Source: Tuwongella immobilis (GTDB lineage Bacteria; Planctomycetota; Planctomycetia; Gemmatales; Gemmataceae). Taken from it: a DNA stretch of 64,000 bases. Location of the stretch: assembly GCF_901538355.1 (NCBI RefSeq), contig NZ_LR593887.1:4192920-4256919 (forward strand). Direction: 5' to 3'. A program made the position numbers and the translations under genes. The notes under the pieces were generated by a model, which saw only the letters and a program-made list of their open reading frames with translations, was not told where the DNA came from and searched no databases. Shown here one piece after another: positions 1-64,000 of this stretch (position 1 is its first letter; each line of letters starts with the position of its first letter).

Positions 1-1345
1 CGCCGAGGATGCAGAGCATTGGCAGCAGATTCAGCCCGAAGGCCACCGCCATACTGCTGCCCGGCGGAGTGCGGGTCAGTGCCCCGTAGAGCGCATAGTA
101 CACGGCGAAGAGCAGCGGGGGGAGCAAAAACTCCTTGGTATTCCACAGCACGCCGCCCAACTTGCCGAAGATGAATTCCTTGGGCGTGAGGTCGGTGACC
201 AGCAGCAGATCCAGGGCTTTGCCGTCGCGCTCCGAGGTGATCGACGTGACCGCCTGAGCGGAGACCAGCAGCAGGCTGAGCACCGCGATGGGCACCAATC
301 CATACGCCGCCACAAACGACGGCTTCCCGGATGGGCGATGCAGTTCGCTGAGTGCGAAATAGGCGATCAATGCCAGCACGAAGCCGTACATCAGCTTCAC
401 GAGAATCGGCCGACGCCCATAAGCATACGTCATGATTTCGCGGAACAGAATCGGGTTGCGCCACACTTCGCGGACCGCCCCCGGAGCGGCGTGCGATTGG
501 GCCCGTTCGGCCTCTTCCAATTCGGCTTCGGTCGGTTGCTCGCGCTGCATGATCGGCTCGCCGCTGGGGTTCCAGGCTCGCAACTTCCAGATGCCAATGC
601 CGTTGAGCAGCACCGTCCAGAACAGCATCACCAACCCGAAACCGTAAGCCGGGGCGATCGGCAGCGTGCGCGTCGGCGGCTCGAGCACAGTCCCCATCGC
701 GAGAAACGGATCGATGCACGCCTGCACCCATTGCCAATCCACACTCGGAATCGACGCGGCGAACAGAGTCGGAATCTGAACGACACACAGGTACAACACC
801 AGCACCAACACCGACAGCGCCAACGATTGGAAGGTGCGTTCGCGCCACAGAGCGATCAATCCGCCCAGCGATCCCGCCGCGACGCAGGTTCCGAACAGTA
901 CGATTGTCGCCTGAACGACTTGCAGTCCGGAAATCCCACCCAGCAGCAGCAGCAACGACAACACGGGGATGGTCGCCAGCAGTTGCAGGAAGATCGGCAG
1001 CAGCGATCCTAGCATCTTGCCCAGCACGATTTCGTAATCGCGCATGTCCGTGAGCAGCAAGAGGATAAACGTGCGGCGGTCTTTTTCTTGGGCCACCGTT
1101 CCCGCAGCGGACATGGCGGCAAAGAACAACAGCAGCGTCAATTGCAGATACGAAATGATTTGAAACAGCAATAACCCGAATCGGGCCGTTTCGCCGAGCG
1201 TCGCACTGCGTTGGAAGCCGACACTCGCTTGCCAGGCGGTAATGCCCAGCACCATGAGTAAGCCAATGACGACCGTTCGCGTGGCATGGTGGCCCTGACG
1301 ACGGGGAACCGTCACCCATTCCCGGTTAAAGATCGGTCCAAGCAC
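1..1345 (-). CDS. ABC-2 type transporter permease (C-terminus cut by window edge)
   Basis: Integral membrane subunit of an ABC-2 type exporter, incomplete because the 3' end lies beyond position 1. The reading frame is open over 448 codons from a GTG at 1345, preceded by a GAGG ribosome-binding site nine bases upstream. The N-terminus contains FNREWVTVPRR, then several long hydrophobic segments and the cytoplasmic phrase AQEKDRRTFILLLLTD, which recurs later as TSERDGKALDLLLVTDLTPKEF. This internally repeated SERDGKTLDLLL-type motif is typical of planctomycete ABC-2 permeases with a duplicated membrane half. No partner ATPase is visible in the window; it presumably lies further left. The substrate cannot be inferred. 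Confidence 0.85.
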   Translation of the reverse strand, partial: MLGPIFNREWVTVPRRQGHHATRTVVIGLLMVLGITAWQASVGFQRSATLGETARFGLLLFQIISYLQLTLLLFFAAMSAAGTVAQEKDRRTFILLLLTDMRDYEIVLGKMLGSLLPIFLQLLATIPVLSLLLLLGGISGLQVVQATIVLFGTCVAAGSLGGLIALWRERTFQSLALSVLVLVLYLCVVQIPTLFAASIPSVDWQWVQACIDPFLAMGTVLEPPTRTLPIAPAYGFGLVMLFWTVLLNGIGIWKLRAWNPSGEPIMQREQPTEAELEEAERAQSHAAPGAVREVWRNPILFREIMTYAYGRRPILVKLMYGFVLALIAYFALSELHRPSGKPSFVAAYGLVPIAVLSLLLVSAQAVTSITSERDGKALDLLLVTDLTPKEFIFGKLGGVLWNTKEFLLPPLLFAVYYALYGALTRTPPGSSMAVAFGLNLLPMLCILG

Positions 1346-1514
1346 GCTGAATCCTCTTCGCAAACAGTCGCGGAAGGTGGGGAAGCCCCCATTTCGTGAT
1401 ACGCCCGGCAGTCGGGTTCGGTTCACCGGCTCAATTCTCTTCCCGGCCCGTAGGGATTGGTGTACAATCGAACGACATCGGCGAGGAGTCCCCCGCCCAC
1501 AAACGAGGAAGCGC

Positions 1515-2975
1515 ATGAAGGCGATGGTGGTGGTTTTGCACGGTGCCAACACGCGAGGCATCGGCGCATATGGGAACGAATGGATTGCGACGCCCACGCT
1601 GGATCGCCTGGCGGCTCAAGGGGTTGTGTTCGACCAGCATCATGCCGACCACCCTGGCGACATTCGTTCGCTATTGAGCGGGTGTTATCATCTTCCCCCG
1701 TTCGAAGGCGAGCCAACGCATCCCGATGGGATCGCCATGTTGCAAGCGGCAGGCGTCCGCTGCGAACGCATCCTCGATCTGTTGGAACCGGCACGCACCA
1801 TTCCCGGCAACTGGGATGCCGACGATGCCGACGAGACACCCCTGCCCGATCGCATCGCCGCCGCGCTGGATCGGTTGCAAGCGCACGACCAGTGGCTGTT
1901 GTGGGTGGAGAGCGATCGCCTGATTCCGCCTTGGGAAGTCGATCCGCAAACCTTCGATGCGTATGCGGGCGAGATTGCCCCGGTCGATCGCTTTGCCGAG
2001 AAGAAAGCCGCGGACGCTGCCCAGGCCGCGCTAGAAGCCGCACTCGAAGCCGCCCAGGTGGAGCCGGAATTGGGAGCCCCCGTCGCCAATCCGTTCGCCG
2101 GACTCGATGCCAATTCGGAACCCGAAGCCCCCCGCGAACCGCAGCAGCCGTGGCCCGAGCCGCCCGAGGGGGAAATCGATGCCGATGATCTGGAGTTATA
2201 CGACCGGCTGCACAACACCTTTGCGGCCGTCATGACCGAGATGGACCGCGAACTCGGCACCATCTGGAATCTGTTGGAGCAACGCGGACTCGCGGAATCG
2301 TGCCTGTTCAGCGTCACCAGCACCGGCGGATATCCACTCGCAGAACACGGCGTCATCGGCTACAGCGCCCCGTGCCTGCATGAAGAAGCCACGCATATTC
2401 CCTGGATCATTCGATTACCGAACCAGCAGCAATCCGGACGGCGGATTCTCGCCCTCACGCAATCGGTGGATCTACTGCCGACGTTGGCCGCCTGGTTTGA
2501 ACAACCACCCTTGCCGGGCGTGCATGGCCGAAATGCGCTGCCGTTGATTCGCGGCGAACGAGTCAATTGGCGACAATATGCGATCTTCGCCGATGACTTT
2601 GAGCAGGAAATTTCCATCGGCATCCGCACCGATCGCTGGAGTTTCCATCTGCCCCTGCCTGCGGATGAGAATAGCCCGTTCATCGAGCCGCAACTCTTTG
2701 AGAAGCCTGACGATCCGCACGAACGCAACGATCTGCGCATGCAGCATCTCGATTGGTGCGATGCGCTCGAAGACCTCCTCGATGCGTTCCACACGGCGAC
2801 CACCCAGGCCGGGCCGCTGCCGGATCTGCCGCTGCCGAACGATCCCGCAGAATCAAATGATTCGGATAGCGAAAATTCCAGCGAACACGAGGATGATTCG
2901 GCGGGTGATTCCGGGGCCGACGATGAGGCCGATTCGGATGATGCGCCCAATGAATCGGCCAAACGTCGTCGGTAA
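1515..2975 (+). CDS. Sulfatase-fold protein with degenerate active site
   Basis: A 486-residue protein of the alkaline phosphatase/sulfatase superfamily. The start at 1515 follows a GAGGAA ribosome-binding site; 46 in-frame upstream codons are rejected. The family scaffold is recognisable: GAYGNEWIATPTLDRLAAQG near residues 17-36, RSLLSG near 51-56, and DLLPTLAAWF...GVHGRNALPLIRGE later. The catalytic positions are not conserved. The Asp-Asp metal pair is replaced by His-Gly (residues 9-10), the Cys/Ser nucleophile of CxPxR by His46 with no following Arg, and the later DHG metal motif by TSTGG. It ends in an acidic, Ser/Glu/Asp-rich tail. A binding or structural role is more likely than sulfate ester hydrolysis, but no function is known. 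A TACAAT box at 1463-1468 could be a -10 element. Confidence 0.8.
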   Translation: MKAMVVVLHGANTRGIGAYGNEWIATPTLDRLAAQGVVFDQHHADHPGDIRSLLSGCYHLPPFEGEPTHPDGIAMLQAAGVRCERILDLLEPARTIPGNWDADDADETPLPDRIAAALDRLQAHDQWLLWVESDRLIPPWEVDPQTFDAYAGEIAPVDRFAEKKAADAAQAALEAALEAAQVEPELGAPVANPFAGLDANSEPEAPREPQQPWPEPPEGEIDADDLELYDRLHNTFAAVMTEMDRELGTIWNLLEQRGLAESCLFSVTSTGGYPLAEHGVIGYSAPCLHEEATHIPWIIRLPNQQQSGRRILALTQSVDLLPTLAAWFEQPPLPGVHGRNALPLIRGERVNWRQYAIFADDFEQEISIGIRTDRWSFHLPLPADENSPFIEPQLFEKPDDPHERNDLRMQHLDWCDALEDLLDAFHTATTQAGPLPDLPLPNDPAESNDSDSENSSEHEDDSAGDSGADDEADSDDAPNESAKRRR

Positions 2976-2992
2976 TCCCGGCTTGTGGTGAA

Positions 2993-4342
2993 TCACATAT
3001 CTCCGGCGGGAGCGGTCGCGGCGAGCATTGGCTGGGCTGCGGCGCTCTCCATTCGGTGGCCGGAATCGGGGCACGGCTCGGGGTCCAGGTCGATTTTCGT
3101 CGGCTCGGGGCGGAAAAACAGACCGACGGTCCAATCGACCATGATCCGCAAGCGTCGTTCCCAACGGGGCATCTGGAACAGGTAGTAACTTCGCCAAATC
3201 CACCAGGCGAAAAATCCGCTGACGGGCAACCCCATCAGATTGGCGATGCCGCGATGATGCCCCAACGCCGCAAGTGTGCCCAAATTCTTGTGCCGAAACG
3301 GTTTCGGTTCTTTCCCGGCTAACACCGCCGCGAGATTTTCCCCAAGCCGTTTCCCCTCGCGCATCGCATGTTGGGCCAGCGTGGGATAGGCGTTCCCCTG
3401 CTCATCGGGAATCGCGGCACAATCGCCCAGTGCCCACACGCCCGGATGATCGACCACCCGCATGCATTCATCCGTGCGAACGCGACCGGCCCGATCTTTG
3501 GCGAGCGGCAGGCGGGCAATCACCGGATTCGGCTCCAGCCCGGCGGCCAGCACAATCGTCGATGCGGCAATCGATTCGCCCGTGGACAGCCAGACCCGTT
3601 CCGGCTCGATGCGATCCGCTCCCACGTGTGTGCGAATTTCCACACCCCGCTTCTGAAATTGTCGCTCGGCGTAACTCGCCAGCCCTTCCGCCATTTCCGG
3701 CAGAATCCGCGCTCCGTGTTGGAGCAACACCAACCGAATTTCTTCTGGCCGAATCCGAGGATAATTCCGCAGCAATCGACGCGAGAATTCCGTCAACTCG
3801 CCCACCAACTCGACACCCACCAACCCGCCGCCAATGACCACGAAGGTCAAATTGGCCTTTCGTCGTTCGGGATCGGATTCCGCATCCGCTCGCTCGAACG
3901 CTTGAATGACACGATTGCGCACCAATACGGCATCCGAGACATTCTTGAATCCCAGGGCGAATTCCGATCCCGGCGTGCGATGCCGATTCGTGACCGCGCC
4001 CAGTGCCAGCACCAAATGATCGTAGGCCAACGTGTAGCGATCCCCGGCCACCGAATGCGCCATCACGGTACGATGCTCGAAATCAATCGAATCGACCAAC
4101 GCATTGACAAATTGCGTGTGTTTCAACAATGGCCGAATCGGATTGACGGCATGATTGAGTTCGATCACGCCCGACGCCGCCTCGAACAGCAACGGACACA
4201 TGAGAAAATAGTTGTCGCGGCTCACGAGGGTGATCTCATAGCGTCGATCGCTGCCGAGAAGTTGTCCCAATCGGCGAGACGCATACACGCCGCCGAATCC
4301 GCCGCCGAGAATCACCACGCGAATGGGCTGCAATGCACTCAT
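2993..4342 (-). CDS. NADH dehydrogenase type II-like FAD oxidoreductase
   Basis: A 449-residue flavoprotein expected to transfer electrons from NADH to quinone at the cytoplasmic membrane face. The start at 4342 has an AAGGGAC ribosome-binding site and directly precedes the dinucleotide-binding fold; a longer frame reaching 4723 adds only non-conserved sequence. The FAD-binding motif GGGFGGVYASRRL lies at about residues 10-22, a second Rossmann motif VVIGGGLVGVELVGEL binds NAD(P)H near 160-175, and ALGDCA contacts FAD near the end of the second domain. The C-terminal GFFAWWIWRSYYLFQMPRW resembles the membrane-anchoring helix of NDH-2 enzymes. It is convergent with the sulfatase-like gene, 17 bases apart. 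A sulfide:quinone reductase is less likely, as I see no conserved cysteines. Confidence 0.88.
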   Translation of the reverse strand: MSALQPIRVVILGGGFGGVYASRRLGQLLGSDRRYEITLVSRDNYFLMCPLLFEAASGVIELNHAVNPIRPLLKHTQFVNALVDSIDFEHRTVMAHSVAGDRYTLAYDHLVLALGAVTNRHRTPGSEFALGFKNVSDAVLVRNRVIQAFERADAESDPERRKANLTFVVIGGGLVGVELVGELTEFSRRLLRNYPRIRPEEIRLVLLQHGARILPEMAEGLASYAERQFQKRGVEIRTHVGADRIEPERVWLSTGESIAASTIVLAAGLEPNPVIARLPLAKDRAGRVRTDECMRVVDHPGVWALGDCAAIPDEQGNAYPTLAQHAMREGKRLGENLAAVLAGKEPKPFRHKNLGTLAALGHHRGIANLMGLPVSGFFAWWIWRSYYLFQMPRWERRLRIMVDWTVGLFFRPEPTKIDLDPEPCPDSGHRMESAAAQPMLAATAPAGDM

Positions 4343-4610
4343 GAATGTCCCTTTGTGGTCTGCTTCCAGAGATGCCACGAATCGGTACGCCTCCATGGTA
4401 GATCCCGCGACCGAGTGGTAGCCACGCGAAAAATCGTCGATCCATCCAATGATTCCAAAATCTCCCGAGTCTCTTGAAGTGACTGCGGGCAATGGATCGG
4501 CGTAAAATTCGGAAAAAAATCGCTCCCCACTGAAACTTAACGATCGGTAAATCGGGTATGGTTGGCGATACTCCGTGGAATAACGACCGAAGTGATCGAA
4601 AGGACATTCG

Positions 4611-6584
4611 ATGCGTTCTCGCAGACATTGGCTTGGAATCACGGCCCTGATCGCGGCGCTTGCTGTCACGCATCTTGTGATGGATTCAGGATTTGCGGCG
4701 GACTCGCGTGCCCCATCCGCCACGACCGAATCGCTCCCGCCCGGCTCGAAGGATGTGCCGCCGCTGCCGAAATCGCCCGCCGACCGTCAGCCGCCCCGAC
4801 CGCTCGATGCAATCGTGATGACGGATCTGCATGGGGCATTGCACGACTTGCATCAGAATGATTATCGACGGGTGCGCATCTTCGTGTTTCTCTCGACGGA
4901 ATGCCCGATTGCGAATGCGATGCTGCCCACGCTCAATGCGTTGCACAACCAATGGAACGCGAGCAAGCGGGTGGAATGCTTCGGCGTGCTGGCCGATCGT
5001 GGGGTCACTCGCCAGAAAGCAGTCCAGCATTTCGCCGAATATGCGACGGATTTCCCGATTTTGTTCGATGCCTCCGATCTGCTTCGCCAGCGTTTGCAGC
5101 CGACGCATGTGCCGCAAGCCGTTGTTGTGAATGCGGATGGGGCGATTGTCTATTCGGGTGCCATTGACAATGCTTGGGAGTCGCTCGGTCGTCGTCGAGT
5201 GAAGGCGGAGAAGACGTATCTGGCGGACGCGGTGACGGCGACGCTGGCCGGTCGTGCGGTGGCGGTGCCCAAAACCGAGCCAGTGGGATGCCTCATCGAG
5301 CGGGAGCCGCTGGGGATTGCCACTGGCGAGGTGACGTATACTCGGGACATCGCGCCGATTTTGGCGGCCCGCTGCATCAACTGTCATCGCGACGGTCAAG
5401 CAGCGCCCTTTCCGCTGACATCGTATGAACATGCGGCCAAGCGAGCGTCGCAAATCGTTCGGGTGACACGAGATCGGCTGATGCCACCTTGGATTCCCGC
5501 ATCGGGGCACGAGCGATTTGTCGGGGAACGCTGGTTGAGCGATGCCGAACTTGCCTTGTTCCAACGCTGGGCAGAATCCGGCCGCGCTCGGGGCGACGTC
5601 GCGGAGTTGGCCCCGCTGCCGAAATTCGCCGAAGGCTGGCTGCTGGGCAAACCGGACCTGATTGTCCGCATGCCCAAGCCGTTCACCGTGCCCGCCGATG
5701 GCCCGGATTTGCTGCAAAACTTTGTCATTCCCATCGATATTCCGGGGGATCGCATGGTGGCAGCGATTGAATTTCATCCGGGGAACAAACGAGTCGCCCA
5801 TCATGCCGTTCTGTTTCTGGACGAAAGCGGCCAAGCGCGAAAGCTAGACGCCGCCACTCCCGAACCGGGCTACGCGAATTTCGGCGGCCCCGGCTTCCTG
5901 CCCAGTGGTGCGCTCGGCGGTTGGTCGGTGGGCAATACCCCGCGAGCGCTGCCCAACGGCATGGGGCGGTATCTGAAGAAAGGGTCGGATTTGGTGGTGC
6001 AAATGCACTATCACCCCACTGGAAAAGTCGAAACCGATCAATCCGAAGTGGGCATCTTTTTCGTGAAGGAATCCGTTGCCGATTTATTGAAACAATCGGC
6101 GAAGTTGGTGGGAAGTATGTGGGTTGCCAACTACGAAATGGATATTCCCGCGGGGGCCAGCGACTACCGCCGCTCAACGCGCTACACGCTCCCCAAGGAG
6201 GTGATCCTCGTCGGCGTGGTTCCCCACATGCACTTGCTCGGCAAAACCATGCGGGTGACCGCCAAACTCCCCGATGGCAAACAACGGACATTGATTGATA
6301 TTCGAAATTGGAACTATAATTGGCAGGATGAATACTATTTCGAGCAACCATTTCGACTTCCGAAGGGAACCACGATTGAAGTGGATGCGAGTTTCGATAA
6401 TTCAGCGAAGAACCCCGTGAATCCCAATTCGCCGCCCAAGCGCGTGACCTGGGGGGATGGGACTACCGATGAAATGCTGTATTGTTTCTTTCTGATGACC
6501 GCCGATCGGTCGAGTGATCTGGTGCAGGTCATCTTGGATAATCTGCGTCACGACAGTCGACAACCCCGCAAAGCATTGGATTGA
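4611..6584 (+). CDS. Secreted redoxin / cytochrome c / copper type II monooxygenase-like fusion protein
   Basis: A 657-residue exported multidomain redox protein. Residues 1-31 form a signal peptide. A peroxiredoxin-like domain follows with a single-cysteine site in STECPIANAM (about residues 98-107). A c-type heme motif CINCH sits near residue 258 in PILAARCINCHRDGQAAPF, with a later LMPPW. The C-terminal half has the layout of ascorbate-dependent copper monooxygenases: His397-His398, His466-x-His468 and His539-Met-His541 are placed like copper ligands of peptidylglycine hydroxylating monooxygenase, although the fit is by motif only. The ribosome-binding site GAAAGGAC precedes the start. A TetR gene begins four bases after the stop, so this gene is probably the head of a three-gene unit. 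Substrate unknown. Confidence 0.83.
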   Translation: MRSRRHWLGITALIAALAVTHLVMDSGFAADSRAPSATTESLPPGSKDVPPLPKSPADRQPPRPLDAIVMTDLHGALHDLHQNDYRRVRIFVFLSTECPIANAMLPTLNALHNQWNASKRVECFGVLADRGVTRQKAVQHFAEYATDFPILFDASDLLRQRLQPTHVPQAVVVNADGAIVYSGAIDNAWESLGRRRVKAEKTYLADAVTATLAGRAVAVPKTEPVGCLIEREPLGIATGEVTYTRDIAPILAARCINCHRDGQAAPFPLTSYEHAAKRASQIVRVTRDRLMPPWIPASGHERFVGERWLSDAELALFQRWAESGRARGDVAELAPLPKFAEGWLLGKPDLIVRMPKPFTVPADGPDLLQNFVIPIDIPGDRMVAAIEFHPGNKRVAHHAVLFLDESGQARKLDAATPEPGYANFGGPGFLPSGALGGWSVGNTPRALPNGMGRYLKKGSDLVVQMHYHPTGKVETDQSEVGIFFVKESVADLLKQSAKLVGSMWVANYEMDIPAGASDYRRSTRYTLPKEVILVGVVPHMHLLGKTMRVTAKLPDGKQRTLIDIRNWNYNWQDEYYFEQPFRLPKGTTIEVDASFDNSAKNPVNPNSPPKRVTWGDGTTDEMLYCFFLMTADRSSDLVQVILDNLRHDSRQPRKALD

Positions 6585-6588
6585 TGGG

Positions 6589-7212
6589 ATGAATGAGACG
6601 GAATCACGCCTGTTGGATTGTGCACTCACCTTGTTTGCCCAAAAAGGCTACGAGGCGACGAGCGTGCGCGAAATCATCGAAGCCACCGGCGTGACCCGTC
6701 CTGTGCTGTATTATTACTGTGAGAATAAAGCCTCGCTCTTCAAACGGCTGATCGCCTGGAAGCATGATGAGGCCAACGCGGAACTTCAACGGATCTTGCA
6801 ACAGCAACTCACCTGCGAAGGGCGACTGCGGGCAATCGTGCGCGGCTCATTCGCCTTCTGCGCCCAAGATCCACGCGTGCCCCGATTGATGTTCCAGACC
6901 GCATTTGGGCCGATGATCGCCGATTTGGCCGAATTTCTGCTCGAACGCTCCCGCGATCGCTTTCTGATTGTCTTACAAATCATCCATGCCGGGCTGACCG
7001 AAGGTGAACTGCACGGCGGCGACCCGACCGCGCTGGCGTTGGCCTTCTGCTCGCTGATGGACCATCACATTAACATTCTTTCTCGCTTTGATGATGTGGC
7101 CGTGCGGTTGACCCCGGAATTGGCCGATGCCTTGGTCGATCTGTTTCTGCATGGTTGCGGCACGCCGGCGAGCGCGCCGTTGCGATTTCCGCCATCGGTG
7201 GCGGTGGCATGA
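6589..7212 (+). CDS. TetR family transcriptional regulator
   Basis: A 207-residue repressor-type protein. The N-terminal helix-turn-helix is clear: ALTLFAQKGYEATSVREIIEATGVTRPVLYYYCENKASLF, residues about 10-50, matching the TetR DNA-binding pattern. The remainder is a helical ligand-binding/dimerisation domain resembling TetR C-terminal domains. The start at 6589 lies four bases after the monooxygenase-like stop; its ribosome-binding site is weak, suggesting translational coupling. Its last codons overlap the start of the McrC-like gene in an ATGA arrangement. It may autoregulate this unit, but no operator was recognised upstream of 4611. Confidence 0.9.
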   Translation: MNETESRLLDCALTLFAQKGYEATSVREIIEATGVTRPVLYYYCENKASLFKRLIAWKHDEANAELQRILQQQLTCEGRLRAIVRGSFAFCAQDPRVPRLMFQTAFGPMIADLAEFLLERSRDRFLIVLQIIHAGLTEGELHGGDPTALALAFCSLMDHHINILSRFDDVAVRLTPELADALVDLFLHGCGTPASAPLRFPPSVAVA

Positions 7213-8417
7213 CCGCGCGGCGGCGAATTCGACTGGTCGAACGACGCACCCAGCGGGTTCGACTGCCAGGCCGAATCGTTCAACAGTTGCACATCCATCT
7301 TGGCCCAAAAATCCGAATCCTCCCCGATGGCGGCTCCAATGTCTGGCAGATTACCCCGTTGGGAATCGCCGGTCGCGTGGTGATTGACGATTGGCAGATC
7401 GAGATTGCCCCGAAATTGTCCCGCATCGCCGTCGCACAGTTATTCCAAGTCACGGAATTCGAGCCGACCGCGCCGTTCCGCAATCCAGCCGAGGCGGAAT
7501 CGGAGACGGAATCCGAAGGCGGTTTCTGGCTGAATCTACTGGCATGCCAATTCGCAGGCCGGATGCAAGCATTGGCTGCGGCTGGATTTGCCACCGTAGA
7601 CCGACTCACGCCCGAAATCGAATCCCATCTGCGTGGCTCGATCGATCTCCCGGCCCAACTTCGGCAACCCAGCCCATACCCGACGCAATTCCATCAGCAA
7701 ATCTGGCAGGCATCGCACGATTACCCCGTTGGCCAAATCGCCAAAACGGTCGCCCAGTGGTTGTTGGCATTTCCCGAACTCACCGCCGCTTCGCGTGCCC
7801 GGCTAGGTGCCAGTTTGCGGGACTTTGCCGACTTTTCCGAGATGCGAAATCCGCGACTCGCGCTCGATGATTGCCTCGCTCGCCCGTTGCGCTTGGTGGA
7901 GCGAGCCTGCCTGGAAAGCTGCCGCGACTTGCTGAGCGGTGCGTTGGCTCCGGGTTGTTTTTGGCTGGATCTGGAATCCGCCTGGGAACGGTGGATCACG
8001 GGACAACTCCGCGAGGTCGCCGAATCGGCAGGGCATTCCGTGGCGGCGCAATCGGCCTGCGAACTGCCGCCCATCGATGGCAGCAGCCCCACGATGCGGC
8101 TGATTCCCGATGTCGTGATCCGCACCGCTGGCGGTCGCATCGTCGTGGTGGATGCCAAGTGGAAATCCGGCCCGGTCGAATCATCCGATTTGCATCAAAT
8201 TCTTGCCTATGTGCAACGGATGGGAGCGGAATCGGGGCATCTGCTCTACCCCGCGCATCGGGCCAAGCATCACGCCTGGAGTTGCTCGCCGCCGCCGATG
8301 ATGGCCGATTCGGAGTCGGCGAAATGGGTTGGAGCGCATTGGCTGCCGTTGGTGGGAAGTTCCTCGCGGGTTCGGCAAGGGGTTCGTCGTTGTCTGCAAA
8401 CGATCCTTCGCGGTTGA
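7209..8417 (+). CDS. McrC-like restriction nuclease subunit (orphan, no McrB nearby)
   Basis: A 402-residue protein resembling McrC, the nuclease subunit that works with the McrB GTPase to cut DNA containing modified cytosine. The C-terminal PD-(D/E)xK core is intact: IPDVVIRTAGGRIVVVDAKWK near residues 297-317 supplies the Asp, Asp and Lys, followed by DLHQILAYVQRMGAESGHLLYP as in McrC. The N-terminal part, with GPKIRILPDGG and NVWQITPLG, matches the beta-rich McrC entry domain. The start overlaps the TetR stop by four bases. No McrB AAA+ GTPase is encoded anywhere in the window. It could act with a distant McrB, or in another role with the upstream genes. Confidence 0.75.
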   Translation: MTARRRIRLVERRTQRVRLPGRIVQQLHIHLGPKIRILPDGGSNVWQITPLGIAGRVVIDDWQIEIAPKLSRIAVAQLFQVTEFEPTAPFRNPAEAESETESEGGFWLNLLACQFAGRMQALAAAGFATVDRLTPEIESHLRGSIDLPAQLRQPSPYPTQFHQQIWQASHDYPVGQIAKTVAQWLLAFPELTAASRARLGASLRDFADFSEMRNPRLALDDCLARPLRLVERACLESCRDLLSGALAPGCFWLDLESAWERWITGQLREVAESAGHSVAAQSACELPPIDGSSPTMRLIPDVVIRTAGGRIVVVDAKWKSGPVESSDLHQILAYVQRMGAESGHLLYPAHRAKHHAWSCSPPPMMADSESAKWVGAHWLPLVGSSSRVRQGVRRCLQTILRG

Positions 8418-8513
8418 GTGCGCAATAATCCGCGCAATCGGGATGCTGCGCGGGCTATGTCGATCGATCATGAAGAATACGAGAAACTCCCCCCGGCAGT
8501 GTCTGGCAGTTAC

Positions 8514-8543
8514 TTGCATTTTGCTGATTTGCATCGGTACAAT
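8514..8543 (+). promoter_or_regulatory. Sigma-70 type promoter for the HNH endonuclease gene
   Basis: TTGCAT at 8514-8519 and TACAAT at 8538-8543 with an 18-base spacer, about 100 bases upstream of the HNH gene start. It is the best promoter match in the 230-base gap after the McrC-like gene. Confidence 0.55.
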
Positions 8544-8647
8544 AGAGCATCCATCTTGAACCTTGCGCACATCGCATGCGTCCTCTATGTGGCCGCCCGC
8601 CGATGTCCGCGTGGGGCCAACGCGACCACTACAGAAAGGCACATCGT

Positions 8648-9283
8648 ATGTCTGCTGGGCAGTACTCGGCTCTCGATGCGAGCGTGTTGGTCTTGAACCG
8701 ACTGTTCTTGGCCGTTCACGTGATCTCCGTCCGACGAGCATTTTGTTTGTTGGCGAAGGAATTGGCCGAGGTGGTCACGTTGGACGACGGCCAATTCGCT
8801 ACCTACGACTTCGCATCCTGGTTGGAAGTCAGCCAATATCGGGCGCAACACTTCCGCCAAGAAGATGACGACTGGGTTCGCACCGCCACCATGGAAGTGC
8901 AAGCCCCCCGCGTAATTCGCCTGCTGAGCTTCGACAAGGTCCCCAGGCAAACGATTAAGTTCAACCGTCGAAACATCTTCGCCCGCGATGGCAACCAGTG
9001 CCAATACTGCGGCAAGAAGTTCCCGACATCGGAACTGTCGCTGGACCACGTCATTCCGCGAAGCCAGCGTGGGGACACGAGCTGGGAAAACATCGTCTGC
9101 GCCTGCGTGGACTGCAACGTCCGCAAGGGGGGCCGCACCCCGAAACAGGCCCACATGACGCTAATCCGCAAGCCGGAAAAGCCGAAGCGTAGCCCGCTGC
9201 TGAATATGAAGCTCAACCAGAAGAAGTATCAGTCCTGGCAGTCGTTCATCGACAACGCCTACTGGTCGGTTGAACTGAAATAA
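8648..9283 (+). CDS. HNH endonuclease
   Basis: A 211-residue stand-alone HNH nuclease. The zinc-anchored core runs from about residue 114 to 165: CQYC (Cys118, Cys121), LDHVIPRSQRG with catalytic Asp133-His134, WENIV with Asn148, and the second metal-binding pair in CVDCNVRKGG (Cys153, Cys156). The start at 8648 has the ribosome-binding site GAAAGG. The N-terminal 100 residues are specific to this family and include no other recognised domain. It stands alone with its own promoter and a hairpin terminator. No methyltransferase or mobile element is adjacent, so a restriction or homing role is not supported. DNA repair or housekeeping roles are possible. Confidence 0.88.
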   Translation: MSAGQYSALDASVLVLNRLFLAVHVISVRRAFCLLAKELAEVVTLDDGQFATYDFASWLEVSQYRAQHFRQEDDDWVRTATMEVQAPRVIRLLSFDKVPRQTIKFNRRNIFARDGNQCQYCGKKFPTSELSLDHVIPRSQRGDTSWENIVCACVDCNVRKGGRTPKQAHMTLIRKPEKPKRSPLLNMKLNQKKYQSWQSFIDNAYWSVELK

Positions 9284-9291
9284 GCCGCAAG

Positions 9292-9318
9292 ATGGGCCGT
9301 GGAATTCTCCCGGCCCAT
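9292..9318 (+). terminator. Hairpin terminator after HNH gene
   Basis: ATGGGCCG (9292-9299) pairs with CGGCCCAT (9311-9318) across an 11-base loop, followed by TTTGCGTCTC. It lies eight bases after the HNH stop codon. The U-tract is poor, so termination strength is uncertain. Confidence 0.5.
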
Positions 9319-9444
9319 TTGCGTCTCTGGCTCCCTGCCCGCCCGAGGATCCCCCATCTCGGGCGTAAACCCTTTGCACGCCTGTCGCACGCCCCCTCCG
9401 ATGAGTCACCCCGACTCTTCGGCGGCTGGCGATTGGCATTCCGC

Positions 9445-10365
9445 TCACCCGATTGCGGGTGGATCAAACCGCTCGACGCGCAGATGCCCCGGCAGTGTTT
9501 CGACCCGCAGATTGGTGATGCCCTCCTCTGGCTGGCAGAAAAATTCCCCATCCAAATGCACGCGAACCGGAACCGAGGCCTGAATCTCTACCGATTGGCA
9601 GCGGTGCGTGGTCACATGCGGATGGGGCTGCGGGATATTCCCCGTGGTCATCGCCCCCGATAGCCGCATCAAGCCAATGCGACTGAGCCGATTGGTATGG
9701 ATGCAGTCAAACAGGCCATCCGTCAGCGATGCCTTGGGAGTCAGTGGGAATGCCCCTTCGCGCTGGCCGACGTTGATCGTCAGTCCGAAGGTGGGTGATT
9801 CGACGATGGTGGCATCAAACGCAATCCGCATCATCGGAGCGACCCAGTGCCAAATCATCGCCCGCATGATGGCTGTGCCGTACAGGGCCATCCCACGAAG
9901 GAACGAGATTTTGCGACTCTCCAGCGTCACCGCCGCGTTGAAGCCCAACCCCATGCCGTTGACGAAGTAGCGGAGTTTGCGGCCCCCGGTGATGCGGCCG
10001 ACATCGACCAACTCCGTGCGGCGCGGCAGATAGCGATATTCCGGCTTCCACCCGGTCAGCAAGCCCGTGGCGAAGGCGTAATCATTGCCCGAACCCAGCG
10101 GCCAAACCGAGAGCGCAGCCTCGTGCGGCATCACACGCAGCATGCCATTGGCGACTTCGTGGACGGTGCCATCTCCACCGGCGGCGATGATTCGGGTGAA
10201 GCCTTGCAGCACCGCATCCGCCGCAAGTTCTTCCGCATGGCCGGGATGCGTCGTTGGCATCAGCGTAATCGGATCGGGGGACTCACGAACCGCAGACTCG
10301 ACCACCCGCGCGGCATGGCCACGGCCCGCAACCGGGTTATAAATGACACAAGCACGACTGCTCAT
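9445..10365 (-). CDS. Diacylglycerol/lipid kinase family protein (YegS/DgkB type)
   Basis: A 306-residue member of the diacylglycerol kinase catalytic family, expected to phosphorylate a membrane lipid with ATP. The N-terminus CVIYNPVAGRGHAARVV is the phosphate-binding entry, IIAAGGDGTVHEVANGML carries the GGDGT nucleotide signature (about residues 57-74), and PLGSGNDYA the following loop. The start at 10365 is preferred over one five codons earlier because GAGG lies at proper spacing. Lipid recycling or sphingoid/diacylglycerol phosphorylation are the likely roles; the exact lipid is unknown. It is divergent from truB. Confidence 0.88.
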   Translation of the reverse strand: MSSRACVIYNPVAGRGHAARVVESAVRESPDPITLMPTTHPGHAEELAADAVLQGFTRIIAAGGDGTVHEVANGMLRVMPHEAALSVWPLGSGNDYAFATGLLTGWKPEYRYLPRRTELVDVGRITGGRKLRYFVNGMGLGFNAAVTLESRKISFLRGMALYGTAIMRAMIWHWVAPMMRIAFDATIVESPTFGLTINVGQREGAFPLTPKASLTDGLFDCIHTNRLSRIGLMRLSGAMTTGNIPQPHPHVTTHRCQSVEIQASVPVRVHLDGEFFCQPEEGITNLRVETLPGHLRVERFDPPAIG

Positions 10366-10480
10366 GACCGGGAACCTCATTGGGATCCGTTTCGTTCCGA
10401 TACGCTGCGGACGATTCTACAAGCTCATCCCCGTGTTGAGCAGTCAGGGCACGATTGGTCTGGAAAGGAACCTCGCACGC

Positions 10481-11389
10481 ATGGACGGAATTCTGGTCCT
10501 TGATAAACCCACGGGCATGACCTCGCGCGATGCCGTCAATCGCGTCCACGGCCAACTGCCGCGCCGCACCAAAATCGGTCACACCGGCACGCTCGATCCG
10601 CTGGCAACCGGCGTGCTCGTGCTCTGCCTGGATCAGGCCACGCGGCTGGTGGAATACGTGCAGGAAATGGACAAAGTCTACACCGCGACCATCCGCTTGG
10701 GAGCCCGCAGCGATAGCGACGATGCCGATGGAACCATCGCGCTCGTGGACGATGCGGTCATGCCCACCCGCGAGCAAATCGAAGCCACCCTGGCGGAATT
10801 CCACGGCACCATCGACCAGACACCGCCGGCATTTTCTGCCGCAAAGGTCGCCGGGAAAAGGGCTTACGCACTCGCCCGACGCGGCGAAGAAGTCGCACTC
10901 GCCGCCAAACCGGTGCGGATCGATGCAATTCTCATCACTCGATTTGAGCCACCGCTGCTGGAAGTGACGGTTCGCTGTGGCAAAGGGACGTACATTCGCT
11001 CATTGGCTCGTGATATCGGCGACCGACTCGGCTGTGGTGGTATGATTGAAGCGCTGCGTCGCACCGCCATCGGCCCATTCACCGAGGCAACCGCGATTGA
11101 TCTCGATGCGGATATGACCACCGTGCGGGCCGCCGTGCAGCCCATGCACCGCATCCTCGGCCACCTACCCGACATGCATGTGACCCCGCAGCAGGCGCTG
11201 GACCTTCGCAACGGGCAATTCCTGTTCGGCCTCACGCATCAACCGACCGGCACCGAATTCGCACTCTTCCAAGGCGACGAATTCATCGGCATCGGTCGCA
11301 TCGGCGAACAGCAGGAATTGCGACCGTTCAAAATGTTCCACGCCTCGCCCGCCGAACGTGTGGCACCCGGCGAAACGAAAATCGACTGA
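10481..11389 (+). CDS. truB: tRNA pseudouridine(55) synthase TruB
   Basis: A 302-residue enzyme that isomerises uridine 55 in the T-loop of tRNAs. The start at 10481 follows GGAAAGGAAC; 46 upstream in-frame codons are not family-like. Diagnostic motifs: GILVLDKPTGMTSRDAV at the N-terminus, GHTGTLDPLATGVL with catalytic Asp39, TIDQTPPAFSAAKVAGKRAY, and RCGKGTYIRSLARDIG. A C-terminal PUA-like segment follows (QQALDLRNGQFL). In many bacteria truB is next to rbfA/infB or rpsO; here it stands between the lipid kinase and the hpn operon. It converges with hpnE, 12 bases apart. Confidence 0.96.
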   Translation: MDGILVLDKPTGMTSRDAVNRVHGQLPRRTKIGHTGTLDPLATGVLVLCLDQATRLVEYVQEMDKVYTATIRLGARSDSDDADGTIALVDDAVMPTREQIEATLAEFHGTIDQTPPAFSAAKVAGKRAYALARRGEEVALAAKPVRIDAILITRFEPPLLEVTVRCGKGTYIRSLARDIGDRLGCGGMIEALRRTAIGPFTEATAIDLDADMTTVRAAVQPMHRILGHLPDMHVTPQQALDLRNGQFLFGLTHQPTGTEFALFQGDEFIGIGRIGEQQELRPFKMFHASPAERVAPGETKID

Positions 11390-11401
11390 TGCGCGGCGGA
11401 G

Positions 11402-12769
11402 TTATCGCAAATCCGGCTGCTCGAATTGGGCCGATTCGCCACGGGCGGCGCAGATTACCTCAGCGGCGCGATAGCCACTGCGAACCGCCCCTTCCATCGT
11501 CGCGGGCCAGCCGGTGAGCGTCCAATCGCCGGCCAGCACGAGCGACGGAATCGCCGTCACCTGCGGCGCACGCAGCGCATCCACGCCGGGCACCGCGCTA
11601 AAGGTAGCGGTCATTTCCGTGATCACTCGGGAGCGCAACACCTTGGCATCACTGGCTTTGGGGAGCAGTCGCTGTATTTCGGCGGTGATGGCTCGCTCCA
11701 CCTCCGCGTGTCCCTGATTGCGAAGCTCCCGACTCGCACTCACCACGACTTGAACGTAATGCCCACCGGCCGCATCTTCCCCTCGATCGAAAATCCACTG
11801 CCCCAGACAATCGATCAGCACCAGATGCGGATAGTCCATCACCGCACGATCGTACCAAAGATGCACACTCGTGATCGGCGACGGCGTGAGTTCGGGCACG
11901 CGGGCCATGCTCGGCAGTTGCGACCGCATCGCCTCGGGGATCATCTCAACAACTCGATCAAACGGAACCGCGAGAATCACCCGATCGGCGGGAAGCGTCT
12001 CCCCAGTTCGAAATTGCACGCCGATCGCGCGCCCATCGGCAAATTCCACCTGGCGGACTCCCTGCCCCAGTCGCACCGTCACGCCGTGCTGGGACAGCCA
12101 CCCTTGCAGTTCCTCGCCATACAAGCGGCCCAACGGCACCGTCGGCACTTGCACTTCAAAGGCTTTGCGATGTCGTAAGAAGCCATCCAGAAACACTTTG
12201 CGCGCGTACTTGGTGCCAACTCGCTCGACCGTTTCGTTGAGCGCGCTGGTCAGCACCAGCCCCCAGAATCGCGTGATTGTGCGATCATTTTGCCCATGTC
12301 GTTTCAGCCACGGCAACAGCGGCTCATCGGCATCCGCAGACAATCGCATCAATGCCAGCATGCCACGCACCAGCCGCAGCTTATCCGTAAAGGTCAGATA
12401 GTGCGCGGCAAGCAGTGCCCGACTGAGGTGGAACGGGGCGGGTACCGGATCGGCAGCGAATCGGCTGATGCGGCGATCCGGCGTCATAAACCAAAGCACT
12501 GGTTGCGGTTGCAGAAAGCGATCGACGCCGATGGTCTGACTGAAATGCGCCAGATTCGTGCAGCAGCCCATGCTAACATGCTGACAGGCATCGAGCAATT
12601 GTCCGGTGGTGGCGTCGTGGAACGAGCTGGCCCGTCCACCGAGGCGATTGCGCGATTCCAATAGGGTGATGCGGTGGCCACGCGGCGCGAGTGCGATTGC
12701 GGCTGCGAGTCCGGCCAATCCCCCGCCGACAATCACGATGGATTCGCGGGTCGCTACGGGGCTGGTCAT
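11402..12769 (-). CDS. hpnE: Hydroxysqualene dehydroxylase HpnE
   Basis: A 455-residue FAD-dependent amine oxidase-fold enzyme that reduces hydroxysqualene to squalene, the last step of the HpnCDE route. The N-terminal Rossmann motif IVIVGGGLAGLAAAIALAPRG is followed by RLGGRASSFHDATTGQLLDACQHVSMGCCTNL, which is characteristic of HpnE rather than of phytoene desaturases. The C-terminus contains LAGDWTLTGWPATMEGAVRSGYRAAE, the FAD-closing motif. Its ATG overlaps the hpnD stop (ATGA at 12766-12769), so the two are translationally coupled. It is the third gene of the hpnC-hpnD-hpnE operon. Confidence 0.94.
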   Translation of the reverse strand: MTSPVATRESIVIVGGGLAGLAAAIALAPRGHRITLLESRNRLGGRASSFHDATTGQLLDACQHVSMGCCTNLAHFSQTIGVDRFLQPQPVLWFMTPDRRISRFAADPVPAPFHLSRALLAAHYLTFTDKLRLVRGMLALMRLSADADEPLLPWLKRHGQNDRTITRFWGLVLTSALNETVERVGTKYARKVFLDGFLRHRKAFEVQVPTVPLGRLYGEELQGWLSQHGVTVRLGQGVRQVEFADGRAIGVQFRTGETLPADRVILAVPFDRVVEMIPEAMRSQLPSMARVPELTPSPITSVHLWYDRAVMDYPHLVLIDCLGQWIFDRGEDAAGGHYVQVVVSASRELRNQGHAEVERAITAEIQRLLPKASDAKVLRSRVITEMTATFSAVPGVDALRAPQVTAIPSLVLAGDWTLTGWPATMEGAVRSGYRAAEVICAARGESAQFEQPDLR

Positions 12770-13737
12770 GGCTTCGGAACCTCAAGGGATGCAACAGGTT
12801 GCGATGCATTCGCGGATTGCGACACAGTCGCGGCAGGTTGCGACGCATTCGCGGCGTGGCGATTCGCTCGCATGCCCCAGCGGGTCGGGAATGCCTCGAT
12901 GAGATACCGCATTTTCTGCCACTTCGGCAACCGCACACGCTGCGAAAAGACATCTCCGCGCCGGGCGACGATCGCCTCCAGCAACCCGCGATAGGTGCGA
13001 TCCATGACGCTGAAAATCGCTTGTCCCTCCACACTCAAGCGAGAGTACAATGGCTCGCTCAGTGCGTAGAATTGGCGGGCACGATCGACTTGGAACGCGA
13101 ACAACGCCTGATAGTTGGCCGATTCGACCTGCCAATTGTCTGGAGTAGCGTGGAATCGTGCTAACTCGTCTTGTGGCAAGTAGATGCGTCCGTTGGCCAA
13201 ATCTTCGCCCAGGTCGCGCAGGATATTCGTGAGTTGGAATGCGATTCCTGCTGGCTCCGCGTAACCGATCGTCGATTCGCCGCGAAATCCCCAGATGTGA
13301 ATGCTGGCCAGACCGACTGCCGACGCGACCCGATAACAATAGGAATACAATTCGGGAAAGGTGGCAAACGTCGGCATCGATAAATCCATTTCGACACCGT
13401 CGATGACATCGAATAGATACTTCGGCGGCACCCCGTAGCGCTGCAAGACGGTGTGCAGCGCAGGCATGATCGAATGCCGATAGATCCCGCCAAGCGCATC
13501 GTGCAGTGTCTCTCGCCACTGGTCGAGTCGATCGGCCTTGGTATCGAGATCGCCGGCTTCATCTGCAAGATCGTCGGTATGTCGCATGAAAGCATAGAGC
13601 ACCTGCATCGCCTCGCGCCGTCGCCGCGACAGCACCTGAAAGGCGAGCGTGAGGTTGCTGCCGGAGCGTCGCACCAGCGAACGACAGAACGATTGCGAGC
13701 GAATGCGTTGGCATCCGGGGCTGAACGATTTCATCAT
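12766..13737 (-). CDS. hpnD: Presqualene diphosphate synthase HpnD
   Basis: A 323-residue trans-isoprenyl diphosphate synthase (head-to-head) that condenses two farnesyl diphosphates to presqualene diphosphate. It has both aspartate-rich motifs: FMRHTDDLADE (about residues 50-60) and NILRDLGEDLANGRIYLP (about 172-189), which bind the diphosphates through magnesium. The start at 13737 lies six bases after the hpnC stop, with GGGGGA as ribosome-binding site. The last 35 residues are a low-complexity tail with two NASQP units, probably disordered and not typical of the family. Order and spacing with hpnC and hpnE support the assignment over phytoene synthase. Confidence 0.94.
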   Translation of the reverse strand: MMKSFSPGCQRIRSQSFCRSLVRRSGSNLTLAFQVLSRRRREAMQVLYAFMRHTDDLADEAGDLDTKADRLDQWRETLHDALGGIYRHSIMPALHTVLQRYGVPPKYLFDVIDGVEMDLSMPTFATFPELYSYCYRVASAVGLASIHIWGFRGESTIGYAEPAGIAFQLTNILRDLGEDLANGRIYLPQDELARFHATPDNWQVESANYQALFAFQVDRARQFYALSEPLYSRLSVEGQAIFSVMDRTYRGLLEAIVARRGDVFSQRVRLPKWQKMRYLIEAFPTRWGMRANRHAANASQPAATVSQSANASQPVASLEVPKP

Positions 13738-13743
13738 CCGCGG

Positions 13744-14676
13744 TCATCCCCCGAAGCCGCGTCCCGACCAGCGTCGAGCCACCGCCCCCAGCAGCATCCA
13801 TCCCTTGGAAAACGCACTCACTTCGGGCCGCATCGCCCAGACGTTGTAGTAAATGCGTTCAATTTGCTTCAGAATCGCCAACCCACCGCGCATGAATAAA
13901 TCGACTTCAATGGCACAATCGCGGGGCACTCGACCGACCAACGGCATTCCCCGGTACAGCAATTCGCGGGCACGTTCGACTTGATAGCGCATTAACGACA
14001 CGAACGCCCGATTGTAGCGTTTCTCGCGGAAGTCTTGTTCGCTATAGCCGAACCGCTGTCGATCTTCCTCGGGCAGATAGATTCGGCCAATCGCCTTGTC
14101 GCGGGCGACATCTTGCCAGAAGTTCGCCAGTTGCAATCCGGTGCAGATGGAATCCGACAGCGCGGCCGATTCGGGGTCAAACGATCGGAATAGATACAGA
14201 ATCAGGTGCCCGACCGGATTCGCGGAATAACGACAATACTCCAAGAGTCGATCATACGTGGAATACTGCGTGACGAGCTGATCCTGCTCGAAGGCGTAGA
14301 GCAGATCCAAAAACGGCTGCGGCGGAATCTGATATTCGCGAATGACCGGCTGCAGCGCAATCATCACCGGATGCCAAGCGTACCCTTCGTAACAATCGAG
14401 CAGTTCCCGCCGCCACCAGCGGAGCAGTTGCAGCGAGTTGGCCCCACCTCCGGTTTCATCACCCAGGTCATCCGCCCAGCGGCAATACGCATAAATCGCC
14501 GCGAATGGCTTCCAGAGCCGCCGGGGGAGAAGCAGCGAGGAAACCGTGAAATTTTCGGCATGCGATCGCAGAAAATGATCGCAATATCGCTGCGCACGCC
14601 CCAAGCTGATCGGCAATTGATGCCGAGCCTGCGACGGACCATATTTCGCCAAGTGTGCCGCAAAAGAGTATCGCAT
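13744..14676 (-). CDS. hpnC: HpnC, hydroxysqualene-forming squalene synthase-like enzyme
   Basis: A 310-residue squalene/phytoene synthase homologue that converts presqualene diphosphate to hydroxysqualene. Motifs: YCRWADDLGDE (first aspartate motif, near residues 64-74) and LANFWQDVARDKAIGRIYLPEED (second). RSHAENFTVSSLLLPR at the N-terminus is typical of HpnC. I chose the ATG at 14676 because a promoter-like TTGCTC/TACACT pair ends seven bases before it and the protein then begins MRYSFAAHLAKYGP; the longer frame to 14757 would run through the promoter. The transcript may therefore be leaderless. First gene of hpnCDE. Confidence 0.93.
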   Translation of the reverse strand: MRYSFAAHLAKYGPSQARHQLPISLGRAQRYCDHFLRSHAENFTVSSLLLPRRLWKPFAAIYAYCRWADDLGDETGGGANSLQLLRWWRRELLDCYEGYAWHPVMIALQPVIREYQIPPQPFLDLLYAFEQDQLVTQYSTYDRLLEYCRYSANPVGHLILYLFRSFDPESAALSDSICTGLQLANFWQDVARDKAIGRIYLPEEDRQRFGYSEQDFREKRYNRAFVSLMRYQVERARELLYRGMPLVGRVPRDCAIEVDLFMRGGLAILKQIERIYYNVWAMRPEVSAFSKGWMLLGAVARRWSGRGFGG

Positions 14677-14683
14677 GACCGAT

Positions 14684-14711
14684 AGTGTACCGCACAGCGA
14701 CTCTTGAGCAA
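14684..14711 (-). promoter_or_regulatory. Promoter of hpnCDE, overlapping the larE promoter
   Basis: On the minus strand TTGCTC (14711-14706) and TACACT (14689-14684) are separated by 16 bases. Transcription would start at or close to the hpnC ATG at 14676. The -35 box shares the sequence TTGAGCAA with the larE promoter on the other strand. Confidence 0.5.
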
Positions 14712-14732
14712 GCGTCGATTGCGTTCTATACT
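14704..14732 (+). promoter_or_regulatory. Promoter of larE
   Basis: TTGAGC (14704-14709) and TATACT (14727-14732) with an ideal 17-base spacer, upstream of the larE start at 14776. A TTG at 14704 would open a longer larE frame, but it is part of this -35 box and is rejected as a start. Confidence 0.65.
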
Positions 14733-14775
14733 GGCGAACAGGAATTTGCGAACGCATCGAGGTCGCCGCGATCCC

Positions 14776-15639
14776 ATGATTTCCCCAGCAGACATCTCCG
14801 CGACAGCCGATCGCTTAATGGCGATTCTTCGATCGATGAATCGGGTCGTCGTCGCATTCAGCGGGGGAGTCGATTCGGCTGTCGTCGCCAAAGCCGCCGC
14901 GCTGGCGCTGGGGGATTCCGCCGTCGCGATCACCGCCGATAGTCCGAGTGTTCCGCGTCATGAAATTGCCGAGGCGGTTGCGTTGGCGGCGATGATCGGG
15001 ATTCGGCACGAATGCGTGACAACCTCCGAATTTGAATCCGAGAATTATCGACGCAACGACGGATCGCGCTGCTATCATTGCAAGGATTCGCTGTATTCGG
15101 AAATCGAGGCATGGATTGGCGACCGCGTCGGGACCGTCATTTGCTCCGGTGCCAATCTCGACGATCGCGGGGATTATCGTCCCGGATTGACGGCGGCGGC
15201 GGAACATCGGGTGCGGCATCCGCTCCAAGAAGCGGGTTGCGACAAGGCCACGGTACGACTGCTCGCCAAACATTGGAGCCTGCCAGTCTGGGATAAGCCC
15301 GCATCGCCCTGTTTGTCATCCCGATTGGCACCCGGATTGACCGTCACCCCCGAACGAACCGCACGAGTCGAAGCCGCCGAGCAAATCTTGCGGAATCTCG
15401 GACTGCGCGAATGTCGCGTTCGATATCATGAAGGGGACTTGGCCCGGATCGAAGTGCCCATGGAGCGAATCGCTACACTCGCGGAACCAGCCATCCGCAT
15501 CGGATTGTTGGCCCAATTCCAAGCCATCGGCTTTCGCTTTGTGACGCTCGATCTGGAAGGATTTCGCTCGGGCAGTATGAACGGATTGATTGCGTTAGAA
15601 GTCAAACAACGCTACGCCGATCCGACCGAATCGCGGTGA
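14776..15639 (+). CDS. larE: LarE-type ATP-dependent sacrificial sulfur transferase
   Basis: A 287-residue PP-loop ATP pyrophosphatase. LarE adenylates the nickel-pincer nucleotide precursor and donates sulfur from its own cysteine. The PP-loop SGGVDS is at residues 29-34, GSRCYHCKDSLY follows, and KPASPCLSSRLAPG contains Cys179, equivalent to the sacrificial Cys of LarE. The start at 14776 was chosen over an upstream TTG inside the promoter; GAGG at 14759-14762 is a slightly distant ribosome-binding site. LarB, LarC and a lactate racemase are not in the window, so the physiological acceptor is inferred only from the family. Confidence 0.88.
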   Translation: MISPADISATADRLMAILRSMNRVVVAFSGGVDSAVVAKAAALALGDSAVAITADSPSVPRHEIAEAVALAAMIGIRHECVTTSEFESENYRRNDGSRCYHCKDSLYSEIEAWIGDRVGTVICSGANLDDRGDYRPGLTAAAEHRVRHPLQEAGCDKATVRLLAKHWSLPVWDKPASPCLSSRLAPGLTVTPERTARVEAAEQILRNLGLRECRVRYHEGDLARIEVPMERIATLAEPAIRIGLLAQFQAIGFRFVTLDLEGFRSGSMNGLIALEVKQRYADPTESR

Positions 15640-15675
15640 TTTCGCCGCTTCGATCGGTCGCCCCACGAGGTAGCC

Positions 15676-17355
15676 ATGTCCATTCGAGTGACCTGCCCGA
15701 AATGCCAGAAACTATTCACGGCACGGGACGAACAAGCCGGACGCACCACGCGCTGCCCCTCATGTGCGGCATTGTGCGAAGTCCCCGCGGCGGGCAACTC
15801 GGCATCTCCGATGCGGACGGCCCCTCCGCCCGTGACTCCCTCGCCATTTCGGGCCGCTCGCCCAGTAGACGATGACGATAATTTCGATGTCGAAGGGTTG
15901 CCGCCGATGCCGCCCCCGCGACCGACCCCCGGAATGCCCGGCACCCCCGCGCTGCCACCGCTCCCCGGCTTCCCGCCGATCGGTGGTCTACCGTCCAATC
16001 CGCGCTCGACGCCAATTGTCGGAATCCCGAATATCCCGCTTCCGGGAATGCCGCCCAAGCCGGGAACTCCGCCGGGTAGCATGCCATCAATGCCAATGCT
16101 GCCGCCATTGCCTGGAATGCCCCCCGCGCCGCCGATGGCACCGCCAGCAGGCCGAGGCATGCCCATGCCGCCGCCCCCCGCCAAGCCCGCAGCCCCTCCG
16201 GGAATGCCAGCGATGCCCGGGATGAATCCCCCTACCGGGATGCCCGGGATGAATCCCCCCTCAGGAATGCCCGGTGGCATGCCCGGCGGAATGCCAAGTG
16301 GATTTCCACCTTTCGGCGGGAAAAGTCCTGCGCCAGGCGGCCCACCCATGGGTACCCCGCCACCGAGTTCACGCGGAAAAGTCCCGTCGCTGCCGAGTTT
16401 GCCGCCGATACCGATTCCCGGAATGCGCGATAGCGGCCCGCCGCCGGGATTCGGCAGCCCGTTCCCGCAGGATGTCGATGAACCTGCGGCGATCGAAGAA
16501 CTGCTCAACCGCCCGCGCAATCCCGCGCCCGCCCCCGATTTCGCCAAACCGCAGCCCGTTCCGCAGGCCCAACCGCGAGAAGTCCTGCGTCCCAATGTTT
16601 GGTCGGCCATGGTCAGCGGACTCGGCCTGATCCAAGTCGGCACGGTGATGCTGATTCTGCCCTGGATTGTGCAACTGACCAAGCTGGCGATGGCCCAAGC
16701 ACAACTGCTGACTGTCACGGAATCCGGCGAACAGATTCTGGGCATCAATCGCTCGACATTCGAAGACATCACACTCCTGGCGCTGACTCTCCCGGCGATC
16801 TGCGGATTTCTCATCATCGCCAGCGGATTATTCCGAATGCTCTGCCCTGCGTTACCGCCATCAGCCCGGCAGATGATCTTTTCTTCCGCCTCGCTCGCAC
16901 TGGTCAGCATGTCCGGCCTGATTCTCCTGGTGATGCCTCGGTATTTTCCGAGCCTGGAATCGACCGTCCCCTTGCAGTTGTTCGGCAGCGTACTGCTGCT
17001 GGGCGCGAGTAGTCTGGCGGCGACGTGGTTCGTGCTGACACTCGTGCTCGTCGCCGGTCGGTTGGGATTCGATCGCATCGCGTATCGGTCGGGGCTGTTG
17101 CTGTTGGTTCCGATTCTCGGGTTATCCGGCATTCTCTTCGGCGAAGGATTCTTCCAGGCGGAATTCGGCACCGCGTTGTGGCAATCGCAATGGCTGCCCA
17201 ACCCGAATTGGCCGAGTGATCCCGCGCTCCTCCAACCGGCGGCAATTCTTGCCTTGGTCCAGTTTGTCGCGGGTGGAATCCAGATGGTGCTGATGCTGAA
17301 TCTCGCCAGCGCGATGCGGCAAGTCATTCGCAAGCGCCTTCCAGAATCAGCGTAA
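15676..17355 (+). CDS. MJ0042-type zinc-ribbon, proline/methionine-rich membrane protein
   Basis: A 559-residue protein in three parts. Residues 7-35 form a zinc ribbon with CPKC (Cys7, Cys10) and CPSC (Cys28, Cys31), as in MJ0042-type N-terminal domains common in planctomycetes. Residues about 50-300 are a low-complexity linker rich in Pro, Gly and Met, full of GMPG/PGMP units, probably disordered. The C-terminal 240 residues hold about six or seven hydrophobic helices (for example SAMVSGLGLIQVGTVMLILP and GLILLVMP). The start has GAGGT at good spacing. Function unknown; a cytoplasmic zinc ribbon on a membrane domain suggests sensing or protein contacts. Confidence 0.85.
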   Translation: MSIRVTCPKCQKLFTARDEQAGRTTRCPSCAALCEVPAAGNSASPMRTAPPPVTPSPFRAARPVDDDDNFDVEGLPPMPPPRPTPGMPGTPALPPLPGFPPIGGLPSNPRSTPIVGIPNIPLPGMPPKPGTPPGSMPSMPMLPPLPGMPPAPPMAPPAGRGMPMPPPPAKPAAPPGMPAMPGMNPPTGMPGMNPPSGMPGGMPGGMPSGFPPFGGKSPAPGGPPMGTPPPSSRGKVPSLPSLPPIPIPGMRDSGPPPGFGSPFPQDVDEPAAIEELLNRPRNPAPAPDFAKPQPVPQAQPREVLRPNVWSAMVSGLGLIQVGTVMLILPWIVQLTKLAMAQAQLLTVTESGEQILGINRSTFEDITLLALTLPAICGFLIIASGLFRMLCPALPPSARQMIFSSASLALVSMSGLILLVMPRYFPSLESTVPLQLFGSVLLLGASSLAATWFVLTLVLVAGRLGFDRIAYRSGLLLLVPILGLSGILFGEGFFQAEFGTALWQSQWLPNPNWPSDPALLQPAAILALVQFVAGGIQMVLMLNLASAMRQVIRKRLPESA

Positions 17356-17380
17356 GTGGTTGTTGTGACAAGGAGTTGGC

Positions 17381-18391
17381 GTGTATTTTCTGGCACTCGA
17401 AAGTTCGTGCGACGAAACCGCGGCGGCCGTCTTCACCGAGGAGCCGCGGGTCTTATCCTCGGTCGTCGCCTCGCAGATGGAATACCATACGCCATTCGGC
17501 GGCGTTGTGCCGGAAATCGCGGCGCGTGCCCATCAACAAAAGCTCATCCCGGTGATTGACGAAGCACTCCGTCAGGCAGGGATTCGCTTGGCCGATGTCG
17601 GAGCGATCGCCGTGCAGAACTCGCCCGGCCTGGTCGGAGCGCTATTGATTTCCGTGAGCGCGGCCAAGATGCTGGCGATGACGCTGCATATTCCGCTGAT
17701 TGCCGTAAACCATGTGGCCGCTCATATTTACGCCTGCCGACTTGCGGCGGGTCGGGACATTTTCCCCTGCATTGGCTTGGTGGTTAGCGGCGGACATACC
17801 ACGCTGTTTCTGTGCCACGACGCCTTAAACCTGCAAATGATCGGCAGCACACGCGATGATGCGGCTGGCGAAGCATTCGACAAAGTTTCCGCGATTCTCG
17901 GCCTCGGATTTCCCGGTGGCCCCCGCGTCGAGCAGGAAGCCCGCACCGGCAATCCCAAGGCATTCGCGTTTCCCCGATCGATGCTCGAAGATCCGCACTT
18001 TGATTTCAGCTTCAGCGGCCTGAAAACGGCAGTCTTGTACACGGCACACGGTCAGAATGTCAGCACGATTCGCCCGCTTCCGGCGGATCAACGCCGCGCG
18101 GATCTCGCCGCGAGTTTCCAGCAAGCGGTCATTGATGTCTTAGTGTTGAAATGTCGACGGGCCATGCGACAATTCCGCATTCCACGATTGGCCGTGGGTG
18201 GTGGTGTGACCGCGAATCAGGCGTTTCGGGGAGCGTTACAGGCGATGTGCGCGAAGGAATCCGCAGAATTGTTGATTCCGCCGATGAATTTGTGTACCGA
18301 CAATGCCGCGATGGCAGCGTTGGCGGTCGAGAAATGGCGCATCGGCGATTTTGCCCCGCCCGATCTCGACGCCCAACCAACGCTGCAATAA
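17381..18391 (+). CDS. tsaD: tRNA N6-adenosine threonylcarbamoyltransferase TsaD
   Basis: A 336-residue ASKHA-fold enzyme that transfers threonylcarbamoyl to adenosine 37 of ANN-decoding tRNAs, working with TsaB/TsaE. The start is a GTG at 17381 with AAGGAG upstream. Motifs: LALESSCDETAAAVF, RAHQQKLIPVIDEAL (metal site), VNHVAAHIYACRL (second metal site), LVVSGGHTTLFL and DFSFSGLKTAVLY, then GGGVTANQAFRGAL in the nucleotide-binding region. Length is normal for bacterial TsaD. It follows the zinc-ribbon gene by 25 bases and converges with a small basic protein gene. Confidence 0.97.
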   Translation: MYFLALESSCDETAAAVFTEEPRVLSSVVASQMEYHTPFGGVVPEIAARAHQQKLIPVIDEALRQAGIRLADVGAIAVQNSPGLVGALLISVSAAKMLAMTLHIPLIAVNHVAAHIYACRLAAGRDIFPCIGLVVSGGHTTLFLCHDALNLQMIGSTRDDAAGEAFDKVSAILGLGFPGGPRVEQEARTGNPKAFAFPRSMLEDPHFDFSFSGLKTAVLYTAHGQNVSTIRPLPADQRRADLAASFQQAVIDVLVLKCRRAMRQFRIPRLAVGGGVTANQAFRGALQAMCAKESAELLIPPMNLCTDNAAMAALAVEKWRIGDFAPPDLDAQPTLQ

Positions 18392-18400
18392 TCGTCGCAA

Positions 18401-18544
18401 TTAGCTAGCCGATTCGGTGGTCTTCGGCTTGCGATTGCGCACGCGCGGGGTCTTTTCCGCGAATGCGCCAATGCTCAGCCGTTGTTCCAACTTCGCGCGA
18501 CGCTTTTCTTTCTTCTTCCGCTTTTCGCCGGCAGGATTGCCCAT
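18401..18544 (-). CDS. Small basic protein, 47 residues
   Basis: A short gene encoding a highly charged 47-residue peptide that starts MGNPAGEKRKKKEKRRAK and ends TPRVRNRKPKTTESAS. Support for coding: an AAAAGGG ribosome-binding site nine bases before the ATG, a clean frame to TAA, and a location filling the gap between tsaD (nine bases away, convergent) and the glycosyltransferase gene. Seventeen of 47 residues are Lys or Arg, so RNA or ribosome association is a reasonable guess. I recall similar MGNPAG-starting small proteins in Gemmata relatives, but could not check this. Confidence 0.65.
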   Translation of the reverse strand: MGNPAGEKRKKKEKRRAKLEQRLSIGAFAEKTPRVRNRKPKTTESAS

Positions 18545-18592
18545 AACAGTGACCCTTTTATCAGAATGCGATCGATCCGGACTCTGTCCACT

Positions 18593-20041
18593 TTAAGGTA
18601 GCAGACTTTCGCCAGTTGTCGAGGGGGGCCGCTTGCGAACCAGCCGGCGGACTTCGGTGAATTCGAACTGTTGCCGATCGACCACCTCCCAAGTGTCCCC
18701 CGCCCACCGATCGATCATTTGCGTATCCGGCCGCGGCTGCCCCGAGACGATCAGCCAGATCGAGGCATCGCCGTCGATCGGTTCGCCTTTCCAGGAGATC
18801 ATCACGTTCGGCAGATTCCGAAAATAATAATCATAGTCCCACTGATTCACCGCAACTCGTTCGCCCGGTTCACGATGCAGCAGCACATATTCCACTGCCG
18901 ATGCGGTGTCGGCTCGTGGCCAGAGGTCGATCGTTCGCCACACGCCCTGCCCGATCGGCACCAGAAGCAGCAGCGTCAATAGATGCGGCAGCCACGCATG
19001 TCGTCGCGCCAGAAATTCCTGGGTTGGCAGCAAGGCAGCCCCCATGAGGAGCAGCAATGCCGGGGCCAAAAACACAATCACACGCGCACACCCATACGGA
19101 TACGAGTGAATCGCCGCCGCCACCAGCACCAGCGCCATCGGCCCCAGCAGTAGCACAACCGTTGCCGCTTCCCCGCGCCGCCACAACTGCACCGCGCCGA
19201 TTCCGACTAGAATGGTGAGAATCTGGCCAGTCGGCATGGCGACGTAGCGCACCACCTCAAATGTCGACACCAACGTCCAAAACGGAATCGTCGCTGGCTT
19301 CGACCAATTCGGAAACATCTGCGTCCAACAGCTATCCATGGCATCGCATCGTTGCGCTCGAATCGGCCCGAAGTATAAGGCCAGAAACGAGATACCGACC
19401 GTGGCGACGAGCGTACCATAAGCCGCGATTCGGCCCCATCCGCCAGGTTGGGAGCGTTCCCGCCAGATTCGTGGCAACATCGCCACCATCACGCCACCAA
19501 ACAGGAAACAACTCGGGAACGATAGCCAGAGCATCATCGGGGCGAGGAGTGCCAACGTCAGGCATGCAGGGACAAAGCGCCGCTCGATTGCGGCAAGCCC
19601 CAACATGGTGACGATCACGCCATTGAGCGTATCAATCGCGTATGGTTTCGCCTCAACGCTATGCCACAACAGACGATCCGACGTTGCAAACAGCAGCACC
19701 ATCCAGAACGCGGCGCGAAGTGGCAGCCGTGTTGCGGCAAGGTGGGCAAACAGCGTCAGACTCAACCCACTGGCCAGCAACGGGATCAATCGCAAGGCAT
19801 GGGTGCCATCGTTCCAGGCGAGTGCGACCGCTCGTTCCACCGCGAGAAATGCGGGAGGTGCTGCCTCGTAGTAGAGTAACGGCCCGAGCATTTCGGAAAA
19901 CGAAAGATTCAGGACATTCATAATCAATGCCGATTCATCGTGCCAAACGGCCGGATCGCGCAACCACAACACCCCGCGCAGCATCCATCCGAGAAGCACG
20001 ATCGCCAATATACTCCAGGATCCAAACCAGCGAGCGATCAT
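18593..20041 (-). CDS. GT39-like membrane glycosyltransferase
   Basis: A 482-residue polytopic membrane protein of the PMT/ArnT (GT39, C-fold glycosyltransferase) type, which uses polyprenyl-phosphate sugars on the outer face of the membrane. About ten to twelve hydrophobic helices are apparent. The first extracytoplasmic loop carries the expected acidic pair in VWHDESALI (Asp34-Glu35), and LLWHSVEAKPYA in the third helix region resembles the ExxxY-type phrase of ArnT relatives. The final 120 residues form an extracytoplasmic domain. The start at 20041 has GAGGGA upstream. Acceptor and sugar are unknown. Confidence 0.78.
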   Translation of the reverse strand: MIARWFGSWSILAIVLLGWMLRGVLWLRDPAVWHDESALIMNVLNLSFSEMLGPLLYYEAAPPAFLAVERAVALAWNDGTHALRLIPLLASGLSLTLFAHLAATRLPLRAAFWMVLLFATSDRLLWHSVEAKPYAIDTLNGVIVTMLGLAAIERRFVPACLTLALLAPMMLWLSFPSCFLFGGVMVAMLPRIWRERSQPGGWGRIAAYGTLVATVGISFLALYFGPIRAQRCDAMDSCWTQMFPNWSKPATIPFWTLVSTFEVVRYVAMPTGQILTILVGIGAVQLWRRGEAATVVLLLGPMALVLVAAAIHSYPYGCARVIVFLAPALLLLMGAALLPTQEFLARRHAWLPHLLTLLLLVPIGQGVWRTIDLWPRADTASAVEYVLLHREPGERVAVNQWDYDYYFRNLPNVMISWKGEPIDGDASIWLIVSGQPRPDTQMIDRWAGDTWEVVDRQQFEFTEVRRLVRKRPPSTTGESLLP

Positions 20042-20181
20042 GGCATCCCTCGATCAACCATTCCTATTTGGTGGAAGCGAATCAGGGGCATACCATGTGT
20101 TGGCCGTTTCGCCAAGATCGGCCTGTGGAGAAGCAAGGCCCACCTTTTCCGCGATTCTTCGAGATTCGGAGCATAGCCACG

Positions 20182-20619
20182 ATGGCGACGAAGACCTGGA
20201 ACGAGAAACTCCTCTCCGCCAAGTCCCCGAAGTGCGAGACCTTGGCAAAACCCTTTGCTGGCATTCCCGCCGGAGCGCGATTGTTCATCGCTAGCCCAAA
20301 GTTAATCCAGACGCATATTGCCCATATTCCGTATGGCGAAACCCAAGCCATCACACACATGCGCGCGACGTTCGCAAAGGCCCATGACGCCGATGCGACC
20401 TGCCCGACATCGACATCCATTTTCCTGCGCATCGTGGCGGAAGCGGCGTTGGAGGATCTCGCCGCCGGGGCACAAATCGACGAAATCACTCCATTTTGGC
20501 GGTTGATTTCGCCGCAGTGCCCAATCGCCAAAAAACTCTCCTGCGGCCCCGAATGGATCGCCCAACAACGCCAATTGGAACATGACATTCCGCGTGAACG
20601 ATCGTTAAGTCGTGAGTAA
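20182..20619 (+). CDS. MGMT-like (alkyltransferase-fold) protein without the PCHR motif
   Basis: A 145-residue protein. The central segment IPYGETQAITHMRATFAKAHDADATCPTSTSIFLRIVAEAA resembles the winged-helix DNA-binding core of the O6-alkylguanine alkyltransferase family, and EITPFWRLISPQCPIAKKLSCGPEWIAQQR the region after it. The PCHR active-site sequence of true transferases is absent, so a non-catalytic alkyltransferase-like or unrelated function is possible. The start at 20182 is supported by GGAG and by the family-like beginning KTWNEKL; longer frames are rejected. Its 3' end overlaps the recN 3' end by 15 bases. Function not established. Confidence 0.6.
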   Translation: MATKTWNEKLLSAKSPKCETLAKPFAGIPAGARLFIASPKLIQTHIAHIPYGETQAITHMRATFAKAHDADATCPTSTSIFLRIVAEAALEDLAAGAQIDEITPFWRLISPQCPIAKKLSCGPEWIAQQRQLEHDIPRERSLSRE

Positions 20620-22317
20620 CGCCAACGCTCGAGCGGAGGTCAGCATCTGAGCGGCTTCTTGGCGCGTCAGATCGCCTCGCGATTCGCCGCGAAGCATGCT
20701 GGCCAATTCCTCGACGCGGTCGGTTTCTTGTCGCAGGCAGGTGATTCGAGTGGAGGTGCGATCCCCCATCACCTGCTTGCGGATCGTCCAATGCGACTCC
20801 GCGTAGCTGGCCACTTGCGGCAAGTGGGTCACACATAGCACTTGATGCGTTTGCCCCAGCATCGCCAACTTTTTCCCCAAAACATCGCCCAATCGGCCGC
20901 CAACATTCGCATCAATTTCGTCGAAAATGAGCATTCCGACGGGATCATGCTCAGCCAGCACGGTTTTCAACGCCAACAAGGTGCGGGAAAGTTCGCCGCC
21001 GGATGCGACTTTTCGCAACGGGCGGGGCGGCTCGCCGGGGTTGGCCGCCAGCACGAATTCGAGCCGATCCATCCCCATGATCGGGATTTCTGCCAATTTC
21101 GGGTCAGTCCCCCAGGGCAGTGGTTCGAGTTGAGCGGTGAGACGAGCGTTGGGCATGCCCAAATCGGCGAGATGCAGCTGCGTCTGAGATGCGAGTTGCT
21201 CCGCGACCGCCGCCCGACGCTTGGACAATTTCCCCGCAATCTCCCGTAGTTTGGCGTAACGCTCTGCCAACTCTGCCTCCAAGTGGTCGATTTCGTCCTC
21301 TTCCCCCTGCAAGGCCAACTCTTGCGAATCGAGTGTGTCCCGATACGCGATTAAATCGTCGGCAGATCGCCGATATTTGCTCTCCAGCCGTCGAATCCAC
21401 TGCAACCGCTTTTCGATCTGGGCCAATCGGTCTGGATCGCCTTCGTAGCCTTCGCAAAGATCGCGGCAGGTTTCCGCCACATCCTGGATTTCGCTGCTGA
21501 GTGTGGATAACCGCTCAGCCACGGCTTGCAGTTGCGGATCGACTTCCGACCAACTTTCCGCCTCGCGTTCCAACCGACCAATGCGATCGATCACCGCACC
21601 ATCGGCGTCATACAGTTCGGACGCCACCATTGCCGTAAAGCGTTGCAGCGATTGCGCATGCGCCAATCGCTCGCGTTCCGCAGCCAGTTCGGTTAATTCA
21701 TGGGGCCGCAGCTCGGCTTGATCGAGTTCCTCGCGCTCATGGCGAATCAGACTTAGCTCTCGTTGGCGCTGGTGCCGCTGTTCGGTGAGCGTGACCACCC
21801 GTTGCCGCAACTGGCGAAACCCCTCTGCGGCTTGCTGATAATCTTCGCACAACGACACGAGTTTTCCGAAACTATCGAGCAGTCGCAGTTGATAGGCCGG
21901 CTGCAAGAGGGAATGACTTTCGCGCTGGCCGTGGATGTCCACCAGCACCTCGCCGAGTTTGCGAAGCGTATTCAGCACCACCGGATTGCCGTTGACCCAC
22001 GCGGAGGATTTCCCGGATCGGTGCAATCGTCGCGTGAGAATCAGCGTCTCATCTTCGAGTGTTTCTTGGAGAATCGCCTCGACGGCTTCGCGGAGTTCCG
22101 GTCGTTGGCACTCGAATCGACCAATGACTTTCAGTTCATCGGCCCCGGCACGCAACAGTTCGGACGAACCTCGCTCGCCGAGCAATAGCCCTAACGCCCC
22201 GAGAAGTAACGACTTACCCGCGCCGGTCTCACCGGTCCAGGCACAGAATCCGCCCGTGAGTTCGACACGGACATCCTCGATTAACGCCAAATTCTGCACG
22301 GAGAGTTCACGCAACAT
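20605..22317 (-). CDS. recN: DNA repair protein RecN
   Basis: A 570-residue SMC-like ATPase that acts early in double-strand break repair. MLRELSVQNLALIEDVRVELTGGFCAWTGETGAGKSLLLGALGLLLGERG carries the RecN N-terminus with Walker A GETGAGKS. A long coiled-coil middle follows (about residues 150-350). The C-terminal ATPase half shows VASGGELSRTLLALKTVL (signature) and GMLIFDEIDANVGGRLG (Walker B), then VLCVTHLPQVASYA. The start at 22317 has AGGA at ten bases; a longer frame to 22623 lacks family features. The gene is divergent from the Ntn-hydrolase gene across a palindrome at 22358-22375. Confidence 0.96.
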   Translation of the reverse strand: MLRELSVQNLALIEDVRVELTGGFCAWTGETGAGKSLLLGALGLLLGERGSSELLRAGADELKVIGRFECQRPELREAVEAILQETLEDETLILTRRLHRSGKSSAWVNGNPVVLNTLRKLGEVLVDIHGQRESHSLLQPAYQLRLLDSFGKLVSLCEDYQQAAEGFRQLRQRVVTLTEQRHQRQRELSLIRHEREELDQAELRPHELTELAAERERLAHAQSLQRFTAMVASELYDADGAVIDRIGRLEREAESWSEVDPQLQAVAERLSTLSSEIQDVAETCRDLCEGYEGDPDRLAQIEKRLQWIRRLESKYRRSADDLIAYRDTLDSQELALQGEEDEIDHLEAELAERYAKLREIAGKLSKRRAAVAEQLASQTQLHLADLGMPNARLTAQLEPLPWGTDPKLAEIPIMGMDRLEFVLAANPGEPPRPLRKVASGGELSRTLLALKTVLAEHDPVGMLIFDEIDANVGGRLGDVLGKKLAMLGQTHQVLCVTHLPQVASYAESHWTIRKQVMGDRTSTRITCLRQETDRVEELASMLRGESRGDLTRQEAAQMLTSARALALLTT

Positions 22318-22357
22318 GGTTGGCACATCCTGAGACGATTGGCTCCCGAGTGTGCGA

Positions 22358-22375
22358 TTGTACCGTTGTGTACAA
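22358..22375. promoter_or_regulatory. Inverted repeat TTGTAC-N6-GTACAA upstream of recN
   Basis: A perfect 6-base inverted repeat lies 40 bases upstream of the recN start. On the minus strand it includes TACAAT (22362-22357), a plausible recN -10 element, so a protein bound here would block recN transcription. A damage-response repressor such as LexA is a natural guess given the gene, but the spacing differs from the E. coli SOS box. Confidence 0.4.
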
Positions 22376-22502
22376 ACGTATGAAAAGTGCATTTTTGGAA
22401 AATCTGCCAGAAATTCAAATTCACGAGAAGCCTTGTCTCCATCGTCCAATTGATGGCGTACGATTCGGAGTCGGCCCCAACATCTGGCTGGAGAACGGTC
22501 GC

Positions 22503-23393
22503 ATGAACGTCGTCGAATGTCCGTTGATTGAACGCCCTTGGCCGGAGCAATGGCTGGATGCGTCGCGGGAGTTACTGACCCAGACACTCGAACAAATGCC
22601 GGATGAAGCACGGTTGTTGGCACTCTTGGCGATCCAGCGATTTCCCGAGCATGGCGAACGCAACCTGCAACTGGCAGAAGAGTTAGGCGTTCCCGAAGAA
22701 CTGCTGATGCTGGGCACGATCAGCTACGATATCGCCATGACCTTCGGCTGCTCGACCATGGCCGTAGCCACTGCGGAGGGGCCGGTGCTGGCTCGCAATA
22801 TGGACTGGTTTCCCGAGCGGGCGATTGCTCGCGCCAGTTGCATCACGCGGTTGGATCACGGCTGGAGCGCGGGTTTCGTCGGAACAGTTGGCGTGGTGAC
22901 GGGGCTTTCCGAACGCGGATTTGCCGTGGCACTCAACGCGGTGGCACATCCCGAAAGTGATCGCCGCGGCTATCCGATGCTGCTGTTTCTGCGGCATCTG
23001 CTCGATTCCGCGACGGATTTCGATCACGCCGTGGAAATCGCCCGCCGCACGCCGCTGGCCTCCAGTGGGTTGCTGACGCTGGTGGGCACCCGCAACGATC
23101 AACGCATTTGCATCGAGCGAACTCCAAGCCAGCATCGCCTGATCCGTCCGGAAGGTGATGCCGCCTTGGTGACGACGAATCATTTTCGGTTGATGGAACC
23201 GGAAACCAGTTGCGTGCGATGGTCAACCGTGACCAGTTCGGCGAAAACCTTGTCGCGGATGCCGGGGGATTCGGATTTTTTGCAGATTCTGACGCATCCC
23301 CAAGTGGAGCAATCGATTACGGCTCAACACGTGATTGCGACTCCCAGCCAACAACGGCTGAAAATGTGGGTGCCGGCGCGATTGCTGGAATAA
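22503..23393 (+). CDS. Ntn-hydrolase of the choloylglycine hydrolase / acid ceramidase / C45 type
   Basis: A 296-residue amide hydrolase of the N-terminal nucleophile superfamily. Cys83 in FGCSTMAVATAEGPVLARNMDWFP is the predicted nucleophile, exposed by autocatalytic cleavage, and ARNMDW (Arg98, Asn99, Asp101, Trp102) is the family substrate-site signature. RGFAVALNAV and ALVTTNHFRLM are later conserved strands. The region before Cys83 would be the removed propeptide, as in acid ceramidase-like enzymes. The start at 22503 has GGAG nine bases upstream; earlier in-frame starts lack ribosome-binding sites and overlap the recN promoter region. Natural substrate unknown. Confidence 0.8.
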   Translation: MNVVECPLIERPWPEQWLDASRELLTQTLEQMPDEARLLALLAIQRFPEHGERNLQLAEELGVPEELLMLGTISYDIAMTFGCSTMAVATAEGPVLARNMDWFPERAIARASCITRLDHGWSAGFVGTVGVVTGLSERGFAVALNAVAHPESDRRGYPMLLFLRHLLDSATDFDHAVEIARRTPLASSGLLTLVGTRNDQRICIERTPSQHRLIRPEGDAALVTTNHFRLMEPETSCVRWSTVTSSAKTLSRMPGDSDFLQILTHPQVEQSITAQHVIATPSQQRLKMWVPARLLE

Positions 23394-23407
23394 ATTTCCT
23401 GCGGGGC

Positions 23408-23436
23408 TTGCGAGTCGGAAACGGGGGCGGTACACT
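23408..23436 (+). promoter_or_regulatory. Promoter of the retron-like locus
   Basis: TTGCGA (23408-23413) and TACACT (23431-23436) with a 17-base spacer. The predicted start near 23443 lies a few bases before the a1 helix arm of the first structured RNA. No equally good promoter was seen before the second RNA copy, so one transcript may carry RNA A, the SWIM gene, RNA B and the reverse transcriptase. Confidence 0.55.
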
Positions 23437-23442
23437 TCCCCC

Positions 23443-23655
23443 CAGACTTGTTGGTTGAGTGATGAGACTTTTCTCAGGTGTTCCGCCTGGGGTGATTTTG
23501 CCTGCGATTGCGTTCTCCAAGCCGTTGTTCTTTTTGCTCCTACCCCGACTAGTTGTGGGTGGGCTGAGTCAACGGATGTTCTACCCACAACTAGTCGGGG
23601 TAGGAGCTCGGTGAACGTCTTGGATCGAGTCTTAGAAGTCATCACTCATTCCAAC
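23443..23655 (+). ncRNA. Retron-type msr-msd RNA, copy A
   Basis: Structured RNA in the gap before the SWIM gene. Outer helix: arm a1 at 23450-23465 pairs with a2 at 23639-23655 (nine perfect pairs GAGTGATGA/TCATCACTC, then further pairs around a mismatch and a bulge). Next come two short msr-like hairpins (GAGA/TCTC at 23464-23475, AGG/CCT at 23476-23488) and a linker. A long msd-like hairpin has left arm 23536-23560, a 22-base loop, and right arm 23583-23607, perfectly paired over 25 bp. It shares 76 of 78 bases (23464-23541) and 37 of 39 bases (23602-23640) with copy B, while the helices differ. Exact ends and the branching guanosine are not determined. Confidence 0.8.
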
Positions 23656-23680
23656 CCCCATCTATCCGGAGGTCGTCGGA

Positions 23681-25387
23681 ATGAATCTGACCGTCGCCTA
23701 TCGTGGTCGTAGTGGCATTTTCCGACGCCCGGATGCGTTCGCTCTCTCGCTGGCTCCCAACCTGCGACGGGATCGGGTCAGTTTCGATGGCGTGCTGAAT
23801 CACCCCGTGCGATTTCGGGAAGCCATCTGTGCGCTCCACGATGTCGTCGTGAGCGATCTTCGGCATCAACCCAAAGATCGTTCCGCCTACGAAGCGTATC
23901 TCAAAGAAGAGGCCAAACGCCTCGAACGACTCCAAGCGGCAGCGCGGGAATATACCAAAGACCGCGCCTTGAAAGAATTCCCCGCCGAACGTCGGGAGTC
24001 GATCACCAAGCGCTATCATCAACTGAAATCCACCTATTGGAATGCCCGCGAAAAATGGGGCCGATACATCCAGGAACACGATTGGGAATTGTTCCGACTC
24101 GTGGTGCCGATGGATCCGGTCATCACCGTCGCGCCGGATGTCTTGTTCTTTGAATGCTTTAGCGCGGATGAGAGCAGTTACGGCTGCCTCACGGTCGATC
24201 GCAATGGGTTCCGCTCCGATTCCGATGTCTCCCTGGGGACGACCAACGTCGATTACTCCTGGGAATTGTACGATCATTTTCAGGAACTTCGCAGCTATCG
24301 TCGCACGGAATTTCGCATCGATCCCACCGGATTCGATGTCAGCACCACCCGCAACAACACCGACCCCGCAACAGCCTACCGCGAAGAGAAAATCGACCTG
24401 CCCCCAAGTTGGCTGCGCGGCTTCATGCAGTTGCAATCGGCCATGAGCCTACCGCTGCTGAAGGTGCCGATGCCAGCAGCGATGCTGTACAATCTGCTCA
24501 GTTTCTTGAAGCGGAATCGCGCTCGCAAGTCGCCACGTGCCTTGCGGTTCGATCTGAAACCGGGCGAGCCGGTGAAGATCATCATCGAACCGTTCGAGCA
24601 AGTTGTCACCTCGCCGGAAGCGATTTACCAAGGTTCCAAAGCGGAGACGGTTCGCATCTGGGGCCGCGATCGCCTGCAATCCCTCGCGCGATTGTTGCCG
24701 CTGGTTGAATCCGCCGAAGTGCATCTGTTAGGCACGGGTCTGCCGAGCTTCTGGTCGCTGAATTTGGGCGATATGCGGTTCCTGCTCGGGCTGTCGGGTT
24801 GGACGAAAAATGATTGGGCCGGGGCGAGTGCGCTCGATGCCTTGGCACCGCCGGTGGAGCCATCCGCCGATTTGATTGGCCGCATTTCGGCAGGCTTCCA
24901 AAAATCGCCGTCGATGACATTTCGAGAAGCCGTCACCGCCAGCGGTGGTTCCCCCGCCGAGACCGCAGCCGGGCTGAATCGCCTCGCGCTGTTGGGGCAA
25001 CTCATCCACGACATGCCGTCGAAGCTGTATCGCTGGCGGTCGATTCTGCCCGTGTCGTTGTCGCTGTCGCAAATTTCGCCGGATAATCCCGAGACGATCG
25101 GCGCAACGGAATTGGTGCGTCGTGGCCAAGTGACGATTACGCGGGATGAAATCACGCCGACGGGCTTTCGAGCGCTGACCGGGAATTGCCCAGAACGCCC
25201 GACGGAAATTCTCATCGACAAAGATCAGAAGATCACGCGGGGGAAATGCACCTGCTCGTTCTTCTATCAATTCGGCATTCGTCGCGGCCCCTGTCGGCAC
25301 ATGCAGGCACTGCGAACCGTCGCCCTCAAAGGCGGTGGCACCCCGTCATTGGATCAATGGTTCGCCGGTCTGAACGCTGGCGGATAA
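23681..25387 (+). CDS. Winged-helix and SWIM zinc-finger protein of the retron-like locus
   Basis: A 568-residue protein, candidate effector or accessory partner of the retron. The C-terminus holds a SWIM-type zinc finger: Cys523-x-Cys525 and Cys538-x-His540 (CTC...CRH), a fold used for nucleic-acid or protein binding. Before it, about residues 410-455, SMTFREAVTASGGSPAETAAGLNRL-type sequence looks like a winged helix. The N-terminal part has a charged, probably coiled-coil helix (about 75-130) and an uncharacterised alpha/beta region. The ribosome-binding site GGAGGT precedes the ATG. It sits between RNA copy A (25 bases upstream) and RNA copy B (15 bases downstream). Published retron types include one with a WHSWIM protein; this is from memory. 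Confidence 0.8.
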   Translation: MNLTVAYRGRSGIFRRPDAFALSLAPNLRRDRVSFDGVLNHPVRFREAICALHDVVVSDLRHQPKDRSAYEAYLKEEAKRLERLQAAAREYTKDRALKEFPAERRESITKRYHQLKSTYWNAREKWGRYIQEHDWELFRLVVPMDPVITVAPDVLFFECFSADESSYGCLTVDRNGFRSDSDVSLGTTNVDYSWELYDHFQELRSYRRTEFRIDPTGFDVSTTRNNTDPATAYREEKIDLPPSWLRGFMQLQSAMSLPLLKVPMPAAMLYNLLSFLKRNRARKSPRALRFDLKPGEPVKIIIEPFEQVVTSPEAIYQGSKAETVRIWGRDRLQSLARLLPLVESAEVHLLGTGLPSFWSLNLGDMRFLLGLSGWTKNDWAGASALDALAPPVEPSADLIGRISAGFQKSPSMTFREAVTASGGSPAETAAGLNRLALLGQLIHDMPSKLYRWRSILPVSLSLSQISPDNPETIGATELVRRGQVTITRDEITPTGFRALTGNCPERPTEILIDKDQKITRGKCTCSFFYQFGIRRGPCRHMQALRTVALKGGGTPSLDQWFAGLNAGG

Positions 25388-25401
25388 ACCCCGACCAACA
25401 G

Positions 25402-25609
25402 GAGCGAGTTCGATTCGAGACTGTTCTCAGGTGTTCCGCCTGGGGTGATTTTGCCTGCGATTGCGTTCTCCAAACCGTTGTTCTTTTTGCTCCTCCCGCA
25501 ATTAAATTCGGGTGAGCTGAGACAACGGATGTTATGCCCGAATTTAATTGCGGGAGGAGCTCGGTGAACGTCTTGGATCGAGCCTTGGAAGTCGAATCGA
25601 ATTCTGCTC
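25402..25609 (+). ncRNA. Retron-type msr-msd RNA, copy B
   Basis: Second copy of the structured RNA, directly upstream of the reverse transcriptase. Outer helix: a1 at 25402-25416 (GAGCGAGTTCGATTC) with a2 at 25594-25609 (GAATCGAATTCTGCTC), with G-U pairs and one bulge. The short msr-like hairpins are at 25417-25441. The long hairpin has left arm 25489-25512, a 24-base loop and right arm 25537-25560, perfectly paired over 24 bp and AT-rich in the middle where copy A is GC-richer. The loop keeps the core CTGAG-A/T-CAACGGATGTT of copy A. It begins 15 bases after the SWIM stop and ends 68 bases before the reverse transcriptase start. Confidence 0.82.
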
Positions 25610-25677
25610 CGTGGATTTTGGCGTGCTGACCGCTTTTTTGGCATGCAACGTGGCCGCTTGGTGACAAGGGATCTCGG

Positions 25678-27276
25678 ATGAACCCGCTTGAACGACTGCT
25701 CGAGTTCCTGGGCTTTACGAAAACCGAAGCGGACACCTCCAAACCCGCCAAGGGGAAGCCCGCGCCAGCCGATGCCAAGAGTGCGGCCGGTGGTTCCGAT
25801 GCGAGCGGGGCCAAGAAGCCATCCGGGCCAGCGGTCGCCAAGACCTTCAATCTCGACGCCAGCGATCTATTGCCGATCACCAGCGAAGAGTTGAAGTCCG
25901 GCCTGCGCAAACTGTTACGCAGTGGCGGTTTCCGCTTCGTCGGTCGCGGCATGATTCCGCACGGCGATGAGCGCACCCGACTCATCAACCGGGCGTTGCT
26001 TTCCGAAGGATTCCTGACCGCCGAACAGCTCGAAGCGATCACGCAAGTCGCGGTCGAATTCGAAGAGTTGCAAAAAGCGTTGGCCCGCATCGAAGGCCAA
26101 GTCAACAAATCCGCGAAGAAAGCCGTCGAAGCCGACAAAGAAGAAAAGGCCCGCATCAAGGCCCAGAAAAAGGCCGAAGCCCTCGCCAAGAAACAGAAGC
26201 ACGCCGCCGATGTCGCCCATCGCCGCGAAACGGACATTATCTTCCTGGGTCGGAAAGTCTCGGCAAAGCTGAACGACCGCAAAGGGAACGCGGAACTGCT
26301 TGCAGGGTATGGACTTCCGGCAATCTCGACACCGGCGGAGTTGGCCGCTGCCTTGGGGCTAAGTGTCGCCAAACTGCGCTGGTTGGCCTTCCATACCGAA
26401 GTCGCCACCCGGATGCACTATGTGCAATTCCAGATTCCGAAGAAATCCGGCGGCACCCGCTTACTCAGCGCCCCGCACCAATCGTTGGCCGCTGCTCAAG
26501 AGTGGATTTATCGCGAGATTATCCAAAAGATCCCCGTCGAAACGCCGGCTCATGGCTTTGTCACCGGGCGAAGCATCGTCACCAATGCCCAGCCGCACGT
26601 TGGCAATCCGGTCCTCATCAACATGGACCTCGAAGCGTTCTTCCCGACCATCACCTGGCAGCGGGTGCGGAGCGTGTTTCATCGAGCGGGATATTCGCCG
26701 AGCGTGGCCACGATTCTGGCACTCATCTGCACCGAATGCCCGCGCGATACCGTGGAATACGCTGGAAAGACATACTATGTCGCCACCGGGCCACGTGGTT
26801 TACCGCAAGGGGCATGCACCTCTCCGGGGCTGTCGAATCTCGTCGCCCGTCGATTGGACAAACGGCTGGGCGGCTTGTGCGGCAAACTCGGCCTGACCTA
26901 CACACGCTATGCCGATGACCTGAGCGTGTCCGGTCCCGCAGAAATCAATGAGAAAGTTGGCTACCTGATGGCTCGGATTCGGCACATTGCCGAGGCCGAA
27001 GGATTTCAGGTCAACCCGAAGAAAACGCGTGTCTTGCGCCCCAACACGGCCCAGTTGGTGACGGGGATTGTCGTGAACGCCAAGCCATCGCTGCCCAAGA
27101 AAGAATTGCGGCGATTGCGGGCGATTCTGCATCAGGCCCAGAAAAACGGGCTGGATGCCCAAAATCGGGAGCAGATCCCGCACTTCCGTGCCTGGTTGGC
27201 CGGTAAAATCTCGTTTGTGCGCATGGTCCGCCCCGAGTTGGGGGCGAAGCTGCAAGCCCAGTTCGATGCCCTGTAA
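25678..27276 (+). CDS. Retron-type reverse transcriptase
   Basis: A 532-residue reverse transcriptase. Signatures: FQIPKKSGGTRLLSAPH (about 251-267), the retron-specific NAxxH as NAQPH (303-307), motif A NMDLEAFFPTI (315-325), LPQGACTSPGLSN (375-387), catalytic YADD (411-414), and the retron VTG triplet (461-463). Together these separate it from group II intron and DGR enzymes. It is longer than the usual 300-350 residues. About 240 extra N-terminal residues comprise an Ala/Lys-rich linker, a helical segment (65-130) and a charged coiled coil (about 140-185). The ribosome-binding site AAGGGA precedes the ATG. The RNA template is expected to be copies A and B upstream. Confidence 0.94.
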   Translation: MNPLERLLEFLGFTKTEADTSKPAKGKPAPADAKSAAGGSDASGAKKPSGPAVAKTFNLDASDLLPITSEELKSGLRKLLRSGGFRFVGRGMIPHGDERTRLINRALLSEGFLTAEQLEAITQVAVEFEELQKALARIEGQVNKSAKKAVEADKEEKARIKAQKKAEALAKKQKHAADVAHRRETDIIFLGRKVSAKLNDRKGNAELLAGYGLPAISTPAELAAALGLSVAKLRWLAFHTEVATRMHYVQFQIPKKSGGTRLLSAPHQSLAAAQEWIYREIIQKIPVETPAHGFVTGRSIVTNAQPHVGNPVLINMDLEAFFPTITWQRVRSVFHRAGYSPSVATILALICTECPRDTVEYAGKTYYVATGPRGLPQGACTSPGLSNLVARRLDKRLGGLCGKLGLTYTRYADDLSVSGPAEINEKVGYLMARIRHIAEAEGFQVNPKKTRVLRPNTAQLVTGIVVNAKPSLPKKELRRLRAILHQAQKNGLDAQNREQIPHFRAWLAGKISFVRMVRPELGAKLQAQFDAL

Positions 27277-27338
27277 GCGGTTGCGACGGTCGGGGCGGAA
27301 CGGTTAGCGGCTTCCCGGAACGCACTGCGAGGAGCATT

Positions 27339-29192
27339 ATGGGATACCGCACCCTTCGAGCCGCCTTGGAAGACCTGGAACGAACCGGGCAACTTCGCCG
27401 AATCGACGTGGAAATTGACCCCAACTTGGAAATGGCCGAGATTCATCGGCGCATCTACCAAGCGGGCGGGCCGGCGCTCTGGTTCACCCGCGTGAAGGGG
27501 TGCCATTTTTCGATGGCGTCGAACATTTATGGCACCATCGAACGAACGCGATTTCTATTCCGCGACACCATCGAAGCGGTCAAGAAACTGGTCGAACTCA
27601 AAATCGATCCGGGGAATTTCGCCCGTCGTCCCTGGCGGTATCTCGGCTCACCGTTCGCAGGGTTGAACGCGCTGCCGAAATTCGTCTCCTCCGGGCCGAT
27701 TCTCGATCACGAGACGACGCTGAGCCAATTGCCGCAACTCAAATGCTGGCCGATGGATGGGGGTGCGTTCGTCACGCTGCCGCAGGTTTATTCCGAAGAC
27801 CCCGATGCGCCGGGTTGGCGGAAATCGAATCTGGGGATGTATCGGGTGCAGATTTCCGGAAACGAATTCGTTCCGGATCGTGAAATCGGCATGCACTATC
27901 AGATCCATCGCGGGATCGGCGTGCATCACACGGCTGCGCTTCGCCGCAACGAGGCGTTGCCGGTGCATGTGTGGGTGGGTGGTCCACCGGTAATGCCGTT
28001 GGCGGCGGTGATGCCGCTGCCGGAAGGGCTGCCCGAATTGGCGTTTGCGGGTGCGCTCGGAGGTCGTCGGGTGCGGATGGTGCGCTCGCGGCGGCCCGAT
28101 GGGTCGCTCGGACTGCCAATGCCCGCCGAGGCCGATTTCGTCATCACCGGCACCATTCAGCCTGGCGAAACCAAGCCCGAAGGCCCATTCGGCGATCACC
28201 TGGGCTATTATTCGCTCACCCATCCCTTCCCGCTGGTGCGAGTGGAGCGGGTCTACCACCGCAAAGACGCGATTTGGCCGTTCACGGTCGTCGGTCGTCC
28301 GCCGCAGGAAGATACCGCGTTTGGCGAGATCATTCACGAATTGACCGGGCCGGTGATTCCGACGGTGGTGCCGGGGATTCATGCCGTGCATGCGGTTGAT
28401 GCTGCCGGGGTGCATCCGTTGCTGCTGGCGATTGGCAGCGAACGCTATGTTCCGTATGCCAGCAAACGAACGCCACAGGAATTGCTGACCTGCGCCAATG
28501 CGGTCTTAGGCCAAGGGCAACTGTCGCTGGCGAAGTATCTGCTCATCATCGCCCATCAAGATGCACCGAATTTGGACATCCACGATATTCCGGCATTCTT
28601 CCGACATTTGCTAGAGCGGATCGATCCAACGCGCGACTTACACTTCCAAACCCGAACGACCATCGACACCCTCGATTACACCGGCGATGGTTTAAATCAA
28701 GGGTCCAAGGTGGTCATCGCGGCGGCGGGTGAGGCGCGGCGGACGTTGCCGACCACGGTGCCGAGCGGATTGCGATTTCCCGAAGGCTTTGGCACGCCAC
28801 ATGTTGCGCTGCCGGGAGTGCTGACCGTCACCGGGCCAACCTTCCGGGATTATCCGCGTGGGTATGCCGATGTGCAGCGATTTGCCGATACGTATTCCCC
28901 GGATGAGGCGATCAACCAATTCCCGCTGATTCTGCTGTGCGATGACAGCGAATTTTCCGCCCGCACGCTGAATAATTTCCTGTGGACAGCGTTTACCCGA
29001 TCGAATCCGGCGGCGGATATTTCGGGGATCGGATCATTCACGGAGCAGAAGCATTGGGGCTGTCGCGGGAGTATCATTATTGACGCTCGACGGAAGCCGC
29101 AGCATGCCCCGCCGCTAATCGAAGATTCCGAGGTGAACAAGCGGGTGGATGCGCTGGCGGCACCGGGTGGCCCACTGCACGGGCTGTATTGA
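27339..29192 (+). CDS. UbiD family decarboxylase
   Basis: A 617-residue enzyme of the prenylated-FMN-dependent UbiD family, which (de)carboxylates aromatic or alpha,beta-unsaturated acids, classically 4-hydroxy-3-polyprenylbenzoate in quinone synthesis. Family sequence includes ALWFTRVKG near residue 45, QLPQLKCWPMDGGAFVTLPQV (about 130-150), NLGMYRVQISG, EIGMHYQIHRGIG, and ETKPEGPFGDHLGYYS with the conserved Glu/Arg/Asp-containing core. The start has GAGGAGC at proper spacing. No UbiX prenyltransferase is in the window. The gene begins 62 bases after the reverse transcriptase stop but is most likely unrelated housekeeping. Confidence 0.9.
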   Translation: MGYRTLRAALEDLERTGQLRRIDVEIDPNLEMAEIHRRIYQAGGPALWFTRVKGCHFSMASNIYGTIERTRFLFRDTIEAVKKLVELKIDPGNFARRPWRYLGSPFAGLNALPKFVSSGPILDHETTLSQLPQLKCWPMDGGAFVTLPQVYSEDPDAPGWRKSNLGMYRVQISGNEFVPDREIGMHYQIHRGIGVHHTAALRRNEALPVHVWVGGPPVMPLAAVMPLPEGLPELAFAGALGGRRVRMVRSRRPDGSLGLPMPAEADFVITGTIQPGETKPEGPFGDHLGYYSLTHPFPLVRVERVYHRKDAIWPFTVVGRPPQEDTAFGEIIHELTGPVIPTVVPGIHAVHAVDAAGVHPLLLAIGSERYVPYASKRTPQELLTCANAVLGQGQLSLAKYLLIIAHQDAPNLDIHDIPAFFRHLLERIDPTRDLHFQTRTTIDTLDYTGDGLNQGSKVVIAAAGEARRTLPTTVPSGLRFPEGFGTPHVALPGVLTVTGPTFRDYPRGYADVQRFADTYSPDEAINQFPLILLCDDSEFSARTLNNFLWTAFTRSNPAADISGIGSFTEQKHWGCRGSIIIDARRKPQHAPPLIEDSEVNKRVDALAAPGGPLHGLY

Positions 29193-29208
29193 TGGCACCA
29201 AACGGCGA

Positions 29209-29250
29209 CATCCCCAGCCAATTCGCGGTTCGGCGATTGGGATGGGGATG
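29209..29250. terminator. Bidirectional hairpin between convergent ubiD-like and DUF1559 genes
   Basis: CATCCCCA at 29209-29216 pairs with TGGGGATG at 29243-29250, extended inward by CCAAT/ATTGG around a small bulge. It lies in the 88-base gap between two convergent stop codons, the normal place for a shared terminator. U-tracts are weak on both sides. Confidence 0.5.
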
Positions 29251-29280
29251 CCGGATCTCATCGATAACCGAACAATCGAA

Positions 29281-30312
29281 TCAATAATCCGAGACGACTT
29301 CGCCACCGGAGCGCGTGCCGAGGGCTCGCCAGGTTTGCAGCGTGATGTTGTCACGCATCGATCGCACCGAGCCATCCATCATTGCCACATTGACGAGCCC
29401 GGTGTGGAAACTCCGGGCCGTGATTGCGGCACAGGTCGGAATCGTCGCACTGGAGCCTTCTTGTCGGCTGTTGAAGTCGCCATCGTAATTCACACCGCCG
29501 ATATTCGCGACAACCTTGGTGTTGGGCGTCAGCACCGTCGTGAATCCGCTATGATGCACGCGGCCATCCGGCCATTCGGTGTGTCCCGTGTTATCTTGCA
29601 GAGTCGGTCCAATCTTCTTATCCGGGGCCGCGACGATGAGCGACGCCACATCCGCCGCCGTTGCCGGAGGAGTCGTCGAAACGGCGGAAGTCATGTTCCG
29701 ACTGTAGGGCGTGAATGTCTTCACTTCGGCAATCATGAGCGTATTGCTCATGCCGTCGGTAAATGCGGTCGGGCCGATCTTGGCATTGGGGTAGAACGAG
29801 CCGTCGCCGCCCTGCCCGTTGACGGGATTCCAAATCTGCCACGACCCCATATTGAACGCATAATTGTGCGGATAAACGAACGGCGCACCGCTCTTGAGTC
29901 GCATCGTGTCGTTGACTTCGCTGGGGCAGACGAACACCGGCACGCGGGTGGTGGGCACGCCAGTGGCCAGTTGCGAATCCCAAGCGACCTCGAGATTGAC
30001 CAACAACCCGGCGTTGCCTTGTTCGATGTAGCTCAGAATGCGGCCGTGAATCGACCACGAGCCGTTGTTGGTGCCAAATGTCGCCCCGACTGGCGCGAGC
30101 ATGCTGGGCGGGTAGACGCCTATGCCGGATTCGAAATTGTGGACGGCCAAGGCCAATTGCTTGATATTGTTTTGACATTTCATTCGAGCGGCGGCCTCGC
30201 GGACTTTTTGGACCGCAGGCAACAGTAACCCAATCAGAATCGCAATAATGGCGATCACCACCAGCAATTCAATCAACGTAAAGGCCGTCCGCCGACTCGG
30301 AAAACCGCGCAT
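29281..30312 (-). CDS. DUF1559 protein with type IV prepilin-like leader
   Basis: A 343-residue secreted pseudopilin-like protein of the large planctomycete DUF1559 family. The N-terminal leader ends before [25 protein letters not shown], the classic type IV pilin/type II secretion methylation motif, with Glu at position 5 of the mature protein. [26 protein letters not shown] follows as in DUF1559. The globular part ends with [17 protein letters not shown], the family's C-terminal H-x9-DG-like motif. The ribosome-binding site AGGA lies nine bases before the ATG. These proteins are present in many copies in planctomycetes; a surface or fibre role is presumed. Confidence 0.93.
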
Positions 30313-30519
30313 ACATCGTTCCTATTCGTTCGGGGGGATGATCGCCACAATCTGGCATCGAGACTTGGCACGAGAATTGAAGCAAATTTGATACCAACTG
30401 ACAAATTTCGTGACAATGTCGCAGATTGGCGAGATTCCCCCGATGAATCGACACGCGTCGATGCCACCGAGGGCAATAATTCACCGCGCGCGATCAAAAG
30501 TTGCCCACAGGCTGCGAGG

Positions 30520-31374
30520 TTAATCGATCCACCACCCGCGATTCAGCCCGACGATCAAGAGCGCGGCCAAGCCGATGCGGTAGATGACAAACACGAGCAT
30601 GGTCCGCCGTTGCAGAAATCCGAGGAGAAAGGCGATGGACGCATAGCCAACGAAGCCGGCGATCACCGATGCGACCAGGAGCGCAACAAAGTTTTCCGAA
30701 CTGCCCAGCAATTCGTGCCGAGCGGAGATGAGTTGATAGATTCCGGCAGCAGAAATGGCGGGGAGTGACAGCAGAAAGGAATAGCGCGCGGCGGTGGGAC
30801 GATCGCAGCCGAGAAATAATCCGGCGGTGATGGTGGCTCCGGAGCGCGAGGTGCCCGGAATCAACGCCACAGCCTGAGCGCAGCCGATGAGCAAGGCATG
30901 CCACCAGCGGACTTGTTCCATCGAGCGCAACGTGTGCCCCTGACGCTGACGACGCTGGGACCACCATTCCGACATCGCCATCAGCAGGCCGACCGCGACG
31001 AGCATGATGGCAGTCACGGTGAGCGCTCGCAGGTGCGTCTCAATTGCACGTTTGAAGAGGACACCACCGAGCACGATCGGCAACGTACCGACGACCATCC
31101 ACAGCAGTTGCAGAGCATCGGCATCGCCGCGAATTCGCCCGGTGCGCAGCACACGCAATGCCGCCTTCGCCAACCGAGTGACATCCTGGCGGAAGTACCA
31201 GAACACCGCGACCAGGGTGCCCAACTGAATCACCGCCGTAAATGCCGCCCCCGGATCGGGCCAGCCGAGCATCGCCGGGACCACTTTCAAATGCGCGGAA
31301 CTGCTGATCGGCAGAAATTCGGTCAATCCTTGCACAATGCCTTGAACAATCGCTTCCTGCAACTGCATTCGCAT
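30520..31374 (-). CDS. uppP: Undecaprenyl-diphosphatase UppP
   Basis: A 284-residue polytopic membrane phosphatase that recycles undecaprenyl diphosphate to the monophosphate carrier used in cell-wall and glycan synthesis; it can confer bacitracin resistance. Both active-site motifs are present: GLTEFLPISSSAHL near residues 17-30 and IPGTSRSGATITAGL near 175-190. Eight hydrophobic segments fit the family. The start at 31374 lies five bases after the stop of the ABC permease gene, so the gene is the last of a four-gene minus-strand unit. A longer frame to 31467 overlaps the permease and is rejected. Confidence 0.94.
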   Translation of the reverse strand: MRMQLQEAIVQGIVQGLTEFLPISSSAHLKVVPAMLGWPDPGAAFTAVIQLGTLVAVFWYFRQDVTRLAKAALRVLRTGRIRGDADALQLLWMVVGTLPIVLGGVLFKRAIETHLRALTVTAIMLVAVGLLMAMSEWWSQRRQRQGHTLRSMEQVRWWHALLIGCAQAVALIPGTSRSGATITAGLFLGCDRPTAARYSFLLSLPAISAAGIYQLISARHELLGSSENFVALLVASVIAGFVGYASIAFLLGFLQRRTMLVFVIYRIGLAALLIVGLNRGWWID

Positions 31375-31379
31375 CCCCG

Positions 31380-32576
31380 TTATTGCCAGCCCTGTCGTTG
31401 AAACGTCCGAATGGCGATCCAGCACCAAATCAGCGCAAGAATCATGGTCGCCCAAAGGTGGAACCATTCCATGCGGGTGACTTCGGCGTTAATCGCAGCA
31501 TGAATCATCTTCGGGCCGTGGTACTCCAAAAACATGTATGGCAATAGGGGAATGTTGTTCTGCTGACAAATCAAGATCAACAACGCGACGGTGATGGTGT
31601 AAAGCATCGCCCCCATGCTTGCCCCGCGCGGTGTTTTGACCAAGCAGGCAATCGTCAGCCCTACTCCCAAGAATCCGAGTGAAATCGCCGCAAATGCCAA
31701 CCAGATAAATGGTTGCGACAGGAGACTCACGCGGTAAATCGACACCAGCAGCACCGCCAACCCGAAGCCGAGCACCGGATAGAACATCGCCTTGGCCAGG
31801 AGCATTTCCAGCGGACTGGCCGGCGAGAGCGCCTGTGCGAGCAGCACACCGCGTTCGCGTTCTTCGCATGTGAAAGCGGGCAGCAGATATACCGACGTGA
31901 AATAGAACGAAAAGACAATCATACTCATCAGGATTGCCAGTCGTGGGTCGAGCAGTTTGCTCGTCTTCGAATCGGCCCGCTCGAATTGCAGCACGGGGAC
32001 GCGGGTGGTGTTGCGGGAATCTTGCTGCACGGCGTCTTGGTAAATTTGCTCAAACGCCGCATTCACCATCCAAAGATCATCGGCAGTCGCGGGTGTGGGA
32101 TTGTCTGCATTCGCGGGGGGCAAATTCAGAAAGAACCGCCGCGACTCTCGCCAGAACCACGCCTCATACGGAGCAAGCAGTGCCGCATTCCCTTCTGGCG
32201 CAATGAGTTGCACCAAAACCTCGGGTCGATCGCCGGGTTCGGATCGCGGTCGAATGCGGATCACCCCGACACCAATGTTGCCACGATCCTCCCGCCGAAA
32301 GAGAATCTGACCCGCCAATTCGGGGGGAATGTTCGCACGCAAATGATCGATCCAGGGTGAGCGAATGGCGGAATCGATGACACAATGATGCAGCCCACCG
32401 ACCAGCCCGCCCCCCGACGACGAAGTCGAGGCCGTTCCGCCCAGCGGATTCGGATTAAAGACCGATAGTAAAATGGTGGCGACAACCAACAGCGCCGCCA
32501 GAGCAATGCCACCGCGATTGGCGACATAGCGTCCGACTTCTTTTGCAAATAATGCCTTGAGAATCCGCCAACGCAT
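31380..32576 (-). CDS. ABC-2 type transporter permease
   Basis: A 398-residue membrane subunit. It starts MRWRILKALFAKEVGRYVANRGG (the cytoplasmic entry common to ABC-2 permeases), crosses the membrane once, has a soluble extracytoplasmic domain of about 170 residues, then five or six helices beginning LAILMSMIVFSFYFTSVYLLP with the cytoplasmic phrase FTCEERERGVLLAQALSPASPLEMLLAKA. This matches the NatB/CcmB-like permease layout. It starts nine bases after the stop of its ATPase partner and is followed by uppP. Substrate unknown; the radical SAM gene upstream suggests a modified peptide as one option. Confidence 0.9.
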   Translation of the reverse strand: MRWRILKALFAKEVGRYVANRGGIALAALLVVATILLSVFNPNPLGGTASTSSSGGGLVGGLHHCVIDSAIRSPWIDHLRANIPPELAGQILFRREDRGNIGVGVIRIRPRSEPGDRPEVLVQLIAPEGNAALLAPYEAWFWRESRRFFLNLPPANADNPTPATADDLWMVNAAFEQIYQDAVQQDSRNTTRVPVLQFERADSKTSKLLDPRLAILMSMIVFSFYFTSVYLLPAFTCEERERGVLLAQALSPASPLEMLLAKAMFYPVLGFGLAVLLVSIYRVSLLSQPFIWLAFAAISLGFLGVGLTIACLVKTPRGASMGAMLYTITVALLILICQQNNIPLLPYMFLEYHGPKMIHAAINAEVTRMEWFHLWATMILALIWCWIAIRTFQRQGWQ

Positions 32577-32585
32577 GTCTGATCC

Positions 32586-33458
32586 TCATTCGTCGAAGGC
32601 TGTGCCGGTGAGTTTCAGGAAGGTCGCATGAAAATCAAATTCGCGGGTCCGAATCGTCGCCAGTTTGCCGCTGCGAATCCATTCCGCGAACTGCTGCTGA
32701 TCGGCGGCATCGTCCAGATCAAAGACCAATCGTTGATGATCGACGGTGACCAGGTCCACTTTTCGTTCGGTGTGCGCTTGCTTGAGGTGCGTTGGAGTGT
32801 CCAGTGCGATGAGTTTGCCGCGGTTGATGATGGCCACGCGATCGCAAATCGCCTCAACTTCCGGCATGTTGTGGGTGGTAAGCAGCACCGTTTTGCCCGC
32901 CGCCACCCGTTCACGCAAAATGCGATGCACCACGGCACTGGAGTGAATGTCCAGATTCGCGGTGGGCTCATCCAGGTAGAGAATCGGTGGATCGTGCAGT
33001 AACGCCCGTGCCAGCAACAACTTGCGACGCATGCCCAGCGAGTAGCCTTTGACCGGCAGATCGCCCGCTTCATCGAGTTCGACCATCGCCAGGCACGATT
33101 CGATGCGTTCGTGCGGAGCGCCGTACAAATCGGCGAAAAATCGCAAATTTCGGCGACCGGTGAATTCTTCGAAGTGATTTTCGCGGTCCGGCACATACCC
33201 GAACAGCGGCTTGATTGTGCTCCACTCGCGGACAACATCATGCCCGAGAATCTGCACCGTTCCGCTGGATGGCTTGCGTTGGCCGATCATCACGCGAATG
33301 GTGGTCGATTTTCCCGCGCCGTTGGGGCCAAGCAACCCGAATAACTCCCCGCGTGGGATCTCCAGATCGAGCGAATCGACGGCGGTGAAATCGCCGTATT
33401 TCACGGTCAAATTCTGGATGCGGATGGCCGATGACGGGGCATCGCGTTCGGGCTGCAT
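32586..33458 (-). CDS. ABC transporter ATP-binding protein
   Basis: A 290-residue ATPase that drives the downstream ABC-2 permease. Walker A GPNGAGKSTT (about residues 40-49), signature YSLGMRRKLLLARALL, Walker B PILYLDEPTANLD and the switch histidine in LLTTHNMPEV are intact. The signature reads SLGMR, a usual variant in ABC-2 exporters of the NatA/CcmA type. The C-terminal 70 residues form the small domain common in this group. The gene lies 21 bases after the radical SAM stop and nine bases before the permease start, so all are probably cotranscribed. Confidence 0.95.
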   Translation of the reverse strand: MQPERDAPSSAIRIQNLTVKYGDFTAVDSLDLEIPRGELFGLLGPNGAGKSTTIRVMIGQRKPSSGTVQILGHDVVREWSTIKPLFGYVPDRENHFEEFTGRRNLRFFADLYGAPHERIESCLAMVELDEAGDLPVKGYSLGMRRKLLLARALLHDPPILYLDEPTANLDIHSSAVVHRILRERVAAGKTVLLTTHNMPEVEAICDRVAIINRGKLIALDTPTHLKQAHTERKVDLVTVDHQRLVFDLDDAADQQQFAEWIRSGKLATIRTREFDFHATFLKLTGTAFDE

Positions 33459-33479
33459 GTTGGCACTCTCGCAGGTTGA

Positions 33480-34619
33480 TTAGCCGATGGATTCTGCCGT
33501 TCGCTTGAGCACACCCAATTGCACCAACTCGCCGGTGGCATTCGGTCGCAATCCCGTCCATGCCCCCACTTGGCCCCCGCCGCCGGGCAGATCCTTCACC
33601 AGCCCGCGAGTCAGCACATACCAACAGAAATAGCAATGATTGCTCGTGCCTTTGGGAAACGCATCTGGATTTTCTGCGACAATCGAATCGCGGATTGCCA
33701 ACAGCCCTTCCCGAAAGACTTTGCCCACATAGGGATGCGCTCGGCCCAGCGAGAGAATTTCTTCTGCGGAATGCTCGTAGATATTCCCGATGGAGAGCTG
33801 GTCCAAATCCGAGGCAAAGCCACAGCAGGGCTTCACTTCCCCCTTGGGATTGACGATAAACGCCTGCCCTGGCCCTTCGCAATAATCTTCCTCGAACCAG
33901 GTTCCATCCCACGGATCGCCCGGCAGCGACTCGGCCCGCTCCACCGTGGCGAGGTGGTTCCAGTTCAGCGTCATCGTAAAGTCATCGCTCACCAGCAGAT
34001 AGCGTCCGAGCAGATCGGACCATTCCACCACGGCGTTGAGCTCCTTGGCCAGCGAACGAATCGGCTCCAGCCCGGCGTCGGGTCGGCGACTCGCATACGA
34101 GAGTGAGAGAATCGCGTCTCGATCGAAGATTCGCCGCACCGTGCGACAGAATTGGGCCAGCTTTGCCGTGTGGATGCCGTGGAACTTATCAATGCTGAGT
34201 CCGATTTTTCCCGGAAAGCCCATCTCCGCAAGGGGTTGCAGCACAGATTCGAGCTGGGCCTGATCCGTAAACCAGACGCCGTTGGTCATGATTTTGTCGA
34301 ATCGCAAGCGTAAGGCGATGCCGCGTTGGGTGAGTGCGTGGACGAATTCCGGATACAGGAACGGTTCGCCGCCGGTGAAGCCGAGGGTGCGGATGCCGAT
34401 TTTCGCCGACTGCTCGAGGAATCGCACGGCCGTGGGAATATCGAGTCGATCCGTCCATTCGATGGGGACGCAGCAATGCGGACAAGACAAGTTGCACTGA
34501 TACGTTCCCGCGAACGACAGATAATTCGGTCGAAAGATTCGGCGGCGGTCGTTGCCCGCACGCTGCTGGACCCGCTCACTTCCCGATGCCAAATCGGTCG
34601 AACGCGCATTCGCTGACAT
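33480..34619 (-). CDS. Radical SAM/SPASM domain protein
   Basis: A 379-residue radical SAM enzyme. The iron-sulfur motif CNLSCPHC (CxxxCxxC, about residues 42-49) is followed by LGFTGGEPFLYPEF, the SAM-binding GGE motif, and IMTNGVW. The C-terminal half has extra cysteines in YCEGPGQAFIVNPKGEVKPCCGFASD and NHCYFCWYVL, as in SPASM/twitch domains holding auxiliary clusters. The start at 34619 has AGGGGG upstream; the longer frame to 34937 runs into the divergent PQQ gene region. It heads a unit with an ABC exporter and uppP. Peptide maturation is possible, but no precursor gene was recognised. Confidence 0.86.
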   Translation of the reverse strand: MSANARSTDLASGSERVQQRAGNDRRRIFRPNYLSFAGTYQCNLSCPHCCVPIEWTDRLDIPTAVRFLEQSAKIGIRTLGFTGGEPFLYPEFVHALTQRGIALRLRFDKIMTNGVWFTDQAQLESVLQPLAEMGFPGKIGLSIDKFHGIHTAKLAQFCRTVRRIFDRDAILSLSYASRRPDAGLEPIRSLAKELNAVVEWSDLLGRYLLVSDDFTMTLNWNHLATVERAESLPGDPWDGTWFEEDYCEGPGQAFIVNPKGEVKPCCGFASDLDQLSIGNIYEHSAEEILSLGRAHPYVGKVFREGLLAIRDSIVAENPDAFPKGTSNHCYFCWYVLTRGLVKDLPGGGGQVGAWTGLRPNATGELVQLGVLKRTAESIG

Positions 34620-34719
34620 ACCCGGCCCCCTGCTCGCTTGGAATGGGGAGATTCTAGCGAAAATCGTTAGCGTCGGCTGGGAGAATCGTCTTAATTCGTG
34701 TGGGAATCCGTTTGATGAG

Positions 34720-34744
34720 CAAGTCAAATCCCACAATTGACTTG
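34720..34744. promoter_or_regulatory. Inverted repeat between divergent radical SAM and PQQ/TPR genes
   Basis: CAAGTCAA (34720-34727) and TTGACTTG (34737-34744) form a perfect 8-base inverted repeat with a nine-base spacer, in the 203-base gap between two divergent genes. Each arm contains a TTGACT box on one strand, but no matching -10 element at normal spacing was found. An operator is plausible. Confidence 0.4.
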
Positions 34745-34822
34745 TGCAACATCGCCGCGATTGCCACAATCGTCGAATAAAGTGCTGGGATTCGCTTCCT
34801 TGACGCACGAGGATCGTGGACG

Positions 34823-37800
34823 ATGAGAGTTGCATATCGAATCGGCTTGGGCTGCCTCGCGTTGGCATGGTCGGTGACCTTGTCGAGCAATCATCGGGCG
34901 CAAGCTCAACTGCAATTGCAAGCCCCCAATCTCCCATCGGCTGACCCCAGCGAAGAAGGCATGACCGGGGCGATGCGGTTGCCGACCAATCGCGACGCCG
35001 GGCAGAAAATCGAAGCCGTGCGCTCGTATGTGAAGAAAGAAAATCCCCCGTGGGAAATCATCATCGAAGTGCTGCAACGGCTGCTCGATGAGAAGACGAA
35101 TCCACTCTACGAACGCCGCGTCAAAGATCCGCAAGGCAAAGAACGCATCGAATTCGTCAGCGTCTGGAGCGAAGTCGATCAACTGCTGCGGAGCTTCCCG
35201 ACCGCTGGCAAAGAATTTTACGAAAACACCCACGGGCCACGCGCACTCGCCCAATTGCGGCAAGCGATTGAGTCGGGCGATGTCGAATCGCTCGAAGAAA
35301 TCTCCTTGCGATTTTTGCACACCAAAGCCGGTAGCCACGCCACCTGGCTGTTGGGCACCATCCACTTGGATCGCGGACGGTACGAAGAAGCCGTGAGCTG
35401 CTTCACGCGGTATCTGTCCAATCGCAAATTCGAGGAATTGGAACCCGCCGCGCTCTACCCCGCCGCTGTTGCATTTCGTCGAACCGGCGACACGGCCCGT
35501 GCGGGTCAGTTGTGGAAACAATTTGAGAAAAACGGTGGTCGCGATGGGCTGGTCATCAACGGCACCAAGTACAGCTACGATGATCTGCTGGCAACGCTGG
35601 AACCACCCGGGCAACGGCTGAATGTCGCGCTCAACGATTGGCCCGTGTTCCGTGGCAATGTCAGCCGCACCGGGATGGGCAAAGGCAGTGCCCCGTTCCG
35701 CGTGCCGCTGTTCAACGCGAACATGCTGCAACCCGGCACCGATGCCCAAAACGCGGCCAACGATACCATCGCCAAACTGCTGAGCGAATCCGAGAAGGCC
35801 ATCGAAGCGCGGCGCTCGCTGGTGTCGATGCCCGCGTTCTACCCGCTGGCGGCGAAAAACCTGGTGCTGTATCGCAGTTATAGCGGTCTGCACGCCGTTG
35901 CCACCACCGATAGCCCCACACAAGATCCGACCTTGAAAATGGGCGATCTGCTGTGGACCTCCGAAGGTGATGCCAGCTTGCAGCGATTGCTCAGCGAAAC
36001 CGCCTCCAAGACGAATTTCGAGACCGAACTGCTCAACCCGTATACCACCGCCAACAACGGCATGGCCGTCGGGCCGCTGGGCATCCTGTTCGAGAATGGG
36101 CTGATCGGTTCGATTTCGCACGATGGGCAGCGGGCTTACTTTGTCGATGATATTGCCGTGCCGCCGCACCCGTCCCGTCAGAACATCAATAACGGGATGT
36201 TCAACCCGAATCAGACAACCTCGAGCTTCAGCAAGTGGATTTCGCGCAATACGCTGAACGCGGTCGATCTCGATACGGGTCGGGTCGTGTGGACGTTGGG
36301 CGATTTCACCGGCAGCTCCAGCGAAGATGATGCGGCGAAACTCAGCCCGTTGGAACGCTTTTATGATTCGTTCTTTTTGGGTGCTCCGCTACCTGTCGCG
36401 GGCAAACTGTATGTCGTCGCCGAGAAGAACGGCAACATGCGGCTGTTCTGCTTGGATCCCCGAAAGATCGAACGCGATGCCAAATTCAATCAGCGGCCGT
36501 ATCCGAAAATTGTCTGGGAACTCGAACTCGGCTCGCCGGAAACGCAGTTACCCGACGATTCGCTGCGTCGCATCCAAGGTATCAACCTGTCGTATAGCGA
36601 TGGCGTGCTGGTTGTTCCGACCAACTCCGGCTACGTGATTGGCGTGGAACTCCAGACCCGAAGCATCCTCTGGGCAGTCCCGTACAAGGATACCGTCGAA
36701 TCGGCGAACAAGCCGCAGATTGCCCCGGGAATCGGGATTCGTCCCGTGCCGTTCCGCAACAACGTGCAGGCGAATCTCTCGCAGGAACGCTGGCGCGGCT
36801 CGGTGCCGATGATCGTCGATGGCAAGGTCGTGTTCACCGCCTGGGATAGCAATTCGCTCATTTGCATGAATCTGCGAACCGGCCAAGTGCAATGGAAGAT
36901 GAACCGTGCCAGTGAGGATTTGTATCTCGCCGGTGTCTCCAAAGATGGGGCCGTTGTGGTGGGCAAATCGCAGACCCGCTCCATCGCATTGGCCGATGGC
37001 AAAAAGGTGCTGTGGCAGTTGAAGACTGGCACGCCCATTGGCATTGGCACGATCGCGGAAAATCAGTTGTATCTGCCGGTTCGATCGCTGGGCGATGGCA
37101 AACATCCGGAAGTCTGGTCGATCGACTTGGCCAGCGGCGCAGTCCAAAGCAAAGCCCGGTTCCAACCGCAAGATCCGGTGGGCAATCTCGTGTTCCATCA
37201 GAACGCGATTTATTCCCAAACCAACCGGATGCTGACCGCATACGAACCACTCGCCACGCGACTCCGCGAAACGGAACAGCGATTGGCGCAGAATCCGAAC
37301 GATCCGGTGGGATTGGCCAAACGCGGCGAGTTGCGCTTGAACGATGGCCGCTATGATGCCGCCGTTCAAGACCTCGAAGCCGCGTTGAAAGCGAATCCGA
37401 ATGATGAAACACGCATTGCCGCCCGCAACAATCTGTACGATTCGTTGACCGAACTGTTGAAAGCCAATTTCAACGCGGGTGAACGGTACTTGGATCGCTA
37501 TGAGACGCTGTGCGAACTCGATATTCCCGCGAATGCCGATGCGAAGACGAAGCAGGAACTGCTCGATGAACAACTGCGACGCAAATCGCGGTTTTATCTC
37601 ATCAAAGCCCGTGGTCGAGAAGCGCAAGGCAAGCTGCTCGAAGCCTATCAGATGTATGTGGCCTACGGGACGCTGAGCAACTCCCCGTCGTTGGTCGCGG
37701 ATCTGGACGATGCAACGCTGACGACTCGGCCCGATACCTTGGCCCAAGGCCGAATCGAATCGATGCTCGCCAGCGCATCCCCGGAAGCACGACGCGAATT

Positions 37801-40039
37801 GGATGGCTACTTCCAATCCGAATGGAAGAAATTGCAAGCGAAAAACGATGTCGCGGGCATCCGCCAATTCACGCGAATGGTCGGACAAAGCCTGTCGATT
37901 GGTCGCATCGCTCGATTGGAACTGGCGGAACAACTGCTCGGCAGCAAATCCGCCGACGATGTCCGCGAAGCCCAACAGATTCTGTTGAGTCTGCGAGTGT
38001 ATGCCAGCGAAGATCCGACCGTTGCCGCTCAAGCGACTGAACGATTGGCGGAACTGTTGGTCCGCCGCGAACAGTTTGAAGATGCCATGACGTTGTACGG
38101 CGAGTTGGGCCGCGATTACGCCGAAGTTCGGCTCAAAGACGGCCGCAAAGGCTCGGAGATTCTCACCGATTTGGTGACGGATAAGCGGTTTCTGCCGTAT
38201 TTGGAACCGCTCCGCCCATTATGGAATCCGCGTGTGCAAGTCGAAGAGATTCCGATGCGAAACGCCGTGAACGTCGGTCGCACGGCAAACTCCACGGCGT
38301 ACACGATGGAACCCGAAGGGCCGCTCCCGGCGTTCTTCCGACGGCATCGGCTGGTCTACGAATCGAATCCGGGCAGCCCCACGTGGTCGCTGCGGATGAT
38401 CGATCGCTTCACCGGCCAAACGTATCACAAATTCGATTCGTTACCGGCACCGCGAATGTACGCATCGCTGTTCGACAATCGCGGCAGCAACACCGATCCT
38501 CGGGAGATTCGCTCCGTCTTTGTCGAAGGCGATCTCCTGCTGCTCAACATCAATTCGATGGTGTATGCGTTTGACGCCCCGGCGAAACGGGAATTGTGGC
38601 GGTTCAATCTGCTGGGCGATCGCGGCAAAGAAAACGAAAACTTCCAACAGATTCAAGAAACCGATGGCATTCGCCTGCTGTATCCCGACGGTTGGGTGCA
38701 AAAGTTGGGGAACATCGGCGTCATCCAATCGAACTACATCTGCCTGCAAACGCGGGACGGATTGGTCGCATTGGAGCCACTGCGCGGCGTGCCGTTGTGG
38801 AAGAAAACCGATGTTGCCTCTCGCGTGCAAATTTTCGGCGACCGGGAATATCTCTTCATCGTCGAAACCGATAGCGACAAAGGCAATACCTCATTCCGCG
38901 CGATTCGTGCCCTCGATGGCAGCGCGGTCAAGGTGCCCGATAGCACGGAGCTGTTCGTGGGGGCGGGCCGCTGGGAAGTCTTTGGCCGCAAGCTGTTGCG
39001 GATGGACGAAGATTCCAGCGAGAAGCTCATCCGCGTTGTCGATCTGGTCACCGGCAAGGAATTGTGGAAGCACAAGCTGCCCGACAAGGCGGTGATGGTT
39101 CGCACCCTCGCCAAAGACCGCATCGGCCAAGTCACCATCGACGGCAAAGTCACCATTTGGGATCCGCTGTCGCAAAAGGTGATTCTGCAAACGCAGTTGG
39201 ATGCGGCCCAAACAAGCAAACATCTCGACAAAGTAACCTCGGCCACACTGCTGGAAGATGATGACTCGTTCTATCTGGCCTTGCGTCGTCCGAACGACCC
39301 GCGAACCAACACCTCGCCGAGTGTGTTTCCGGGCATTCGTTCGATTCGCTTCAACGGGGTGATGTACAGCTTTGACAAAGCCACGGGGAAACGACGCTGG
39401 TTCACCGATGATGAACTCGAGAACCAAGTGCTGGTGCTGGAACAGTTTGCGGATCTGCCGGTGATTGTCGCCACCTGCTCGTTCACGCAGATCAACAACG
39501 GCGTCTTTCAATCCAACGGGGTCAAGATGGTCGTGATCGAAAAGCTCACCGGACGCACGCGACTGATGAAATCGCTGCCGTCGAGTGGGCAGTTCACCAA
39601 CATCCAATCCGATGTTCGCAACGGTGTCATCGAGATGCTGCGGCCCGATCTTCGCATCCGCATCACGCCAGTCGGTTCGCCGTTGGCCAAGAACACCGAA
39701 ACGACAAGCCGCTTGGATTCCAATCGCGTGAATCCGATCGGAAATCTGCCTGGCAACATCCAGATTCAAGTGATGCCCGGCCAAGCGATTCCGGTGCCGA
39801 TTCGGGTTCGCCTGGGTGGATTGCCAATTAAGCCCGCTGCGCCGAAAGTCGCCGTTCCCGAAGCGATGCCGGTCCCCGCTCCCAAGGAAGCCCCCGCTCC
39901 GAAGGAAGCGCCGAGGCCGATGGTGAAGCCAATGCCGCCCATGGAAGCACCTGCGGCGAAGGAAGTCCCACCCGCCAAGGCGCTCGTGCCGTCGATTCGT
40001 GTGGCCCCCGCTGTGGTTCCTCCGGGAAAAAATCCGTGA
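34823..40039 (+). CDS. Very large secreted PQQ-like beta-propeller and TPR protein
   Basis: A 1738-residue exported protein. Residues 1-29 are a signal peptide ending AQA. An N-terminal helical TPR-like region (about 60-240) contains RFLHTKAGSHATWLLGTIHLDRGRYEEAVSCF. Two PQQ/pyrrolo-quinoline-type beta-propeller regions follow, with blades such as AVDLDTGRVVWTLGDF, CMNLRTGQVQWKMN and RVVDLVTGKELWKHKLP. They are split by a classical TPR segment near residue 813-870 (PNDPVGLAKRGELRLNDGRYDAAVQDLEAAL). The last 110 residues are Pro/Ala/Lys-rich with APKEAP repeats, possibly binding the wall. The start has GAGG at 11 bases. BamB-like architecture suggests an envelope scaffold; no enzymatic site is evident. 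Confidence 0.85.
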   Translation: MRVAYRIGLGCLALAWSVTLSSNHRAQAQLQLQAPNLPSADPSEEGMTGAMRLPTNRDAGQKIEAVRSYVKKENPPWEIIIEVLQRLLDEKTNPLYERRVKDPQGKERIEFVSVWSEVDQLLRSFPTAGKEFYENTHGPRALAQLRQAIESGDVESLEEISLRFLHTKAGSHATWLLGTIHLDRGRYEEAVSCFTRYLSNRKFEELEPAALYPAAVAFRRTGDTARAGQLWKQFEKNGGRDGLVINGTKYSYDDLLATLEPPGQRLNVALNDWPVFRGNVSRTGMGKGSAPFRVPLFNANMLQPGTDAQNAANDTIAKLLSESEKAIEARRSLVSMPAFYPLAAKNLVLYRSYSGLHAVATTDSPTQDPTLKMGDLLWTSEGDASLQRLLSETASKTNFETELLNPYTTANNGMAVGPLGILFENGLIGSISHDGQRAYFVDDIAVPPHPSRQNINNGMFNPNQTTSSFSKWISRNTLNAVDLDTGRVVWTLGDFTGSSSEDDAAKLSPLERFYDSFFLGAPLPVAGKLYVVAEKNGNMRLFCLDPRKIERDAKFNQRPYPKIVWELELGSPETQLPDDSLRRIQGINLSYSDGVLVVPTNSGYVIGVELQTRSILWAVPYKDTVESANKPQIAPGIGIRPVPFRNNVQANLSQERWRGSVPMIVDGKVVFTAWDSNSLICMNLRTGQVQWKMNRASEDLYLAGVSKDGAVVVGKSQTRSIALADGKKVLWQLKTGTPIGIGTIAENQLYLPVRSLGDGKHPEVWSIDLASGAVQSKARFQPQDPVGNLVFHQNAIYSQTNRMLTAYEPLATRLRETEQRLAQNPNDPVGLAKRGELRLNDGRYDAAVQDLEAALKANPNDETRIAARNNLYDSLTELLKANFNAGERYLDRYETLCELDIPANADAKTKQELLDEQLRRKSRFYLIKARGREAQGKLLEAYQMYVAYGTLSNSPSLVADLDDATLTTRPDTLAQGRIESMLASASPEARRELDGYFQSEWKKLQAKNDVAGIRQFTRMVGQSLSIGRIARLELAEQLLGSKSADDVREAQQILLSLRVYASEDPTVAAQATERLAELLVRREQFEDAMTLYGELGRDYAEVRLKDGRKGSEILTDLVTDKRFLPYLEPLRPLWNPRVQVEEIPMRNAVNVGRTANSTAYTMEPEGPLPAFFRRHRLVYESNPGSPTWSLRMIDRFTGQTYHKFDSLPAPRMYASLFDNRGSNTDPREIRSVFVEGDLLLLNINSMVYAFDAPAKRELWRFNLLGDRGKENENFQQIQETDGIRLLYPDGWVQKLGNIGVIQSNYICLQTRDGLVALEPLRGVPLWKKTDVASRVQIFGDREYLFIVETDSDKGNTSFRAIRALDGSAVKVPDSTELFVGAGRWEVFGRKLLRMDEDSSEKLIRVVDLVTGKELWKHKLPDKAVMVRTLAKDRIGQVTIDGKVTIWDPLSQKVILQTQLDAAQTSKHLDKVTSATLLEDDDSFYLALRRPNDPRTNTSPSVFPGIRSIRFNGVMYSFDKATGKRRWFTDDELENQVLVLEQFADLPVIVATCSFTQINNGVFQSNGVKMVVIEKLTGRTRLMKSLPSSGQFTNIQSDVRNGVIEMLRPDLRIRITPVGSPLAKNTETTSRLDSNRVNPIGNLPGNIQIQVMPGQAIPVPIRVRLGGLPIKPAAPKVAVPEAMPVPAPKEAPAPKEAPRPMVKPMPPMEAPAAKEVPPAKALVPSIRVAPAVVPPGKNP

Positions 40040-40102
40040 GGAATCCATGAATGGGTCGTCTTCCTGGTTGTGGTCTTCGTTGACATGGGAGCCATGTGAA
40101 TC

Positions 40103-41215
40103 ATGAAGCGAATGTTATGGTTGGGGATTGCTGGAACTGGCTTTCTGGCCTGCCTGCTTCATTTGGTGCCCACACCGGCCCAAGTTCGTGCAGAAGACCA
40201 AGAGCCCGATGTGCAAAAATCGGTCCAGAAAGGTCTGAAGTGGCTCGCCTCGCAACAACGAGCGAACACTGGCCACTGGGAAGCCAACGGCGGGCAGTAT
40301 CCCACCTCCATGACCGCGCTGGCGGGCATGTCACTTCTCATGGAAGGCAGCACGCTGCGAGAAGGCAAGTACAGCGAGCAACTCCAGAAAGCCGTCACCT
40401 GGTTCATGGATCGCAGCCAACCCAACGGACTGCTGGGGAATCCGAATAACCCCACGGAATCGGCCCGCTACATGTATGGGCACGGTTTCGGTCTATTGTT
40501 CCTGGCCAGCATTTACGGCGAAGAAGAAGACGGGGAACGTCGCCGCAAACTCGAAAAGATGCTGACCAAAGCCGTCGAATTCGCGGGCAAAGCGCAAACG
40601 ACCCGAGGCGGTTGGGGTTACGTCTCTGCGGCGGATGGCGGCGGGTTCGATGAAGGCTCGGTGACGATTACCCAATTGCAAGCCCTGCGAGCCGCTCGCA
40701 ATGCGGGCATCGTGGTGCCCAAATCGATCATCGACAAGTCGATCAAATATCTCAAAGATTGCACCACGACTCGTGGTGGGATCATCTATTCGCTCGCTCA
40801 CGGTGCCCCGGTTGCCGGCACGGAACGACCGCCGCTGACAGCCGCTGCTGTCGCCTGTTCCTTCAGCGCAGGCGAATACGATTCCGAATACGCCAAGAAG
40901 TGGCTGCTGTACTGCAAAGAGGCCATTCCGTTTGCTCGTGGTCGCGTGGCGCACGATGAATACCAAAGCTATTACTTCGCCCAGGCCATGTATGTGCTCG
41001 GCGATGATCGCTATGGCAAGTTGTTCCCCACTTCCAAGCCGGATGATCGGCTGCTGTGGTCGAAGTACAAGTCGGCCATTTTTGACCACCTGATTAAGAC
41101 GCAAAGCAATGACGGTAGCTGGACCGCCGGATACATCGGCCCGGTGTATACCACCTCGGTGAATCTGACGATTCTGCAACTGGAAAAGGCAACCTTGCCG
41201 ATCTACGACCGCTAA
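40103..41215 (+). CDS. Secreted prenyltransferase/squalene oxidase-repeat protein
   Basis: A 370-residue alpha/alpha-barrel protein with a signal peptide (about 1-30). Repeated helical hairpins with sequences such as [50 protein letters not shown] and [26 protein letters not shown] match the prenyltransferase/squalene oxidase repeat. It is far shorter than squalene-hopene cyclase, lacks the DxDD catalytic motif, and is exported, so cyclase activity is not expected. In planctomycetes such genes often precede a MoxR/DUF58/BatA cluster, as here (MoxR starts 59 bases downstream). A role as a substrate-binding or structural envelope protein is inferred. Confidence 0.82.
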
Positions 41216-41274
41216 GCGAACCACCAGACCAGACCGACCTGACCCCCCGATTGGACCTTGACTCGGAGAGTTCC

Positions 41275-42333
41275 TTGGAAACGCAGCAAACCCTTGGTCA
41301 AAGCGATCTGCAAGCAATGGAAAAGCTGCAGGGCGCATTCCAGAATCTTCGGCAGCAGCTCTCGCGTGTCATCGTCGGTCAAGACTCGGTGATCGAAGAG
41401 TTGCTGATTGCTCTGTTCAGCAAGGGGCACTGCATTCTGGAAGGGGTGCCTGGGCTGGCGAAGACGTTGATGATTTCAACGCTGGCCCGCTGTTTGTCGC
41501 TGGATTTCAGCCGCATTCAGTTCACCCCGGACTTGATGCCCGCTGACATTACCGGCACGGAAATCATCGAAGAAAATCGCACCACTGGCGCTCGGGAATT
41601 TAAGTTTCTCCCCGGCCCGTTGTTTGCCAACATCGTTCTGGCCGACGAAATCAACCGAACGCCGCCCAAGACGCAAGCCTCGCTGCTGGAAGCCATGCAA
41701 GAGCGTCAGGTGACGGTCGGCCGCGTCCGCCACAAGCTGTCCAATCCGTTCTTCGTGCTGGCCACGCAAAACCCCATTGAACAAGAAGGCACCTACCCGC
41801 TGCCGGAAGCGCAACAAGACCGCTTCATGTTCAAGGTGTTTGTGCGCTACCCCAGTTTCAGCGAAGAATTTGAAATTGCCCGCCGAACCACCAGCACCCA
41901 AGTCGATGAAATCACCCCGGTGCTGACGGGTGAGCAGATCATGGAATTGCAGCAGATCGTTCGCCGCGTGCCGGTGTCCGATCACGTGATCCAGTACACG
42001 CTGGCGTTGGTTCGCCAAACCCGGATCACCGAACCCGGCGTGCCCAAGTTCGCTCAAGAGTGGCTGTCGTGGGGTGCTGGCCCGCGTGCGGTGCAGAACC
42101 TCATTCTTGCGAGCAAGGCCCGTGCGCTGCTCTATGGTCGGGGTCATGTCCAGACCGAAGACATTAAAGTCTTGGCCTACCCCGTGTTGCGTCACCGGAT
42201 TCTGACCAACTTTGCCGCCACTTCCGAAGGCATCACCACCGATAAGGTGATTCAAAAGCTGCTGGAAGAAACGCCGGATAAAGAAGGCGAACTGCAAAAG
42301 CATGAACGGCTGAAGAAAATCTTCGCCGGTTGA
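41275..42333 (+). CDS. MoxR family AAA+ ATPase
   Basis: A 352-residue AAA+ chaperone-type ATPase. MoxR proteins help fold or assemble partners carrying VWA domains. Walker A is GVPGLAKT with the family's Gly-rich form, Walker [11 protein letters not shown], sensor 1 [22 protein letters not shown], and sensor 2/arginine-finger region [22 protein letters not shown]. The start is ambiguous: TTG at 41275 has GGAG six bases upstream; TTG at 41251 and ATG at 41317 are alternatives. DUF58, BatA-like and VWA proteins follow, the standard MoxR neighbourhood. Confidence 0.93.
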
Positions 42334-42434
42334 GCCTTTGGTCGGTCCCGCTCCCCATTCCGACGATTGTGTCGGATGGGGGGCATGTTTGCTGCTGCGA
42401 CTCATCCCAAGCCGATGCCCAGAGGGAGCCTCCT

Positions 42435-43367
42435 GTGGCCGATAATCCCGAGAATCCGCGTCGCTTTCTGGATCCCAAGACCATCGCACGCATCGGTGGT
42501 CTGGATCTGCGTGCCCGGCAAGTCGTGGAAGGGTACATCTCGGGGATGCACCGCAGTCCCTTCTTCGGTCACTCGGTCGAATTCGTTCAGCACCGGGAAT
42601 ATGTCGCCGGGGACGATATTCGCCACCTCGACTGGAAGGTGTGGTCCAAGACCGACCGCTTCTACGTCAAGCAGTTCGAAGAAGAGACGAATCTGCGCTG
42701 TCAAATTGTCGTGGATGTGTCGGAATCGATGCATTACGGCCGCGGCGCCATGAACAAATACGAATACGCCTGCACGATTGCCGCGTGTCTGGCGTACCTC
42801 ATCACTCGGCAGCAAGATTCCGCCGGGTTGATCACCTTCGATTCCGGGATTCGGCAGCAACTCCCGCCGCGCTCCTCGAAAAATCACCTGGAAGCCTTCG
42901 TCAAAGGGCTGCACGTCAGCAAGCCCCGCGAGAAGACCGACATTCGCAAAACCCTGCAACGGGTTGCCGAAGCCTTCCAGCAACGCAGTATGGTCATCTT
43001 GATTTCGGACCTGCTTAGCGACCGCGAACCACTCACCAAAGGGCTGGAGATGCTGCGGCATCGTCGGCACGATGTGATGGTGTTCCATGTGATGGACGAC
43101 GACGAAATCAACTTCCCCTTCGCAGGCACCACGCGCTTTGAAGGCATGGAAGAACTGCCCGATCTGCTCTGCGACCCGCGAGCACTGCGCGACGGTTACC
43201 TGGACGCGCTGCAAGAATATCTCACCGAAGTTCGGCGAGCCTGTAGCCGATTGGGAATCGATTACATGCTGACGCAAACTAGCGACTATTTGGATGCGGT
43301 GCTATCGCGATTCCTGCATGCACGCATGGGTACCAAAGGCACCAAGGCCAGCGCGACGATTCTGTGA
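42435..43367 (+). CDS. DUF58 domain protein
   Basis: A 310-residue protein of the DUF58 family, VWA-like partners of MoxR ATPases. Diagnostic segment DIRHLDWKVWSKTDRFYVKQFEEETNL (about residues 62-88) precedes the VWA-type strand IVVDVSESMHYG, whose DxSxS is a MIDAS-like metal site. LISDLLSDRE and HDVMVFHVMDDDE continue the Rossmann-like fold. There is no signal peptide or clear membrane helix. The GTG start at 42435 has GAGGGAG upstream and lies 101 bases after moxR; an ATG-free longer frame is rejected. Confidence 0.92.
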   Translation: MADNPENPRRFLDPKTIARIGGLDLRARQVVEGYISGMHRSPFFGHSVEFVQHREYVAGDDIRHLDWKVWSKTDRFYVKQFEEETNLRCQIVVDVSESMHYGRGAMNKYEYACTIAACLAYLITRQQDSAGLITFDSGIRQQLPPRSSKNHLEAFVKGLHVSKPREKTDIRKTLQRVAEAFQQRSMVILISDLLSDREPLTKGLEMLRHRRHDVMVFHVMDDDEINFPFAGTTRFEGMEELPDLLCDPRALRDGYLDALQEYLTEVRRACSRLGIDYMLTQTSDYLDAVLSRFLHARMGTKGTKASATIL

Positions 43368-43412
43368 ATTGTCACCGACCGGCATCGCTCCTCCGAGATG
43401 TGAAACGCTACC

Positions 43413-46154
43413 ATGCTTGAATCGTTCCTGAATCCGTTCACGATGGCCGCCGGTGGCCTGCTGATTAGCTCGCCGATTATCATCCATCTCATCAACCGAA
43501 TGCGATTCAAGCGCGTTCGCTGGGCGGCGATGGAATTCTTGCTGAAATCCCAGCAACGCAATCGGCGTCGGCTCATCATCGAGCAACTCATTCTGTTGCT
43601 GCTGCGCATCCTGGCAGTGCTGATGGTGGCGTTCCTACTCGCCCGCTTCCTGGGGTTCAACCCCAACGCCGATGAAGGGGCACGCCCCACGCTGCACACC
43701 GTCATCATCGACGATACCCCCTCGACGGGCGATGCCTACCGGCAAGACGGCGAAACCATTGATGCGTTCGCCACCACCCGCAAACTGGTGACGGAATCGA
43801 TCGCCACGGCCGCCGCCACCGCGAGCGCCCCGCAAGAAATGGTCGTCCTGCGACTCTCGGATCTTGCCACGCCGCGACGATTCGACCGCCTCGGCAGCGG
43901 CACCATCGACGAAATCCGCACCTACCTGGGCACCCTCAAACCGGGCGCGGTTCGCATCGATCTGCAAGATGGCATCACCAAGGCCAAAGAGCTGTTCCAA
44001 GAACGCCCCGAATTGACGCATGTGCTGCACATTGTCAGCGATTTCCGCACCATCGATTGGTCCGAGGGGAATCCCGAATCGCTGACGACGACCTTCGAGC
44101 AGCTTAAAGAGGCCCGCGTCGAAACCCACCTGCACGACATCGCGCACCCAACACGAACCGAAGCGACCAAGGTGCCGCTGTATCACGACAATCTATCGCT
44201 GATCGACCTTCGGGCGGAATCTCGACTGGCCGCACGCTACGCGCCCGTGGAATTCGTCGCGCAAGTGGCGAACTATTCCAACAGCGAACGAAAGAACGTG
44301 CGGGTTGTGGTGCGGCTCAACGGCTCCGAACGGGCCGAGGCATCGACCAACATCCCGACCGTGCCGCCGAATCAAGTCAGCCTGGCGCGATTTGCCTTGG
44401 CATTTGAGCGGACCGGATCGCCGGATCGTCCGTTGGATCGCTTCAATCTCGTGAGTGCGACCATTGAAGGCGAAGATACCGGGCTGGAAATCGACAACAC
44501 CCGCTACGCCGTTGTGGAAGCCCGCGACCGCGTGCCCATGCTGATGATCGAAGGGGTGGCGCCCACAGGTGGCCCGGACACCGCCGAGTCGTTCCGGCTC
44601 AACAAGCTGTTCACCGAAACCGTGCAAGGCTACGACGTGATCGTTCGCAGCCCCAGCGAATTGGAAAAAACCGGCCTGCGCCAATACAGCAACATTTTCC
44701 TGATTAATGTCCGCGAACTCAGCGACAAAGCGGTGAAAAACCTCACCGAATATGTGCAAGCGGGCGGCGGTGTCGGCTTCTTCATGGGGCCGAATGTGCG
44801 ACCGGAATTTTACAACAAACTGTACGCCGACGGCAAAGGGCTGTTCCCGGTGCCGTTGGCTGATGCCCCCACCGATCCGCTCAAACCCGAAGAACGGGCC
44901 TCGCGGTTGTTCACTTTCCAGATGCAGATTTTCCCTCGGGAAGAAACGCACCCCGCGTTGGAACGGCTCTACACCGATGGTCGCGGCGATAAGATCAACC
45001 GAGAGCAATACAACAAAGACCTCCGATTTGTCGTGATTGATCGCTATTTCCCCGTGCCTCGCCTGAAGTGGAAGCCGGATTTGGACCGCGTGCAGGAATT
45101 GATGACGCTGCCCAACTTCCGACCGATGGCGGAATACGAACGCACAACGCGCTCGCTGCTGGATCGCATCCCCGACGATGCCAAGTTCTCCAAGTACACT
45201 GCCGCCGTGAATCGGCATGTGGACATGATCAAAGCGACGGCCGCTTCGACCAAGCAACTGTACACGTTGGGCAACGCCATTGACGAGATGCTCAACGACA
45301 GCGGCGATCCGCTCGATCCCGCGAATAAGCCAAACTTGCAAGAATTCTGGCAGTTGCCGGAATTGAACGACCTGCGCCAGGAATTCGAAAAGTTGCTGGC
45401 CACCGTGCGTTACGGCGATCCGCTCTATGTTGCCAGTCAGTTCGGCAACGGCCGCGTCACGGCCTTTCTGACGACTGCGACCAGCGAATGGAACGATCTC
45501 GATGGCTATGGCCGTGCGTATTTCCCACCGCTGATGATCGAAATGCAACGCTATCTGGCTGGTGCCGGGACTGACATCAACCGCGCGGTCGGCGGGACCA
45601 TCTCGCAAGGGCTGGATCCGACGGTGTATTCGTCCAAGATCAAACGAACGCTGCTTTCCGAAGAAGCCGACAACCGCGCTGGCGACCGACGTGGCGCGGG
45701 TCCGGCCCGGTTCACCGATTTGGGCGAGCAGGTGCTGGAAAGCAAAAACAACGAGTTGCAACTGACCTTCGCCGAGGCCAAGAAACCGGGCGTCTACCTC
45801 TTCGAACTCGGCACGCAACGGTCGGGCAGTCCCGGCAGCGGTGATTCCGGGGCGGAATATCAGGCGTATGCGTTCAATGTCGATGCCTCCACCGAAGGGA
45901 ATTTGCGACGAATCGACCGGGAAGAACTCCTCAAAATTGCTCCCGGTTCGCTGTTGCATACCCCCGATACAGACCTCTCCGATGTGCTGAGCAAACGGCG
46001 TCGGGATTGGTCGGAATCGCCGTGGTTGTACCTGGCATTGCTGCTGATTTTGGTGGCCGAGCAAGCCATGGCAGTTCGTCTGAGCTTCCATACGGCGGGT
46101 GGCGAAACGCCGCTGCCGCCGGGCGCTCGCTTCCGCGCCCCCGTGACCAAATAA
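43413..46154 (+). CDS. BatA/aerotolerance-type membrane protein with VWA-like region
   Basis: A 913-residue membrane protein. The N-terminal MLESFLNPFTMAAGGLLISSPIIIHLINRMRFKRVRWAAMEFLLKS is the BatA/aerotolerance regulator anchor, with a second helix at about residues 60-80. A VWA-like domain follows but its metal motif reads IIDDTPSTGD, so the DxSxS site is degenerate. A glutamine amidotransferase-like Rossmann segment appears at LINVRELSDKAVKNLTEYVQAGGGVGFFMGP. One C-terminal helix (WLYLALLLILVAEQAMAV) returns through the membrane. It is in line with moxR and DUF58, and presumably part of an envelope complex. Confidence 0.87.
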   Translation: MLESFLNPFTMAAGGLLISSPIIIHLINRMRFKRVRWAAMEFLLKSQQRNRRRLIIEQLILLLLRILAVLMVAFLLARFLGFNPNADEGARPTLHTVIIDDTPSTGDAYRQDGETIDAFATTRKLVTESIATAAATASAPQEMVVLRLSDLATPRRFDRLGSGTIDEIRTYLGTLKPGAVRIDLQDGITKAKELFQERPELTHVLHIVSDFRTIDWSEGNPESLTTTFEQLKEARVETHLHDIAHPTRTEATKVPLYHDNLSLIDLRAESRLAARYAPVEFVAQVANYSNSERKNVRVVVRLNGSERAEASTNIPTVPPNQVSLARFALAFERTGSPDRPLDRFNLVSATIEGEDTGLEIDNTRYAVVEARDRVPMLMIEGVAPTGGPDTAESFRLNKLFTETVQGYDVIVRSPSELEKTGLRQYSNIFLINVRELSDKAVKNLTEYVQAGGGVGFFMGPNVRPEFYNKLYADGKGLFPVPLADAPTDPLKPEERASRLFTFQMQIFPREETHPALERLYTDGRGDKINREQYNKDLRFVVIDRYFPVPRLKWKPDLDRVQELMTLPNFRPMAEYERTTRSLLDRIPDDAKFSKYTAAVNRHVDMIKATAASTKQLYTLGNAIDEMLNDSGDPLDPANKPNLQEFWQLPELNDLRQEFEKLLATVRYGDPLYVASQFGNGRVTAFLTTATSEWNDLDGYGRAYFPPLMIEMQRYLAGAGTDINRAVGGTISQGLDPTVYSSKIKRTLLSEEADNRAGDRRGAGPARFTDLGEQVLESKNNELQLTFAEAKKPGVYLFELGTQRSGSPGSGDSGAEYQAYAFNVDASTEGNLRRIDREELLKIAPGSLLHTPDTDLSDVLSKRRRDWSESPWLYLALLLILVAEQAMAVRLSFHTAGGETPLPPGARFRAPVTK

Positions 46155-46208
46155 CCGCGGTTCATTCGTGACAGATCATTCTCGCAGACTTCAGGGATTG
46201 CAACGGCC

Positions 46209-49184
46209 ATGAATGAAACGGGCACCAGTCAAGAAACCGAACTGTTCTATCGCCGCCTCGCGGAGCCGTTCACCATCGGCGGGCAAGACGTTGACCCACG
46301 CCTGTGGCTGGCGATTCTGATTCCGGTGCTGCTGTTGGGCATCGGCTATGTGATTTGGATGTATCGCAAAGATACCCAATCGATTCGCTGGTATTGGGCG
46401 ACCTTCTTGGCCACCCTGCGAATCGGCGTGTATCTGATTCTGGGCTATCTGTTTCTGATGCCCGCCAAGCAACTCATCGAGAAAACCGAGAAGAAATCTC
46501 GGGTGGTCATGCTGGTGGACGTCTCCCCCAGTATCACCGAAGTCAGCGATGAGAAACGCGATGGCAGCAAGCCGGCCTCCGCTCGCGCCACCCGGCTGCA
46601 AAAGATCATCGACCTGCTGACCGATGAGAAAGTCGCGCTGCTGAAAAAGTTGATGGAAACCAACCCCGTGGCGATTTATCGCTTCGGCGGACGCGCGGAA
46701 GAAGAACCGACGCTGCTCACGCCAGAATCCAAGCCATTGGACCGCGATGCGTGGATGGCCTGGGCCAAACTCGACTTTAAGCCGTGGGTGTTGGAGCCGC
46801 TGTCGGAAAATGGCCAAAAGTTGGTGAAAGAAACTTCCGTTTGGCAAGCCGACGCCGCTGGCGATGCCTCATGGGCACTCACCTGGTTGCGACAACCACC
46901 ACGCGCTGCGATTCCCGCCGGGCTGAACGAAGACGACCAAAAAGCCCTGGAAAAACGACGGGCCGCGCTCAACACCCGCGTCGAAATCGCTCGGCAAATT
47001 GTCGAAAGCACGAACATCCCCGGTTCGGCACTCACCGTGCTCAACCGCGAAGTCAACAACATGCTGCAAGGGCTGATCGTGCTGAGCGATGGCCGTAGCA
47101 ATCGCGGGTCGGAATCGACCTTGCAGGAACTCACCGATCGCGCCAAACGCGATGGTGTGCCGGTGTTTACGATCGCCGTCGGTGAAGATCGCCCGCGCAT
47201 CGAAATCCGCATCACCGATGTGCAAGCCCCCTCGCTCACGCCGCCGGATGAGGCATTCAAAGTCTATGTCGAAGCCGATGGCATCGGATTGGCTGATCGC
47301 GAATCGACGGTCACGCTCGAGTTGTACTCGCCGGGTGCGGAAACGCCCGTGCATTCGCTGACCAGCCCGATTCGCTTCACGCCCGGCGAACCGCCCCACG
47401 GACAGGCCGAATTCGTGATCGACCCCAGCACGCTGCCAGAATCGCTGCGATCCAAAGAGACCATGTTCAAGGATTTGGTCGAAGGCGAATGGCGGCTGCA
47501 GGCGCGGATTCCACGTGATGACCGTGAGGATTTTGAAGGCAAAGAGCATCTCAGCGACCCGATCACGCGCCTTCAGGTGCTGAAAGCGCCGCTGCGGGTG
47601 CTGCTGGTGGCCAGTGGTCCCGGCAAAGACTTCCAGTTTCTGCGGACGCTGCTGGTCCGAGAAAATGACCGCGCGGAACTGAGCATTTACCTGCAAAACG
47701 ATGGCGGTCGGGCGAACGAAATCGCCATGGACATCGACCGCACGCGTGTGTTGAACCGCTTCCCGGATCGCATCAACGAGAAGTCCGATCCGAAGGAAGA
47801 CCCGGAGCAAAAATTCTACAATCTGTCCCGCTACGATGTGATTCTGGCATTCGATCCGGATTGGTCGGTATTCACTGCCAATCAGTTGCAATTGCTGGAA
47901 CGCTGGACCGATCAGGGCGGTGGATTGATCTTCGTTGCCGGGCCAATCTGCACCTCGCAACTGGCGCGAACCGACGAAATCGATCGATTGCGTCCGCTGT
48001 TGGACATTCTGCCGGTCATGCCGGGGGATAACGTCCTCGCCTCCGTGCGTCGTTCCACCAAAGAGCCGTGGCGGTTGGTGTTCCCCGGAGTTTCGCCAGA
48101 TACAGACTTCCTGAAATTGGACGAAGCCAAAGATGGGCCGCTGGCTGGCTGGGAATCGTTCTTCACGGGTAAAGAAGGTGCAGCCGATGCCGCGAATACG
48201 CCGGTCATGCGCGGAATCTTCAATTTTTACCCCGTGCAATCGGTGAAAAAGGGGGCATCGGTGATTGCCACCTTCACCGATCCGGATGCTCGCGGACAAG
48301 ATCAGAAAGAACCGCCGTTTCTGGTGTCGATGCCGGTGAAACAAGGTCGCACCGTGTTCATCGGCTCATCCGAAGTCTGGCGGCTACGGTCGTATTCTCG
48401 GGCCTATTACGAACGCTTCTGGTTGAAGCTGCTGCGCTACGCCTCGGCGGGAAATCGCAAGAAATCGACGCGACGTGGCCGACTGCTGATGAGCAAGGAA
48501 TTCACCGCCCGTTCGTACATTCGCTTGCAAGCGCAATTGGTGGATCCCAGCCTGCAGCCGTTGCCCGATACCGCCACGCCGAAGATCACCATCACCCGGC
48601 TGGATGTGGAAGGCGATCAGGTGGTGCCGAAGGTCTATCAGATGTCGGCCCGCAAGAGCGCGGATGCTTGGTCGGGGATGTTCCAACGGCAGATTCTCGC
48701 CGATTCCAAGGATTTCCCGCCCGGTGATTACAAGTTGGAACTGGAGATTCCAGATAGCACGGACACGCTGACCGAGCGATTCCGCATCAAGGATTCCAAC
48801 CCCGAACTCGACGACACGCAGCCGGATTTTGCGACGCTGCGCCTGATGGCCAGCGATGTCGAGGCGGTCGCGAGTCGGATCGAAGATAAGGCATTTGTCG
48901 AATCGCTTCGCAAGGAGCAGAAGCACGGCGATTCCTCGAAGTTGGCCTATTCAATTGTCGATCGTTCCGGCATCGAAAAAATTCCCGCCTGCATGCGGAT
49001 GGAGAAACGCATCAATCTGACGCGTGGCCCCATTGAAGATCTTTGGGACAAAGGACCGACGCTGCCCAGCAGTTGGACGGAATCGTTCACCGATCAACCC
49101 GTGACGATTTCGACGTTCCTGCTCATTGCGGTGGCCATGCTCTCGGTCGAATGGCTCACTCGGAAGTTGTTACGCTTGGCCTGA
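46209..49184 (+). CDS. Large VWA / glutamine amidotransferase-like membrane protein
   Basis: A 991-residue protein. Two N-terminal helices (about 37-57 and 70-92) precede a VWA-type region with VVMLVDVSPSITEVSDEKRDG, where DVSPS fits the MIDAS DxSxS, and GLIVLSDGRSNRGSESTLQELTDRAKRDGVPVFTIAVGED completing the fold. A middle beta-rich part is followed by a class I glutamine amidotransferase-like Rossmann domain (LLERWTDQGGGLIFVAGP), without the catalytic Cys. The C-terminal helix VTISTFLLIAVAMLSVEWLTRKLL anchors it. It follows the BatA-like gene by 54 bases. Confidence 0.86.
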   Translation: MNETGTSQETELFYRRLAEPFTIGGQDVDPRLWLAILIPVLLLGIGYVIWMYRKDTQSIRWYWATFLATLRIGVYLILGYLFLMPAKQLIEKTEKKSRVVMLVDVSPSITEVSDEKRDGSKPASARATRLQKIIDLLTDEKVALLKKLMETNPVAIYRFGGRAEEEPTLLTPESKPLDRDAWMAWAKLDFKPWVLEPLSENGQKLVKETSVWQADAAGDASWALTWLRQPPRAAIPAGLNEDDQKALEKRRAALNTRVEIARQIVESTNIPGSALTVLNREVNNMLQGLIVLSDGRSNRGSESTLQELTDRAKRDGVPVFTIAVGEDRPRIEIRITDVQAPSLTPPDEAFKVYVEADGIGLADRESTVTLELYSPGAETPVHSLTSPIRFTPGEPPHGQAEFVIDPSTLPESLRSKETMFKDLVEGEWRLQARIPRDDREDFEGKEHLSDPITRLQVLKAPLRVLLVASGPGKDFQFLRTLLVRENDRAELSIYLQNDGGRANEIAMDIDRTRVLNRFPDRINEKSDPKEDPEQKFYNLSRYDVILAFDPDWSVFTANQLQLLERWTDQGGGLIFVAGPICTSQLARTDEIDRLRPLLDILPVMPGDNVLASVRRSTKEPWRLVFPGVSPDTDFLKLDEAKDGPLAGWESFFTGKEGAADAANTPVMRGIFNFYPVQSVKKGASVIATFTDPDARGQDQKEPPFLVSMPVKQGRTVFIGSSEVWRLRSYSRAYYERFWLKLLRYASAGNRKKSTRRGRLLMSKEFTARSYIRLQAQLVDPSLQPLPDTATPKITITRLDVEGDQVVPKVYQMSARKSADAWSGMFQRQILADSKDFPPGDYKLELEIPDSTDTLTERFRIKDSNPELDDTQPDFATLRLMASDVEAVASRIEDKAFVESLRKEQKHGDSSKLAYSIVDRSGIEKIPACMRMEKRINLTRGPIEDLWDKGPTLPSSWTESFTDQPVTISTFLLIAVAMLSVEWLTRKLLRLA

Positions 49185-49240
49185 ACCGGGCCGACGGGCT
49201 GGATGGGATTTTCCTTCGCACACTGATTGAGATTGCACGC

Positions 49241-52200
49241 ATGGCCACCGATCAACAACCCGGTTCCTCGGCTGCACCGATTGATCCTCGCTTGCAGGAT
49301 CCGTTGCGTCAACTTCGCGGCTCCATCCGCAAGTATGTTCTGCTGGAAGGAATCGCCCTGGTGGGCACCTTCTTGGCACTGTGGCTGTGGATCGGCTTAC
49401 TCGTGGATTACGGCCTGTTCCGTCTCACGCTGTGGGATTGGGTCATGGAACTCCCCTGGGGAGTGCGTGCCAGTGTGCTGGGCGGAATTGTGCTGGTGCT
49501 GGTGACGCTTGTGGTCACCCGCGTGATTTCGTTGCTACTGGGCGAATTCAGCGATCGCTCGCTGGCGTTGGTGCTGGAAAAGCGCTTCCCCGAAATCCTC
49601 GGGGATCGCCTGATGACGGCAATCGATCTGGCCGACCCCGCGACCGCCAGCCGATATGGATTTTCACCCGAACTGGTGCAGTTCACCATCAACGAAGCGA
49701 CAATGCGAGTCGCCCAGTTGCCGCTCAACGATGTGTTCGACACCGTGCGTTTGCGTCGGTTGATTGCGCGGCCGTTTCTGTTTCTGTTCGGCGGATTGAC
49801 CGTCATCACCGGCGGCATCGGCATCGCGGCGGGAATGGCCGGCCAAGGCAATTTCGCGATCATGTCCCAACGGGCAATGGATGTGGCCACCATTTGGGGC
49901 GAACGCAATTTGCTGCTGCAAAACACGCCCTGGCCGCGATCCGTGCAGTTGGAAGTGCTCGATTTCGACGCGTCCGGCGAGCGCAAGGTGCCCCGCGATG
50001 GGTCGGCGGTTTCCATCCGCGTGCGTGCCGATAAATGGGTCATCGCCGATGAATCCGCCTTCACGGGCTGGCGTCGCATTCGCTGGGCCGAAATCACCCC
50101 GACGCTCCTGGGCACCGCTCCCGTCTCGCTCGATCCGCTTCGGGATCTGCCGCTGCCGACGATGTCCGAAGGCATCCGCTTGCCCAGCGACTTCCCCAAG
50201 ACGCTCGAAGAATGGAGCAATTGGCCGGTCGATCGCGTCGAGCAGACGTTGCTGCAAAATTTGCAGATTCGGGATTACGTTCGCAACAAGATGCCTGCGG
50301 ATTGGTTCGCATCGCTCGAACAGACCTTCGAGCAACTCACGATCGCGGGCCAATCGCCGACCAACTTCCGCAAGTTCCGCCTGTTGGAAATTCCGACGGA
50401 AGTGACCCTGGAATCGTGGGGCGTGAAGACCTCCACCGAGATGCCCCTTCGCCGGGAAGATAACAACGAATTCACCGGCACGCTGTCGGAACTCAAGGAA
50501 TCCGTCTGGGTGCGCTCCTCGGCAGGGGATGCGTACTCGCCGAAATATCGCCTGACGCTGGTTCCGCCGCCGCAACTGGTGAAGCTGGAACGGGATGAAC
50601 TCCGCCCGGCGTATCTGTACTATCGACCAACCAGCGACGGCAAAGCCGAAGGACTGCGCGGACTCCAGCAAATTTTCCCGAATTTGGGCATCTCGCTCAG
50701 CGGCGATCGCTCGCGATTCGAGATCACCCAAGGAACCGACTTCATTCTTCGCGGCACATCAGACAAAGTGCTGCAATCGGTGACGCTGCTGCCGAAAGCC
50801 GGGAAATATCCGGGCATCGAAGCGAACGATTCCCCGTTGCCGATTCCACTGAAACTGGCCGAAGATCAACAATCCTTCGAAGTTCCATTCCAAGGTGCGA
50901 CACGCGTCTCGCGGTTGACCGAGTTTGATCTGGAATTGTTCGATATCGACAATGTCCGCTCGAAGCGCGCCGTGCAGATTCAACCGATGGAAGACAAAGC
51001 TCCGGAAGTGGAAGTCAGCCTGGAAGTGATCCGCCGAGTCGGGGGTGTCTACATGTGTACCCCGGCAGCGATGATCCCGTTCACGCCGGAAAGCCGCGTC
51101 CGAGACGATCACGGCCTGAATCGCGTCGATTACCGGTTCAGCTACCTGCAACTGGAATCGCCGGGCGTCAACAGCTCGCGCACCACGATTGCTGGCGGCG
51201 TCCTGATGCTGCCGACCTTGCAGCCGAACCTGGGCACAATGTTGCACCCGGTGGTTTATCTGCGCGAGTACGGCAAGCTCATCAAGCCAGCCACCAATGT
51301 ATCGCTGACCCGATTTGAATCGGTCGATGGCTTTGCCGAACTGGTCAAGCAGCGCAAACCGTTGACCTTGGCGAACTTGAAGGAAGTGCTGAAGAAGCCG
51401 CGCGAAGCGAATGCCGACGATCCGATCATTCATCAGTTCGATTTCCGTTCCAGCGGGCAGCAAGTGTTTGATCTGCAAAAGATCCTGCCGGAAATGGAAG
51501 TGAAAGTTAGCTCGCAAGTGCAGCCCCGCTACCGGATCGAACTGTCGGTCACCGCCACTGATACCAACGTCGAAGCGTTCCAACCGAACGTGAAATCCGC
51601 ATCGGTGACCCCCGAAGGGCGCGTCGGCGAAAACCGCGAAGTGTTCAATCTGCTGGTGGTGCCCGAGGCCGACCTGCTGGTGGAAATCTCCAAGGAAGAA
51701 GAAGCCTTGGCTGGCCGCCTGGACATCATTCTGGCACGACTGCGAGATTCGCAAGCGAAGCTGACCGGCATCGTCGATACCTTGCCGACATTGCCGCAAG
51801 AACAGATGATTCCGACGAGCACCCGGACGGCAGAAATTACCGAAACCGTCTCGAAATCGAAGGATATGACGACGGATTTGCTCAAAGACTTCGAGCGAAT
51901 TCTACGAGAATATCAGTATAATCGCTGCTCGAAGAATATCCTCGATAAGGTGGAACTGCAGATTTGCGTGCCGCTGCGAGAAGCGATGCGCAGCGATTTC
52001 CCTGCGGTGGAAGATCCGCTGTTGAGTTTCAACGAGGAATTGGGCAATCTGCGCAAGCCGGAAGTTTCGGTCGGGGTGCGAGCGCGAGACGCCTTGCGGC
52101 AACTGATTCAGCGTCTGGAACGAGTGCGGGCCGGAATGGGCGAAGTGACCGACGAAAAGAAGGTCATCGCCGCCATTCAGGAGATCATCAAAGGCCAAGA

Positions 52201-52546
52201 AAATCAGATTGGGCCGCAATTGCAGCGCATCCTGGCCAGTGCCTCCGAAGATCTGCTGGCGCCGAAGATCATCGAAACGCCCGCCGTCACCGTCAACAGC
52301 CTGGGCACCACCAAGGGCAAACTCGTGATCGACTTCGGTCTGGAATTCGAAGGCGAAATGACGCTGAAACTGGAGGCACCGGCCAACAGCGAAATCAAAG
52401 TCCCCGCCGAACTCAAAGTCAAGTCAACGGAAGAACCGTTAACCGTGGAATTTGAGGTCAAAGGTGGCACCAAGAAGGGGGATTTCGCCATCAAGGTGGT
52501 TCCTTCCGTGGGGCGGCCGGTCACGGTGATTGTCACAGTCAAGTAA
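49241..52546 (+). CDS. Very large membrane-anchored envelope protein (DUF4175-like)
   Basis: A 1101-residue protein. Two membrane helices lie near residues 32-56 and 75-98, with LALVLEKRFPEILGDRLMTAIDLAD between membrane and soluble parts, and a third helix near 182-205. This start resembles DUF4175-type proteins, though I am not sure of the family. The rest is a long extracytoplasmic region of beta-rich and then helical sequence (about 780-980, rich in Glu/Leu). The chosen ATG at 49241 has only a weak GAGA site; a longer frame overlaps the previous gene. Part of the MoxR operon; no catalytic motif seen. Confidence 0.8.
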   Translation: MATDQQPGSSAAPIDPRLQDPLRQLRGSIRKYVLLEGIALVGTFLALWLWIGLLVDYGLFRLTLWDWVMELPWGVRASVLGGIVLVLVTLVVTRVISLLLGEFSDRSLALVLEKRFPEILGDRLMTAIDLADPATASRYGFSPELVQFTINEATMRVAQLPLNDVFDTVRLRRLIARPFLFLFGGLTVITGGIGIAAGMAGQGNFAIMSQRAMDVATIWGERNLLLQNTPWPRSVQLEVLDFDASGERKVPRDGSAVSIRVRADKWVIADESAFTGWRRIRWAEITPTLLGTAPVSLDPLRDLPLPTMSEGIRLPSDFPKTLEEWSNWPVDRVEQTLLQNLQIRDYVRNKMPADWFASLEQTFEQLTIAGQSPTNFRKFRLLEIPTEVTLESWGVKTSTEMPLRREDNNEFTGTLSELKESVWVRSSAGDAYSPKYRLTLVPPPQLVKLERDELRPAYLYYRPTSDGKAEGLRGLQQIFPNLGISLSGDRSRFEITQGTDFILRGTSDKVLQSVTLLPKAGKYPGIEANDSPLPIPLKLAEDQQSFEVPFQGATRVSRLTEFDLELFDIDNVRSKRAVQIQPMEDKAPEVEVSLEVIRRVGGVYMCTPAAMIPFTPESRVRDDHGLNRVDYRFSYLQLESPGVNSSRTTIAGGVLMLPTLQPNLGTMLHPVVYLREYGKLIKPATNVSLTRFESVDGFAELVKQRKPLTLANLKEVLKKPREANADDPIIHQFDFRSSGQQVFDLQKILPEMEVKVSSQVQPRYRIELSVTATDTNVEAFQPNVKSASVTPEGRVGENREVFNLLVVPEADLLVEISKEEEALAGRLDIILARLRDSQAKLTGIVDTLPTLPQEQMIPTSTRTAEITETVSKSKDMTTDLLKDFERILREYQYNRCSKNILDKVELQICVPLREAMRSDFPAVEDPLLSFNEELGNLRKPEVSVGVRARDALRQLIQRLERVRAGMGEVTDEKKVIAAIQEIIKGQENQIGPQLQRILASASEDLLAPKIIETPAVTVNSLGTTKGKLVIDFGLEFEGEMTLKLEAPANSEIKVPAELKVKSTEEPLTVEFEVKGGTKKGDFAIKVVPSVGRPVTVIVTVK

Positions 52547-52776
52547 CGCCTCGCCGGATTCCGGCGGATGTCGCTGTCGTTTCCCATCCATCTCGATGGC
52601 AATGCCGTCGAGATGTTAGATTCCCCGAAATCGCTCGTCCCTTATGTGATGAGTGGGGATGCCGAGAAGTGGATTCCATCGATCGCCCCATTCCTGCGGA
52701 TGTCCGATCGACGTTCTTTCAAATGCGGTGGTTGGTCGTTGCCGTTGATTCCCGTGGCTGGGATGGAGGGTGTTGC

Positions 52777-54600
52777 ATGCCGGTCCCCGTGATGCGAATG
52801 ATTCCGCTTGCAGTGCTACTGCTGATCGGAAGTTTTGCGGTCCAGGCTCAATCGCCCATGGGCGATACCGAAGCCTCCCGCAACGAACTGTTGCAAAAAC
52901 AGGAAGTGCTCGCCAAGCAATTCCGCGATTTCTCCAATGCCCTGCTGCGACTGGCGCAACGGCTCGAAACCTCCGAAAAACCCTCCGAACGCGAACGGGC
53001 CAAAGTCCTCAAGCGAGCCATCGAAGTTTCGCAAAAGGAAGGCGTGGATAATCAGTTCACCAAACTGATCACCATGCTGTCGCAATCAAACAGCGTCTCG
53101 GCAACCGAATTACAAGGTGCGGTGGGTCAAAATGCCCAACTCACCCAAACACTGCGTCGGATTCTCTCGATTCTCGAATCGAAGGACGGCGACGCCGAAC
53201 GTCGTGAGCGCATTGAAAAGAACGCCAAACTGCTCGAAGAAATCAAGTCGCTGATTCGCCAAACCAAGACGCAACGCGCGCTGACCGAAAACGGCCGCGT
53301 CGATCCGAAGAAACTCGCCGAACAACAAGACCAACTCGCCAAGCGAACCGCCGATCTCGCCCGTCAAATGGGCGGCGATCCCAAGAAGGGCGACTCGAAG
53401 AAGGGTGACCCGAAATCCGGTGATCCGAAGTCAGGCGACCCGAAATCGGGCGACCCCAAGTCGGGTGATCCAAAGTCCGGTGATCCAAAGTCCGGCGATC
53501 CGAAGTCGGGCGACCCCAAGTCGGGTGATCCCAAGAGCGGCGATCCGAAATCGGGCGATCCGAAATCCGGCGACCCAAAGAGTGGTGACCCGAAATCCGG
53601 TGATCCGAAATCCGGCGACCCAAAGAGTGGTGATCCGAAGTCCGGTGATCCGAAATCAGGCGATCCCAAGAGCGGTTCGCCGAAGAGTGGTTCGCCGAAG
53701 TCGGGCGATCCCAAGGGTGGCGATCCGAAGGGTGGGCAACCGAGCGAAGAGGCGCCGCAAGAGGATGAATCGCCTGGCAAGAAACAAGTTCAGGACGCGG
53801 TTCCCAATCAAGAGCAGGCCAAGAAGGATCTCGACAAGAACAAGCGTGATGATGCCGCCACGGAACAAGAAAAGGCCATCAAGAAACTGAACGAAGCCAA
53901 AGCGGAATTGGAAAAGAAGCTCAAACAAGACCGCGAAGAAGAACTCGAAAAGCTGCTGGCCAACTTGGAAGCCCGTTGCAACCTCATGCTCGGCATGCAA
54001 ATTGAGGTGTACGAGAACACCAAGTCGCTGAAAAAGTCGATTGAATCGAACATGCCCCCGCAGCCGAGTCGGGCGGATTCGCAAAAGTCGCAGGAACTGT
54101 CCGACCGCGAAGGCCGCATTGTCGAAGAGGCGAACAAGGCCATCGCCCTGCTCGAAAGCGAAGGATCTGCGGTCGCGTTCCCACAAGTGTTTGAAGAAGT
54201 CAAACGGGATATGATCGCGGTGCAACGCCGACTCAACGAAGCGCGTGCGGATGGTGACACGCTGGCCATCGAAGAAGACATTATCGCCGCGTTGAAGGAG
54301 ATGGTGGAAGCGCTGAAGAAGGCCCAACAAGATATGAAAGATAAGAAGGATTCGCCGCCGATGCCGGGCCAAGCGGGCGAACCACCGCCACAAGGGCTGA
54401 TTGATCAGTTGGCCGAGCTGAAGATGATTCGGTCGCTGCAATTTCGCGTCAATGACCGGACGACAAAGTACTCGAAGAAATTCCAGGGCGAACAAGCGGA
54501 TGACCCGATTATCCGCAACGAACTGAAGGATCTGGCGGATCGCCAAGAACGAGTGCGGAGCATGCTGCACGACTTGGTGACGGGGAAGAACGTGAAGTAA
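52777..54600 (+). CDS. Secreted coiled-coil protein with GDPKS pentapeptide repeats
   Basis: A 607-residue exported protein. Signal peptide about residues 1-25 (MRMIPLAVLLLIGSFAVQAQ region). Residues about 28-195 are helical and charged. A tandem repeat follows (about 200-319): 24 five-residue units, 18 of them exactly GDPKS, others GDPKK, GDSKK, GSPKS or GDPKG. Then a second long coiled coil (about 345-570), rich in Lys/Glu. The start at 52777 has GGAGGG six bases upstream; a frame opening at 52669 is rejected. It belongs to the envelope operon. Function unknown; it looks like a rod-spacer-rod structural or adhesive protein. Confidence 0.82.
   Translation: MPVPVMRMIPLAVLLLIGSFAVQAQSPMGDTEASRNELLQKQEVLAKQFRDFSNALLRLAQRLETSEKPSERERAKVLKRAIEVSQKEGVDNQFTKLITMLSQSNSVSATELQGAVGQNAQLTQTLRRILSILESKDGDAERRERIEKNAKLLEEIKSLIRQTKTQRALTENGRVDPKKLAEQQDQLAKRTADLARQMGGDPKKGDSKKGDPKSGDPKSGDPKSGDPKSGDPKSGDPKSGDPKSGDPKSGDPKSGDPKSGDPKSGDPKSGDPKSGDPKSGDPKSGDPKSGDPKSGDPKSGSPKSGSPKSGDPKGGDPKGGQPSEEAPQEDESPGKKQVQDAVPNQEQAKKDLDKNKRDDAATEQEKAIKKLNEAKAELEKKLKQDREEELEKLLANLEARCNLMLGMQIEVYENTKSLKKSIESNMPPQPSRADSQKSQELSDREGRIVEEANKAIALLESEGSAVAFPQVFEEVKRDMIAVQRRLNEARADGDTLAIEEDIIAALKEMVEALKKAQQDMKDKKDSPPMPGQAGEPPPQGLIDQLAELKMIRSLQFRVNDRTTKYSKKFQGEQADDPIIRNELKDLADRQERVRSMLHDLVTGKNVK
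53374..53733 (+). repeat. 15-base coding tandem repeat (GDPKS units)
   Basis: Twenty-four contiguous 15-base units; those from 53404 to 53673 are 18 perfect GDPKS at protein level. Serine is encoded by TCC, TCA, TCG, AGC and AGT in different units, and Asp, Gly and Lys codons also vary, so the peptide is conserved while the DNA has drifted. Confidence 0.95.
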
Positions 54601-54675
54601 TCAGCGGTGCGTTGTCATACGATCGAAATTCCCTCGGATGCGTTCGCGCACTCCGAGGGCGATTGGGAGATTCCC

Positions 54676-55743
54676 ATGCTGCATCAATGGATTCGACGAA
54701 TCGCCCCGGTGACCTTGTCGCTTGGTCTCTTGACCAGCGTGTTGCCGGGCACTGTGCTGGCCGCCGATGCTCCAGCGGCACCTCGCCTGTCGTTCGGCCA
54801 ACTCCGCACCATGCCGGAAGCCGACGCCAAGAAGCAAGCCGAAGCCTGGCTGAAATCGGTCAACAAATACGACGAAAAAGCATTCACGGCGACGTGGTCG
54901 AACCCGGATCGCACGGTGTTCGAGAAGGTCGTGGCCACCCTGCAAGCCGGTTCCCCCGAAGCGGTGAAGCTCCTGAGCGAATCGCGCAAGGCCGGCGAAG
55001 TCGCGCCGCGGGAAGTTCCGACGATTCTCAAAGATACCAAGCAACCGGCCTTTTTCCGCTCGAATTTGGCGCTGGCATATGCCCGTCATCTCTCCAGCGC
55101 GAAAGTGTACGAAGAAGCGTTGGAAATTCTGCAAACCGTGACACCGGAACAGGTTGTCGATCCTGGCACCTATTTCTTCCATCGGGCGGTGGCCGAATAT
55201 TCGACGATTCAGAAGGAACCCGCGAAGCGCTCCATCGATCGGCTGTTGGATGATGTCCAAGATGCGCCAGATCGGTATAAGATGGTGGCGACGCTGATGT
55301 TCTTCGACATGGAATCGTGGAAGAAAGACGAAAAAGATCCTTCGAATATCGTCCGGTTGATGGACAATAGCGAACGGCGTCTGGACTTGGCCCGAGGTGG
55401 GCAGAAGACGCAAGAGATTCAAAAGAAGATCATCATCAATCTGGATGAGACGATCAAGAAGATCGAAGAAGAGCTGAAAAAGCAGCAACAGCAGCAAGCG
55501 GGTGGTGGCGGTGGTGCGATGCCAACCGCGCCGATGCAGGATAGCCAGATTGCGACCAATGGCGGGCCGGGGAATGTCACCGAACAGAAGCTGAAGAAGC
55601 TATCTGAAAATTGGGGCAAGATGCCGGAACAAGAGCGAGCGCGAGCGATGGTGGAAATCACCCGCGATCTGCACCCGCGGTATCGAGAAGTGATCGAAAA
55701 TCATTTCCGTTCGCTCTCGAAGGTTCAGCCCGCCCCACGTTAA
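54676..55743 (+). CDS. Secreted helical protein of unknown function
   Basis: A 355-residue exported protein with signal peptide about 1-30 (ending VLAAD). The mature part is mostly helical with TPR-like spacing (LALAYARHLSSAKVYEEALEILQTVTPEQVVDPGTYFFHRAVAEY). Near residue 255-275 there is a Lys/Glu/Gln-rich coiled coil, then a Gly/Ala linker, and a conserved-looking end TEQKLKKLSENWGKMPEQERARAMVEITRDLHPRYREVIENHFRSLSK. The start at 54676 has GGGAG upstream. It follows the GDPKS-repeat gene by 75 bases and is part of the same run. I do not recognise a named family. Confidence 0.78.
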   Translation: MLHQWIRRIAPVTLSLGLLTSVLPGTVLAADAPAAPRLSFGQLRTMPEADAKKQAEAWLKSVNKYDEKAFTATWSNPDRTVFEKVVATLQAGSPEAVKLLSESRKAGEVAPREVPTILKDTKQPAFFRSNLALAYARHLSSAKVYEEALEILQTVTPEQVVDPGTYFFHRAVAEYSTIQKEPAKRSIDRLLDDVQDAPDRYKMVATLMFFDMESWKKDEKDPSNIVRLMDNSERRLDLARGGQKTQEIQKKIIINLDETIKKIEEELKKQQQQQAGGGGGAMPTAPMQDSQIATNGGPGNVTEQKLKKLSENWGKMPEQERARAMVEITRDLHPRYREVIENHFRSLSKVQPAPR

Positions 55744-55840
55744 AATGCAGGGGGTATTCCTCGGCGTTCGGATTGCGACCGGCGATCCGAACGGCTGAGC
55801 GATTTGGCCGGCTCGATTCGGTTCAGGAAGGAACATCTCC

Positions 55841-57145
55841 ATGTCACTGCTGCGCATCGTGCTTGTCCTTCTCGGGCTGACGCCCCGGCTGGTGGCTCAA
55901 ACGCCTGCCGCCCCAACGCCTCCCCCGCCAACCGCCACTCCCAAGGCGACAATCTCAGCACAGGTCGCCACGCTTTCGGGAGAAAAACTCACCGGCAGCC
56001 TGACCGCAATCACCGCCACCAATCTGGTGATTCAAACGGCGGCTGGCCCAAAAACGCTTCCGTTTAGCCAACTGCTGATGCTCGACTTCGCCGGAACTGC
56101 CAGCAAACCGATTCCGCTGGGAGCCGATGCTCGAATCATCCGGCTTGAATTGGTCGATGGCAGTCAATTCAACGCCTCGGCCGTGCGGATTTTGGCCAAG
56201 AGCGTTGCCGCTACGTTGCCAACTTCGGACCCGAAAGTGACTCGGGACGTTGAGATTCCGTTGACGCAAATCAATTGGCTGCTTCGGGATGCGCAAGATC
56301 CGCAAAATCTCGCCTCGTTGCAAACCATGCTCAGCAAACGCAGCAAACGCGACATGCTGCTCGTGCGGCGTGGGATGGGGCAATTCGACGCCCTGGAAGG
56401 CACCCTCCTTGGCGGCGACGAGACAGGCGAAGCCTTTTCCTTCCAATTGACCACCGGTCGGACGCAGACTCCGAAGCTCACACGAACGGCGGGGTTGATC
56501 TTCAGCCCGCCCGCGCTGGTGAACGAGGCGGTTCCGGCGATTTGTCGCGGCATCGACCCCAACGGCAACACCATGGCGCTGAAGTCGATTCGGCTGGTCG
56601 GAACGGGTGCGACACTCGAAACCGTCGGTGGTGTGTCGCTGCAATATCCCGACATTACCGCATTGAAGTTTGATTTTTCGCGTGGCAACATCCGCTACCT
56701 ATCCGACCTGACGCCGCTGGAAGCCGGCCGGAATGCAGGCGGGAATCTGCTGAGTCTCACAGACCTGCCGACGCGGTATTTTGGCACGCGGATGGATTCC
56801 ACGCTGGATGGCGGCAGTACGATCACGCTCAACGACAAGGTATTTGACAAAGGCATTTCGATGCACGCACCCAGCCAATTAAATTTTGATTTGGGTGGAG
56901 ACTATCAGACGCTGAAGGCGGTTCTGGGAGTTGAGGCATTGGAAGGGTTCGAGACGGAAACCCAATTGGTGATCGAAGGCGATGGCCGCGAGTTGTTCAA
57001 AGCATCGCTGAAATCCGGTGATGCTCCGCAACCGATCTCGCTCAACGTCAAAGACGTTCGCACCCTGCGAATTGTCACCAAAGGAAATAAACCCTCACCG
57101 TTCGAATTTAAGATCACCCTGGCAGACGCGAAAGTGACCAAGTGA
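55841..57145 (+). CDS. NPCBM/NEW2 domain secreted protein
   Basis: A 434-residue exported protein with a short signal peptide (about 1-20) and Pro-rich linker. The C-terminal 140 residues match the NPCBM/NEW2 carbohydrate-binding-like fold: FDKGISMHAPSQLNFDLGGDYQTLKAVLGVEA, followed by ELFKASLKSGDAPQPISLNVKDVRTLRIVTKG, where the family normally has a His at GISMHAPS. The middle contains beta-rich uncharacterised sequence. Ribosome-binding site: AAGGAA. The stop overlaps the start region of the following HtrA gene. Binding of a glycan in the envelope is inferred from the domain. Confidence 0.85.
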   Translation: MSLLRIVLVLLGLTPRLVAQTPAAPTPPPPTATPKATISAQVATLSGEKLTGSLTAITATNLVIQTAAGPKTLPFSQLLMLDFAGTASKPIPLGADARIIRLELVDGSQFNASAVRILAKSVAATLPTSDPKVTRDVEIPLTQINWLLRDAQDPQNLASLQTMLSKRSKRDMLLVRRGMGQFDALEGTLLGGDETGEAFSFQLTTGRTQTPKLTRTAGLIFSPPALVNEAVPAICRGIDPNGNTMALKSIRLVGTGATLETVGGVSLQYPDITALKFDFSRGNIRYLSDLTPLEAGRNAGGNLLSLTDLPTRYFGTRMDSTLDGGSTITLNDKVFDKGISMHAPSQLNFDLGGDYQTLKAVLGVEALEGFETETQLVIEGDGRELFKASLKSGDAPQPISLNVKDVRTLRIVTKGNKPSPFEFKITLADAKVTK

Positions 57146-57153
57146 GCCAACCG

Positions 57154-59007
57154 ATGAAACCGTTCTCGCGTATGACATTCTCGCGGCGTATCTGGCTTGC
57201 GGGGCTGAGTTGTGTGGGTTCGTTGGCGTTGATCGGTGCCCCGGCATCGATGCTGGCCGATGATGCGCAGGTGGTCAAATCCGCTGAACAGCAACGGATC
57301 GATGTGATCAACAAAGTTCGGCCGTCGGTCGTCGCCATCTTCGACCCCGCTGGTCAAGGCGGTGGCTCGGGGGTGATTATCGATCCCGAAGGCTACGCGC
57401 TGACCAACTTCCACGTCGTTGGCCAAAATCGCTTTGTGCGCTGCGGCTTGCCTGATGGCATTCTCTACGACGGCGTTGTCGTGGGGCTGGATCGCGTGGG
57501 CGATGTGGCATTGGTCAAATTGTTGCCCAAGAAAGAGGGCGACAAGTTCCCATTCTCCCCGATGGGCGATAGCGACAAGCTCAAGCCCGGCGAATGGTCG
57601 CTGGCCATGGGCAACCCGTTTCTGCTGGCCACGGATTTTACCCCCACGGTGACATTCGGCCTTATTTCAGGCGTGAATCGCTATCAATACCCGTCGGGAA
57701 GCTTCCTGGAATACACCGATTGCATCCAGTTCGATACCTCCATTAACCCCGGGAACTCCGGCGGCCCACTCTACAACATGCAGGGCGAACTGGTTGGCAT
57801 CAACGGTCGCGGTTCGTTCGACAAGCGCTCGCGGATCAACTCCGGGGTGGGCTACGCGATTTCGATCAACCAGATCAAGAATTTCCTGGGCCACATGTAC
57901 GCGGGCATTGATACCGATCATGCGACTCTGGGCGCTACGGTCTCCACGGATGAGGATGATTCGGCAATCCCGCGCATGGTCATCCAACAGATGCTCGAAG
58001 ATTCGGACATCGCCCGTCGCGGGATTCTGCCCGAGGATGAGCTGGTCTCGTTCGCGGGTCGGCCAATCTCCAGCACCAACCAGTATAAGAATATCCTGGG
58101 GATTTACCCCAAAGGCTGGCGCTTGCCGATGGTGGTCCGCCGCAACGAGGAACGCCGCGAAACGCTGGTGCGGCTGATGGGCTTGCTGCCATCGGAACGC
58201 CCGCAACCGATGCAGCCGGGTCGGCCACAACCCGCCCCCGGTCGTCCGCAGCCGGGTCAGCCGATGGCTCCGACGAAGCCACAACCGGAATCCCCGGCCG
58301 CCAAATACTTTAAGGCCAAACCGGGATTCGCAAATTACTATTTCAACGAAGTCCAACAGCAAAAGTTGCTGGCAGCATTCGCCAAATTCGGCGACTTCAG
58401 CCAGAAGACTGGTGCCTGGACCGCGACTGGCAAATATCAGATGGCCGATCGTGCGGGGAATCTCAAATTCCGCATTGGTGAAGGCAACAAGATGGCTGGT
58501 GACGCGGGCACCACGCAGGTGAGTTTGTCGATGAATTTCGACAGCCAGCTCGATCCGCTCAAGCCGGGCCTGACCAGCAAAGACCTGCAAGAGCCGATCA
58601 ATTCCGGCGGATTGATGGTCGCGCTGTATCACTATCGCCGACTGCTGACGATGGGTGCAAAGGGATTTGAGGGCAAGTTTGCCCATGGTGGCCACGAGCC
58701 GTTCTATCCCATGCCGCTGACGGGAGATGCGCCGAAGAATCTGCGGGATCTGCGCATCGATACCGAAGTGCTGCTCACCGAGCATGGTGCGGTGGATGGC
58801 AAATGGTATTTCGATCGCAAAGACGGAAAGTTACTCGGGTTCGAGATTTTTGTCTCCGACGATGATGATCCGTGCGAGGTGTTCCTGCACGATTATAAGC
58901 CGGTCAACGGGGTTCAACTGCCGCATACCCTGGAAGTTCGCTACCGCGACAGCCGTTATGCGGTGTTGACCATCAGCGATTACCAACTAGCCGAAGCCGC
59001 CAAGTAA
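57154..59007 (+). CDS. HtrA/Deg-type serine protease with PDZ domain
   Basis: A 617-residue exported S1C protease. Signal peptide about 1-35. The triad is complete: His87 in TNFHVVG, Asp117 in RVGDVALVKL, and Ser202 in NPGNSGGPLY. A PDZ-like segment follows (DEDDSAIPRMVIQQMLEDSDIARRGILPEDELVSFAGRPI), then a Pro/Gln-rich linker and a C-terminal beta-rich domain of about 240 residues of unknown family. A GTG at 57142 overlaps the preceding stop and is an alternative start. It is the first and only apparently active member of three tandem Deg genes. Confidence 0.9.
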   Translation: MKPFSRMTFSRRIWLAGLSCVGSLALIGAPASMLADDAQVVKSAEQQRIDVINKVRPSVVAIFDPAGQGGGSGVIIDPEGYALTNFHVVGQNRFVRCGLPDGILYDGVVVGLDRVGDVALVKLLPKKEGDKFPFSPMGDSDKLKPGEWSLAMGNPFLLATDFTPTVTFGLISGVNRYQYPSGSFLEYTDCIQFDTSINPGNSGGPLYNMQGELVGINGRGSFDKRSRINSGVGYAISINQIKNFLGHMYAGIDTDHATLGATVSTDEDDSAIPRMVIQQMLEDSDIARRGILPEDELVSFAGRPISSTNQYKNILGIYPKGWRLPMVVRRNEERRETLVRLMGLLPSERPQPMQPGRPQPAPGRPQPGQPMAPTKPQPESPAAKYFKAKPGFANYYFNEVQQQKLLAAFAKFGDFSQKTGAWTATGKYQMADRAGNLKFRIGEGNKMAGDAGTTQVSLSMNFDSQLDPLKPGLTSKDLQEPINSGGLMVALYHYRRLLTMGAKGFEGKFAHGGHEPFYPMPLTGDAPKNLRDLRIDTEVLLTEHGAVDGKWYFDRKDGKLLGFEIFVSDDDDPCEVFLHDYKPVNGVQLPHTLEVRYRDSRYAVLTISDYQLAEAAK

Positions 59008-59024
59008 TTCAGGAGCGCGCGATC

Positions 59025-60140
59025 ATGCAACAGGGGACCATGCGACGCGGCGGAGTGCTGGGTGCGTTGCTGCTGGGGATGCTCTTTCCCGGCTTGATTC
59101 ACGGTCAAACGGCCTTCGATGCGGTCAGCAACACCGTAAACTCCAAGCTGGTCAAGATTTATGGCTCGGGCGGCTTCAAAGGCGTCGCCGGCTACGGCAC
59201 CGGCATTCTCATCTCGGCGGATGGGTACATTCTGACGGCCGCCGGACAACTGCTGGATACCAGCGAACCGACCATCCATCTCAGCGATGGTCGGAAGATG
59301 CGAGCTGGAATTGTCGTGATTGAACCGGAGTTGGACAGCGCCCTGCTAAAGCTCAAACCTGAACCGGGCGATCTGCTCGATTTGCCGTTTTTTGATGCGC
59401 TCGCCGCAGCGAAACGTCCCTTGTCTCAACCCGGCGATTGGGTGCTGGCCTTCAGCAACTCGTTCAAAATCGCCACGCGGGATGAACCGATGACGGTGCA
59501 ACGGGGGGTGATTGCCGCCTACGCGAAGCTGACCGGCCGCCGCGGGATTTTCGATGCCCCGTATCAAGGTGATGTCTACGTCATTGATGCGATTACGAAC
59601 AATCCCGGCTCGGCGGGTGGTGCCCTCACCAATCGCAAGGGCGAGTTGCTGGCCATCATCGGCAAGGAACTGCTGAACACGCAAACCGATACCTGGCTGA
59701 ACTATGCGATTCCGCTGCAGGCGACGGTGAATGTCCCAACCGAGGACGGCAAAACGACGACCGTTTCCATGGCGGACTTCATCGAACGCGGCATGAAGGG
59801 CACCTACAAACCGACTCCGAAGCGCGAAGAATCGATCGTGAATGCCGGTGGGTATCACGGCATCGTTCTGGTGAATGACGTCGTGGAACGCACACCGCCG
59901 TATGTCGATGAGGTGCTTCCCGAATCGCCGGGTGCCAAGGCGGGATTACGGCCCGATGATCTGATTGTATTCGTGGATGGCGAACCGATTGCCACCATCA
60001 AAGGCTTCCAAGATCAGATGCGACGCCTTCGCCCCGGTACGACCGTGCGGCTCGAAGTTCGACGTGGTGATAGCCTGTTGACCAAGGAACTGCTGCTGGT
60101 CCCGCAGCCGCAACCGGCCGCCCCCACGACCAAGCAATAA
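59025..60140 (+). CDS. Deg-like pseudoprotease with PDZ domain
   Basis: A 371-residue exported protein with the S1C fold but without its catalytic residues. Where His should be, the sequence is LTAAGQLL (Gly74), and NPGSAGGAL replaces NPGNSGGP, giving Ala197 at the Ser position. Asp is kept (LDSALLKLK). The C-terminal PDZ domain is typical: VVERTPPYVDEVLPESPGAKAGLRPDDLIVFVDGEPI. Signal peptide about 1-26. AGGAG precedes the ATG; the gene follows the active protease by 17 bases. A regulatory or substrate-binding function next to the active protease is likely. Confidence 0.88.
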   Translation: MQQGTMRRGGVLGALLLGMLFPGLIHGQTAFDAVSNTVNSKLVKIYGSGGFKGVAGYGTGILISADGYILTAAGQLLDTSEPTIHLSDGRKMRAGIVVIEPELDSALLKLKPEPGDLLDLPFFDALAAAKRPLSQPGDWVLAFSNSFKIATRDEPMTVQRGVIAAYAKLTGRRGIFDAPYQGDVYVIDAITNNPGSAGGALTNRKGELLAIIGKELLNTQTDTWLNYAIPLQATVNVPTEDGKTTTVSMADFIERGMKGTYKPTPKREESIVNAGGYHGIVLVNDVVERTPPYVDEVLPESPGAKAGLRPDDLIVFVDGEPIATIKGFQDQMRRLRPGTTVRLEVRRGDSLLTKELLLVPQPQPAAPTTKQ

Positions 60141-60181
60141 CTCCCATGCAAGCGTCCCCCCGACACCCCAGGATAGGACCG

Positions 60182-62320
60182 ATGATGAACAGAGGCCGGA
60201 TTGTGACGTGGGGCGTTTGCCTGCTCGCCCTCACCATGCCCACTTGGTTTCCCACCTCGGCAATGGCTCAGCCCATGGCCGATGCACTCAATGACGCGAA
60301 TGAAACGGTCATCAAATCGGCGGTGATGATCGCGGCCCCAAGTGTCGTCAAAATCGAGACTTCCGGTGGAGCCGAAGTGATCGGCTCGGGCCGCAGCATG
60401 ATCCGCAAGGGCATCGGCCCGACGACTGGACTGATCGTCGATGCTGATGGCTTCATCATCACCAGTGCGTTCAACTTTGTTAACAAACCGACCGACATCA
60501 TCGTCACCATTCCCGGCAAAGGCCGCCATGTGGCGAAGGTGGTAGCCACCGACCGCACCCGACTGCTGACGCTGCTGAAGGTCGAAGTCAAGGGATTGCC
60601 GGTGCCCAAAGCGATTCCGCTGAAGGAAATTCAGATTGGTCAGTGGTCAATCGCGTTGGGTCGCACGTTGGATCCTAACGTCGATCATCCGCCGTCGCAA
60701 TCGGTGGGCATCATCAGTGCGCTGGGCCGTATTTGGGGCAAAGCCATTCAAACCGACGCGAAAGTTTCGCCGGTCAATTATGGTGGCCCAATCATTGGTG
60801 TGGATGGGCGCGTGCAAGGCGTGCTCGTCCCGGCCAGCCCGCAAGGCGAAGGCGAAACCGCGGGTGTGGAATGGTACGATTCCGGAATCGGATTCGCGAT
60901 TCCGCTCGACGATGTGTTCCGCGTGCTGCCACGCTTGAAGACCGGTAAAGACCTTCGCGCTGGGCTGCTAGGCATCTCGCAAGCGGCGGGCAATCAATAC
61001 GCGGATCTGCCGAAAATTGGCCTGGTCACTCCCGGAAGCGCCGCTGAGAAAGCGGGCATTCAGCCCGGCGACCTCATCCTCAGCGTGGATGGCAAACCGG
61101 TGGTCAACCAGGCGCAAGTGCTGCATCAACTCCGCCCCAAGTACGAAGGTGATGTCGTCTCCGTGAAGGTCAAACGCGGCGACAAGGAACTGGACTTTCC
61201 GCAAATTCCGCTGGCCGGATCGCTCCAAGTGCAACCGACGCCGTATCTGGGTATCCTGCCGATGCGCGATGATCCCGAACCGGGCGTCGGCATCCGCCAA
61301 GTGCTTCCGAAGAGTCCCGCCGAGCAAGCCGGACTGAAAATGGGTGACCGCATTCTGAAGATCGCCCCAGCGACGGCGATGCAACTGCGTGGATTCAACG
61401 GTCGCGATCAGTTCAGCCAGTTGGTCAGCACCCTGCCCGCCGGATTGGAAGTGAAGTTAGAAGTCAAACGCGCGGAATCCAAAAAGACGGAAACCATCAC
61501 ACTGCGACTCGGTGCGATGACCGATGAACTGCCGGCCAAACTCGAAGAGAATTCGACCGCGAAGAAAGCGTTGGAAAAGCCAAAACCCGCGCCGCAACCG
61601 ATGGGTGGACCGCGTCCGCCAATGCCGATGCCAATGCCGATGCCGATGAAGGACGAGCCGAAGGAAGACGCCAAGAAGCCGGCCGCGAAGCCGGAGACCG
61701 GGCTAATCCGTCGCAACGATCCGGTTGTCGATCGCTCGTATTGGATGTACGTGCCCCCGACGTATGACCCGAATATCTCGTATGGGTTGGTCGTGTGGCT
61801 GCATATTCCCGGCCAAGGCGGCAAAGATGCGGATACCGTGCTGAACGTCTGGGATCAGATCTGCCAGAAGTATCATCTGATTATGGTCGCCCCATTATCC
61901 AAGAATGCCGATGGCTGGTTGGGTTCCGAAATGGACGATATTCTGGCGACCGTGCAAGAAGTCCGCAAACAGTACACCATCGACCCCGAACGGGTGATCG
62001 CTCACGGCATGGGCGGCGGCGGGCAAATGGCGTTCTACCTCGGATTCAATGCGCGGGAGCAATTCCGAGGCGTGGCGGCGATTGGTGCCGTGCCGTCGAG
62101 TCCGCCCAAGGATAATCTCCCAGGTCGGCGGTTGTCGATCTTCCTGACCGTCGGCGAGAAAGATCCGTTGCGGCCGGAGGTGCTCGAAGCCAAGCCCAAG
62201 CTCCTGGAAAAGCAACTCCCGCTGTTGTTCCGCGAACTGCCCGGCATGGGCAAAGAATATGTCGATGCTCCGACATTCGACGAACTCATTCGCTGGATCG
62301 ATTCGCTTGATCGAATCTAA
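60182..62320 (+). CDS. Deg-like pseudoprotease fused to two PDZ domains and a hydrolase-like domain
   Basis: A 712-residue exported fusion. Signal peptide about 1-30. The N-terminal S1C fold is inactive: Phe97 in IITSAFNFV at the His site and Tyr200 in PVNYGGPI at the Ser site. PDZ domains follow (LVTPGSAAEKAGIQPGDLILSVDGKPV, about 280-305, and VLPKSPAEQAGLKMGDRILKI, about 375-395). After a Pro/Met/Lys linker, residues about 510-712 resemble an esterase/dienelactone hydrolase fold, but the nucleophile elbow reads AHGMGGGG, with Gly609 where GHSMGG has Ser. Start 60182 has AGGA nearby. A scaffold role is suggested. Confidence 0.86.
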   Translation: MMNRGRIVTWGVCLLALTMPTWFPTSAMAQPMADALNDANETVIKSAVMIAAPSVVKIETSGGAEVIGSGRSMIRKGIGPTTGLIVDADGFIITSAFNFVNKPTDIIVTIPGKGRHVAKVVATDRTRLLTLLKVEVKGLPVPKAIPLKEIQIGQWSIALGRTLDPNVDHPPSQSVGIISALGRIWGKAIQTDAKVSPVNYGGPIIGVDGRVQGVLVPASPQGEGETAGVEWYDSGIGFAIPLDDVFRVLPRLKTGKDLRAGLLGISQAAGNQYADLPKIGLVTPGSAAEKAGIQPGDLILSVDGKPVVNQAQVLHQLRPKYEGDVVSVKVKRGDKELDFPQIPLAGSLQVQPTPYLGILPMRDDPEPGVGIRQVLPKSPAEQAGLKMGDRILKIAPATAMQLRGFNGRDQFSQLVSTLPAGLEVKLEVKRAESKKTETITLRLGAMTDELPAKLEENSTAKKALEKPKPAPQPMGGPRPPMPMPMPMPMKDEPKEDAKKPAAKPETGLIRRNDPVVDRSYWMYVPPTYDPNISYGLVVWLHIPGQGGKDADTVLNVWDQICQKYHLIMVAPLSKNADGWLGSEMDDILATVQEVRKQYTIDPERVIAHGMGGGGQMAFYLGFNAREQFRGVAAIGAVPSSPPKDNLPGRRLSIFLTVGEKDPLRPEVLEAKPKLLEKQLPLLFRELPGMGKEYVDAPTFDELIRWIDSLDRI

Positions 62321-62341
62321 TTCCGCGGATTGAAACACGTC

Positions 62342-62381
62342 CATCCCCGCAATCGATATCCCGAGTTCGATTGCGGGGATG
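62342..62381 (+). terminator. Strong hairpin after the Deg operon
   Basis: CATCCCCGCAATCGA (62342-62356) and TCGATTGCGGGGATG (62367-62381) form a perfect 15-base-pair stem with a ten-base loop, 21 bases after the stop of the last Deg-like gene. The following CTTCGTTTGC is only moderately T-rich, so it may also act by stabilising the 3' end. Confidence 0.6.
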
Positions 62382-62444
62382 CTTCGTTTGCCCCATCCGT
62401 TCACGCCTCACGCGAATGCTACGTTCCGACAGTCGAAAAAAGTC

Positions 62445-62472
62445 TTGCCTTCGCCATCCGGTCCGGGATAAT
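62445..62472 (+). promoter_or_regulatory. Promoter of the DUF1549-type gene
   Basis: TTGCCT (62445-62450) and GATAAT (62467-62472) with a 16-base spacer, 50 bases before the ATG at 62523. It follows the operon terminator, consistent with an independent transcript. Confidence 0.55.
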
Positions 62473-62522
62473 AGAGTATCTGCGTTCGTCCGCCTGCCCT
62501 GCCCTCCGATTTGTGAACGAAC

Positions 62523-64000
62523 ATGAAGCCGACCTACCTCCTTGCGGTTTCCACCGCATTGGCTTTCTTCGCTGGCTCGTTCTCGGCTCACGCCGCAGAG
62601 CCGCCACAATTTGAACGCGACGTTCGCCCCATTCTCAAAGCATTCTGCCTCGATTGCCATGGCGGAAACGAGAAAGTCAGTGCCAAACTCGACTTACGTC
62701 TCAAACGCTTCATGCTGCAAGGCGGCGAGAGCGGCGAAGCGATCGTGCCCGGCAAACCCGCCGAAAGTCTGCTCATCGAACGCATGAAGTCCGGCGAAAT
62801 GCCGCCCGGCGAAAAGAAAGTGCCGGCATCGCAAATTGCGATTCTGGAACAATGGATCGCAGCCGGTGCCCCGACTCTTCGCCCCGAACCCGAGAAACTC
62901 CCACCCGGATTGGATATCACCCCCGAAGAACGGGCCTACTGGTTCTATCAACCACTGAGTCGGCCTGCTGTGCCGCAAGTCAAACAGTCTCAACGAGTTC
63001 GGACGCCAATTGATGCGTTCATCCAGGCGAAACTCGAAGCGCAATCGCTGTCGATGAATGACGACGCCGATAAACGGACGCTGATTCGTCGGGCGACGCT
63101 CGACCTCACCGGGCTGCCACCCACCGAGGCGGAAGTGGCCGCATTCCTGGCCGACACCTCCGAGCAAGCGTATGATCGTCTGCTGGATCGCCTGTTAGCG
63201 TCGCCCGCTTATGGGGAACGCTGGGCGCGGCACTGGCTGGATGTGGTCGGTTACGCCGATTCGGAAGGCGATGCGACCAATGACACGCCGCGTGACGAAG
63301 CGTGGAGGTATCGGGATTATGTCATTCGTGCGATGAATGCGGATAAGCCGATCGCGCAATTCATCATCGAACAGATGGCTGGGGATGAGCTGATTCCGCG
63401 ACCTTGGAACAATCTCACGCCGTCGCAAGTGGAACTGCTCGCCGCGACGAATTTCCTGCGAATGGTCCCCGACACCACAGCCAGTCGCAACGGGCCTGCC
63501 GAGTCGCAACAGACGGTGGCGGATGCGGTTAAGGTGGTTGGCTCGACGCTCTTGGGGCTGTCGGTCGGCTGTGCCCAATGCCACGACCATCGCTATGACC
63601 CGATTCCGCAATCGGATTATTTCCGCTTCCGGGCGTTGCTGGAGCCGGCGTTGAATCCGGCGAATTGGCGAGTTCCCTCGCAACGTCGCGTCTCGTTATT
63701 CACCGATGCGGACCGGGCGAAGGCGGCGGCGGTGGATGCCGAAGTCAACAAAATGACGGCCGAATATTCGGCCAAAGAAGCGAAGGCGGTTCGAGCCGCA
63801 TTCGAGAAGGTTCTCGCCACCTTCCCGGCGGATCAGCAGCCGAATCTGAAAGCTGCTTTTGACACGCCAGCGGACAAACGAACGCCCGAACAGAAGCAGA
63901 TGGTTGCTTCCAATCCCAAATTGAATGTCACGCCTGGGGTACTGTATCAGTTCGATCCGCCAGCCCGGAAAGAACTCGATGACATGATGGCGAAGATCAA
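62523..64000 (+). CDS. Planctomycete cytochrome c (PSCyt1) / DUF1549 protein, 3' end beyond window
   Basis: The first 492 codons of an open frame reaching the window end. Signal peptide about 1-24 (ending SAHA). The planctomycete cytochrome C-type domain (PSCyt1) includes a heme motif CLDCHG (Cys42, Cys45, His46) in FERDVRPILKAFCLDCHG and GEMPPGEKKVP. DUF1549 follows: RTPIDAFIQAKLEAQ, LIRRATLDLTGLPPTEAEV and SPAYGERWARHWLDVVGYADSEG. The DUF1553 domain normally found after it would lie beyond the edge. These proteins are highly multiplied in planctomycetes, presumably in periplasmic redox or polysaccharide metabolism. Confidence 0.9.
   Translation, partial: MKPTYLLAVSTALAFFAGSFSAHAAEPPQFERDVRPILKAFCLDCHGGNEKVSAKLDLRLKRFMLQGGESGEAIVPGKPAESLLIERMKSGEMPPGEKKVPASQIAILEQWIAAGAPTLRPEPEKLPPGLDITPEERAYWFYQPLSRPAVPQVKQSQRVRTPIDAFIQAKLEAQSLSMNDDADKRTLIRRATLDLTGLPPTEAEVAAFLADTSEQAYDRLLDRLLASPAYGERWARHWLDVVGYADSEGDATNDTPRDEAWRYRDYVIRAMNADKPIAQFIIEQMAGDELIPRPWNNLTPSQVELLAATNFLRMVPDTTASRNGPAESQQTVADAVKVVGSTLLGLSVGCAQCHDHRYDPIPQSDYFRFRALLEPALNPANWRVPSQRRVSLFTDADRAKAAAVDAEVNKMTAEYSAKEAKAVRAAFEKVLATFPADQQPNLKAAFDTPADKRTPEQKQMVASNPKLNVTPGVLYQFDPPARKELDDMMAKI

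What the first reader, a model, noticed from the sequence alone, without database searches (positions are those of the whole stretch)
7209..8417. Orphan McrC-type nuclease coupled to a TetR regulator and a redox fusion protein
Seen: an intact PD-(D/E)xK core and McrC-like ends; an ATGA overlap with a TetR gene, which itself starts four bases after a redoxin/cytochrome/copper monooxygenase-like gene. No McrB GTPase is present. Known: McrC normally needs McrB and is encoded beside it. Inferred: either a new two-part arrangement in which nuclease expression follows a TetR ligand, or a McrC acting with a distant McrB.
Basis: partly seen in the sequence, partly recalled or inferred. Interest (0 to 1): 0.55.

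Follow-up and report, generated by a model that had tools for sequence, protein, structure and literature searches.

The report
DNA-cutting enzyme with a distant partner
This gene encodes the cutting half (McrC) of a known two-part bacterial enzyme that destroys foreign DNA; it looked like an orphan because its probable motor half (McrB) sits 2.3 million bases away on the same chromosome, and the regulator gene beside it is probably a chance neighbour in this lineage.

Summary
In detail: 7209-8417 encodes an intact 402-aa McrC (Pfam McrBC, 74.6 bits; PD...DxK invariant in 34 of 34 aligned proteins; solved McrC structures are the best fold matches), overlapping a TetR gene by ATGA; no McrB lies in the window. 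The preferred interpretation fails. The genome's only McrC has a McrB 2.31 Mb away on the same chromosome: 942 aa, helical N-terminus + DUF2461 + GTPase with intact Walker motifs and NxxD. In 95 family genomes the two co-occur (34 both, 4 McrB only, 3 McrC only, 54 neither); 26 of the 34 pairs lie within 10.1 kb. Their trees agree (partial Mantel given RpoB 0.79). The TetR was found in 1 of 94 other genomes, not beside McrC; the redox neighbour is a common multi-copy gene. At least three other genomes also have separated halves. So this is a dispersed McrBC with a DUF2461-type McrB seen, in our samples, only in one planctomycete family: a new variant of a known kind. Joint action of the distant halves, the DNA mark recognised and any TetR control are inferred, not shown. 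Side finding: an uncharacterised protein family often lies between McrB and McrC in relatives.

The parts
7209..8417 (+). McrC-type endonuclease, 402 aa; the only PF10117 gene found in the genome
8106..8165 (+). PD-(D/E)xK catalytic core (P300 D301 ... D315 A K317 W K319)
   Evidence: invariant in 34 of 34 aligned McrC proteins; same order as E. coli McrC Asp244/Asp257/Lys259 named in PMC6624300
7209..7212 (+). ATGA overlap of TetR stop and McrC start
   Evidence: allows translational coupling (inference)
6589..7212 (+). TetR-family regulator, 207 aa; lineage-specific neighbour, probably not part of the enzyme
   Evidence: TetR_N 1.5e-14; 2 of 95 genomes at 1e-12
4611..6584 (+). redoxin / cytochrome / copper-monooxygenase-like protein, 657 aa; common multi-copy gene, not part of the system
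   Evidence: Pfam matches below cut-off; 94 of 95 genomes, 5 copies here

Best explanation
The gene is the nuclease subunit of an McrBC-type (Type IV-like) restriction enzyme whose two genes have come apart. Its partner is the DUF2461-type McrB at G000:C1:1887384-1890212, 2.31 Mb away. Most likely mechanism: McrB (helical N-terminal part + DUF2461 + AAA+ GTPase) recognises a DNA feature through its N-terminal part and forms a GTP-driven ring; McrC, made from another locus, docks its activating N-terminal domain in the ring and stimulates GTP hydrolysis, and its PD-DxK domain cuts the DNA. In this lineage the mcrC gene came to lie behind a TetR gene, so its expression may follow that regulator. 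Shown here: gene content, intact motifs, co-occurrence, adjacency in relatives, tree agreement, predicted McrC fold. Inferred: binding of the two distant products, GTP-dependent cutting, defence role, and any TetR control.
For: McrC identity: (profile hits TgMcrC 7e-29 and EcMcrC 3e-19). The only PF10117 gene in the genome. McrB found: AAA_5 + DUF2461, E. coli McrB GTPase 1.3e-40 over 251 residues, Walker A GVPGTGKT, DEINRGN, NxxD = NGAD. Co-occurrence 34/4/3/54 among 95 genomes, Fisher 7e-18 not corrected for relatedness. Of 34 genomes with both, 26 carry them within 10.1 kb on one contig, 25 of these on one strand. In the RpoB tree the sister lineage G005 has the two genes side by side. McrB and McrC distances correlate 0.93, and 0.79 after removing RpoB distance, 27 genomes (0.75 in a thinned set of 19). 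NxxD is intact in all 31 aligned McrBs whose genome has a window-like McrC, this genome included; the two degenerate ones (G030, G089) are in genomes without one.
Against: No direct evidence that the two products meet or that either is expressed. This McrC has the longest branch of its tree (about 2.2 changes per column, unsure placement) and is 23-31% identical to relatives, so relaxed constraint or a changed role is possible. The activating basic residue (EcMcrC Lys157 / TgMcrC Arg263) could not be aligned with certainty. Three genomes have McrC without a strong McrB hit and four the reverse, some in broken assemblies. Nineteen of the 95 genomes belong to one genus, so the Fisher value overstates independent evidence; partial Mantel p values are known to be optimistic (recalled).
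Confidence: 0.8

Rival explanations
1. A TetR-controlled nuclease acting without McrB: TetR senses a ligand and releases expression of a stand-alone McrC-like nuclease.
For: ATGA overlap and close spacing make co-expression plausible; the McrC is divergent.
Against: An McrB with intact motifs is in the genome. TetR pairing is not conserved: 2 of 95 genomes have the TetR at 1e-12, the other one not beside its McrC; no TetR homologue in the fetched McrC/McrB loci. A sigma-70-like site inside the redox gene (6291-6320) is one of 3 found where 1.8 are expected by chance.
Confidence: 0.07
2. A decaying remnant: the pair was split by rearrangement and one or both halves are drifting out of use.
For: Very long McrC branch; degenerate McrB copies exist in relatives without a window-like McrC (G030, G089); dispersal occurred in other lineages too.
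Against: Both reading frames are full length without stops; PD-DxK, Walker A, Walker B and NxxD are all intact.
Confidence: 0.1
3. McrC works with the distant McrB, and TetR-coupled transcription has added a real new control layer: the nuclease half is induced separately from the motor half. (A special case of the best explanation, so the two confidences overlap.)
For: Physical arrangement only: a four-base gap and ATGA overlap.
Against: Arrangement seen in one genome only; no operator identified; no expression data.
Confidence: 0.25

Closest known systems
McrBC of Escherichia coli / Thermococcus gammatolerans (solved complexes 6hz4, 6ut6, 6ut5, 6ut7)
   Same: McrC fold and PD-DxK core; McrB GTPase with Walker A/B, NRGN/NRAN and NxxD.
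   Different: Genes 2.31 Mb apart instead of one operon; McrB N-terminus is about 400 mostly helical residues + DUF2461, with no Pfam match to the E. coli N-terminal family.
CoCoNuT systems (Bell et al. 2024, PMC11090510; outline, sections 7 and 14 and passages read)
   Same: Also McrBC relatives with unusual fused domains.
   Different: Those have NxD GTPases; this one has NxxD. Term searches of the main text gave no glycosylase, HhH or Planctomycetes, and the census used neighbourhoods of 10 genes on each side, with only manually annotated orphans added.
LlaJI and other McrBC-related systems with other recognition domains
   Same: McrB-like NTPase + McrC-like nuclease (review passage, PMC12707154).
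   Different: LlaJI carries a B3 recognition domain and two methyltransferases; neither was seen in the genes examined here.

Membership tests
McrC (PF10117) | PF10117 match over curated cut-off | tested here: met
   74.6 bits against 23.9
McrC (PF10117) | PD-(D/E)xK catalytic residues | tested here: met
   P300 D301, D315, K317 invariant in 34 of 34
McrC (PF10117) | N-terminal McrB-activating domain joined to the nuclease | tested here: met
   Foldseek best five are McrC chains, 303-447 alignment columns; profile hit spans 48-334 of 389 on TgMcrC. Fold only; activation untested
McrBC restriction system | McrB-type AAA+ GTPase with NxxD signature in the same genome | tested here: met
   942-aa McrB at 1887384-1890212
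McrBC restriction system | mcrB and mcrC encoded together | tested here: not met
   2.31 Mb apart here; within 10.1 kb in 26 of 34 genomes with both
McrBC restriction system | N-terminal modified-base-binding domain on McrB (E. coli type, DUF3578) | tested here: inconclusive
   No such Pfam match; DUF2461 part shows only weak fold similarity to the E. coli McrB DNA-binding domain (3ssd Z 4.3, 126 aligned, 4.1 A)
McrBC restriction system | GTP-dependent cleavage of modified DNA | not testable with these tools
   needs biochemistry
CoCoNuT | NxD GTPase motif | tested here: not met
   NGAD, i.e. NxxD
TetR-McrC two-part module | conserved TetR-mcrC pairing | tested here: not met

The most novel reading that the evidence does not exclude
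This planctomycete family keeps a largely vertically inherited McrBC subtype that can work in trans: the motor-sensor half carries a new recognition module (a helical part, perhaps an inactive DNA-glycosylase-like fold, plus DUF2461), often with a third gene family with an N-terminal membrane-like helix between the two halves, and in several lineages the halves have separated so that nuclease supply and sensing are regulated independently, here through a TetR operon.
Probability: 0.2. Interest if true: 0.6.

Novelty: new variant of a known kind. Interest (0 to 1): 0.4.

Why it matters
It shows that 'orphan' McrC genes can be halves of scattered systems, which neighbourhood-based defence annotation would miss; PADLOC gave no hit to this McrC. 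It also points to a McrB recognition module, DUF2461 plus a helical domain; no paper in the searched library holds both the words DUF2461 and McrB.

Tried and rejected
TetR-nuclease module: rejected for lack of conservation.

Glycosylase-like N-terminus of McrB: the model (pLDDT 86.7) gives 8-oxoguanine glycosylases as weak fold matches for residues 7-216 (3knt Z 6.8) and 222-385 (3n0u Z 7.0), below the tool's own caution level for helical proteins. A conserved 'GxGxxFW' stretch (G123, G125, W129) looks to me like a helix-hairpin-helix (recalled motif). Sequence tests failed: no Pfam HhH-GPD match at E 10, the McrB not among the genome's PF00730 matches, and hhalign against four own-genome HhH-GPD proteins scored no better than three unrelated controls (the hhalign part had failed because of wrong strands and a file-format error). 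Kept only as a lead. The strong fold match of the DUF2461 part is DUF1054 (2a8e Z 16.2).

Distribution: at 1e-8 the McrB N-terminal part matched only this genome, plus two with the DUF2461 part alone, among 392 phylum genomes; the listing shows no other member of the family in that sample. The genome-contig scan with McrB found six loci matching the GTPase part only, so it named no close relative.

A third gene ('X') was considered as a needed component: this genome has two matches, best 1.1e-15, against 1e-97 to 1e-193 for copies beside McrBC genes, so X does not seem required here.

Corrections: one search read all 12 AAA_5 loci on the plus strand, so six minus-strand ones were read wrongly; the search of the whole genome with the McrB protein covers this gap (one other, weak match). 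The first RpoB tree held three wrong-frame rows (G009, G085, G113); one search replaced it with strand-checked sequences. Rows dropped before counts: McrC rows of 250 aa or less and McrB rows of 400 aa or less, plus G035 and G084 (another McrB type); G022 and G114 had no RpoB match, so 27 of the 29 shared genomes entered the Mantel test. 'Strong McrB' is my choice of 38 of the 47 genomes that tallied; the McrB and McrC lists were copied by hand.

Papers: PMC11090510 outline, sections 7 and 14 and passages; PMC7680126, PMC6624300, PMC12707154 and PMC8567305 passages only. Searches on orphan McrB/McrC, on McrBC with Planctomycetes or Gemmata, and on DUF2461 showed no relevant report in their listings.

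Full report
What is there. The window lies at 4192920-4256919 of a single 6.69 Mb contig. Genome size and general gene content suggest a Gemmataceae planctomycete, probably Tuwongella immobilis; a passage of PMC8567305 gives that species 6.7 Mb, but the name was not tested. ORF 7209-8417 encodes a 402-aa McrC: PF10117 at 74.6 bits, catalytic P300 D301 / D315 x K317 invariant in 34 of 34 aligned proteins, model with pLDDT 89.3, five best PDB matches all McrC, and an alignment profile that hits TgMcrC at 7e-29 and EcMcrC at 3e-19. The TetR overlap and four-base spacing are as reported.

The missing McrB is in the genome. PF10117 finds one McrC in the whole genome. A search with AAA_5 gave 81 matches; one of the 12 fetched as loci has the McrB signature, DEINRGN and GTMNGADRS. 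It is a 942-aa protein at 1887384-1890212 with AAA_5 at 683-836 and DUF2461 at 419-631, matching the E. coli McrB GTPase at 1.3e-40. A search of the genome with this protein gave, besides itself, one weak match at 4.4e-4. The two genes are 2.31 Mb apart. Neighbours of this McrB are a subtilase/FG-GAP gene upstream and TPR and PT-HINT genes downstream, with no McrC.

Do they belong together? I searched 95 genomes of the family for McrB and McrC. Counting 38 genomes with a strong McrB hit and 37 with a window-like McrC: 34 have both, 4 McrB only, 3 McrC only, 54 neither; Fisher p 7e-18, and 2e-18 with PF10117 as the McrC criterion (36/2/5/52). These p values ignore relatedness; 19 of the 95 genomes are one genus. 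Of the 34 genomes with both, 26 have them within 10.1 kb on one contig, 25 of those on one strand; this genome has them 2.31 Mb apart; 7 have them on different contigs, of which G009, G036 and G022 must be at least 203, 22 and 15 kb apart, and four cannot be decided. In G005, sister to this genome in the RpoB tree, the two reading frames meet directly, though McrC is cut by a contig end. Separation is therefore probably derived, and may have happened about four times (inference).

Trees of McrB and McrC recover many of the same groups, e.g. {G022, G027, G010, G036, G082}, {G085, G088} and the two large genera. Patristic distances correlate at 0.93; with RpoB distance removed, 0.79 (27 genomes) and 0.75 (19 genomes), permutation p 0.0002 in each case. 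McrB distances also follow RpoB (0.93), so the system seems mostly inherited vertically. The NxxD motif is intact in all 31 aligned McrBs whose genome has a window-like McrC, including this one. Of the four without, two are degenerate (G030; G089, a single-contig genome that carries another McrBC pair) and two are intact but lie about 0.5 kb from a contig end (G061, which has His in place of the Arg after the motif, and G113). This fits continued selection for McrC partnership here.

The TetR link. At E <= 1e-12 the TetR is found in 2 of 95 genomes, this one and G082 on another contig than its McrC. No homologue of it was found in the fetched McrC or McrB loci of relatives. The redox gene has relatives in 94 of 95 genomes at 1e-60, with five copies here; seven of its closest relatives have no TetR or McrC in the flanks held, some of which are short. 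The redox-TetR-McrC order is thus known from this genome only. Co-transcription remains possible, but there is no sign of a selected module.

What kind of McrB. The N-terminal 662 residues model well (pLDDT 86.7): helical to about 395, then DUF2461, which resembles DUF1054 structures (Z 16.2, 14.3) and, weakly, the E. coli McrB DNA-binding domain (Z 3.8-4.3, several entries of what I take to be one protein). The helical part has weak DNA-glycosylase matches that sequence tests did not support. In 392 genomes of the phylum only this genome has the whole N-terminal part; two others match DUF2461 alone.

Mechanism. From solved McrBC (passages of PMC7680126 and PMC6624300): McrC inserts a basic residue at the McrB active site, repositions the NxxD asparagine and stimulates GTP hydrolysis, and its nuclease domain cuts. 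The residues on the McrB side are present here; the McrC basic residue could not be placed with certainty, although arginines lie next to the aligned position. What DNA mark is read is unknown.

Verdict. A good observation whose preferred reading does not hold: an McrBC whose halves are dispersed, with a McrB architecture not named in the papers searched. New variant of a known kind; interest moderate, because trans operation is likely but untested.

Noticed in passing
L041:8352-11159, L037:7521-13679, L036:9255-12394, L029:4874-7713 (relatives; not in the window): A roughly 450-530 aa protein family without Pfam match, with what looks like an N-terminal membrane helix, lies in 1-4 copies between McrB and McrC, or beside one of them, in many relatives. 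It also occurs in genomes without this McrBC, e.g. 13 matches in G001; this genome has only two weak matches.
   Followed up: partly
L071:2575-5286 (G030) and L077:5073-7532 (G089): DUF2461-type McrB with degenerate GTPase motifs in genomes without the matching McrC.
   Followed up: partly
window 8576-9283: HNH endonuclease gene downstream of mcrC on the same strand (HNH_5 1.9e-15, weak IscB-like match).
   Followed up: no
window 41428-41826: MoxR-type AAA_5 gene, not McrB.
   Followed up: partly
window 11402-14757, minus strand: Three genes that look like an HpnC/D/E-type squalene cluster (recognised from memory, not tested).
   Followed up: no
L034:11115-12164: Gene with a PT-HINT (pretoxin HINT) domain, the second ORF examined downstream of the distant McrB.
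   Followed up: no
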